From IMG/VR virus record IMGVR_UViG_3300030106_006913, positions 1 to 33,328 of that record: 33,328 nt of DNA. One strand, 5' to 3'. A model generated the notes under the pieces. It worked only from the letters and a program-made list of their open reading frames with translations. It made no database searches and had not been told where the DNA came from. Position numbers and translations under genes: made by a program. Position 1 is the stretch's first letter; each line of letters opens with the position of its first letter. The stretch is from a virus. Positions 1-33,328 of this stretch are shown in pieces.

Positions 1-481
1 CGGGAAGATATGCTGCAAATGATCCTCTTCTGACATTACTTTGAGAAACAACAGAAGAAACCTTGTCATAAAGCTCCATAAAATGGACTGGTCCACTGGA
101 GGTTCCTCCTGCTGAAATCTCTGCTCCTCTTCCTCTTAGATCTCCAAAATAAGCAGATGTTCCAGCACCATGCTTTGTCTGCATTCCTACTTCGGCTTGC
201 TTGTCCAAAATAGCGTCCATTCTGTCTTCAATAAAGACACCATTGCAGGAGATGGGCAAACCTCTCTCTCTACCAAAGTTCGCCCAAATAGGGCTGGCTA
301 GTGAATAAAATCCGCGAGAAAGGTAGTCTTCAAACTTCTCAGCGAATCCTTTTACTTTTAGATATTTTTCAGCCGCAGCCGAAATATCATGTCCTCTTTG
401 TTCGGCAGATTCGCCTGTTTGTAAATACCCTCTTTTTAGAAAATCGCGAGAGTCCTTATTAAGCCATTTGTATTTCTTCAT
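1..481 (-). CDS. nrdA: Ribonucleotide reductase class I large subunit, N-terminal part (cut by window edge)
   Basis: The first 160 residues of the catalytic subunit that reduces ribonucleotides to deoxyribonucleotides for phage DNA synthesis. Seen: start ATG at 481, overlapping the nrdB stop as TAATG; the segment RGLPISCNGVFIED with Cys79, which fits the first redox-active Cys of the family; then GGTSSGPVHFMELYDK and SQSNVRRGSFAAYLP, the conserved barrel region around the specificity and substrate sites. Only about 78 residues precede the Cys, against roughly 220 in E. coli NrdA, so there is no room for the N-terminal ATP-cone allosteric domain. The absence of dATP feedback is inferred from that. 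The gene runs off the left edge and its remaining catalytic residues cannot be checked. It is co-transcribed after nrdB. Confidence 0.93.
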   Translation of the reverse strand, partial: MKKYKWLNKDSRDFLKRGYLQTGESAEQRGHDISAAAEKYLKVKGFAEKFEDYLSRGFYSLASPIWANFGRERGLPISCNGVFIEDRMDAILDKQAEVGMQTKHGAGTSAYFGDLRGRGAEISAGGTSSGPVHFMELYDKVSSVVSQSNVRRGSFAAYLP

Positions 482-1452
482 TAAAAAAGATCGTCAGCGT
501 CAAATGTTTGAGAGTTCTTAGAATATTCCACGGGTCTAGAATGGAAGAAGTCGGTGGCATTATTGCCTAACAATTCTTCTTCGAACCACATTGTATCTTC
601 CAATAAAGAAGTGTCAACATCAAACGCTGAATCAAAACCGATTTTTTCTAAAGAGTCATTAATTCTATTTTTTATGAACTCTTTCAAGATGTCGGCATTG
701 AGACCTTTTTCATTAAATCCATTTACCATCCAGTCTACGAGGTAACTTTCTGCTACAAAAGCAGCTTTAGCTTCGCTAGCAATCCTCTCCTCTAATTCAT
801 CATCAAAAAGCTCTGGATGTTCGCTTCGGATGGTGTTGATAATTTTGATTCCCGCAAGAGCGTGAATGTTTTCTTCGTTTCTGGTATATTTGACCTGCTG
901 ACCAGTATCCTTAAGAACATTACGGTAACGATTAAACCAATTAATCACATAGAACTGACTAAACAAAGAAACATTTTCCACAAACAAAGTAAAAAGAGTA
1001 AGTGCATACACATATTGCTTCTTGGAATCTTTGTAAAACTTGTGGTTATACTTGCGGAGATATTTAACTCTACCCTCAATAAAGTCGAGCTTTAGATTTT
1101 CCTCAAAAACATCTTCTAATCCCAGGACTTTTAAGAGTCTCTCATAAGCATTATTGTGAATAACCTCAACGTTTGCCATCACATAGCCGAGGTCCGTTAA
1201 ACTGGGATGAGGTAGGTTGTCTCCCAGCTTGCTCCAAAACTTCTTAACGGCTACTTCGATCTGTCCAATCGCAGAAAGAGTTCTGATGATCATTTCCCTC
1301 TCATCTTCGCTTAAATTTACGTTAAAATCCTGAATATCACTACTAAAACTAAACTCTTTGTCGGTCCAAAAACCGTTATGCATTGCCTCTATAAACTCCT
1401 GCGCCCATGGATAATGGTCGGGCTTCCTTGATACTTGTTCTTCGAAAATCAT
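481..1452 (-). CDS. nrdB: Ribonucleotide reductase class I small (radical) subunit
   Basis: A 323-residue ferritin-like subunit that generates the radical needed by NrdA. Seen: candidate metal ligands Glu66, Glu96, His99, Glu159, Glu194 and His197, in the spacing of the family (ExxH at 96-99 and again at 194-197). Tyr103 sits four residues after His99, the position of the radical Tyr122 of E. coli. The C-terminus ends FDADDLF, an acidic and aromatic tail like those that dock on NrdA. The first ligand is Glu where E. coli has Asp84. The gene leads a minus-strand operon with nrdA directly downstream (TAATG overlap) and has a sigma70-like promoter just upstream at 1462-1491. Function is secure; the radical subclass is not. 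Confidence 0.96.
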   Translation of the reverse strand: MIFEEQVSRKPDHYPWAQEFIEAMHNGFWTDKEFSFSSDIQDFNVNLSEDEREMIIRTLSAIGQIEVAVKKFWSKLGDNLPHPSLTDLGYVMANVEVIHNNAYERLLKVLGLEDVFEENLKLDFIEGRVKYLRKYNHKFYKDSKKQYVYALTLFTLFVENVSLFSQFYVINWFNRYRNVLKDTGQQVKYTRNEENIHALAGIKIINTIRSEHPELFDDELEERIASEAKAAFVAESYLVDWMVNGFNEKGLNADILKEFIKNRINDSLEKIGFDSAFDVDTSLLEDTMWFEEELLGNNATDFFHSRPVEYSKNSQTFDADDLF

Positions 1453-1461
1453 GACTAAACA

Positions 1462-1491
1462 ATTTTACACTTAGCAGTATGCCTCTGTCAA
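1462..1491 (-). promoter_or_regulatory. Sigma70-like promoter of nrdBA
   Basis: On the minus strand TTGACA (1491-1486) is followed after 18 bases by TAAAAT (1467-1462). The AAGTGTAA element (1472-1465) overlaps the -10 side. Transcription would start only a few bases before the nrdB ATG at 1452, so the mRNA may be almost leaderless. The promoter call is inferred from sequence only. Confidence 0.55.
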
Positions 1492-1520
1492 GTCAATATC
1501 AAAATTTCCGAAAATTTAAT

Positions 1521-1548
1521 TTGACAAACGAAAAGTCGCCCGTATAAT
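1521..1548 (+). promoter_or_regulatory. Strong sigma70-type promoter for the sigma-ssb-glycosyltransferase operon
   Basis: Consensus TTGACA (1521-1526), a 16-base spacer and consensus TATAAT (1543-1548). It points toward the plus-strand operon beginning at 1672 and lies back to back with the nrdB promoter. The leader would be about 115 bases long and contains the hairpin at 1605-1627. A perfect host-type promoter suggests early transcription by host polymerase; timing is inferred. Confidence 0.75.
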
Positions 1549-1604
1549 ATACCGTGAAACGGAGACAACGATTCTTCCTTTCCTAACGTAAAAGGTAAAG
1601 TATT

Positions 1605-1627
1605 ACGTTTTACTTACAGTAAAACGT
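1605..1627 (+). repeat. Perfect 10-bp inverted repeat (hairpin or operator) in the leader
   Basis: ACGTTTTACT (1605-1614), loop TAC, AGTAAAACGT (1618-1627), perfectly complementary. No U-tract follows on either strand, so it is not a standard terminator. It lies between the strong promoter and the sigma-like gene and could be an operator, an mRNA-stabilising hairpin or a processing site. A related AACGTAAAA occurs just upstream at 1585. Confidence 0.6.
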
Positions 1628-1629
1628 TA

Positions 1630-1637
1630 TATAAATA
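1630..1637 (+). promoter_or_regulatory. TATAAATA, late-promoter-like box
   Basis: Exact match to the T4 late promoter core TATAAATA, 34 bases before the GTG at 1672. The surrounding DNA is very AT-rich, so chance is a real possibility. It gains some weight because the same octamer occurs in two other gene-start regions (16204-16211 plus, 31565-31572 minus) and the phage encodes sigma-like proteins. Confidence 0.3.
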
Positions 1638-1671
1638 TAATATAAAATCAAGAATTGAACTTTCAGTTTTT

Positions 1672-2280
1672 GTGGAAAAAGGTAAACCAGAGCATAGAAT
1701 TGGGTCGATGAGTAGTGACTTGACTTTAATTTCTAAGATTCAAGACGACAATGACCAAGACAGCTTGTTGGAGATCATTGATCGTCACTCTGGTATTTTT
1801 CACTCAATGGTGAACCATTTTATGTCTCACCCTCAAAACTCTCTCGATAAGAGTCAGATAGTAGGAGAAAAAGATTCCACCATTTATTCTGCGGCTCTAA
1901 ATTATGATCCCGACAGAAATACAAAATTTTCTACCCACTTAGCGAACCAAACAAAGTGGAAATGTCTTAATGCCCTCAATAAAAGGAAAAAGAATAAAGA
2001 AATTTTTATTGATGACGAATATACCTATGTTGAACCTAGTTGTGACTCTTTCATTAGAGATATCAATAAAGGAGAGGCTATGTGTGTGTTTGAAAAATGT
2101 CTAGAGGAAGAAAAAGACGAAAGGGTAAAAAAAATAGTTGACATGCGATATGGAGCAGGTAATAATAAGCTCACACCTTGGAGACATATTGCGGAAGAGC
2201 TAAATATGAGCATTCAGGGATGCATTAATGTTCACAACAAGTTTATTAACAAAGTAAAAAAAGAAGGAAATTATGTTTAA
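1672..2280 (+). CDS. Phage RNA polymerase sigma-like factor
   Basis: A 202-residue protein with a compact sigma70-family layout. Residues 78-105 (NYDPDRNTKFSTHLANQTKW and the basic stretch after it) resemble region 2, where sigma factors bind core polymerase and the -10 box. Residues 167-195 (LTPWRHIAEELNMSIQGCIN) form a region-4-like helix-turn-helix. The start is uncertain: GTG at 1672 or ATG at 1708 (protein beginning MSSDLTLISK); neither has a strong Shine-Dalgarno. It is the first gene after a consensus host-type promoter, which suits an early-made factor that redirects transcription to later phage genes (inference). Its end overlaps the ssb start by 8 bases. A second sigma-like protein lies at 30537-31253. 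Confidence 0.75.
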   Translation: MEKGKPEHRIGSMSSDLTLISKIQDDNDQDSLLEIIDRHSGIFHSMVNHFMSHPQNSLDKSQIVGEKDSTIYSAALNYDPDRNTKFSTHLANQTKWKCLNALNKRKKNKEIFIDDEYTYVEPSCDSFIRDINKGEAMCVFEKCLEEEKDERVKKIVDMRYGAGNNKLTPWRHIAEELNMSIQGCINVHNKFINKVKKEGNYV

Positions 2281-2635
2281 TTCAATCACCGCAGCCGCAT
2301 ATCTTGTAAAAGACCCTGAAGTCCGTCAAACCAGCACTGGTAAAAAGGTCGCCAACCTTAGGGCTGGCATTTCGACATCAAATGCTAAAACAAAATGTTT
2401 TATTGATATCGAATACTGGGACAAGACCGCTGAAATTGCAGAAAAGTATCTCAGCAAGGGAAGAGAATTTATTGTTCAAGGAGAACTCTGCATGTCTTCT
2501 TGGGAAAAGGATGGGAAGAACTTTAGTAAATATCACATCAGAGGAAAAGACTTGCAGTTTTTGAGTTCGGCTAAAAAGTCCGACTCCGATGGAGGTAATG
2601 ACTCATCCCAAGACTCTGACGATGTTCCCTTTTAA
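2273..2635 (+). CDS. ssb: Single-stranded DNA-binding protein
   Basis: A 120-residue OB-fold SSB. Seen: the N-terminus MFNSITAAAYLVKDPEVRQT followed by KKVANLRAGIST, then YWDKTAEIAEKYLSKGREF and VQGEL, the usual OB core of bacterial and phage SSBs. It then has a Ser/Asp-rich linker and the acidic tip DSDDVPF, which matches the C-terminal peptide that recruits replication and repair partners. The start at 2273 is supported by GGAAATTATG with a Shine-Dalgarno-like AAGGA and by overlap with the previous stop. It coats single strands during replication and recombination. Its end overlaps the glycosyltransferase start as TAATG. Confidence 0.93.
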   Translation: MFNSITAAAYLVKDPEVRQTSTGKKVANLRAGISTSNAKTKCFIDIEYWDKTAEIAEKYLSKGREFIVQGELCMSSWEKDGKNFSKYHIRGKDLQFLSSAKKSDSDGGNDSSQDSDDVPF

Positions 2636-3714
2636 TGAAATTAATATTAGAAGCACCATTTAACAGCTTAAGCTTTGGCAATGTTTCTCTAAACATTGTT
2701 AGAGAATTACACAGAAAAGAAGTTGAGTTGTCTATTTTCCCAGCAGGGGATTTAGATTTTAAAGCTTATGAAATATCTGATGATTTAAAAAAATATATCG
2801 AAGATTCCATAAATAATAGGTGGAAAAATATTTCAGCAGCAACTCCTTCTCTTAAGTTGTGGCACTTAAATGGAAGTGAAAATAGGAAGACTAAAGATCA
2901 ATATCTTTTTACTTTCTATGAATGCAACCAACCTACAGAAGTAGAAACTAAAATTTGTGGCTTACAAGACAAAACGTTCTTTAGCTCAAGAGAGGCAAAG
3001 AAACATTTTACAGATCAAGGGCTTACTAATTGTCAGTTTATCCCTTTGGGCTTTGACGAAGATTTTAAAGTAACAGGGAAAGAGTATTTAAAAGATACCA
3101 TTCATTTTGGTTTGATGGGTAAGTTTGAAAAAAGAAAGCATACTCAAAAAATAATCAAAACTTGGCTCAAGAAATACGGCAACAATCCAAAATATCAACT
3201 TTCTTGTTGTATCTCTAACCCATTCTTTAAACCTGAACAAATGCAAGGTCTATGGAATGACACTCTTGAAGGAGTCAATTATAATAATTTAAATATTATT
3301 CCTCATCTGCAAAAAAACAGTGAGGTTAATGAGTTATTAAACGCAATTGATATTGATCTAACTGGTTTATCGGGTGGTGAGGGCTGGAACTTGCCAGCAT
3401 TCAATGCTACATGTTTAGGTAAGTGGAGCGTGGTTTTGAATTCAACATCGCACAAAGACTGGGCTACCGAAGAGAACTCTATTTTAATTGAGCCCTCTGG
3501 AGAAATGCCAGCCGAAGATGGGGTGTTCTTCAAAAAAGATTCTCCCTTTAATCAGGGAACATTTTATACTTGGTCGGAAGATCAGGCTTTAGAAGCGATG
3601 GAGAAAGCTGAATCTAAGGTGGGTCAAATTAACACTGAGGGTGTCAAGATGGGGGACAGTATGACATATTCTAAAACTGTTGATTCTATTTTAGACTGTA
3701 TATACAGTAGTTGA
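2635..3714 (+). CDS. Glycosyltransferase, GT-B fold (GT4-like)
   Basis: A 359-residue protein with the second half of a GT-B glycosyltransferase. Residues about 135-170 (FFSSREAKKHF, then FIPLGFDEDF) are the inter-domain segment; IHFGLMGKFEKRKHTQKII begins the donor-binding domain; SGGEGWNLPAFNATCLGK followed by VVLNSTSHKDWA matches the Glu-containing nucleotide-sugar loop of this class. No signal peptide or membrane helix is seen, so it acts in the cytoplasm. The substrate is unknown: it could glycosylate a virion protein, phage DNA or a host surface precursor. It is translationally coupled to ssb (TAATG) and is the last gene before the hsp20 promoter. Confidence 0.85.
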   Translation: MKLILEAPFNSLSFGNVSLNIVRELHRKEVELSIFPAGDLDFKAYEISDDLKKYIEDSINNRWKNISAATPSLKLWHLNGSENRKTKDQYLFTFYECNQPTEVETKICGLQDKTFFSSREAKKHFTDQGLTNCQFIPLGFDEDFKVTGKEYLKDTIHFGLMGKFEKRKHTQKIIKTWLKKYGNNPKYQLSCCISNPFFKPEQMQGLWNDTLEGVNYNNLNIIPHLQKNSEVNELLNAIDIDLTGLSGGEGWNLPAFNATCLGKWSVVLNSTSHKDWATEENSILIEPSGEMPAEDGVFFKKDSPFNQGTFYTWSEDQALEAMEKAESKVGQINTEGVKMGDSMTYSKTVDSILDCIYSS

Positions 3715-3739
3715 AGAATGGTATCTTAAGTGCTATAAT
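3711..3739 (+). promoter_or_regulatory. Extended -10 promoter for hsp20
   Basis: TTGAAG (3711-3716), a 17-base spacer, then TGC-TATAAT (3731-3739), a textbook extended -10. The -35 overlaps the glycosyltransferase stop codon. Transcription would begin about 3746, two bases before the hsp20 ATG at 3748, and no Shine-Dalgarno is present, so a leaderless hsp20 mRNA is implied. Confidence 0.65.
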
Positions 3740-3747
3740 ATAAGTAT

Positions 3748-4083
3748 ATGAATACTTTAATTAATTCCCTTTTTAATGGCTTAAACGATCTCTCTCCAAG
3801 AGATCTAATGATTAGAAAAAAATCTTGTGTTGCTGATACAGGAGATGTTTATGTGGCAGAAGTAGAGTTGGCTGGCTTCTCTAAAAAAGATATCAACATT
3901 AGTATTGTTGATGGAGTTGTAGAGCTTGAGGCAAAAAACAAAGACCGTTCTCAGAAATTTAAATTACATTTAAATGATTTAGTCTCAGAGGATCATGTAT
4001 CTGCTGAGATGAAAAATGGGCTGTTGAAGCTAACTCTTCCAAAGAAAACTGTATCAGAGGCAAAACAAATCGAGATTAAGTAA
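3748..4083 (+). CDS. hsp20: Small heat shock protein, Hsp20/alpha-crystallin family
   Basis: A 111-residue holdase-type chaperone. Seen: an alpha-crystallin domain from about residue 25 to 103, with YVAEVELAGFSKKDINISI at the start and MKNGLLKLTLPKK at the conserved G-x-L end. The C-terminus QIEIK contains the I-x-I motif used in oligomer assembly. The N-terminal arm is short. Phage Hsp20 genes are common in marine T4-like phages and are thought to protect virion or replication proteins. It has its own promoter, separate from the upstream operon, and overlaps the next gene as TAATG. Confidence 0.93.
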   Translation: MNTLINSLFNGLNDLSPRDLMIRKKSCVADTGDVYVAEVELAGFSKKDINISIVDGVVELEAKNKDRSQKFKLHLNDLVSEDHVSAEMKNGLLKLTLPKKTVSEAKQIEIK

Positions 4084-4466
4084 TGCCTATTTATGTTTAC
4101 AAACATCCCGAGCGAGAAGAATACCGCGAGGTTGTTCAAGGGATGAATGATGAACATGTTTATTCTGAAGATGGCGTTGAATGGAGCAGGGTTTTTCTTG
4201 CTCCCAACGCATCTATAGATAATTCAATTGATCCTTTTAGTAAGCAACAATATTTAGAAGCGACAAAAAATAAAAAAGGCACTGTTGGAGACATGATGAA
4301 TCTATCAGCAGAACTTAGTCAAAAACGAGCAGATAAATCTGGAGGTCTAGATCCTGTTAAAGAGAAATTCTTTGATAACTATGCCAAGGAAAGGGGTGGC
4401 TCTGAACACCCTGATAGACCAAAGAAAGTTTACGAAAGTAAAAACGTAAAGGTTGAGTATGATTAG
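4083..4466 (+). CDS. Small FmdB-like protein lacking the zinc-binding cysteines
   Basis: A 127-residue soluble protein. The start MPIYVYKHPEREEYREVVQG resembles the first strands of FmdB-type zinc ribbons (MPIYxYxC...), but no cysteine is present at all, so the zinc site is absent. The rest is polar and probably helical (KKGTVGDMMNLSAELSQKRA; DPVKEKFFDNYAKERGG). As far as I recall, similar proteins occur in cyanophages without a known role. It is coupled to hsp20 (TAATG). It ends convergently against the tail cluster, the two stop codons sharing TTAG at 4463-4466 with no terminator between. Confidence 0.6.
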   Translation: MPIYVYKHPEREEYREVVQGMNDEHVYSEDGVEWSRVFLAPNASIDNSIDPFSKQQYLEATKNKKGTVGDMMNLSAELSQKRADKSGGLDPVKEKFFDNYAKERGGSEHPDRPKKVYESKNVKVEYD

Positions 4467-5557
4467 TAGGGTGTTCCACTAAGTCTTAATCCTTTTTCTT
4501 CAGTTACTTTAAAACTAAAGTCAGCATTAAAGTTCATTACATCGTTTATACCCATGGTATAATTGTAAGATGCTAGCTTCGCATCTTGAACTTCATAAAC
4601 TATTTTTTTGTCTCCAGACGCTATTACACATTCAAAGCTATAGTTTTCATCATTATCTAAAACTCCAGTCATTAATCCGTCATCAAAACCTGACACCAAG
4701 GAAGACACGCTAAATGATCCATCAGCAGGAAATTGAGCTTTTCTGTTGTATGGAAAATTATTTCCTAATCCATAAGACGATACCCTAGACAAATTAACTT
4801 GCATATTTATAGACTGAACAAGATGAACTCCTGATAGGTTTTGTCCTCCTACCTGTAAATTTTGAAGGGTTATGCTACTGTTTGGATCGGTGGGATTAAC
4901 AATGGGAGGAGTAATATCATTGCTCGTTCCAGGATCAATTTCAAAAATGCAACGTTTAACATTGTCGTTATTTCCTCCAGTCAAGTTTATAGCTGGCATT
5001 TCCATTGAGGTTCCAGTTAAACTTTCATAAACCATATTAGAAGCAATATAGCTAGTGGTAACTAGCGGTAGACCACCAATTGAATAAGATAAAGAATATG
5101 AAGTAGTATAGCAGTTTCCAAAAGCTAAACAATCAAAACCCGTGAGATTAAAAACATCACTACCACCCGTTATTACATCATAAGGCTCATAAGTTGCATT
5201 TTCAGGAGGAAGCACCACATAAAAGTTAGTGCTGTAATTAGAAACACCCCCAAACATTTGTTTATAACTTATCCATGCATTTTGTGAAAAAAGACCGAAA
5301 CTTTCGTTCGCCAAGGATGGCTCTGGTATATAAGAAAAATTTAATTCAATGTCAGGTTGTCTATTAAGTTGGCGAAAAGATAAGTCTTGAGTTCCTAGCT
5401 GTTTAGGTTCCTCTCTAGACATTCCCACACTATAGCTAAAATTCTGAACTAATTTATAAGGTTGAATAGTGGTATCACTTGGATCAAAAGCATTTCCTCC
5501 CCCCTCTCCAACAAGAACGGCTGCGTCATCACTTTGTATGGCTATAGATCTAGGCAT
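4463..5557 (-). CDS. Tail-tube-like structural protein, paralogue A
   Basis: A 364-residue beta-rich protein with no known catalytic motif. It clearly resembles the putative major tube protein at 18178-19287. Shared landmarks are an N-terminal strand followed by a Q(F/L)G turn (NFSYSVGMSREEPKQLGTQD), FGNCYTTSYSLSYSIGGLPLV, EMPAIN, and VQSINMQVNLSR followed by LGNNFPYNRKAQFP. The two halves look like repeated tube-type beta domains. It is the last gene of the minus-strand tail operon, after the tape measure, so it is probably a baseplate or tail-tip ring or a tail decoration protein (inference). One base separates it from the gene before it. Confidence 0.7.
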   Translation of the reverse strand: MPRSIAIQSDDAAVLVGEGGGNAFDPSDTTIQPYKLVQNFSYSVGMSREEPKQLGTQDLSFRQLNRQPDIELNFSYIPEPSLANESFGLFSQNAWISYKQMFGGVSNYSTNFYVVLPPENATYEPYDVITGGSDVFNLTGFDCLAFGNCYTTSYSLSYSIGGLPLVTTSYIASNMVYESLTGTSMEMPAINLTGGNNDNVKRCIFEIDPGTSNDITPPIVNPTDPNSSITLQNLQVGGQNLSGVHLVQSINMQVNLSRVSSYGLGNNFPYNRKAQFPADGSFSVSSLVSGFDDGLMTGVLDNDENYSFECVIASGDKKIVYEVQDAKLASYNYTMGINDVMNFNADFSFKVTEEKGLRLSGTPY

Positions 5558-5558
5558 T

Positions 5559-6515
5559 TTATGTTCCTGTTGGTATTACACCGAGAGGATCTTCTACGAG
5601 ATCAACGGTTAATTTATTAGAATTTGAATAATTCCAAGTATGACTCCATGTAGGGGAATAATATACTTTAGGTCTATTATATACAGAAGGAATCTGGTGT
5701 TCAAACCTCCTATAACCTCCTTTGTTTTCCAAGAAATGAATCATACACTTTGTCTGCTTGTCAGAAATATTTTCAAAAGAATAATTCATCCCAAAAGTAG
5801 AAATGTTATCATTCGTTTTTAATCTTTGAGTAAAAGAGTTCTGATATTGTAAAACGTCAGCTTTAATTTGAACATCGTTTTGAGTTCCAATATCAGGCTC
5901 AAAAAAGAATTTTTGAGTCCACATTGATGAGGCTCCTGTAGGGCTGTTAGTCTCACTAGAAGAGTGATCTCCAGTGCAATAATAAAAGTTATCTAACTTG
6001 GTTTGATTTAATCCCGAATAAACGATGTCATATTTTTCATAACTAGTAGAAGGCTTCCATCCCTGAAAAGATAAATTGGGAAAAGTTCCCATTCCAGACC
6101 AATTAAACAAGGTGGGTGCATGATCTACATTGATTTTAGCAGCGACCTCGAAATGTTGGTTGTTAATAAAATTAATTGCATAATTATCACAAAAACCTGA
6201 AAATGTTTTATAGATTCCTAAGTTATCGGGAGATATTTCTATAGGCAGATTGCCTGACTGTGCCTCGAAAAAAGCGGCTAGTCTACGAGCATTAGTCTCG
6301 TTAACGTCATACCTTAAAGAAAACGTTGCCGACAAACTGTTAGCAGATAAGGGAATTAAATTATAATAAAAATCATCAGTGGTATAACTGTGATTGGTCG
6401 CTTGAAAGTCTACTTGAGATCCATAGACTGGAGTAAGAGATAATCCAGCTAACTTGGAGGGAATAGTAACCCCCGAAATATTATCATCTCTGTTGTAAAA
6501 TAAACTTTCGCTCAT
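5559..6515 (-). CDS. Minor tail protein, gpM-like, with a carbohydrate-binding-like insert
   Basis: A 318-residue tail protein in three parts. Residues 25-131 and 215-310 look like two copies of the lambda gpM-type minor tail domain (pattern: a strand, AAFFEAQSG or HFLENKGGYRRF, then a strand pair ending in NNQHFEVAAKIN or SNKLTVDLVED). The second copy has the gpM hallmarks FTQRL, FLENKGGYRRF and PTWSHTWNY. Residues 152-201 between them (W153, Y159, YD162-163, FYYC177-180, H184, W199) have the aromatic pattern of small CBM5/12-type chitin or carbohydrate-binding domains. It lies downstream of the tape measure, where tip proteins are encoded. Tail-tip attachment with glycan contact is inferred. 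It overlaps the preceding gene (ATGA). Confidence 0.72.
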   Translation of the reverse strand: MSESLFYNRDDNISGVTIPSKLAGLSLTPVYGSQVDFQATNHSYTTDDFYYNLIPLSANSLSATFSLRYDVNETNARRLAAFFEAQSGNLPIEISPDNLGIYKTFSGFCDNYAINFINNQHFEVAAKINVDHAPTLFNWSGMGTFPNLSFQGWKPSTSYEKYDIVYSGLNQTKLDNFYYCTGDHSSSETNSPTGASSMWTQKFFFEPDIGTQNDVQIKADVLQYQNSFTQRLKTNDNISTFGMNYSFENISDKQTKCMIHFLENKGGYRRFEHQIPSVYNRPKVYYSPTWSHTWNYSNSNKLTVDLVEDPLGVIPTGT

Positions 6516-7333
6516 GAGTGACCAACATAGTTAAGTGTTAAACGAACTGCTCCATCAGCACTTGAATTTAGCTGTTCTGAAACCAATGATGCTTTAGGAA
6601 TAGTCAAGGTTTGTAAGGAAGTTCCATCCCTACCATTAATAGTAAAAGAAACTGTCTTGTTTTCTTTTCCATATCCTAAAAAACTTAAACCGCTTTCTAA
6701 AAATATGTCATCCACTTCTAGTTGAACTGAAGCTGTATATTGAATTGGGTTAATGTGTTTTACTTCGGTTGGTGTTTCTAACCCAACCGTATAATAAGGT
6801 TTTTTGTTTACTGCTAAAGAATAATCAAAACCTATAACCCTGTTAGTGGAGCTATTATCGCACGTTGCAGTTATTGATCCCTGACTCGGTATGTAAATAG
6901 CGGTAGTCGATGCACCCGATGCATTAATTCCACTCCTCATCTCATCATAAACAACAAAGCTTGCATTTACTTTAGGCACTGCTCCAACCGCACAGTTAAC
7001 AGAATACGACGATAAATACCCCTCCTCAAATCCATATGAAGCATTGTTATCATAGTTAAAGCTTCCTGCCAATTTCGATGAGGCTCCTGTAAAATTCAAA
7101 ACAGGATCGTTATAAATAAGATATCTTGAAAAAGAAACTGTTTGCTGGGTTGGACCACCAATTGTAGTAAGACCTTGGCTTGAACCTAGCGGAGAAAGAG
7201 TGTTGGCGCTATTTGAATAACCAATATCAAGAGATTCAATACCTGAAAGTTCTCTAGGATCTAGGGTTGCCCCAATGCCTACTAACCCAGATATAAAAAA
7301 ATGGTTTTGGTAATTTAATGTGGTGTCATACAT
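6512..7333 (-). CDS. Tail-tube-like structural protein, paralogue B
   Basis: A 273-residue beta-rich protein immediately downstream of the tape measure, coupled to it by TAATG. It shares the layout of the proteins at 4463-5557 and 18178-19287: an N-terminal strand with a LG turn (IESLDIGYSNSANTLSPLG), then EEGYLSSYSVNCAVGAVPKV followed by FVVYDEMRSG in the middle, then a second half starting VIGFDYSLAVNKKPYYTVG. It is shorter, because it lacks the insertions of the other copies. By position it could be the distal tail protein that caps the tube after the tape measure. That role is inferred from gene order only. Confidence 0.66.
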   Translation of the reverse strand: MYDTTLNYQNHFFISGLVGIGATLDPRELSGIESLDIGYSNSANTLSPLGSSQGLTTIGGPTQQTVSFSRYLIYNDPVLNFTGASSKLAGSFNYDNNASYGFEEGYLSSYSVNCAVGAVPKVNASFVVYDEMRSGINASGASTTAIYIPSQGSITATCDNSSTNRVIGFDYSLAVNKKPYYTVGLETPTEVKHINPIQYTASVQLEVDDIFLESGLSFLGYGKENKTVSFTINGRDGTSLQTLTIPKASLVSEQLNSSADGAVRLTLNYVGHS

Positions 7334-10300
7334 TATGCTTTAGCTTGTCTTAATGAACCCCCCAGTCTTTTCTCATCTTCAATGACTTGCTTGACAGTAT
7401 CTTTGATTCTCATTGCCAGAGTTCTCTTCTGCTCCTCACCCTGACCTCCATCTTCTGTTTCGCTACCGTCAGAATTAACAGTAATGTTAATAACAGTTTC
7501 TCCGCTACCTCCTGAAACTTCGATAAGCTCATCAAGCTTTCCAACAACTTCACCGTTACCTCCTCTTGCTCCAGAGTTTAATGCAGCTAAATTACCTCTT
7601 CCAATATTTTGTGTAGCAGCAGCATTCATAACAAACTCTCCTCCCGACAGCATAGCAGGAACCGTATCAACTCCAGCGGCATAAGGGACAGATCCTCCAG
7701 TCGCAGCCATCATAAGGTTGTTATTTTTTAAAGGTAAAACCCCAGGATTTCCATATACATCTGTAGAACCTCCAAATTGATTTCGTCTGCCAGTAAATAA
7801 ATCTGTTAATTTAAAGTTTGCGGGTTTGGTAAAACCTGCACCGCGAGGATCTCCTGCTCCTATAGCTTTTTTACCTTTACCCATTCCTCCCGTAATTCCC
7901 ATTAAGGCACCACTGACTATCGCTGACATTATGGCTCCTTTTAAAGCTCCCTTTTGTTGCTTCCTTTGTTCTTCAAGTTGCTTTTCTTTATCAAGCTGTT
8001 GGAAGTAAAGTCCTAAAGCTTGTTCTTGAGAGGCTTTTTCTCTTTGGGCTTGTGGGCTATTTGCAATGCCATACCTAGTCATTCTTGCGCTTAAAGGCTC
8101 CAACGCTATTGACGCGAATCCTGAACCTCCAGATATTTTATCATAACCACCCATGGTAAATCCTTGAGTGGCAAAATTAAACAAGTCAGACTTTCCAGTT
8201 ATAGCCCCTTGCCCATAACTTCCTGGGGTGAACATGCCACCCCGATTCATTGTTGGGACTGATCCTGAGTTCAAAGCCATCATGAATGCAGGACCATATT
8301 TTTTAACTGCCCCTTTGTTCATGACAAACTCTCCCCCAGTCAAAAGAGCGGGAACATCATCACGATTACCAGAACCGCCACTTACTCTTCCACCAGAGTT
8401 AAATCCAAATATTGATTTTAACACTCCTCCAATAACACCATTTCCTCCTCCAGAGCCGCCTTGGTTTGGATTACCAAAGTTGCCCATTATGTTGTTAATT
8501 GCTTGATTCATAAATGCCTTAGATAAACCTAAGAAGAAATCTGAAGCGGCTCTTCTAAGAGTATCCCCTAAATTTTCTCCTTTAGCTATGGCATCTACCA
8601 TTGCGTCCCCAATGTTTCTTGCAAACTCTACAGATGAATCAACAATTGTTCCTGCAAGTTGTTCAGCCTCATCAAGCTCACGTAACCCTCTTACATCTCC
8701 CGCTTGCATTAAACCAAATCTTTTCTGGAAGTTACTATCTCTAATACTTCCTTTTATTCTTGTTGCTGGATCAGTAGATAATTGTGCATTTAACAGATCA
8801 CCTGCTCTAGCATCTCGTAAAGCTTTGGCTTGGTTTTTTAATAAGAAACTAGCGTCAGGAAGACCTTTAATTAATGCTGTGTTTTCTCTTCTTGCATTAG
8901 CCTCGTCTATTGTAGCCTGTATGCCTTCTTCCCTCTTTAGCCTTTCTGATCCCATGGTCTCTTGAAGCTCTCTTACAACATCTCCCATTCCCTCAATATC
9001 GCCCATTTCTCCGCGTAATTGTTCTCGAAGAAATTGATCCAGCCCTGCCGCATCGGTAACACTTGTCATCATACCTCTTACATTTGCTTTTCCAGTCCTT
9101 GCTACCCCTTCTCCTGGTGCTAATTTATCAAGAGCACTTGCAAGCTTTGCTTGCGTATCTGCCAACTCTTTTTCAAAACCCTCTCTTCTAGTAATTCTAG
9201 CGTTTACATTAGCTAATTGTATCTGGTCGTCAGCCTGTGCTAATTCTACACTTTCGCGAGCAAAATCAGTTTGAAGACCTAAACCTCTTTTTCTCATCCT
9301 TGCTCGGATTCGCTCTCTTTCCCTTATATCTGGATCTAGCGCACCTCTTGACTCTCTACCTCTTGTAATAGCTTCTCCAGCATCCGCTATAGATTCCACT
9401 CTCGTTGCCTCCAATTTTGCTAAAGCAATATCTCTTTCAGTCTGTAATTTATCTTTAGCTATACCTAAATTTTCTCTACTTAAGATGATATCATCTTTTA
9501 AAGTGTTAAGTTGATCAACTTTTTCTGAAGTGTTTTCTTCTAAAACTTTATTTGTTGCTTCTAAAATACTGTTTTCTTCTTGTTGGGTAATTACGCCATC
9601 TTTGGAGGCTTCTGCCATTAATTCTTCTAAAGCTTTAACATCGTCTGTCTTTGTTGTAAGCTCTGAAGTAAGCTTAACCATAGATCTTACGGCATCTACA
9701 GTTTTATTTCTTGAGTCTCTCTCTGCTTCTAAAATTTTAATACCATTCTTTCTGTTAATAACCTCTTCTGCACTTAGTCCTGTTCTAAGGATATCCATCT
9801 CAAGTTGTTCCTTGGCATCATCAAGAGCCGTGTCATTCATCTTGGCTCTTTCAGCAGCCATTCTAATTATTCTATTAGTTTGGTTAGCTGTAATTCTAGC
9901 TTTTATTTCTTCTGCCTTTGTATCTGCATCGTTCGCTTTTTTCTTAGCATCCTCTTCCTTCTTAATCAGAGCCATCCTTAATTCATGAAGATCTCTATCT
10001 TGAACGGCTCTCTCTCTTCCATCATCCTTAAAAAGCCTTTCTCTTAACTTAGTCTCTGCCACCCTTAGGGATTGAGAACCAAGACCCGCTTCTTTTATCT
10101 CCTCCTCACTCATTCCTTCGGTCATTTTTTTTATGAGACTGCCTCGGGATTTTCCACCCTTCAAGAAAGCCGAAAGCTGATCTTCATCAAATTTAGTTAA
10201 AAATTCTTTATCTTCTTCAGTTATTCCTAAACCTTCTGCATCCTGTATGGCTTTGGTAAACTTATTAGCCTTAACTATAAGTTGATCAAAAAATGTTAAA

Positions 10301-13300
10301 GTGTCAGCAACTTCATCTTTTGAAATAAATCCGTCCTTTCTTATCTTATCTATAGCTGCCAGCATTTGGTTCATATCTCCCCCCGAAGCAACCACGGTTT
10401 CCATTCCAGCCTCTAACGATTCCCTTAATGCACCTTTTCCAAACAAGTCTGCTCCTTCAAAATTTGCTTCTCTAGCTCCAAATGCTGCACCTTTTGATGA
10501 AAGCATAAATTTTTGAAAGGCATTGAGGTCTTTAAGTTCATCATCTCTCATTGCAAACGCAGAATTTTGTCCTGAGAATTTACCATCAGTTAGGCGGTCC
10601 ATGGTATCCTTAACTCTTTTTTGTCCAGTAGGACTTAGCATATCGAGTCTAATGGCAGCTTTTTGAGCAGACTCGGAAACTTGAGACATAGCATCAGCCG
10701 CAGCATTTGTAACACCTGTTACTTGATCAAAAACATCAGAACCTATTTTGTATGCAGCCGTAAGTATACCAACCTTAACAGACAATCCTTTTAGGAAGCC
10801 TCCAAGTTTGCCAACCTTTCCACCCGCTCCCTCTAAGGCACCACCTAATCCTTCCAGAGCAAAGGATGCCGTCGATCCCGCAGCAATTCCCTCTGAAACA
10901 ATATTAGTATATCTTGCAAAACCATCGGTAGCATCAGCAGTGGCACCACCAAGCATTGTCATTCCAGCTTGCAATGCAAATATTCCACCAAGCAAATCTC
11001 TATTTCCTTCTTTTACCTCATTGTCGGAACTCAGTCTTTCTGATGCCGCATCATTTACCTTTTTTCTTGTTTGACCATTTGTTTTGATTTGGGCAGTAAG
11101 TTTTTTAAGTTCTGCATTTGCGTCTGCATTGGTCATCTTGCCATGTTTTATTTCCTTATTGAGAGCACGAATAACATTATTTAAACTTTTTAAAGATGCC
11201 TCTACTGGCTTAGAGCTTGTTCCTATATCTTGCATGGTTAGCCCTTTTGCAAAGTTAGGGATAGCTCCAGTGGGCTCATCCCTTGTATTAGTCACCGCAA
11301 GACCCATTGGGTTCCCAGCATTCCTTAAAGAAGGATCTTGATTAATTCTTATCTGATTTATGGGTAGACCCGCCGCAGACTCTCTAGCCACAGCATCTTC
11401 TAAACCGCGAGCAAAATTAGGAATATATCCAGAAGCACTTTGGAATCTTCTGCCTACGAGTTGATCCCTTCTCCTTAATATAAGTGGTTCAGCCTTACTA
11501 CTAAACTCTCTCTTAAGATTACCCTTCTTATCAAACCACGAAGGATTTTTGGATCTAACTTCAGATGTAGCCATGATTTGAGCATTCATCTGTTTTTCGC
11601 TAGGATCAAACCTACCTGCACCTTTTTCTTTTATAACTTTCTGATAAAAACTTTTTAAATTATCTTGAGATGTGCTAACTTTAAAGTCTCCTGTATTTTG
11701 ACCACTCGGTATACCAAAAAACTCTTTTATTGTTTCTAAATTTGAACCCATTCTTACATCAAAATCCCCGCCCTTTTCTCTTTGTGCGGCTCTATAATCA
11801 AGAGACGAGGCTATAGCCACTTCGAAAGCGGCACCTATCACTCCCATTAATGCCCCTTTTGCTCCGCGAGTAGTATCAAATCCTTTTTGTATTTCACTTT
11901 CTTGTGCTATTCTACCTAAAGGCTCTAATTTCTTAGTATATAGAGAGGCAGCTTTAAAGATTTCAGATGAAATCATATCTTCAATGCTAGCCTCTTTAGC
12001 ATCGCTCCCTTTTTTGACTGCACTTTCGACAGGTCCACGAACAATTCCTCCCCTAACCTTTACTCCGTCTACTGTTTTGGGTGCTCCTTTTATTTGTTGT
12101 ATTGGCTTCTCCTTGCCAATCTCTGGAACTAAGTAAAAGAAATTAGAAGCGTCTACGCTGGTGACTTTCTTTTTTCCCCCCTTTGCTTTTGCAAAGTTCG
12201 GGACATATCCCCCTGCCGCCCCAATCTTTTTGGCTCCCGCAGGGAGTCCCATGGAAGAAACCATATTCTGATTGAATATTGCTGACCCACCGCTTCCTGC
12301 AAAATTTGGAACGATAAACTCGCTAGTATTGGCAACCATTGTGCCACGTTGCCCACCTCCAAAATTAAAGTTAGGTATAGTTACTGGTTTAGCGGAACTT
12401 GGTGCTCCTCCTACTCCTTTATTAATATCACTTTGTTCTGAACCATAGCCCATCACAGCATTAAAGTTTGGTATGTATCCACCAGCACCACGACCTCTTG
12501 CACCTCTGGTTCCAGCAAAAACCGCAGGGGTGATTTTAGATGCAATCCCCTGCATCCTTGTCATTATTGCCATTTGCTCATTGAGAGCAGTGGTAAAGAA
12601 TTTAATTTGAGCTTTTCTTTTTTGTTCTATACTCAAAGTGCTATTCTCGATATTCATAATCTGCTTTTGAATATCTGCGTTACCTAGAAGCGTGGATGCT
12701 ATCTGCCCCTGAAGCGTAGCCTGTTCTTTTGCCGCTTTGTTTAAACCAAAGAAGGTTTTAAGAGAACCCACTCCAAATTTGGCTAAGTCAATAGTTAGCT
12801 TGGCGATGATTGCGCCAAATATTGCTAACCCAGGTCCACTAAGCACTGCACCTATACCTTTTACTATACCTTTTGCAAAATCGCTACCTAAACCCTCTCC
12901 TTCAAGAAGGCTTTTAATGTTTCCAACTAAAGAATTGAAAAAGCCTAAAATATTTTGCAAACTATCTGTAACTCCGATCTCACCAAGAGTGTTGGCTAAC
13001 TCTTTAAGGTTTACGGTAGCCTCGTTGATGGCTGCTGACAAAGTTTGGTTAAGGGCTACATTACGAGAGTAAGCTTCAGTTGTAGCATTAGCTGCGATCT
13101 CTGTAACTTTAATAGCAGTAGAGGTTTCTCTGTTGTAATCTTCAAGAATAGCTAGGAATGGAGCAATCTGGAATTTTCCAACTAAGTTCTCTGCAATTTG
13201 AAGCCTCTTGGCATCTGGTAATGTTTCTAAAGTTTTACCTAAGTTTTGAATTAATTTGGTTGCACTAAGAACTTGGCCAGAAGCATCTGTAACTTCAACA

Positions 13301-14115
13301 CCAAGGTTTTGCATGGTTTGCAGTTTGTCTAGACTTTGAATTCTAGTAAAAATTGTTTTAAAGGAGTTACCAATCACGGCACCACCTCGGGCAGTTCTTT
13401 CTTGAACGGCAGTAATTACACCAACCAACTCATTGAAAGAAACACCAGCTTGAATAGCAACTGATCCAGAACGCTTGATACCCTCAATCAAATCTCTTTC
13501 CGAAACCGCAGCAGAAACAGCGGCGGCTGATAGTTTATTTAAAACTTCCGCACTGGTAATACCAGTGGAGTTGAAAGAGTTAATAGCGGAAGTTAATCCT
13601 GCAACCGCTTCAGCAGCACCTAATCCCGACAAACGACTTAGAACAAGAGAATCATTTAATCTCTTTGTAACCTCTTCGGCTTTCAAACCTTGACGACTTA
13701 ATTCTAATGCCGCTTGAGCAACAGTATCGAAAGACTGTTCAGTGTTTCTAGCTACATCAAAAATTGTTTTCTTAAATCTATCTAGTTCCTGAGTGGTTGT
13801 TCCTAAAATAGAATTAATGCTGGCTAAAGATTTCTCAACCTCAACAGTTGTTTTTACAAGATCTTGAAAGCCTCTTGTAACAGCCGACAAAACACCCACC
13901 GAAGCTCCGAATGCTAACACACGGGCATTAGCAGCCTCCATAGATTTTGTAAATTGGTCTGCCTTACCAGTAATTCGTCCTAGAGGCTGTGAAAGTCCCT
14001 CGATACTCTTGGCACCTGGACCCATGTTAACCTTGAGACTTTTACCTGCTCTTTTAGCAGCAGCCTCAATACTTGCTTCTAATCCTGTTTGTGTGACTGG
14101 TATCTGAATTGGCAT
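7333..14115 (-). CDS. Tail tape measure protein with embedded nuclease-like domain
   Basis: At 2260 residues this is the largest gene; it sets tail length and occupies the tube. Residues about 60-345 form the phage tape-measure core (VEVEKSLASINSILGTTTQE; SAAVSERDLIEGIKRSG; ERTARGGAVIGNSFKTIFTR). A hydrophobic stretch lies near 420-445. Six IPNF motifs occur at 546-552, 579-584, 601-606, 636-642, 896-902 and 951-956. Between the fourth and fifth sits a PD-(D/E)XK-like fold: GAAFE (E765), GGDFDV (D784, D786), GDFK (D810, K812). Residues 1180-1750 are largely charged coiled coil. Near the C-terminus are two GGEFVMN repeats preceded by VPA, a recurrent tape-measure motif. Putative tail assembly genes lie upstream and tip genes downstream. 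The tape-measure role is firm; the nuclease is inferred. Confidence 0.93.
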   Translation of the reverse strand: MPIQIPVTQTGLEASIEAAAKRAGKSLKVNMGPGAKSIEGLSQPLGRITGKADQFTKSMEAANARVLAFGASVGVLSAVTRGFQDLVKTTVEVEKSLASINSILGTTTQELDRFKKTIFDVARNTEQSFDTVAQAALELSRQGLKAEEVTKRLNDSLVLSRLSGLGAAEAVAGLTSAINSFNSTGITSAEVLNKLSAAAVSAAVSERDLIEGIKRSGSVAIQAGVSFNELVGVITAVQERTARGGAVIGNSFKTIFTRIQSLDKLQTMQNLGVEVTDASGQVLSATKLIQNLGKTLETLPDAKRLQIAENLVGKFQIAPFLAILEDYNRETSTAIKVTEIAANATTEAYSRNVALNQTLSAAINEATVNLKELANTLGEIGVTDSLQNILGFFNSLVGNIKSLLEGEGLGSDFAKGIVKGIGAVLSGPGLAIFGAIIAKLTIDLAKFGVGSLKTFFGLNKAAKEQATLQGQIASTLLGNADIQKQIMNIENSTLSIEQKRKAQIKFFTTALNEQMAIMTRMQGIASKITPAVFAGTRGARGRGAGGYIPNFNAVMGYGSEQSDINKGVGGAPSSAKPVTIPNFNFGGGQRGTMVANTSEFIVPNFAGSGGSAIFNQNMVSSMGLPAGAKKIGAAGGYVPNFAKAKGGKKKVTSVDASNFFYLVPEIGKEKPIQQIKGAPKTVDGVKVRGGIVRGPVESAVKKGSDAKEASIEDMISSEIFKAASLYTKKLEPLGRIAQESEIQKGFDTTRGAKGALMGVIGAAFEVAIASSLDYRAAQREKGGDFDVRMGSNLETIKEFFGIPSGQNTGDFKVSTSQDNLKSFYQKVIKEKGAGRFDPSEKQMNAQIMATSEVRSKNPSWFDKKGNLKREFSSKAEPLILRRRDQLVGRRFQSASGYIPNFARGLEDAVARESAAGLPINQIRINQDPSLRNAGNPMGLAVTNTRDEPTGAIPNFAKGLTMQDIGTSSKPVEASLKSLNNVIRALNKEIKHGKMTNADANAELKKLTAQIKTNGQTRKKVNDAASERLSSDNEVKEGNRDLLGGIFALQAGMTMLGGATADATDGFARYTNIVSEGIAAGSTASFALEGLGGALEGAGGKVGKLGGFLKGLSVKVGILTAAYKIGSDVFDQVTGVTNAAADAMSQVSESAQKAAIRLDMLSPTGQKRVKDTMDRLTDGKFSGQNSAFAMRDDELKDLNAFQKFMLSSKGAAFGAREANFEGADLFGKGALRESLEAGMETVVASGGDMNQMLAAIDKIRKDGFISKDEVADTLTFFDQLIVKANKFTKAIQDAEGLGITEEDKEFLTKFDEDQLSAFLKGGKSRGSLIKKMTEGMSEEEIKEAGLGSQSLRVAETKLRERLFKDDGRERAVQDRDLHELRMALIKKEEDAKKKANDADTKAEEIKARITANQTNRIIRMAAERAKMNDTALDDAKEQLEMDILRTGLSAEEVINRKNGIKILEAERDSRNKTVDAVRSMVKLTSELTTKTDDVKALEELMAEASKDGVITQQEENSILEATNKVLEENTSEKVDQLNTLKDDIILSRENLGIAKDKLQTERDIALAKLEATRVESIADAGEAITRGRESRGALDPDIRERERIRARMRKRGLGLQTDFARESVELAQADDQIQLANVNARITRREGFEKELADTQAKLASALDKLAPGEGVARTGKANVRGMMTSVTDAAGLDQFLREQLRGEMGDIEGMGDVVRELQETMGSERLKREEGIQATIDEANARRENTALIKGLPDASFLLKNQAKALRDARAGDLLNAQLSTDPATRIKGSIRDSNFQKRFGLMQAGDVRGLRELDEAEQLAGTIVDSSVEFARNIGDAMVDAIAKGENLGDTLRRAASDFFLGLSKAFMNQAINNIMGNFGNPNQGGSGGGNGVIGGVLKSIFGFNSGGRVSGGSGNRDDVPALLTGGEFVMNKGAVKKYGPAFMMALNSGSVPTMNRGGMFTPGSYGQGAITGKSDLFNFATQGFTMGGYDKISGGSGFASIALEPLSARMTRYGIANSPQAQREKASQEQALGLYFQQLDKEKQLEEQRKQQKGALKGAIMSAIVSGALMGITGGMGKGKKAIGAGDPRGAGFTKPANFKLTDLFTGRRNQFGGSTDVYGNPGVLPLKNNNLMMAATGGSVPYAAGVDTVPAMLSGGEFVMNAAATQNIGRGNLAALNSGARGGNGEVVGKLDELIEVSGGSGETVINITVNSDGSETEDGGQGEEQKRTLAMRIKDTVKQVIEDEKRLGGSLRQAKA

Positions 14116-14136
14116 AACCGTAAACCTTTGTTGTAT

Positions 14137-14154
14137 TTACACAAAGATTTACAC
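14137..14154 (-). promoter_or_regulatory. Doubled GTGTAA element upstream of the tape measure gene
   Basis: On the minus strand GTGTAA occurs at 14154-14149 (where it includes the stop codon of the preceding gene) and again at 14142-14137, 21 bases before the tape measure ATG. It is one of the recurring AGTGTAA-type sites in this window. Function unproven. Confidence 0.4.
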
Positions 14155-15132
14155 ATCCTGCCCAGCTAATCGCATCATTTGTTCCATATTAAGCTTTCCA
14201 CCATGTTTCTTTAACTCATCTGAAAGAGAAACAGCACTACCTTCGGGTTGAATTGCTTTCATGTCTTCTCTAGTAGCACCAAATACAGCAGAAGCATCAG
14301 AATCGTCTCTTAGACCTCCTCCTCCGTTGGTTTTGTTTCTTTGTGCTTCTGAAAAAGCTATAAGCTTTTGTGGATCTTGTTTAATATTTTCAGGTATATC
14401 ATCAGTAAATTGAAATATATTAAAAAACATTCTCCCAAATAAAACTACCCTTAATTGATAGATAGTTAGTCCTGTTACTGGTTTTGAATAAAACCCATTA
14501 ACATCTTCACATAACGAAAGATACATGCTAAAAAAAGGACGCAACACAGCCTCTTGTATTCTTGAATCACTCAACCTGTCCTGAACATTTTTCTGAATAG
14601 ATGTTAGCTCAATAATTTCCCATGGCTCTAGATTTGCAAATTCTTCCTCTGAGTATAAATGTTCTGTTAAATCTTTATTTTTAAATAATAAAAATCTCAG
14701 AATTTCATCTGCGCTTCTAGAAGTAGCATAGTCATCAGCGGTTTGACCTATCACCTCTTTCCTGCTCTCCTTTAAACTCTCAATTTCATTTAGCTTTTCA
14801 TCAATAGTTTGATTCATAGCCTCTTTTTGTGAGGGCAGAAAAATGCTTCTGACTGTTCTTTTTAAATTTGAGACTTCATATTCTAAAGACGCTATCTTTT
14901 GGTCATCTTTGTCTTCCCAAATTCCCTCTTTAATTACATATTTTAACCTATCTTCTTCGCTCTCTAAACCTTTCTTGATAGCTAGCTGTCGATATTTTTC
15001 ATAATATTTATGTAAATATCTCTGATCCCTGATACTGATGTGTTTGATATAAACAGTCTTTTCATTAAAGACGGCTTCTGTATACCCATCAAAAGCCTCA
15101 CCTATTAGTGAGATATAGAATTCTTCTTTCAA
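14149..15132 (-). CDS. Putative tail assembly protein (second of a related pair)
   Basis: A 327-residue, mainly helical, charged protein directly upstream of the tape measure, the position where tail assembly chaperones lie in long-tailed phages. Its centre resembles the upstream neighbour at 15129-15884: both have EGIWEDKDDQ or GGVWSEDDAQ, then a coiled coil, then a (V)xxxTADxxAxxRxxxxLLxF-like helix. The C-terminus (SVFGATREDM; HGGKLNMEQMMRLAGQ) is unique to this protein. The likely start is TTG at 15132, sharing TTGA with the previous stop, which implies coupled re-initiation. No membrane segment or signal is seen. The chaperone role is inferred from position only. Confidence 0.6.
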   Translation of the reverse strand: MKEEFYISLIGEAFDGYTEAVFNEKTVYIKHISIRDQRYLHKYYEKYRQLAIKKGLESEEDRLKYVIKEGIWEDKDDQKIASLEYEVSNLKRTVRSIFLPSQKEAMNQTIDEKLNEIESLKESRKEVIGQTADDYATSRSADEILRFLLFKNKDLTEHLYSEEEFANLEPWEIIELTSIQKNVQDRLSDSRIQEAVLRPFFSMYLSLCEDVNGFYSKPVTGLTIYQLRVVLFGRMFFNIFQFTDDIPENIKQDPQKLIAFSEAQRNKTNGGGGLRDDSDASAVFGATREDMKAIQPEGSAVSLSDELKKHGGKLNMEQMMRLAGQDV

Positions 15133-15884
15133 AGATCACCTTTTTCCATGTCCTCGATAAGCTTATTAAACTCATCGGGAGTCGAGGCTTGATTGAAAAA
15201 CCAAAAAGCTAAAATAGTAGTAACTTTTTTGACAATAGCTTCATACAAATCACTGCTATTATCTTCTTTTCCATAATAATCATTAATTTTTTCTTCGAAC
15301 TCTTCTCCTTTAAAATATGGAAGAGGATCTTCATCATCCTCTCTTTGGATATGAGTAAGCATTAAAGTATACCAAAGCAGTAAACGATTTTGAGCTTTAG
15401 TATCTGCCGTATGATCAAACAGTGAATGCATGGAAGACTCCGCATTAACAATTTTTCTCTTTGTAAAAGCTAGATCCTCCTTTAGTTTTTCTAATTTTTC
15501 TTTCTGTTTTTCTGTCTTTTTCTCTACGTTTTCGAGACGGACATATTCATTTTGAATATCAAAAATTTCTTTATAAAGCTTTCCATAGTCTTGAGCATCA
15601 TCTTCACTCCATACTCCCCCTGTATCGCTATACTTTTTAAACAACATAGCCTTGGTCAAAATTCCTTTTTTTACGCATCTACTCAATTCTACCGAATACT
15701 CAAGTTCTGCATCCTCAAGTTCTCTGCGAGAAGGTCTTTTAATTTTAATCTGAACAGGAACTTTTTCCTTCACCTTTTTAGTGACAGTCGTTTCTTCTCC
15801 AGTTTTTTTGTTTTTCCGAGTGTGGGTTTTCTCGATTTCTTTTTCTTCGTCTAGAGTAAATGAATATAATTCTTTAAAAGCCAT
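15129..15884 (-). CDS. Putative tail assembly protein (first of a related pair)
   Basis: A 251-residue, highly charged helical protein. The N-terminal 50 residues are Lys/Glu-rich (EIEKTHTRKNKKTGEET, then VPVQIKIKRPSRRELEDAE). A coiled coil covers about 105-150, followed by AESSMHSLFDHTADTKAQNR and a tryptophan-containing helix. It resembles the next gene (14149-15132) over the central region, which suggests duplication. The start ATG at 15884 has a good Shine-Dalgarno (AAGGAAAAAGG). By position before the tape measure it is probably a tail assembly chaperone. I found no workable slippery site that would fuse it to the next gene, because a stop in the other frame lies just before the TTG. Confidence 0.6.
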   Translation of the reverse strand: MAFKELYSFTLDEEKEIEKTHTRKNKKTGEETTVTKKVKEKVPVQIKIKRPSRRELEDAELEYSVELSRCVKKGILTKAMLFKKYSDTGGVWSEDDAQDYGKLYKEIFDIQNEYVRLENVEKKTEKQKEKLEKLKEDLAFTKRKIVNAESSMHSLFDHTADTKAQNRLLLWYTLMLTHIQREDDEDPLPYFKGEEFEEKINDYYGKEDNSSDLYEAIVKKVTTILAFWFFNQASTPDEFNKLIEDMEKGDL

Positions 15885-15895
15885 AACCTTTTTCC

Positions 15896-16183
15896 TTATT
15901 TAAAAATGAAACTTACAGTATAATTATCTATTTCAGAACCTAAATTTCTAATAGATTCGTTACCAACATCTAGAATTCTTTTCCTAATCCAGTTTACCTT
16001 TTGAGGGGTAAAGTGGTTAGCCGTATCAATTATTTTGTGGTATTCCTGCGGAATGTTCTCATACAGCTTTTCATAATGGAAGTCATGATCTTTTTTCATG
16101 TCTTCAACCATGATTAACATCATTTTAAAAAGCCTAGAAATCTCCCCATTGGAGCTTTCAGATAATTTTTTTTTAGCATCCAT
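15896..16183 (-). CDS. Small helical protein of unknown function, first gene of the tail operon
   Basis: A 95-residue soluble protein, helical by composition, with a Met-rich amphipathic segment (LFKMMLIMVEDMKKDHDFHY) and a C-terminal IDNYTVSFIFK strand. I do not recognise a family. The start ATG at 16183 has AGGATTAAGG just upstream as ribosome binding site. It opens the minus-strand tail operon and diverges from the plus-strand gene at 16229. Twelve bases separate it from the putative tail assembly gene downstream, so a role in tail assembly or neck formation is plausible but unproven. Confidence 0.6.
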   Translation of the reverse strand: MDAKKKLSESSNGEISRLFKMMLIMVEDMKKDHDFHYEKLYENIPQEYHKIIDTANHFTPQKVNWIRKRILDVGNESIRNLGSEIDNYTVSFIFK

Positions 16184-16199
16184 GCCTTAATCCTATCTT

Positions 16200-16227
16200 A
16201 TTATATAAATAAAAGTGTAAAAATCAA
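16200..16227 (-). promoter_or_regulatory. Sigma70-like promoter of the minus-strand tail operon
   Basis: On the minus strand TTGATT (16227-16222), a 16-base spacer, then TATAAT (16205-16200), 17 bases before the ATG at 16183. It overlaps the plus-strand late-like box at 16204-16211, so the two divergent promoters share the same 45 bases and could compete. Inferred from sequence. Confidence 0.45.
16204..16220 (+). promoter_or_regulatory. TATAAATA plus AAGTGTAA, likely late promoter of the connector-tube operon
   Basis: TATAAATA (16204-16211) is identical to the T4 late promoter core. The window's recurring AAGTGTAA (16213-16220) follows directly and lies eight bases before the ATG at 16229. 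The combination TATAA-(T/A)-rich-AAGTGTAA is also found upstream of phoH (minus) and, in weaker form, upstream of the gene starting at 20736. It is the best example of the putative phage-specific promoter. Confidence 0.5.
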
Positions 16228-16228
16228 C

Positions 16229-16699
16229 ATGGCAGGTTTTTTATCATCAGATCAAATAACAAAAATTAGGGATTTAGCGGATACCTTGCATACCACTTTT
16301 GCGAGAACCATTACAGTTTACAAGAATGCAAAGAAAACATTGATAGCCTCTACAACTGCGTGGAACTCACTTTACCGCAGAACTAATACGGGCTCAAATA
16401 GTGCTGTAGAATACACAGAAGTATCTCAGAGTTTTACAGCGAGAATATACTATGACGACATGGACACCTCATATTTAACAGATGATGGGCCATCTCAGCA
16501 AGCAGGAACACAAAACAAAGTTGTAGTTGCGGCTGGAACCGTAAGGATAGTGGTTAAGCAAGATGCTTATGATTATTTAAGTGAGGCTCGCAGAGTAGAA
16601 TTCGATGGAACAAAGTTTATAATTGAAAGCGATGGACAACCTCGCGGATTAACATCCAATCAATTTTATACTTTCGTTCTTAGCCCTGTAGATTCCTAA
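16229..16699 (+). CDS. Putative head-tail joining protein
   Basis: A 156-residue protein with an N-terminal helix (FLSSDQITKIRDLADTLHTT), a central beta region (FTARIYYDDM; VVVAAGTVRIVVKQDAYDYL) and a C-terminal strand pair (FDGTKFIIESDGQPRGL). The beta pattern would suit a small head-completion or connector protein, but I do not recognise a named family. It starts the plus-strand operon that leads to the major tube protein, which supports a neck role. The leader is very short (about 10 bases) and has no Shine-Dalgarno. The end overlaps the next start as TAATG. Confidence 0.6.
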   Translation: MAGFLSSDQITKIRDLADTLHTTFARTITVYKNAKKTLIASTTAWNSLYRRTNTGSNSAVEYTEVSQSFTARIYYDDMDTSYLTDDGPSQQAGTQNKVVVAAGTVRIVVKQDAYDYLSEARRVEFDGTKFIIESDGQPRGLTSNQFYTFVLSPVDS

Positions 16700-17283
16700 T
16701 GCCACCACTCCCTCCAGATGTTAAAAATGCTTTAACAAGACAGGTTCCCAAAGCTGTCCGTAAGGACTTTGAAAGAGAAACAAAAGAAAAGTTTAAAAGA
16801 ATTAAACAAGAAATGATCAAGGAGTTTCTTGGTCATCCTGTCACTATAGAAATCATGGAGGGGCCAAGTGCTGCTAATATTAGCGGAACCTTACAGGGTG
16901 TAACAAATCTGTTTGCCTTCATAGGTTTTGATGAGGGAGATCAACCTGTTTTGCCAATTATAACCCTTTTAGAAAGCACAGATATTTTATATCGAAAAGA
17001 AGTAAGAACTAAAGGTTTGGGGGTAAGTTTTGATATCTCCTTTCCTACCGCAGAAGAAATCTTTGCAATTACCCCTCTCCCTTGGGCTACAGGAAGAAGC
17101 TGGGCAGAAGGTATAGAACGAGGAATATCGGGTTTGGGCTATTTATTGAGGAAAAGTGGAGGTAGATCGGGAGCAGCGGTTCAAAGTCGTGTAAATAAAG
17201 TGAGAGGCGGCAGATTCCAAAATCTACCCTATATCTCTTCTTTTATTAAAAAGTATAGAAAAAGATTTGAACAACTGAAATGA
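16699..17283 (+). CDS. Putative neck or tail-completion protein
   Basis: A 194-residue protein, basic and helical at the start (QVPKAVRKDFERETKEKFKR), then FLGHPVTIEIMEGPSAANIS, GTLQGVTNLFAFIGFDEGDQ and FAITPLPWATGRSWAEGIER. The H-P-V-T-x-E-I, NLFxFIGF and PLPWA-G-SWA segments recur, as I recall, in uncharacterised marine phage proteins of the same gene position. It probably belongs to the neck or tail terminator complex. That role is inferred from its place between the connector candidate and the tube gene. It overlaps its neighbours on both sides (TAATG, ATGA). Confidence 0.6.
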   Translation: MPPLPPDVKNALTRQVPKAVRKDFERETKEKFKRIKQEMIKEFLGHPVTIEIMEGPSAANISGTLQGVTNLFAFIGFDEGDQPVLPIITLLESTDILYRKEVRTKGLGVSFDISFPTAEEIFAITPLPWATGRSWAEGIERGISGLGYLLRKSGGRSGAAVQSRVNKVRGGRFQNLPYISSFIKKYRKRFEQLK

Positions 17284-18128
17284 AAGAACAGTTCCAACAT
17301 AAACTAACCACATCATTTTTCTTGTGGTTTGATAATTTTTTATTAAAACACGGAGAGGCTTACAGTAATAAAACTGGACAATTTTATTACTATGAAGATT
17401 CTAGATTAGATTCAGACTACAGAGCCTACGGAAGCCCCTATAAACAGTGGGTTACAGACTCTTCTATTACTGGAGCTAATATACCAACAGGAGTTCATTT
17501 TGGGAATGAGACATCAGGCAGAAGTGATGGTATTGTTTTTGATTTTGACAATGGCAGGGTCTTAGTGGAGGGGAGCGTAACAGGATCTACTATTACGGGA
17601 GAATTCGCGGTAAAAGATTTTAGTGTTTATTTAACAAATGACACAGAAGATGACCTTATAGTAGAAAACAAATATGTCACTAATTCTAGGCTTCCCTCAG
17701 GACCACTGACCTACATTGAGCCTTATGACGATGTAGTTCCTGCTATTTTCTTGTCAACTGCCCAGTCTGACAATGAACCCTTTGCTTTGGGAGGAATGCA
17801 AGAAACAAGTGTTCAAGCAAAAGCTGTAGTTATAGCTGAAGATACTTATCAGCTAGATGGAGTATTATCTATTTTTATGGATTCTGTAGATGAAAATTTT
17901 GAAGCAGTTCCAATGACGGGATATCCGATTACAGAGCTTGGAGACCTTAAGGGAGGATCTTATAATTATACTGGAACTACAGATAATTATACAGGCGACA
18001 CCAAATTTTATGTAGACAAAGTAAGAACATCTAAACTAAGCGATAGAACAAGAAGAGAGCTTGCTAGCGAACTTTATATTGGATTTATTGATTTCGACTT
18101 ACAACAGCACAGATATCGCTTCCAATAA
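17280..18128 (+). CDS. Putative tail terminator or neck protein
   Basis: A 282-residue beta-rich protein. Seen: an N-terminal helix (LTTSFFLWFDNFLLKHGEAY), a strand-rich middle (GRVLVEGSVTGSTITGEFAV; YIEPYDDVVPAIFLSTAQSD), TSVQAKAVVIAEDTYQLDGV and a C-terminal (DRTRRELASELYIGFIDFDL). I do not recognise a named family. Lying immediately before the tube gene, with a central segment (ALGGMQETSVQAK) suggestive of a ring-forming subunit, it may be the tail terminator. This is inference from order only. It starts with ATGA overlap to the preceding stop. Confidence 0.55.
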   Translation: MKEQFQHKLTTSFFLWFDNFLLKHGEAYSNKTGQFYYYEDSRLDSDYRAYGSPYKQWVTDSSITGANIPTGVHFGNETSGRSDGIVFDFDNGRVLVEGSVTGSTITGEFAVKDFSVYLTNDTEDDLIVENKYVTNSRLPSGPLTYIEPYDDVVPAIFLSTAQSDNEPFALGGMQETSVQAKAVVIAEDTYQLDGVLSIFMDSVDENFEAVPMTGYPITELGDLKGGSYNYTGTTDNYTGDTKFYVDKVRTSKLSDRTRRELASELYIGFIDFDLQQHRYRFQ

Positions 18129-18140
18129 TTTCATATTTTA

Positions 18141-18156
18141 ATAATAAAACTGTAAA
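18141..18156 (+). promoter_or_regulatory. Variant AGTGTAA element and AT-rich box before the tube gene
   Basis: ATAATAAAACTGTAAAC resembles the promoter-like string before 16229 (box, A-run, GTGTAAA), with CTG in place of GTG. A Shine-Dalgarno-like AGAGAAAG follows before the ATG at 18178. It could give the tube gene its own transcript. Inference. Confidence 0.35.
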
Positions 18157-18177
18157 CAAGAGAAAGAATCTTTAATT

Positions 18178-19287
18178 ATGGCCAGAAACAGAGTAATTTA
18201 TCAATCAGAGGCACTTTACGTTAGTAAGAATGCTGCATCCACAGGAAAAGCAGACCACAAACAACTCGAAAGAGTTCAAAGTGCAAATTTCAACTACACC
18301 ATTAATCGTCAAGACGTAAACCAGTTTGGACAATTGGCTCGTATTGACTCGTTAGTTCTCGACCCTCCAACTGTTGGAACGGATTTTTCGTATTATTTAA
18401 CAGACGGATTTAATGAGAGATGTTTAGGTTTTTACGTCAAAACTGGTGGTGGAAATAGAGTGAATGACGGAGGTTTTGCATCTGGTCACTTACTCGGTGG
18501 TTCTGGTTTTAATTCTTTTATTGTTACTGGCCCTGATGGTAAAGACCTAAACAGGCAGACTGCTGGTCTTACATCCACTGACCATGTTATTGGAATTGGT
18601 AACTGTTACTTAAGCGATTATTCAGTAGACCTCTCTGTAGGATCTTTACCAACTGTTTCCGTGACTCTTGAAGGAGCAAATGTTCGCTCCGATGTTAGTG
18701 CTTCAGGAGATATTGACAGTCCCGCAATTAACCAAGAGGCAGGAACATCATATGGTCCAGCAGTTAAGTTACCTGCTCCAACAACAGGGGCAGCTTCAAC
18801 TATCACAGCATTACGTCCAGGTGATATCACTGTAAGTCTCACTGACATCGTAGGGGAAACTATTGCTGACCTTGATGGAGACGATGGAGCCCACGTTCAA
18901 AGTGTTTCTATTAGTCTTCCTCTTTCTAGGAGCCCTATTGATAGACTTGGAAGCAAGTTTCCTTTCGCTAGATCGGTTGACTTCCCTGTTAATGTAACCA
19001 TGGGAATTAGTGCTATCGTTAATGAAACGATTGCAATGAATCTTGTTGATACTCTTAACTCAGGTGTTCAGGATGTCTCGGTAACGCTTAAAGGACCAAA
19101 TGGATCAACCGATGCGGTTATTTTCGACCTTAAAGGTGTTAAAGTAGACTCGGAAAGCTTCTCTAGCGCAATCGGATCTAACCAAACAGTTGATTTAAGT
19201 CTCTCTGCTCAAATTGGTGGACCCGCTGACACTACTGCGGGTCTCTTTATGAGTGGTGTTTCTACAGTAGCTGGACCTCATGAATAA
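18178..19287 (+). CDS. Major tail tube protein (likely), paralogue family founder
   Basis: A 369-residue protein that looks like two tail-tube-type beta domains in tandem: residues about 25-175 (LERVQSANFNYTINRQDVNQ; GIGNCYLSDYSVDLSVGSLP) and about 235-355 (HVQSVSISLPLSRSPIDRLG; FPFARSVDFPVNVTMGISAI). The strand-loop-strand with a Q-F-G or RLG turn occurs at the start of each half. It is the longest of four related proteins in this window. Its place after the neck genes, its own leader with AGAGAAAG ribosome site, and a base composition visibly richer in G and C than the tape measure fit an abundant structural protein. Tube identity is inferred, not proven. Confidence 0.68.
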   Translation: MARNRVIYQSEALYVSKNAASTGKADHKQLERVQSANFNYTINRQDVNQFGQLARIDSLVLDPPTVGTDFSYYLTDGFNERCLGFYVKTGGGNRVNDGGFASGHLLGGSGFNSFIVTGPDGKDLNRQTAGLTSTDHVIGIGNCYLSDYSVDLSVGSLPTVSVTLEGANVRSDVSASGDIDSPAINQEAGTSYGPAVKLPAPTTGAASTITALRPGDITVSLTDIVGETIADLDGDDGAHVQSVSISLPLSRSPIDRLGSKFPFARSVDFPVNVTMGISAIVNETIAMNLVDTLNSGVQDVSVTLKGPNGSTDAVIFDLKGVKVDSESFSSAIGSNQTVDLSLSAQIGGPADTTAGLFMSGVSTVAGPHE

Positions 19288-19289
19288 TC

Positions 19290-19550
19290 ATGGATTTTAA
19301 AAAATCACATAAAAAAACTTTCCCTTCTAAAAAAGAAGCTATCGTTTCTGCTCCTAAAAAGGCACCAACTAAACCTTCTGGGTCCAAATCCCTTAAGGAG
19401 AAGTTTAAAACGATTGAGCACCTCAAGAACACTTTGAGGAAGGCTTCTGAAGAAGAAGTTAAGACTTATGCGAAACTCGCAAACGTGTCATACAAGGGAA
19501 GTAAAGGTGAAACTGAAGCGGAAATAGTAAAAATTTGGAGAAACTCATAA
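19290..19550 (+). CDS. Small basic protein with a SAP/LEM-like helical C-terminus
   Basis: An 86-residue protein. The first 35 residues are Lys/Pro/Ser-rich and probably disordered. Residues about 42-84 (TIEHLKNTLRKASEEEVKTY, then AKLANVSYKGSKGETEAEIV) look like a short helix-turn-helix element of the SAP or LEM kind. The protein at 20287-20736 has a similar stretch (LKERLGKMSKADLQTFSKKV, then GINPFYEKETVIDNIM). Function unknown; nucleic acid contact is possible. It follows the tube gene after two bases and overlaps the next start as TAATG. Confidence 0.55.
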   Translation: MDFKKSHKKTFPSKKEAIVSAPKKAPTKPSGSKSLKEKFKTIEHLKNTLRKASEEEVKTYAKLANVSYKGSKGETEAEIVKIWRNS

Positions 19551-19777
19551 TGAAGCAAAGCAAAAAATCAGATACCAAAAAGGCAGCTAAAAAAGAAACC
19601 CCTAAAAAGGCTGTTCCTAAGAAGGAGACTCCTAAGAAGGAGACTCCTAAGAAGGAGATCCCTAAAACTCTAGGTGAGCTTAAAAAAGAGTTCGTAGCCG
19701 CAAGGAAGGCTAATCCAGAAAAAGACGTAGAGCTTCGCGCTCAATATCTTAAGGATAAGAAAAAGCTTCAGTCTTAG
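19550..19777 (+). CDS. Small Lys-rich protein with KKETP repeats
   Basis: A 75-residue protein starting at the ATG that overlaps the previous stop (TAATG). The first 40 residues are Lys/Pro/Thr/Glu repeats of the form PKKETPKKETPKKEIP, encoded in part by three tandem 15-base units at 19616-19660. The end is a short helix (LGELKKEFVAARKA). The low-complexity basic region recalls histone H1-like tails, so DNA or RNA binding is possible, but no function can be assigned. Its stop codon overlaps that of the convergent gene (TTAG, 19774-19777). Confidence 0.5.
   Translation: MKQSKKSDTKKAAKKETPKKAVPKKETPKKETPKKEIPKTLGELKKEFVAARKANPEKDVELRAQYLKDKKKLQS
19616..19660 (+). repeat. Three tandem 15-base units coding for KKETP
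   Basis: CCTAAGAAGGAGACT at 19616-19630 and 19631-19645 are identical; 19646-19660 differs only in the last three bases. They encode PKKET-PKKET-PKKEI. Such units can change copy number by slippage. Confidence 0.85.
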
Positions 19778-20268
19778 TATTGGAATCCTACAACGTAGCC
19801 ATCTCCGCTACCATCTATTCCCCCCAACTGTCGGGGTTGAGCTTGGTATATATTATACTGAGAAGCTAACTGTATAACCTTATCCATGCAATCAGAGGCA
19901 AGACCCCTGTAGACTTTAGACACCTCATTGCGATTAACGAACGTAACGGCACTCTCACCGTCTCGCAGGGACAAAACGTTGTCTCCACTCACGGAAGAGT
20001 GTGTAATGCCTCTAAGGGCATTTCTCGCCTCTTTATTGTAGTAATTTGAAAGGTATAGCTCCTTAAGCACATTCTGTGCTTCTGTATCCATTACCCCATA
20101 CGTTCCACTTGCACCCTCTCCACTAAAATCTGTATAAAGATAAGTATTTACTTGTCCTAAATTTTCAAAAAGCCACCCACTAACGTTTGATACTGTGGCT
20201 ATACCTGTGTCACTATCAAACTCAGTGACGACAATTCCTGAGGCGAGATCTTCTAATACGTTCGGCAT
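19774..20268 (-). CDS. Putative head-tail connector or virion protein
   Basis: A 164-residue protein with an N-terminal beta part (GIVVTEFDSDTGIATVSNVS; VNTYLYTDFSGEGASGTYGV) and a helical centre with DNVLSLRDGESAVTFVNRNE followed by VSKVYRGLASDCMDKVIQLA. The segment with LRDGES and RNEVxKVYRGLA recurs, as I recall, in marine phage proteins of unknown function. It is the last gene of the minus-strand head cluster, downstream of the capsid protein, where head-completion genes often sit; the neck role is inferred. An AGTGTAA-type element lies eight bases before its start. Confidence 0.55.
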   Translation of the reverse strand: MPNVLEDLASGIVVTEFDSDTGIATVSNVSGWLFENLGQVNTYLYTDFSGEGASGTYGVMDTEAQNVLKELYLSNYYNKEARNALRGITHSSVSGDNVLSLRDGESAVTFVNRNEVSKVYRGLASDCMDKVIQLASQYNIYQAQPRQLGGIDGSGDGYVVGFQY

Positions 20269-20270
20269 AT

Positions 20271-20284
20271 AGTGTATTACACTC
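20271..20284 (-). promoter_or_regulatory. GAGTGTAA element before the gene starting at 20268
   Basis: GAGTGTAA on the minus strand at 20284-20277, eight bases before the ATG at 20268. With its flank it forms the near-palindrome AGTGTATTACACT (20271-20283). One of the recurring sites in this window. Confidence 0.4.
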
Positions 20285-20286
20285 GT

Positions 20287-20736
20287 TTATCCATTTAACC
20301 AATCAATAAGTTCTTTATGTTGAGGGTTATTTGGATCTAATACAGGTGTCTCAATAGGTTGCGGTGCCGCAAAAGCTGTAGTCCTGTTTTGATAACGATG
20401 AAATTCTTTCATGATATTATCAATTACAGTTTCTTTTTCATAGAAAGGATTAATCCCTACTTTTTTAGAAAAGGTCTGAAGATCAGCTTTACTCATTTTA
20501 CCCAACCTCTCTTTAAGTGTCTCTGGGTCATTAGTCCCAAAAGAATTCATTTCTCCAGTCCCAAAGATAACCTCTGCCTCTTTTAAGAGATCTTTATATC
20601 TAGCGGTGCTAGTTTCACCATTTTTCTTTAACTCCTCAAGCTCTTCTATTAAGCCCTTTTTAGCAGGTTGTTCTTGTCCTGTTGTAACTTCCGTAAACGG
20701 TTGTTCTTTCTTTTTAGCTGTTTTCTTTTTAGCCAT
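20287..20736 (-). CDS. Small protein with Lys-rich start and SAP/LEM-like helices
   Basis: A 149-residue soluble protein. It starts MAKKKTAKKKEQ, then a charged helix (GLIEELEELKKNGETS), a helix-turn-helix-like part at about 72-110 (LKERLGKMSKADLQTFSKKV, then GINPFYEKETVIDNIM), and a Pro-rich tail ending KELIDWLNG. The middle part resembles the small protein at 19290-19550. No function is recognised. It is the first gene after the capsid terminator and has its own AGTGTAT-type element, so it is probably transcribed independently of the capsid gene. Confidence 0.58.
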   Translation of the reverse strand: MAKKKTAKKKEQPFTEVTTGQEQPAKKGLIEELEELKKNGETSTARYKDLLKEAEVIFGTGEMNSFGTNDPETLKERLGKMSKADLQTFSKKVGINPFYEKETVIDNIMKEFHRYQNRTTAFAAPQPIETPVLDPNNPQHKELIDWLNG

Positions 20737-20746
20737 ACAATATTAT

Positions 20747-20754
20747 ATACACTT
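20747..20754 (-). promoter_or_regulatory. AAGTGTAT element before the gene starting at 20736
   Basis: On the minus strand TTATTATTTAAGTGTAT reads across 20763-20747, ten bases before the ATG at 20736. It lies just downstream of the capsid terminator, as expected for a restart of transcription. Function inferred. Confidence 0.42.
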
Positions 20755-20768
20755 AAATAATAAATTAC

Positions 20769-20801
20769 AAAAAAAAAGCCACCCCCCGCAGGGAGTGGCT
20801 T
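20769..20801 (-). terminator. Strong intrinsic terminator after the major capsid gene
   Basis: On the minus strand a GC-rich stem: AGCCACTCCC (20800-20791), loop TGCG, GGGGGTGGCT (20786-20777), fully paired with one G-T wobble, and one more A-T pair outside. It is followed directly by an eight- or nine-base T-run. It lies 24 bases past the capsid stop and separates the head operon from the two small genes downstream. Confidence 0.93.
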
Positions 20802-20824
20802 CTTTTAAATATAGGGGTCGCGTA

Positions 20825-21982
20825 TTATACGATAACTCCGCAAAGGACACGGTTGTCAAGGACAACACGACCTTCTTCGATTGCACCGTAGTAGCCAATC
20901 TTATTCTGACGAACGCTATACTGGTCGTCAGCAAGAAGAGTCATTTCGCTTCCGCTTTCGGAATCAGTAGCAACAACCCTCATGAGAGAATCGCGGCTAC
21001 GATCAACACCGACAACGATTTGCGTAGCAGCACCGTCAAAGTTTGCTCCACCAGTGTTATCGAACTTGTAGTAATCAGTAGTGCTAGCGGCAGTCGCAAA
21101 GATAGTGTTAAACTTCTCTCCTTTACCCATCTCATTGAACTCAAGGATATTGAGACCCATGAAGCTGTTGACTCCTGCATTCCTGAAAAGATCCTCACGG
21201 ACAGAATCAGGAGCGGCAACAGGATTAGCAGTAGTAGCATTTCCACCAGCACCTGCTCCATCACCACCACGGGTGTTTACAGGGTTATAAGCCATTGCAC
21301 GAATGCTAGCTACAGCCTCAGGGGACATGATAAGATCCGTAATTCCACGAACGCGAGTGGTAGGAGTTCCACCAATCCATGAGCTATTAATACGCTTCGC
21401 AAGAGTTTGAAGATTATTAAAGTCATCCATGAGGAGTGATCCTGCAAGAGCAGAACGGAATACCTGACCATTACCCGTAAGGGGAGAGGTCTTAATAGTA
21501 GCATTTGCAAGAGAAGTCATAAGCAAAGTAGCGGAAGTGCGCTCCTGCTTAAGAAGAAGTTCTTGTGCAACGCGAGTAAAAGTTTTACCAACAACGTCCA
21601 TGCGGCTCTTAGCAGCATAACGACGATCAAAATCGACCGCAGCATTAAGGTTGTAAGTAGCCACTTTCAATTCAGAAGCGGTTGGCAACACTTGGTTACT
21701 GGGAAGACCACCTGCGTGAGTCTGACTCCAAATCCTGACGTAATCTTCGTCAGAGATGTCGTAGTAGAGATCAAGTGGGATGCTTGGGTTATCATCAGCA
21801 TCAAACTGAAGTGATTTGAACAAGGTGCTGACCGTAGGAGCATTGTTGAGAACTTCGGCCAATACAGGTCCGATAAACTCAGCCAGTGCAACCTGCGCTT
21901 CGTATGCAACATTGCGGTTGCGAGAAGCCATAGCCTTAACAAGTTCAACTTGTTCTGGGGTTCTTTTTAAAGTAATATTCAT
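20825..21982 (-). CDS. Major capsid protein, HK97-type (likely)
   Basis: A 385-residue protein. The N-terminus is helical (LVKAMASRNRNVAYEAQVAL) with a P-domain-like region (PSIPLDLYYDISDEDYVRIW), a spine-helix-like stretch (GKTFTRVAQELLLKQERTSA) and the end KIGYYGAIEEGRVVLDNRVL, in the style of HK97-fold major capsid proteins in marine phages. Strong ribosome site: AAAGGA nine bases before the ATG. It follows protease and decoration protein and is followed by a strong terminator, the usual arrangement for the most abundant virion protein. Sampled lines of the gene are near 48 percent G+C against under 30 percent in part of the tape measure. No separate N-terminal delta domain is visible, in keeping with scaffold being fused to the protease. 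Confidence 0.88.
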   Translation of the reverse strand: MNITLKRTPEQVELVKAMASRNRNVAYEAQVALAEFIGPVLAEVLNNAPTVSTLFKSLQFDADDNPSIPLDLYYDISDEDYVRIWSQTHAGGLPSNQVLPTASELKVATYNLNAAVDFDRRYAAKSRMDVVGKTFTRVAQELLLKQERTSATLLMTSLANATIKTSPLTGNGQVFRSALAGSLLMDDFNNLQTLAKRINSSWIGGTPTTRVRGITDLIMSPEAVASIRAMAYNPVNTRGGDGAGAGGNATTANPVAAPDSVREDLFRNAGVNSFMGLNILEFNEMGKGEKFNTIFATAASTTDYYKFDNTGGANFDGAATQIVVGVDRSRDSLMRVVATDSESGSEMTLLADDQYSVRQNKIGYYGAIEEGRVVLDNRVLCGVIV

Positions 21983-22003
21983 GATAAAAAATCCTTTCTG
22001 AAA

Positions 22004-22669
22004 TTAGTTACAATCAATAGATACAACGATATAATTACCAGAGAATTGATCCGTGGTAATTCCGACACTTCCGCGATGACCAGTTCCGAGAACATGACCA
22101 AAGCTTTTCTGCTCCTCAAACAAGGCTCCAGAACCAGCACTTAAAGCAGACACTGCAAAACCAGTAATTTTTCCTGGAGTAGCATCAGAGATCTTAATCC
22201 TGTTTCCTGGAGCATAGTCGGTGATAGGTCCGTCGAATGCAGCAGCAGCCAAGGTAAAGATTCCTTTAGTAGCTACAGGAACAGCTTGTCCTGGAAGCAT
22301 TGCTTGTGCTTCAAGTTGCTTTTCTGGGTTGTAAAGAAGTTTTTGCCCGTTTTCATCGTTTTTAGCGGTTTGGAAAAGGGTTAATCCGAGTGGGAGATCG
22401 CCTCCTTCGGCTCCTGTGATTTTAAGATTAACTTCGGGATACATCTCAGCAGTTCCAAGAAAGGGATAATCTCTCTTGCCGAGATATGCCCTGTCCTGAT
22501 ACGTGATGGGATCAAGATCGAAGTTACCTGCATGCACCTTAACAAACAAGCCAGCGTCACCGCGACCAGAGCTAATGGTGTTATCGTTAACATCAGCCTC
22601 AAGATGAGAATAGAGGTTAACTACATCGTGATCAGAGTATTGTCTGAATGGTAGAATTCGTAATGCCAT
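22004..22669 (-). CDS. Putative capsid decoration or stabilisation protein
   Basis: A 221-residue beta-rich protein just before the major capsid gene, 21 bases away. Seen: FVKVHAGNFDLDPITYQDRA, then YPEVNLKITGAEGGDLPLGL, QAMLPGQAVPVATKGIFTLA, and GHVLGTGHRGSVGITTDQFS. It has many small residues and prolines and no catalytic motif. The V-A-T-K-G-I-F-T-L and GTGxxG patterns fit beta-sheet decoration proteins. Its position (protease, this gene, capsid) is that of lambda gpD-type decoration proteins in many phages. The role is inferred from order and composition. The leader before it is short and AT-rich. Confidence 0.68.
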   Translation of the reverse strand: MALRILPFRQYSDHDVVNLYSHLEADVNDNTISSGRGDAGLFVKVHAGNFDLDPITYQDRAYLGKRDYPFLGTAEMYPEVNLKITGAEGGDLPLGLTLFQTAKNDENGQKLLYNPEKQLEAQAMLPGQAVPVATKGIFTLAAAAFDGPITDYAPGNRIKISDATPGKITGFAVSALSAGSGALFEEQKSFGHVLGTGHRGSVGITTDQFSGNYIVVSIDCN

Positions 22670-22686
22670 AATTTTATAGTGTTAAA

Positions 22687-24177
22687 TTAAGAAATTTCAA
22701 TGTTGTCGCGTGAAAACGCTGCTTTAAACTTGTCGCGAAGGCTTGGCTCCTCAGAAGCAACAGCTTCATTGGAATTAGCAACTGGAGCATCAACAGCTTC
22801 AGCATCGTCAAGAGCTTGCTCTACTTGGACTTCTTCCTCAGAAGCATTAGAGACTCTTTTTGCGACTTCTTCATCAATACGGGCTTGAATCTGGGCATCA
22901 AATTCAGCTTGAACTTCTTTGTTTTTGTGTTTCCACAAAACTTCAAGTTTGGAAGCGAATGCCTCGTAAGCCTCTTGATCTTCTAGACTCTTAAGTTCGG
23001 AAGCGAGAAATTCGCGATCTTGATCATCAAGTTCAAATTTTTCGTCAATATCTTCCATGCGCTGATTGAACGCTGCTACAGCTTCATCGGCTTTTTTCTC
23101 ATTTTCAAAGTGAGAAATCCGCTCGTTGGCAGAGCCAAGCTTTTCTTCAAGTTCAGCCACAGAAGACTTGAGGTCTTCCATTTCTTTGATTTTACCTTCT
23201 TTCGCCAATCGCTGCTCCTCGATATCTTTGCGATATTGCTCGTCGCGTTGGCGAATAGCGTCTGCAAAAGTATCAGTCATTGAAGCGACAGCTTCTTTAG
23301 AGAATTTCTTCTCATTAAGAAGATCCTTTAGTTCGTTAAGAGTCTTTTCAAGTTCCATATCAATGATGTTCTTTTGGTTGTTTACATTTAAATTATTATT
23401 TTGTGAAATTTTATCACGTTTATCATTTATAAAAACTTTGTTGGTTTTGGGGCTTTCCCCATACAACCCTTTCACATCGGCAGCAGGATTCATTGTATAT
23501 GCAATTCCCAATGGGTATATATCACCCATAATTAAACGATAAATATCTTCGCCATCATCAGTTTGACCAGACCCCCCATAACTCCTTAAATTACCTTGTA
23601 ATTCCATAATTTCCTCGGGGTCACTGACAATTTTTGCATCACTTAAAATGTCACTTCCCACCGCTAAAACAAAATCATTAAATCCTACTTCCCAGCTAGC
23701 TGATACTTTCTGATAAGCCTTATCTTCGGGGTCTAAAGATTTTTCTACTAAATTTGTAAAATTAGGATTAACCGTTTTGTATAAAACTGCCCCAAGAGCA
23801 ATATTAAAAGGCTCTTGAATTGTTTTTACTTCCTCTTCTCCAAGTAAACGACTTGAAGCAAAATCACTATATCCCGCAGAAACAATATGACCCACAACTT
23901 TTTGTTTGTCGTGTTCTATGTTTGTAGGCTTATGGATAAAGTTTTTAGTATACCTCACCGCAGTAGAAGTATCCATCCCATCACCATTTTTATTAAATTT
24001 ATTTACTACCGCCGCATTAAAGGCAACACCCAAAAGATCTTTGTTGCTCTCGTAATTGATGTCTTTTGGAACTAAAGGTTCTAAATTTTCCAAGGAAGCC
24101 TTAGAAATTAAAGAAGCTTCATTGATTTCACAAGGAAGTAAGAGAGCCTCAAAAGTTGTAGTGTATTTGTAATCCAT
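22687..24177 (-). CDS. Prohead protease fused to scaffold domain
   Basis: A 496-residue protein that appears to join a maturation protease to a scaffold. Residues 1-235 resemble phage prohead proteases: NIEHDKQKVVGHI with His89 and KVSASWEVGF with Ser159 or Ser161 are the likely catalytic pair. A polar Asn/Lys linker (about 250-272) leads into a long charged coiled coil (about 274-430) and a C-terminal RDKFKAAFSRDNIEI peptide like those that bind capsid protein. The start is the ATG at 24177, with GGAG ten bases upstream and overlap (TAATG) with the stop of the frameshifted segment; an ATG 18 bases earlier (24195) is less likely. An internal in-frame ATG at 23358 begins exactly at the scaffold part. 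Confidence 0.84.
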   Translation of the reverse strand: MDYKYTTTFEALLLPCEINEASLISKASLENLEPLVPKDINYESNKDLLGVAFNAAVVNKFNKNGDGMDTSTAVRYTKNFIHKPTNIEHDKQKVVGHIVSAGYSDFASSRLLGEEEVKTIQEPFNIALGAVLYKTVNPNFTNLVEKSLDPEDKAYQKVSASWEVGFNDFVLAVGSDILSDAKIVSDPEEIMELQGNLRSYGGSGQTDDGEDIYRLIMGDIYPLGIAYTMNPAADVKGLYGESPKTNKVFINDKRDKISQNNNLNVNNQKNIIDMELEKTLNELKDLLNEKKFSKEAVASMTDTFADAIRQRDEQYRKDIEEQRLAKEGKIKEMEDLKSSVAELEEKLGSANERISHFENEKKADEAVAAFNQRMEDIDEKFELDDQDREFLASELKSLEDQEAYEAFASKLEVLWKHKNKEVQAEFDAQIQARIDEEVAKRVSNASEEEVQVEQALDDAEAVDAPVANSNEAVASEEPSLRDKFKAAFSRDNIEIS

Positions 24178-24386
24178 TACTTTTTCTCCATCCAACTTTT
24201 AGGAAGAGCACTTTCTGCCCCTATTTTTTTAGCCCTTTTGATAAGTTTGCTTTTAAATTCCTCAAAGCTCATAGAGCCCTCATATCTTCCCCAACTGCTT
24301 ACAGCATTTTTCACATCCCTAGCTGATAAAACAGGAAATGACCTTCTTTTGGGATCAAGAAAGTCACTATCTTTTAATTCACTTCT
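24177..24386 (-). CDS. Downstream (-1 frame) segment of the frameshifted head gene, DUF6582-like
   Basis: Sixty-nine codons, beginning at the last A of the A9 run, with no start codon: the frame has a TAA just upstream and no ATG, GTG or TTG before the conserved part. Seen: DSDFLDPKRRSFPVLSARDV, then KNAVSSWGRY, FEEFKSKLIKRAKKIGAESA and LPKSWMEKK. The pattern F-x-D-P-x-x-R-x-(Y/F)-P followed by two helices and R-A-K-x-x-G recalls DUF6582-type phage head proteins. The stop overlaps the protease start as TAATG, which ties it into the operon as a real gene. It is expected as the C-terminus of a fusion made by -1 slippage, with the protein at 24374-24736 as N-terminal part (186 residues in all). 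Confidence 0.75.
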   Translation of the reverse strand, partial: RSELKDSDFLDPKRRSFPVLSARDVKNAVSSWGRYEGSMSFEEFKSKLIKRAKKIGAESALPKSWMEKK

Positions 24387-24736
24387 TTTTTTTTACCGAA
24401 TCTTTCGGCAGCAATGTCTGTGAGCATTTGAGCATAGCTTTTCTTGGGCTTGATTTTTTCGCCCTCCATCTTTTTCTTGGAGTCCTTGTCGAACTTCATA
24501 TCTTTCTTTAAAGCTTTTTTCTCTGCGTCTTTTTTCTCTGAAGGAGCACCCTTGTCTAGCTTTTTGATCTTACTCTTATCGTCTTTGATAGCGTCCTTCT
24601 CATGCTCGACTTTTTCCTTTTTGGTGTCTTGCTTGAGTTCTTTCTTATCAATTTTGTCGTATTGCTTCTTATCCAACTTCGCTTGAATTTCTTCAGCAGA
24701 AAGGGATACTTCGATGTTGCAGTTATTCTTGTTCAT
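24374..24736 (-). CDS. Lys/Glu-rich head protein, zero-frame product
   Basis: A 120-residue, extremely charged protein (KKELKQDTKKEKVEHEKDAI; KKDAEKKALKKDMKFDKDSK) ending AQMLTDIAAERFGKKKEVN. The charged middle is likely a single helix or disordered region. It starts within the portal gene (14-base overlap) and lies between portal and protease, where scaffold or internal head proteins are found. The zero frame stops four codons after an A9 run. Slippage by -1 at A-AAA-AAA replaces the last residues with the conserved segment 24386-24177. The short form may itself be functional, or may be only the termination product. Which is the main product cannot be read from sequence. Confidence 0.68.
   Translation of the reverse strand: MNKNNCNIEVSLSAEEIQAKLDKKQYDKIDKKELKQDTKKEKVEHEKDAIKDDKSKIKKLDKGAPSEKKDAEKKALKKDMKFDKDSKKKMEGEKIKPKKSYAQMLTDIAAERFGKKKEVN
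24386..24394 (-). other. A9 slippery run, candidate -1 ribosomal frameshift site
   Basis: Nine As on the minus strand. In the zero frame they read AAA AAA AAA then GAA GTG AAT TAA. The heptamer A-AAA-AAA at 24392-24386 permits tandem -1 slippage into AGA AGT GAA and the downstream conserved frame. A small hairpin CCGAA-AGA-TTCGG lies directly upstream. No strong downstream pseudoknot is evident by eye. A sequencing length error in the run remains the main alternative. Confidence 0.65.
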
Positions 24737-26681
24737 GGCTATGATATAAAATGGCTGATGGATATGTGTCTAAAGTGTGTTCGGCAGAAATATCTAAAAC
24801 TTCTTTTAAAGTATTCAAATTTTCTATTTCGTTAAAATCCTTTACACACGATTCTAGCGTTTCGTCCCAATATTCTTTGGCTTGTGAGCAAACAATAGAT
24901 TCACAGAGAGTATTAACCATATCCTCTTGATCAGAACTTAAGCTATCAACCTTAAGTTTTTTGCTTATTTTACCCTTTGCTTCATGAATTAAGTTATCTA
25001 TTTCATAGATAGTTTTTTGTATGCTAGCTCTAGAGTATTTTGCATTTGCAAGAGGGATATCAGTAGTTCCCTCTGGTCTTCCCGCCTGTTTCTTTGGCCC
25101 ACCATTAGGAGAAAATACTGGCACCCCACCCACTATTGGGTTGTAATATCCCTGCTCTCTCTCTTCTAAGAAGTCTTTTTGAGCATCGTTAAGTTGATCT
25201 GGCTCGGGGAACTTTCCATTATGGAACATTTCCATTCCTTGTTTTGGTGTAATGATACCAAGCTCCATAAGTCGAGTAGAAGCCCTCATAAGCTGAACTT
25301 CATCCCTCATATCAATATCCTTCATCCTAGCCTCTGGCCATGACCTAAAGCCAAGGTTCTTAGCAATTCTTTTAATTTCTTTGTTTAAAAAATCATTTAA
25401 AAATCCGTATCTAGACTCTTGTAATCTATCAATAAAGATTTGAGCTTTAACTTGTGTAGAGTTGAATTTTTCTTCCCCGACCACAATGTTTTGTAAACCC
25501 TGCTTAATGTCTTCGTTCAGAATTTGATATTTCTCTGGACCCAAAACTAAGTTTAATTCAGGAATGATAAACTCTGCTTTTGTAGTATAGTCTGAAACCA
25601 ACACACGACCAACACTCTCATTTTTAAATAGATTTTGCATCGCCGCCATGTTGTTTGGGTTAACACCCCCTTTATCTGGATCTGCACCCATAGTGATAAG
25701 CAATATAACGTTTTCAACCGTTCTAGTAATTGCCTGATCCATTTTCTTAAGTTCCAGCTTTGCATTGATGTCTTCTAAAACAGGGAAACCAAAAGGAATG
25801 GCAAATGGCTCGTAGTCTTGCTTTTTATAAAAAGAATAACTTAATTTATTAGGGTCTAGGTCTAACGACAAACCTTTTCGCGAGTAGGAGCCGTCTCTAA
25901 TCGCTTGTTGTGTTTCTAAGTCTAAACTTTGAAATATAGCTAAATCTTCGTCTGTTTGAGGGCTAGCCAATCTAGCTATCTCGTAATCAGATAAAACTTT
26001 TTGATAAGCTCCGCTGTAAGTAAAAGTAGTAGCTCTTTTTGCGACCACATCGTAAGGATTAAGCAATACATAACGCAAAGGAATACTATTGTCCCCTCTT
26101 CCTATAGTGCCTACTTGATTTATTAATTTTGCGTAATCTTCAGCTTTGAACTTTCCATCTATTCTATATAAAAATATATTTCCACTTCTGTAATATTCTC
26201 TAAAATACTGATCTTTTAAATTAATTATATTTACCCTTTTAAACCATTCATAAAAAAACTCTCTGCTTTTGCGAGTCCCTCCCTCTAAGTAAATATCGGT
26301 ATTTGTAAACTCTGACATTATATCTATGGCATTACGGAAAACCGCCACATTAGAATAAGCCTTCTGACACAATTCAATTGCATCTCTACAAGTCACACCG
26401 TCAGCCGCATACTCATAAGGCAACAAACCCCTCCTAATACTAGAAAACCTATCTTTTGTTTGTGCAAAAGCTGCCCTATTATATCGGGAGCCCTTAAAAC
26501 TGGACTCTGTTAAACCTTGCCTTCTTGCTTTGGATACTTCGCTAAATGATGCATCTGAAGTGTAAAAAGGCTCTCCCAACAATTCAGGAGAAGGCTCTTC
26601 TTTACTCGGGTGAGATGGGTGTTCTTGGGGATTAAATTGATTCCAATATTCAGAACGTTTAGTATATTTTCTTTTGGACAT
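24723..26681 (-). CDS. Portal protein
   Basis: A 652-residue portal subunit, the dodecameric ring through which DNA enters and leaves the head. Seen: after a polar, probably disordered start (residues 1-80), LLPYEYAADGVTCRDAIELC; AVFRNAIDIMSEFTNTDIYL followed by FFYEWFKRVN and YFREYYRSGNIFLYR, the conserved opening of many phage portals; then a long core with ITRTVENVILLITMGADPDK and a clip/crown region ending in a helical tail (YWDETLESCVKDFNEIENLN). It follows the large terminase after a 48-base gap that holds two palindromes and a GTGTAA element, and overlaps the next gene by 14 bases. Its place between terminase and protease supports the call strongly. Confidence 0.88.
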   Translation of the reverse strand: MSKRKYTKRSEYWNQFNPQEHPSHPSKEEPSPELLGEPFYTSDASFSEVSKARRQGLTESSFKGSRYNRAAFAQTKDRFSSIRRGLLPYEYAADGVTCRDAIELCQKAYSNVAVFRNAIDIMSEFTNTDIYLEGGTRKSREFFYEWFKRVNIINLKDQYFREYYRSGNIFLYRIDGKFKAEDYAKLINQVGTIGRGDNSIPLRYVLLNPYDVVAKRATTFTYSGAYQKVLSDYEIARLASPQTDEDLAIFQSLDLETQQAIRDGSYSRKGLSLDLDPNKLSYSFYKKQDYEPFAIPFGFPVLEDINAKLELKKMDQAITRTVENVILLITMGADPDKGGVNPNNMAAMQNLFKNESVGRVLVSDYTTKAEFIIPELNLVLGPEKYQILNEDIKQGLQNIVVGEEKFNSTQVKAQIFIDRLQESRYGFLNDFLNKEIKRIAKNLGFRSWPEARMKDIDMRDEVQLMRASTRLMELGIITPKQGMEMFHNGKFPEPDQLNDAQKDFLEEREQGYYNPIVGGVPVFSPNGGPKKQAGRPEGTTDIPLANAKYSRASIQKTIYEIDNLIHEAKGKISKKLKVDSLSSDQEDMVNTLCESIVCSQAKEYWDETLESCVKDFNEIENLNTLKEVLDISAEHTLDTYPSAILYHSHEQE

Positions 26682-26695
26682 AGATATAAACTATC

Positions 26696-26701
26696 TTACA
26701 C
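26696..26701 (-). promoter_or_regulatory. GTGTAA element before the portal gene
   Basis: GTGTAA on the minus strand (26701-26696), 14 bases before the portal ATG, following GGG. It is one of the recurring intergenic sites, here in the gap between terL and portal. Confidence 0.35.
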
Positions 26702-26704
26702 CCC

Positions 26705-26731
26705 AAAGTTAACTTTCAACTTTTAAAAGTT
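26705..26731. repeat. Two adjacent perfect palindromes between terL and portal
   Basis: AAAGTTAACTTT (26705-26716) and AACTTTTAAAAGTT (26718-26731), one base apart, each a perfect palindrome. They share the AACTTT/AAAGTT half-site, so alternative pairings are possible. The second reaches the terL stop codon. With no GC-rich stem, a terminator is unlikely; paired operators or a processing signal are possible. Confidence 0.6.
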
Positions 26732-28595
26732 AAGAAATGAACATTGGAGTAAATGTTTGTTGAACATTACCTATGTCTTCTGAGTTCATATCGTAAAAAA
26801 CATTCATAGCCCAATTGCCTAAAACCAAGGCAGAATAAGAGTCTTTCCTTGCTTTGTCTGCACCGCTTTGCTTTCTGAGATTAGGCGGCAAATCAAAACT
26901 TTGAGTTCCCTGCACAGAAGTCGTAATTTGTATCAATGCACATTGAACTTTAATTAAGTCCATCATGTCCTTTTGATGCTCTACAAAGTCAATCATTCTC
27001 GCGCCATTAGTGCCTCTCTCATTAGGGTCGTTTCTAATAAATTTTAATTCTTTTATTGGAACTCTAGCTTTTCTTTGATTGTTGTAGTCATCATTCATTG
27101 CTGCCCCCGCAAAAAATAACCTTTTGTGATCAAATGCTGACTGTAGCGACTCATTGGCTATCCTAATCCATGCAGAAGTCGGCTTTCTGAGAAAAACAAT
27201 ATTCTTTTCTTTTAGATTATATTGATTTCTAACTCTTCGTAAATTCTTCTCATAATCTTGAGCTTTGTCTAAATCTGCTTCTATGACACCTAAATTAAGA
27301 TTTTTCTTTTTGAAGATGTCACTTTCATTGCAAGAGTTTAAGAATTGAACCCCTCCATTGTAATCACCCACTACAGCAACGATATTAAAGTGGGTTAGTA
27401 GATAAGCGGCATATTTAATATGCGTTTTTAAATTAGCTCCAGATAGAGCATAGCTATGAACCACGGTTCCTTTGCGAGTGTTTTTATTTAATTTAATTAA
27501 CAACATCGCAAAATCATCAGAACTTTCACTCTCTGACCAAGATGGGTCAAAAGCCAATATGTATTCATCTTTTGTATTACCTACAACCTCGATACTTTGT
27601 CCCTCTCCATCAGGAATGGTGCAAGCTGCCATTTTGCTAACTTTAAAGTATCCTGAACTATCATCAGTAAAAATAGCTCCAAACTCCCTCTCAAATTGAG
27701 AGTCGCTCATCGTCGCCTTAGACTGGCTAATCAGATTCTGATCATATAGTTGTTCGGGAGCACAATCATAACTAAAGTGCATAATTGTCCTATGGGCTCC
27801 ATCTTGCTTGTTCTCATTTAAGATTAAAGCTTCATACTGCTGGTATATTTTGTATAAGTATTCAAATTTGTAAGAAGCGGAGGAAAGACCTATAATTTTG
27901 TTGTTTGGCCAAACTCTTCTATCCTCTTCTTTCATTTTGCCCTTCTCTATCATTTGAGTTTCTAAATCATAGATCTCCTGCCTCTCTGTAGGGTTTTCCA
28001 CGACAGACAAGAATGGTATAATAACCTCGTTGTAAATTTTTTCGGGCATTAACAATAACTCATCAATGATCATTCGCTGGAAACGGAAACCCCTAAGTTT
28101 CTCACCATCACCAAGTGGAAGAGCACGGATGCTACTCCGACCAATCTCCATGACCCATTCGTCATTCATTTTCGAGACTCTTGTAATACATTGAGAGAAA
28201 AAGGTTGCTTTGGGGCTTTTTGAAATATCCTCAATTTTTTTGAAGATCATTTTGGACTGCCTAAAAGACTTAGACAAAATACCTATCTGGACACCTTGAT
28301 TTAAAATAGCGTCTAATAGCGCGAAAATGCCCGTAGAGAAGCTTTTGGACATTCCACGGCTCCATATCCCCAAAAAGTAGTCTGACTCCATCATAGCCTT
28401 AATAGACATATGCTGGAAGGGGAATAATTTTACCCCAGTAAAGAGTTCACAAGCAAAGGAGGGATTTTCTCTAAGAAACTTATAAAGCAAAACTTTTGCT
28501 TCAGTTTCCTCCAAATACCCCTCTTTGTTTAGAATCGACTGATTTATATCTTTGAACTCTCTGTGTAGTTTTTGTGTTCCTGTTTTCCAAGCCAT
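26730..28595 (-). CDS. terL: Terminase large subunit (packaging ATPase-nuclease)
   Basis: A 621-residue packaging motor, numbered from the ATG at 28595. Seen: a Walker A-like WSRGMSKSFS at 78-87, the Walker B MIIDE at 175-179 with catalytic Glu, a nuclease domain with ILAFDPSWSESESSDDFAML (Asp350) and VVGDYNGG (Asp411), the RNase H-fold acidic residues of T4 gp17-like enzymes. It cuts the replicated DNA and drives it through the portal. The frame opens at a TTG at 28634; the ATG at 28595 gives the usual N-terminus (MAWKTGTQKLHREFKDIN) and still overlaps the preceding nuclease gene by 95 bases. It precedes the portal gene. Confidence 0.95.
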   Translation of the reverse strand: MAWKTGTQKLHREFKDINQSILNKEGYLEETEAKVLLYKFLRENPSFACELFTGVKLFPFQHMSIKAMMESDYFLGIWSRGMSKSFSTGIFALLDAILNQGVQIGILSKSFRQSKMIFKKIEDISKSPKATFFSQCITRVSKMNDEWVMEIGRSSIRALPLGDGEKLRGFRFQRMIIDELLLMPEKIYNEVIIPFLSVVENPTERQEIYDLETQMIEKGKMKEEDRRVWPNNKIIGLSSASYKFEYLYKIYQQYEALILNENKQDGAHRTIMHFSYDCAPEQLYDQNLISQSKATMSDSQFEREFGAIFTDDSSGYFKVSKMAACTIPDGEGQSIEVVGNTKDEYILAFDPSWSESESSDDFAMLLIKLNKNTRKGTVVHSYALSGANLKTHIKYAAYLLTHFNIVAVVGDYNGGVQFLNSCNESDIFKKKNLNLGVIEADLDKAQDYEKNLRRVRNQYNLKEKNIVFLRKPTSAWIRIANESLQSAFDHKRLFFAGAAMNDDYNNQRKARVPIKELKFIRNDPNERGTNGARMIDFVEHQKDMMDLIKVQCALIQITTSVQGTQSFDLPPNLRKQSGADKARKDSYSALVLGNWAMNVFYDMNSEDIGNVQQTFTPMFIS

Positions 28596-29511
28596 CTTCT
28601 TTAAGTTGTTTGCCCCAAAAATACTGAACATCAACTGTCCAAAGTTTTTTTCCTAAAACAAGAATTTTGGGTATGATTTCTTCGCTGTTACGTCTAGATC
28701 CACTAAACACAAATTGACAACAATCTGAATACTCAGCCTGTATCTCTCGCATCCTATGGTAAACATAATCTAAATTAAATTTTTTGTATCCCGCCCTATT
28801 AGTTGCCCACATCTTGTCAAAGGCAGTTTCTATAACCACAAATAACATACATCCCATAGATCTACATCTTTCTAGCTCTTTTGCGAATCTAGCATAGCCA
28901 TTAGTAATTGTAGCACAGAAATCCTGGTAAGATTTCCTATCCACGAATGTATAGTCATATAAATCTCCTCCAACAGCGTAATCCCCAACATCCAACTTCA
29001 AAAACTCAGAATTGTTAAAATGTAGTGGCTTCTGTTCTCTAGTGTCTACCAGTATAGGTGTATTTGTATAATCGTTCTTAAATTCATTTGGTAGTTGCCC
29101 CGAGAACATGGGCAACATACCAAATTGTTGACAAGTCTCGCTATAGCTACCAAATACCTCTTTGCAGATGTCTATGTCGGGCAATCCTGCCGTTTGCAGG
29201 TAAGTGGAAGGGGGTCCAGCTTTGAGCCCCTTGCTTTGTAATTTTTCTTTTAAAGATTTTATAATATATTCTTTAACCTCTTTACGGGGTGCTGTTTTGC
29301 ACCACTTTTTCATATTTCTTTTATTGATGAAGTCAGCAGCGAAATACTGATCGTATTTTTTAAACTCGATTAGTTCTCCAGTTAGTTTGTCTTTCCTTGC
29401 ATAATTATCCACATAGTAATCTCCAAGGAGTTTACCGTGTTTCTTTATGTGTGCGTGGAGACTTCTTAATGAATCAAAAGAATCGCCACACTCTTTACAA
29501 TCATAAGACAT
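28501..29511 (-). CDS. C2H2 zinc finger fused to an ERCC4/XPF-type nuclease
   Basis: A 336-residue protein from the ATG at 29511. Residues 1-25 are a classical C2H2 finger: Cys5, Cys8, His21, His25 (CKEC, then HAHIKKH). The C-terminal half has the ERCC4 nuclease signature: VDTREQKP at 155-162, VGDYAVGG at 175-182, and FVDRKSYQDF at 189-198, matching GD...(E/D)RK-x3-D, with Asp in place of the usual Glu of ERK. Catalysis is metal-dependent strand cutting, typically of flaps or branched DNA. A middle region (60-140) is unassigned. It starts inside the preceding gene (11-base overlap) and runs into terL by 95 bases. Next to the terminases, it may act on branched or replicating DNA before packaging; this is inference. 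Confidence 0.78.
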   Translation of the reverse strand: MSYDCKECGDSFDSLRSLHAHIKKHGKLLGDYYVDNYARKDKLTGELIEFKKYDQYFAADFINKRNMKKWCKTAPRKEVKEYIIKSLKEKLQSKGLKAGPPSTYLQTAGLPDIDICKEVFGSYSETCQQFGMLPMFSGQLPNEFKNDYTNTPILVDTREQKPLHFNNSEFLKLDVGDYAVGGDLYDYTFVDRKSYQDFCATITNGYARFAKELERCRSMGCMLFVVIETAFDKMWATNRAGYKKFNLDYVYHRMREIQAEYSDCCQFVFSGSRRNSEEIIPKILVLGKKLWTVDVQYFWGKQLKEDGLENRNTKTTQRVQRYKSVDSKQRGVFGGN

Positions 29512-30550
29512 CTTGCTGACCAATTCCTAAAACTCTTGCTTTCCATTCTGCCATTCCTTCTAATCTTTCGGCTTCTTTCTTTACTGCCTCTTTTTGCATC
29601 TCTGCTATCCTTATCATTGTCTTTCTTTCTTCCTCTTCTTGGAAAAGCTGAACAATAGATAGAAACGAAGCATTTTCTTTCTGCATCTTCTTCATTCTCT
29701 CACCCCGATCACCTTGAAGCTTCTTGGTTAAGTTCTCGATGCGAGTTTCGCATTGATGATACTCAGAACTCTTAGCTTTGATAATTTCTGCCAAGCGAAT
29801 GGACATTTCTTGCTGTTCATCAGCCTCATCAAACATATTGTTCAATTTATTGAGGTGAGCACTAATGACCTCCAAATTAATTACCTCCTTGCAGACATTT
29901 AAATATAAATTAATTTCATCTGCTGTTAGATCGGGCTTATCCCACGTTAAACGTATAAACTCATGCTCAAAGAGAACCCTATCCTCTTCATTGAGATAAT
30001 TATTGATAATTTTTAGAAATCTTGAGTTAGAAAGATTAACTCCAAGTTTTTCAACACAAACTTGCTTTTGTCTGTTAAGTTTTGGTTCATCTAAGCCCAG
30101 CCCAGTAGCATCATTGATTTTTTTGATGATTCGTGATGGAGACTTAGGTGAAATGTATGAACTTAATGCTCCACTATCTTGAGATGGTAAAATATCTGGG
30201 TTCACTGCCCTAATTTCTGCCAACACCGCTCTTTGCTCCGCACTGAGTGGGGGAACCCTACGATCTGGAAAAATAATTCTAGCAATCTCTAAGGAAGACA
30301 ATCCCTCGTCAGCTTGTTGTAAGATAAATTCACTTTGTTGCTCGGTAAATTCAATAGTCTCTGCTGGGGGACGACTGGTGGTTTGAAAGTCGATAGAGTT
30401 TTCTACTAAAAACTTTCTAACAGCCCTACCCTCCTTAGATCTTCCGTCCAAGGAATCGTCTTGAAAGCATTGTTTAGTTAAATCAATTAAATTAGGAATC
30501 CTAGAAGCATTTTCTCTGAGAAATTCCTTCTGTTCTTCATTCAGGTCCAT
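29501..30550 (-). CDS. Putative terminase small subunit or DNA-binding packaging protein
   Basis: A 349-residue helical protein. Residues about 1-50 and 68-110 each look like a helical DNA-binding unit (FILQQADEGLSSLEIARIIF is a helix-turn-helix-like pattern). The middle (150-230) is helical, and 235-335 is a long coiled coil (NLTKKLQGDRGERMKKMQKE; MIRIAEMQKEAVKKEAERLE). DNA-binding segment, then oligomerising helices, and location upstream of terL in the same operon fit a small terminase, but size is above the usual 150-200 residues and I do not recognise a family. It overlaps its neighbours (14 bases with the sigma-like gene, 11 with the nuclease). Confidence 0.55.
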   Translation of the reverse strand: MDLNEEQKEFLRENASRIPNLIDLTKQCFQDDSLDGRSKEGRAVRKFLVENSIDFQTTSRPPAETIEFTEQQSEFILQQADEGLSSLEIARIIFPDRRVPPLSAEQRAVLAEIRAVNPDILPSQDSGALSSYISPKSPSRIIKKINDATGLGLDEPKLNRQKQVCVEKLGVNLSNSRFLKIINNYLNEEDRVLFEHEFIRLTWDKPDLTADEINLYLNVCKEVINLEVISAHLNKLNNMFDEADEQQEMSIRLAEIIKAKSSEYHQCETRIENLTKKLQGDRGERMKKMQKENASFLSIVQLFQEEEERKTMIRIAEMQKEAVKKEAERLEGMAEWKARVLGIGQQDVL

Positions 30551-31253
30551 TTCCTATAATATCGTGGTCTTTTAGTATTTCTAAGGCTACCTCTAGAAAC
30601 TTTTTCTTTAGGTTCTTGACTTGGCGGTAACCCAGTTTTCTTTTTTGTGGGGATATCTTGTATCCCATGAACTTTGCAACATCCTCCTCCGTCTTATCCT
30701 CAAAATACAACATTCGATAAGCAATGTAGTGAGTTTCGCTTAATTTAATCTCCATGTAGATATCCAAGCGTTGCAGGGAACCATTAAAATCAAAATCATT
30801 ATATTCCCTACTTCTAACCTCTTTTACAAAGTCCTCTGTGGATAAAGGGATTTTTAACTCTAGCCCCGTTTTCTTTGACTTCTCCCATTTAGCGTAAAGC
30901 TTGCAGGTGTCGTCTTGTTTTTTCGTCTTTGTAGCGGAGCAATCGTCCCCTCTTGCAAATTTACAATTAGTGCAAGGTTTTACATAATTACCATAATGGT
31001 TTCTTATGAGGTTTCGCATCTGGTTAGAAATAATGCGACCAATCCACGGTTCTAGTGGACGTTCTTGATCCCACATGTGCCACTTCTTAGCAATGTGTAG
31101 TTTTATGATTTGCTCTACATCTTGAAAGTCAAACCACCTGACCGCTTTTAACCTCCACTTATACTGCTGTCGTTTAATGGCGGCATCTATGATGTCAGAA
31201 AAATCTTCATATGTGAACTCACCCTTCTTTTTTCTTTTCATCAATAAATTCAT
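30537..31253 (-). CDS. Second sigma-like factor, with a four-Cys insert
   Basis: A 238-residue protein from the ATG at 31253 (the frame opens earlier, at 31307; ATG at 31241 is also possible; all overlap the preceding gene). Residues 66-90 (RPLEPWIGRIISNQMRNLIR) match sigma region 2. Residues 184-218 (YFEDKTEEDVAKFMGYKISP, then a basic helix RQVKNLKKKF) fit region 4. Between them, CTNC at 94-97, Cys105 and Cys117 could bind zinc; such a cluster is not usual in sigma70 proteins. It could be a late-gene sigma factor like T4 gp55. It sits in the head operon, not beside the first sigma-like gene. Region calls are by eye. Confidence 0.66.
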   Translation of the reverse strand: MNLLMKRKKKGEFTYEDFSDIIDAAIKRQQYKWRLKAVRWFDFQDVEQIIKLHIAKKWHMWDQERPLEPWIGRIISNQMRNLIRNHYGNYVKPCTNCKFARGDDCSATKTKKQDDTCKLYAKWEKSKKTGLELKIPLSTEDFVKEVRSREYNDFDFNGSLQRLDIYMEIKLSETHYIAYRMLYFEDKTEEDVAKFMGYKISPQKRKLGYRQVKNLKKKFLEVALEILKDHDIIGNGPE

Positions 31254-31560
31254 TAAGGGAGCTTGTTTTATTATCCCCTTTGTATTCAGAAGGGGTTGGC
31301 TCTCCAATTAATGAACCTAAAGTCATAGTAGGTCTGTCCGACACTTCGTAATCTACTTGAAAGTCAGTAATGACAGGAACTGATTCAGCATCAGTTTCGT
31401 TATCGGACAAAACAACTGATTTTTGAATAGTAGGAGTATCTTGTGCGGTATTCGCAGAAATAGAAGCATTTAACTGTTGCCCACACTTAGCACAAAAATT
31501 TGGCTTTGCGTGAGCGTATTCCATTTTGTGACCGCAACTGTGACAAAATAAATGAGCCAT
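31219..31560 (-). CDS. Zinc-ribbon protein
   Basis: A 113-residue protein. The start MAHLFCHSCGHKMEYAH...FCAKCGQQL has CxxC at 6-9 and 23-26, a compact zinc ribbon. The rest (40-113) is acidic and Ser/Thr-rich, probably disordered, ending FIDEKKKEG. A ribbon with an unstructured acidic tail is often an adaptor for protein or nucleic acid partners. Its position just before a sigma-like gene, which it overlaps by about 35 bases, makes transcription control an attractive but unproven idea. The TATAAATA box on the minus strand ends only four bases before its ATG. Confidence 0.66.
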   Translation of the reverse strand: MAHLFCHSCGHKMEYAHAKPNFCAKCGQQLNASISANTAQDTPTIQKSVVLSDNETDAESVPVITDFQVDYEVSDRPTMTLGSLIGEPTPSEYKGDNKTSSLNEFIDEKKKEG

Positions 31561-31564
31561 TATA

Positions 31565-31572
31565 TATTTATA
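31565..31572 (-). promoter_or_regulatory. TATAAATA box just before the zinc-ribbon gene
   Basis: Exact TATAAATA on the minus strand (31572-31565), four bases before the ATG at 31560. If it is a -10 element the mRNA would start at or within the first codons, so either transcription is leaderless or a box this close is fortuitous in AT-rich DNA. Confidence 0.3.
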
Positions 31573-31627
31573 TGATTTAAAATTAGTTTTTCAAAAATAA
31601 ACAAGGTCTTTGTCCTATATGTTTTGT

Positions 31628-31662
31628 AAAAAGCTGTTCGCCGCTATCGCGTTGACATAGCT
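31628..31662 (-). terminator. Possible weak intrinsic terminator after phoH
   Basis: On the minus strand AGCT (31662-31659) pairs with AGCT (31635-31632), with an inner GCG-GATA-CGC-type stem and bulges, followed by TTTTT. The stem is imperfect. It lies about 20 bases past the phoH stop in a 120-base gap; otherwise the gap shows only the AT-rich leader of the next gene. Confidence 0.4.
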
Positions 31663-31679
31663 CTTGTTTTACATATATT
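31652..31679 (+). promoter_or_regulatory. Possible antisense promoter facing phoH
   Basis: TTGACA (31652-31657), a 16-base spacer and TATATT (31674-31679) on the plus strand, reading into the 3' end of phoH. No plus-strand gene follows, so a transcript would be antisense to phoH. A chance match is possible. Confidence 0.3.
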
Positions 31680-31680
31680 A

Positions 31681-32397
31681 TTACACTTTCTTGTGTGTTT
31701 CTAATTTGGAAATAATAAATTTTAGTATTTTACTGCGAACAATATCAGTTCTTGTAAATTGGAAAGAATGAATCCCATTTTGTTCTGACTTTTCATCAGA
31801 GAACAAATCAAACATCTCTCCAAAACCTGTTTTGCCATTAATGTCACTCTGCATGAAATCTCCACAGATAATCAACTTGCTATCTTCTCCTAAACGAGTT
31901 ATCAAAGTAGTTAGTTCTTTAAATGTAAAGTTCTGGGCTTCATCAGCAACGATTAGCTTGTTGTTCCAGTTAGCTCCTCTTAAAAAGTTTATAGGAACCG
32001 CAGAAATCCTACCTTTCTGCTTTAAGAATGCCGTATCACCCTCAAAGACGATTTCTTCCAACTTATCATAAAGAGGCATAAGGAAAGGGTTGAATTTCTC
32101 TGCCATATCTCCAGGGAGACTGCCAAGACCTTTATCTGCGCTTTCAGCAATACTTCTTACATAAAGAAGCTCTTTTTCAGTATCTTCAGCCATAAGACGA
32201 AGACAGCCATAAAGGGACATGTAAGTCTTACTTGATCCCGCTGGACCAGAAACAAAGAACATCTTTACTTCGGGGTCTAGGATTGTAGACAGGAATTTGC
32301 GTTGACGGGTCGTGAACTTAAAGTCCCTCTTCTTAAACTTGATCGAGTGGTGGAAGTGGGGCTCCAACTGTAAATTAGACAATTTTTTAAGTGCCAT
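31681..32397 (-). CDS. phoH: PhoH-like P-loop ATPase
   Basis: A 238-residue PhoH-family ATPase. Seen: Walker A GPAGSSKT at 51-58; VRSIAESADKGLGSLPGD at 80-97, the conserved PhoH motif; Walker B LIVADEAQN at 148-156; LIICGDFMQSDI near 175-186; and the family's Arg-containing end. PhoH genes are very common in marine phages; proposed roles range from phosphate stress to RNA handling, and none is proven for phages. It starts with an AAGTGTAA element 13 bases upstream. Its stop codon itself forms GTG-TAA. Unit 6 context (between a tail protein and the zinc ribbon) gives no further clue to function. Confidence 0.95.
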   Translation of the reverse strand: MALKKLSNLQLEPHFHHSIKFKKRDFKFTTRQRKFLSTILDPEVKMFFVSGPAGSSKTYMSLYGCLRLMAEDTEKELLYVRSIAESADKGLGSLPGDMAEKFNPFLMPLYDKLEEIVFEGDTAFLKQKGRISAVPINFLRGANWNNKLIVADEAQNFTFKELTTLITRLGEDSKLIICGDFMQSDINGKTGFGEMFDLFSDEKSEQNGIHSFQFTRTDIVRSKILKFIISKLETHKKV

Positions 32398-32410
32398 ACT
32401 ACAAATGTAT

Positions 32411-32420
32411 TTACACTTAA
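32411..32420 (-). promoter_or_regulatory. AAGTGTAA element of phoH
   Basis: On the minus strand TATAATTTAAGTGTAAAT lies in the 24-base gap before phoH, with AAGTGTAA at 32418-32411. This is close to the string before 16229 (TATAAATAAAAGTGTAAA) and is one of the two best examples of the shared element. Confidence 0.5.
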
Positions 32421-32421
32421 A

Positions 32422-33267
32422 TTATAATTTGATCTGATTTATTGTAGCCGTTGTTGATAAAGTGTCTCCTCCTTGATTTGTGTAGGATTGAGTTAAAACC
32501 CTGCTTCCAGCCGTGAATTTTATTAAATCGGCAATAAATGGGGTAGTGTTACCTATACCAGCAACTGCTACAGATAAAGTGTTGTTGAGTGATTCTCCAC
32601 TGTAGTCAATCAGGTTATTAAGCCCTGTTGAGGTTACTGTTAATTGTTCTTCTACTCCATCGAGCAACATTGTAGAGGCATTTACCGAACCAAGCTCATA
32701 AACTGGGGTTCTGGCATATGCTCTACTAAAACTTATTTGTTGGTTTGTGTTGTTTAAAATATTAGCCGAATCGTTAACAGTGCAAGTATGACCGTATGCA
32801 ATGCGATCACTATCCAAAGGAATCTCCCCTCCAGCATAAGGATTACTATCCCCACTAATTTTACAATCTATAGCTGGGTCCAGTGAAAGAAACTTTGCTT
32901 GAAGCGTAACTGGAGCAAAAGGATCTATAGTAATAGAAACATCTGTAGCATAACATTTATTATAAACTCCACTGCCAAGTTGAATGGTAACATAGTTATC
33001 TTGGTTTGCGTCTAGTAAAAAATCCAATCCCGATACCATTCCAGACTGAAACACACAATCAACAGTAATATCAGCAGTAAGCGGTCCTCCAAAGCCAAAC
33101 TGATCGCTACTAGCAATGGTGCTACCCAGTTTTCTTTTGGGGCTGTGATTTGTATTGTAATTTACATTTGCTTGGGTTGCAGGAACATACCTGTCTACCT
33201 CTGGCGGTGGACTAGAAATACCAGCACCTCCAATATAAACAGGGAACTCGCTATAGGATAAACTCAT
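32422..33267 (-). CDS. Tail-tube-like structural protein, paralogue C
   Basis: A 281-residue beta-rich protein belonging with the three tube-like proteins at 4463, 6512 and 18178. Shared layout: TQANVNYNTNHSPKRKLGST at the start of the first half; CYATDVSITIDPFAPVTLQA followed by KFLSLDPAIDC at its end; QQISFSRAYARTPVYELGS opening the second half. No catalytic motif. It is far from the tail genes and lies upstream of phoH, perhaps next to further tail genes outside the window. It could be a baseplate, tail-tip or decoration protein. A GAGTGTAA element lies nine bases before the start. Confidence 0.64.
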   Translation of the reverse strand: MSLSYSEFPVYIGGAGISSPPPEVDRYVPATQANVNYNTNHSPKRKLGSTIASSDQFGFGGPLTADITVDCVFQSGMVSGLDFLLDANQDNYVTIQLGSGVYNKCYATDVSITIDPFAPVTLQAKFLSLDPAIDCKISGDSNPYAGGEIPLDSDRIAYGHTCTVNDSANILNNTNQQISFSRAYARTPVYELGSVNASTMLLDGVEEQLTVTSTGLNNLIDYSGESLNNTLSVAVAGIGNTTPFIADLIKFTAGSRVLTQSYTNQGGDTLSTTATINQIKL

Positions 33268-33276
33268 TTGTTTTTA

Positions 33277-33284
33277 TTACACTC
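33277..33284 (-). promoter_or_regulatory. GAGTGTAA element before the gene starting at 33267
   Basis: GAGTGTAA on the minus strand (33284-33277), nine bases before the ATG at 33267. It is one of the recurring sites; here it seems to lie within or just after the end of a gene that continues beyond the window. Confidence 0.38.
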
Positions 33285-33328
33285 AGTTTCCCGCCACCAT
33301 CAAACCGAAATTCGCCATAGCATACGAT
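33285..33328 (-). CDS. End of a minus-strand gene cut by the right edge (frame uncertain)
   Basis: Two minus-strand frames are open from the edge. One reads SYAMANFGLMVAGN and stops at TGA near 33285. The other, VCYGEFRFDGGGKLSVIKTN and on, stops at TAG inside the start of the next gene. Gene density here makes a coding end likely, but 14-24 residues are too few to choose the frame or name a product. Confidence 0.3.

Follow-up and report, generated by a model that had tools for sequence, protein, structure and literature searches.

We identified, on the minus strand of the window (the whole 33,328-nucleotide stretch of viral DNA that was analysed), a gene lying between a portal gene and a protease-like gene that very probably owes two products, a short and a long protein, to a maintained programmed −1 frame change at a run of nine A's (A9). 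Standard decoding at A9 would yield a short form, 120 residues long and rich in Lys and Glu. Some of the mRNAs, having gained one A by RNA-polymerase slippage, or alternatively some ribosomes stepping back one base on A AAA AAA, would yield a 186-residue long form, in which the short-form sequence is followed by a small helical DUF6582-like domain. The locus is organized as follows.

24723-26681, minus strand: portal protein, from a weak PHROG match (phrog_16240, E 0.017) and position.
24374-24736, minus strand: 0-frame ORF, the short form, 120 aa, 53% K/E/D/R.
24401-24406, minus strand: GAAAGA, purine-rich Glu-Arg codons 6 nt upstream of the run, a possible weak Shine-Dalgarno-like stimulator.
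24386-24394, minus strand: candidate A9 slip site, AAA AAA AAA in the 0 frame, with the heptamer A AAA AAA and then G; the same in 23 distinct A9 haplotypes (29 contigs, 20 metagenomes).
24374-24376, minus strand: 0-frame stop TAA ending the short form, after GAA GTG AAT.
24337-24368, minus strand: 12-bp stem-loop 17 nt downstream of the run, unsupported as a conserved stimulator.
24177-24386, minus strand: −1-frame DUF6582-like domain, 69 codons and a stop, without a start codon, ending in TAATG.
24177-24736, minus strand: predicted long form, 186 aa, made if the frame slips by −1 or the mRNA carries an added A.
22687-24177, minus strand: putative prohead protease-scaffold, by position only, starting at the TAATG overlap.

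On this strand the portal ORF, whose end overlaps the 120-codon ORF by 14 nt, is followed by that ORF, by the startless frame and by a 496-codon ORF opening at TAATG. The 120-codon ORF ends in phase as GGT AAA AAA AAA GAA GTG AAT TAA. In the −1 frame a TAA (24395-24393) spans the GGT-AAA boundary, after which the frame is open to the TAA at 24179-24177; its 69 sense codons are counted from AGA at 24386 (the last A of the run), ATG, GTG and TTG are all absent ahead of the conserved part, and its stop overlaps the ATG of the next gene. On re-reading, the coordinates and counts of the original prediction proved correct, and its description of a Lys/Glu-rich short form and of a startless 69-codon frame, with a TAA just upstream and TAATG coupling, was borne out by the sequence; reading one A twice does join both frames into one 186-residue protein. 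The fused single-frame homologues that it had named as a guide to the domain order also exist, with the long-form layout contained in a single ORF of 178-365 aa in 15 relatives.

An A9 tract by itself is uninformative, because only 3 are observed in this AT-rich window when 6.3 are expected from shuffles, and the case therefore rests on comparison and conservation. A further exact A9 tract at 16166-16174 (minus strand) provides the first Lys codons (MDAKKKL) of ORF 15896-16183. For comparison, 80 viral contigs carrying the downstream gene were gathered from collections of metagenomic fragments. The census motif was the codons of LKDSDFLDP, which lie 3′ of the run and exclude it so as to avoid bias. 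Among 53 haplotypes bearing this motif, 24 were split, all with exactly A9 (24/24), and 29 were continuous, none with A9 (0/29). A separate scan for the A9 pattern returned 29 split contigs from 20 metagenomes; two further fits to this pattern were set aside, one an A10 contig and the other a match in L218, which sits in an ORF that we take to be a terminase and was judged to be a chance match. Other Lys-Lys-Lys triplets in the same ORFs were never written as A9 (0/24), whereas the slip-site triplet always was (23/23), which suggests avoidance elsewhere and selection here, these ORFs being related and thus non-independent.

Substitutions counted over a tree built from 22 distinct A9 haplotypes point to constraint on both frames. 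Inferred changes at codon positions 1/2/3 numbered 32/30/125 in the upstream 0 frame and 22/13/198 in the downstream −1 frame, with 0 within the run, and the codon-position periodicity flips from the 0 to the −1 frame exactly at the run. For the −1-frame domain we obtained a pN/pS of 0.039 at a pS of 0.62 (62% of synonymous sites differ, which is near saturation), and reading those bases in either of the other two frames gave values above 3. Throughout the A9 haplotypes the 0-frame stop is always TAA, and the overlapping −1-frame Leu codon is TTA or CTA. A programmed −1 frame change is expected to leave such a pattern, with both frames constrained, a switch at the slip site, and a site that is kept while its flanks diverge. 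The alignment of relatives proposed by the original prediction thus supports programmed shifting, both the A-run and the two frames being conserved in this group of uncultured tailed phages.

Because long homopolymers are error-prone and the domain is absent from many relatives, a decayed gene or a sequencing error could be invoked, but this explanation is extremely improbable given that one run length recurs in 29 contigs, drawn from 20 data sets, and that the shifted frame is under strong purifying selection; a pN/pS of 0.04 combined with position-specific changes in that frame contradicts both decay and assembly error. It is also highly improbable that the domain in the −1 frame is made as a small protein of its own, from a non-canonical start or by re-initiation after the short ORF. 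Three distant homologues (L208, L197 and L205) do encode the domain by itself in a short ORF that has a start codon, a configuration that the original prediction had regarded as adverse, but no A9 locus shares it: no conserved ATG, GTG or TTG occurs before +122 in the A9 haplotypes, and −1-frame conservation begins right at the run, matching the fused relatives there.

Four layouts are common between the portal gene and the downstream gene, namely the A9 split, a single fused ORF, a Lys-rich ORF that lacks the domain, and absence of the gene. A second lineage, L122 and L141, has the same split and the same A9, with portal proteins about 49-50% and protease-like proteins 43% identical to those of the window. 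A tree of the domain, read with the caveats of long branches and short-segment recombination, places them among fused relatives and rejects the grouping of all A9 rows (p-AU 2e-7). In the portal and protease tree the layouts are interleaved, which points to exchange or repeated change of the gene. One ancient A9 with several losses could nonetheless account for the two A9 lineages in place of two origins. The residue ahead of Lys-Lys (or Glu-Lys, Lys-Pro) is Gly in 32 of 32 single-frame homologues, the A10 one excluded, and the corresponding residue in both A9 lineages is Lys, not Gly. No copy of the domain was found in the 89.7-kb contig G001, and other relatives have the fused form only. The domain, missing in some relatives, is hence a modular part that is not universally needed, and two forms are unnecessary for the group at large. 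The Lys-rich gene is a mosaic in which an EF-hand-like loop (DKNKDGKxxKEDFE) often occurs along with further inserted modules (L044, L022-L031, L057 and others). Searches for relatives outside this set gave no match for a nucleotide query of a phage collection, no named relative for the portal and protease-like proteins, and no confirmed relative for the domain among genome contigs.

The single A10 locus, L025, is nested in the A9 clade and has one continuous ORF with the same protein layout. It would fit phase variation at the DNA level, in which the tract would alternate by mutation between nine A's (short form) and ten (long form), each phage making one form. We consider this very improbable, as A9 occurs in 24 haplotypes, A10 in one and A8 in none, whereas a toggling tract should show mixed lengths over 20 metagenomes. 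The original prediction had counted other run lengths against itself; across contigs none occurs at a split locus, and the one A10 relative does read continuously. The census, the constraint, the Lys-Lys-Lys comparison, the second lineage and the A10 relative together make it very unlikely that the split reflects a sequencing error, a pseudogene or an independent start for the domain.

A programmed −1 frame change with two products is thus strongly supported by comparative evidence, as originally predicted; the slip itself may be RNA polymerase's and not the ribosome's. The run has the length associated with transcriptional slippage (A or T repeated about nine times or more), being A9 in all split loci, and it also offers, in phase with the 0 frame, the A AAA AAA heptamer of the X XXY YYZ form associated with ribosomal slipping. 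Transcriptional slippage in bacteria has been reported on 9-nt runs of A or T (PMC5009743), and slippage of bacterial RNA polymerase reportedly requires at least 7 T's and even more A's (PMC6260861). From these sequence features we slightly prefer RNA-polymerase slippage, because all nine A's are kept, the Gly of continuous relatives is replaced by Lys and no conserved structure turned up downstream; the substitution of Lys for Gly makes nine A's where seven suffice for the ribosomal heptamer. Both levels may act.

A −1 shift by the ribosome alone at A AAA AAA, aided by GARAGR or an unrecognised structure, would change only the level of the slip, and we rate it at somewhat less than an even chance. 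The heptamer fits, and GARAGR lies upstream of the run in 23 of 23 A9 haplotypes as against 19 of 33 single-frame ones, a difference confounded by descent and coding. The window also has the downstream 12-bp hairpin, which is not supported as a stimulator: its spacing of about 17-20 nt from the run is larger than usual, it shows no excess pairing, and it is weakened in L041 and disrupted in L122. A test of simple stem-loops detected no conserved structure downstream of the run, where pairing did not exceed that of synonymous column shuffles. With no conserved stimulator found, ribosomal slipping could be weak, and the ribosome would not need all nine of the A's that are kept.

The extra domain had originally been likened to DUF6582-type phage head proteins. 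Its match to DUF6582 (PF20223) falls below the Pfam cut-off of 27.3 bits, with a best score of 18 bits (E 0.003) in L122 and 16 bits (E 0.014) in the window. Profile comparison by hhalign aligns the domain, at a probability of 95% (E 6e-8), with the C-terminal part of the capsid maturation proteases of Gordonia phages; this C-terminal segment also matches positions 541-604 of phrog_80, the final stretch of that head maturation protease profile. By this comparison the domain is homologous to the DUF6582-like C-terminal module of the Gordonia proteases. Related domains thus occur in head-maturation genes; there they are in frame with the protease or alone, whereas here the domain is in the −1 frame. 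In L216 it precedes protease-like sequence within the same ORF, and elsewhere it is found at the front of Lys-rich genes. In the N-terminal arrangements of L142-L145 a second DUF6582-like copy seemingly lies ahead of the domain, as judged by eye only. AlphaFold models the domain, with fairly good confidence (pLDDT 85), as a small fold with two principal helices; predicted structures of proteins from uncultured phages match it. A fold search of the PDB gave no meaningful match, and profile searching against solved structures yielded no more than marginal matches over about 15-23 residues.

The neighbouring genes place the locus in a putative head region. The protease-like protein encoded at 22687-24177 matched no Pfam or PHROG family, and profile comparison gave no match between it and the Gordonia protease. 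In L141 and L147 the downstream protease-like proteins are longer, with open frames of 762 and 808 aa, and a PAP2 phosphatase match (PF01569, E 9e-10) occurs in two sequences of the protease-like alignment, perhaps these two. ORF 20825-21982 is the putative major capsid gene, by position; a T9 at 20769-20777 (plus strand), on the coding strand of this ORF just past its end, could be a terminator tail. The terms head protein and protease, and a fixed ratio of the two forms, are likewise suggested by position. A model of the whole long-type protein is mostly helical and of low confidence (pLDDT 61). Position, charge and this model make it about an even bet that both forms are components of a scaffold or prohead core. 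The C-terminal domain would then give a minority of scaffold molecules a contact with the capsid, portal or protease, a role suggested by analogy with lambda gpGT and with CsoS2B as compared with CsoS2A. Because only shifted ribosomes reach the TAATG overlap, slipping could also tune the next gene. We tentatively propose, while leaning slightly against the full combination, that a length-dependent A9 cassette for RNA polymerase, with Lys for a conserved Gly, arose at least twice and sets the fraction of scaffold that bears a capsid-, portal- or protease-binding domain, and that relatives switch between split, fused and domain-free states.

The frameshifted phage genes that are known, including those in the reviews consulted, are mostly those of tail chaperones, major capsid proteins or tail proteins. 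The original prediction knew of none described at the portal-protease position, and our search of open-licence papers likewise found no case of frameshifting in a scaffold or portal-protease gene. The present locus adds to them a gene between the portal and protease-like genes. It makes testable the dependence of head assembly on the ratio of two scaffold-like forms, with natural controls on offer in relatives that are split, fused, re-fused by one A, or without the domain. Automated gene calling will overlook the domain in these phages, since the shifted frame lacks a start codon.

Several known systems resemble this organization in part. In T4, genes between the portal and protease genes encode the charged proteins gp67 and gp68, for which we know of no frameshift. 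These small proteins belong to the inner core and are later degraded by the protease (PMC9958956). Gene 10 of T7 and T3 and the capsid genes of Lactobacillus phage A2 and Listeria phages are head-module genes from which frameshifting yields both a long and a short protein (PMC5009743), but they encode the major capsid protein, often with an Ig-like extension, whereas the gene described here is an accessory one between the portal and protease-like genes. Tail assembly chaperone genes shift at a short heptamer, such as GGGAAAG in TP901-1 (PMC4493119), in contrast to the A9 found here. Long homopolymers giving two length variants are known from Citrobacter rodentium tssM1 (A11) and Thermus dnaX (PMC4256274; PMC5009743). 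At tssM1 slippage reaches 20-25%, both forms are required, there are no clear stimulators, and the slip yields the form with the C-terminal domain (PMC4256274); both are bacterial genes in which slippage is proven, whereas here it is predicted. The CsoS2A and CsoS2B forms are scaffolds of an icosahedral shell, without and with a shell-binding C-terminal domain, that arise by frameshifting, a mechanism predicted for some members of the family but not all (PMC11481516; PMC5009743); this carboxysome system is unrelated, and the shift there yields the short form. In lambda gpG/gpGT, a −1 change near the 3′ end of a phage assembly gene gives a minor long form that gains a domain, and the ratio matters (PMC5009743); those are tail genes, whereas ours lies in the head region, and no sequence relation is claimed. 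Lambda gpG/gpGT and CsoS2A/CsoS2B are the closest working parallels.
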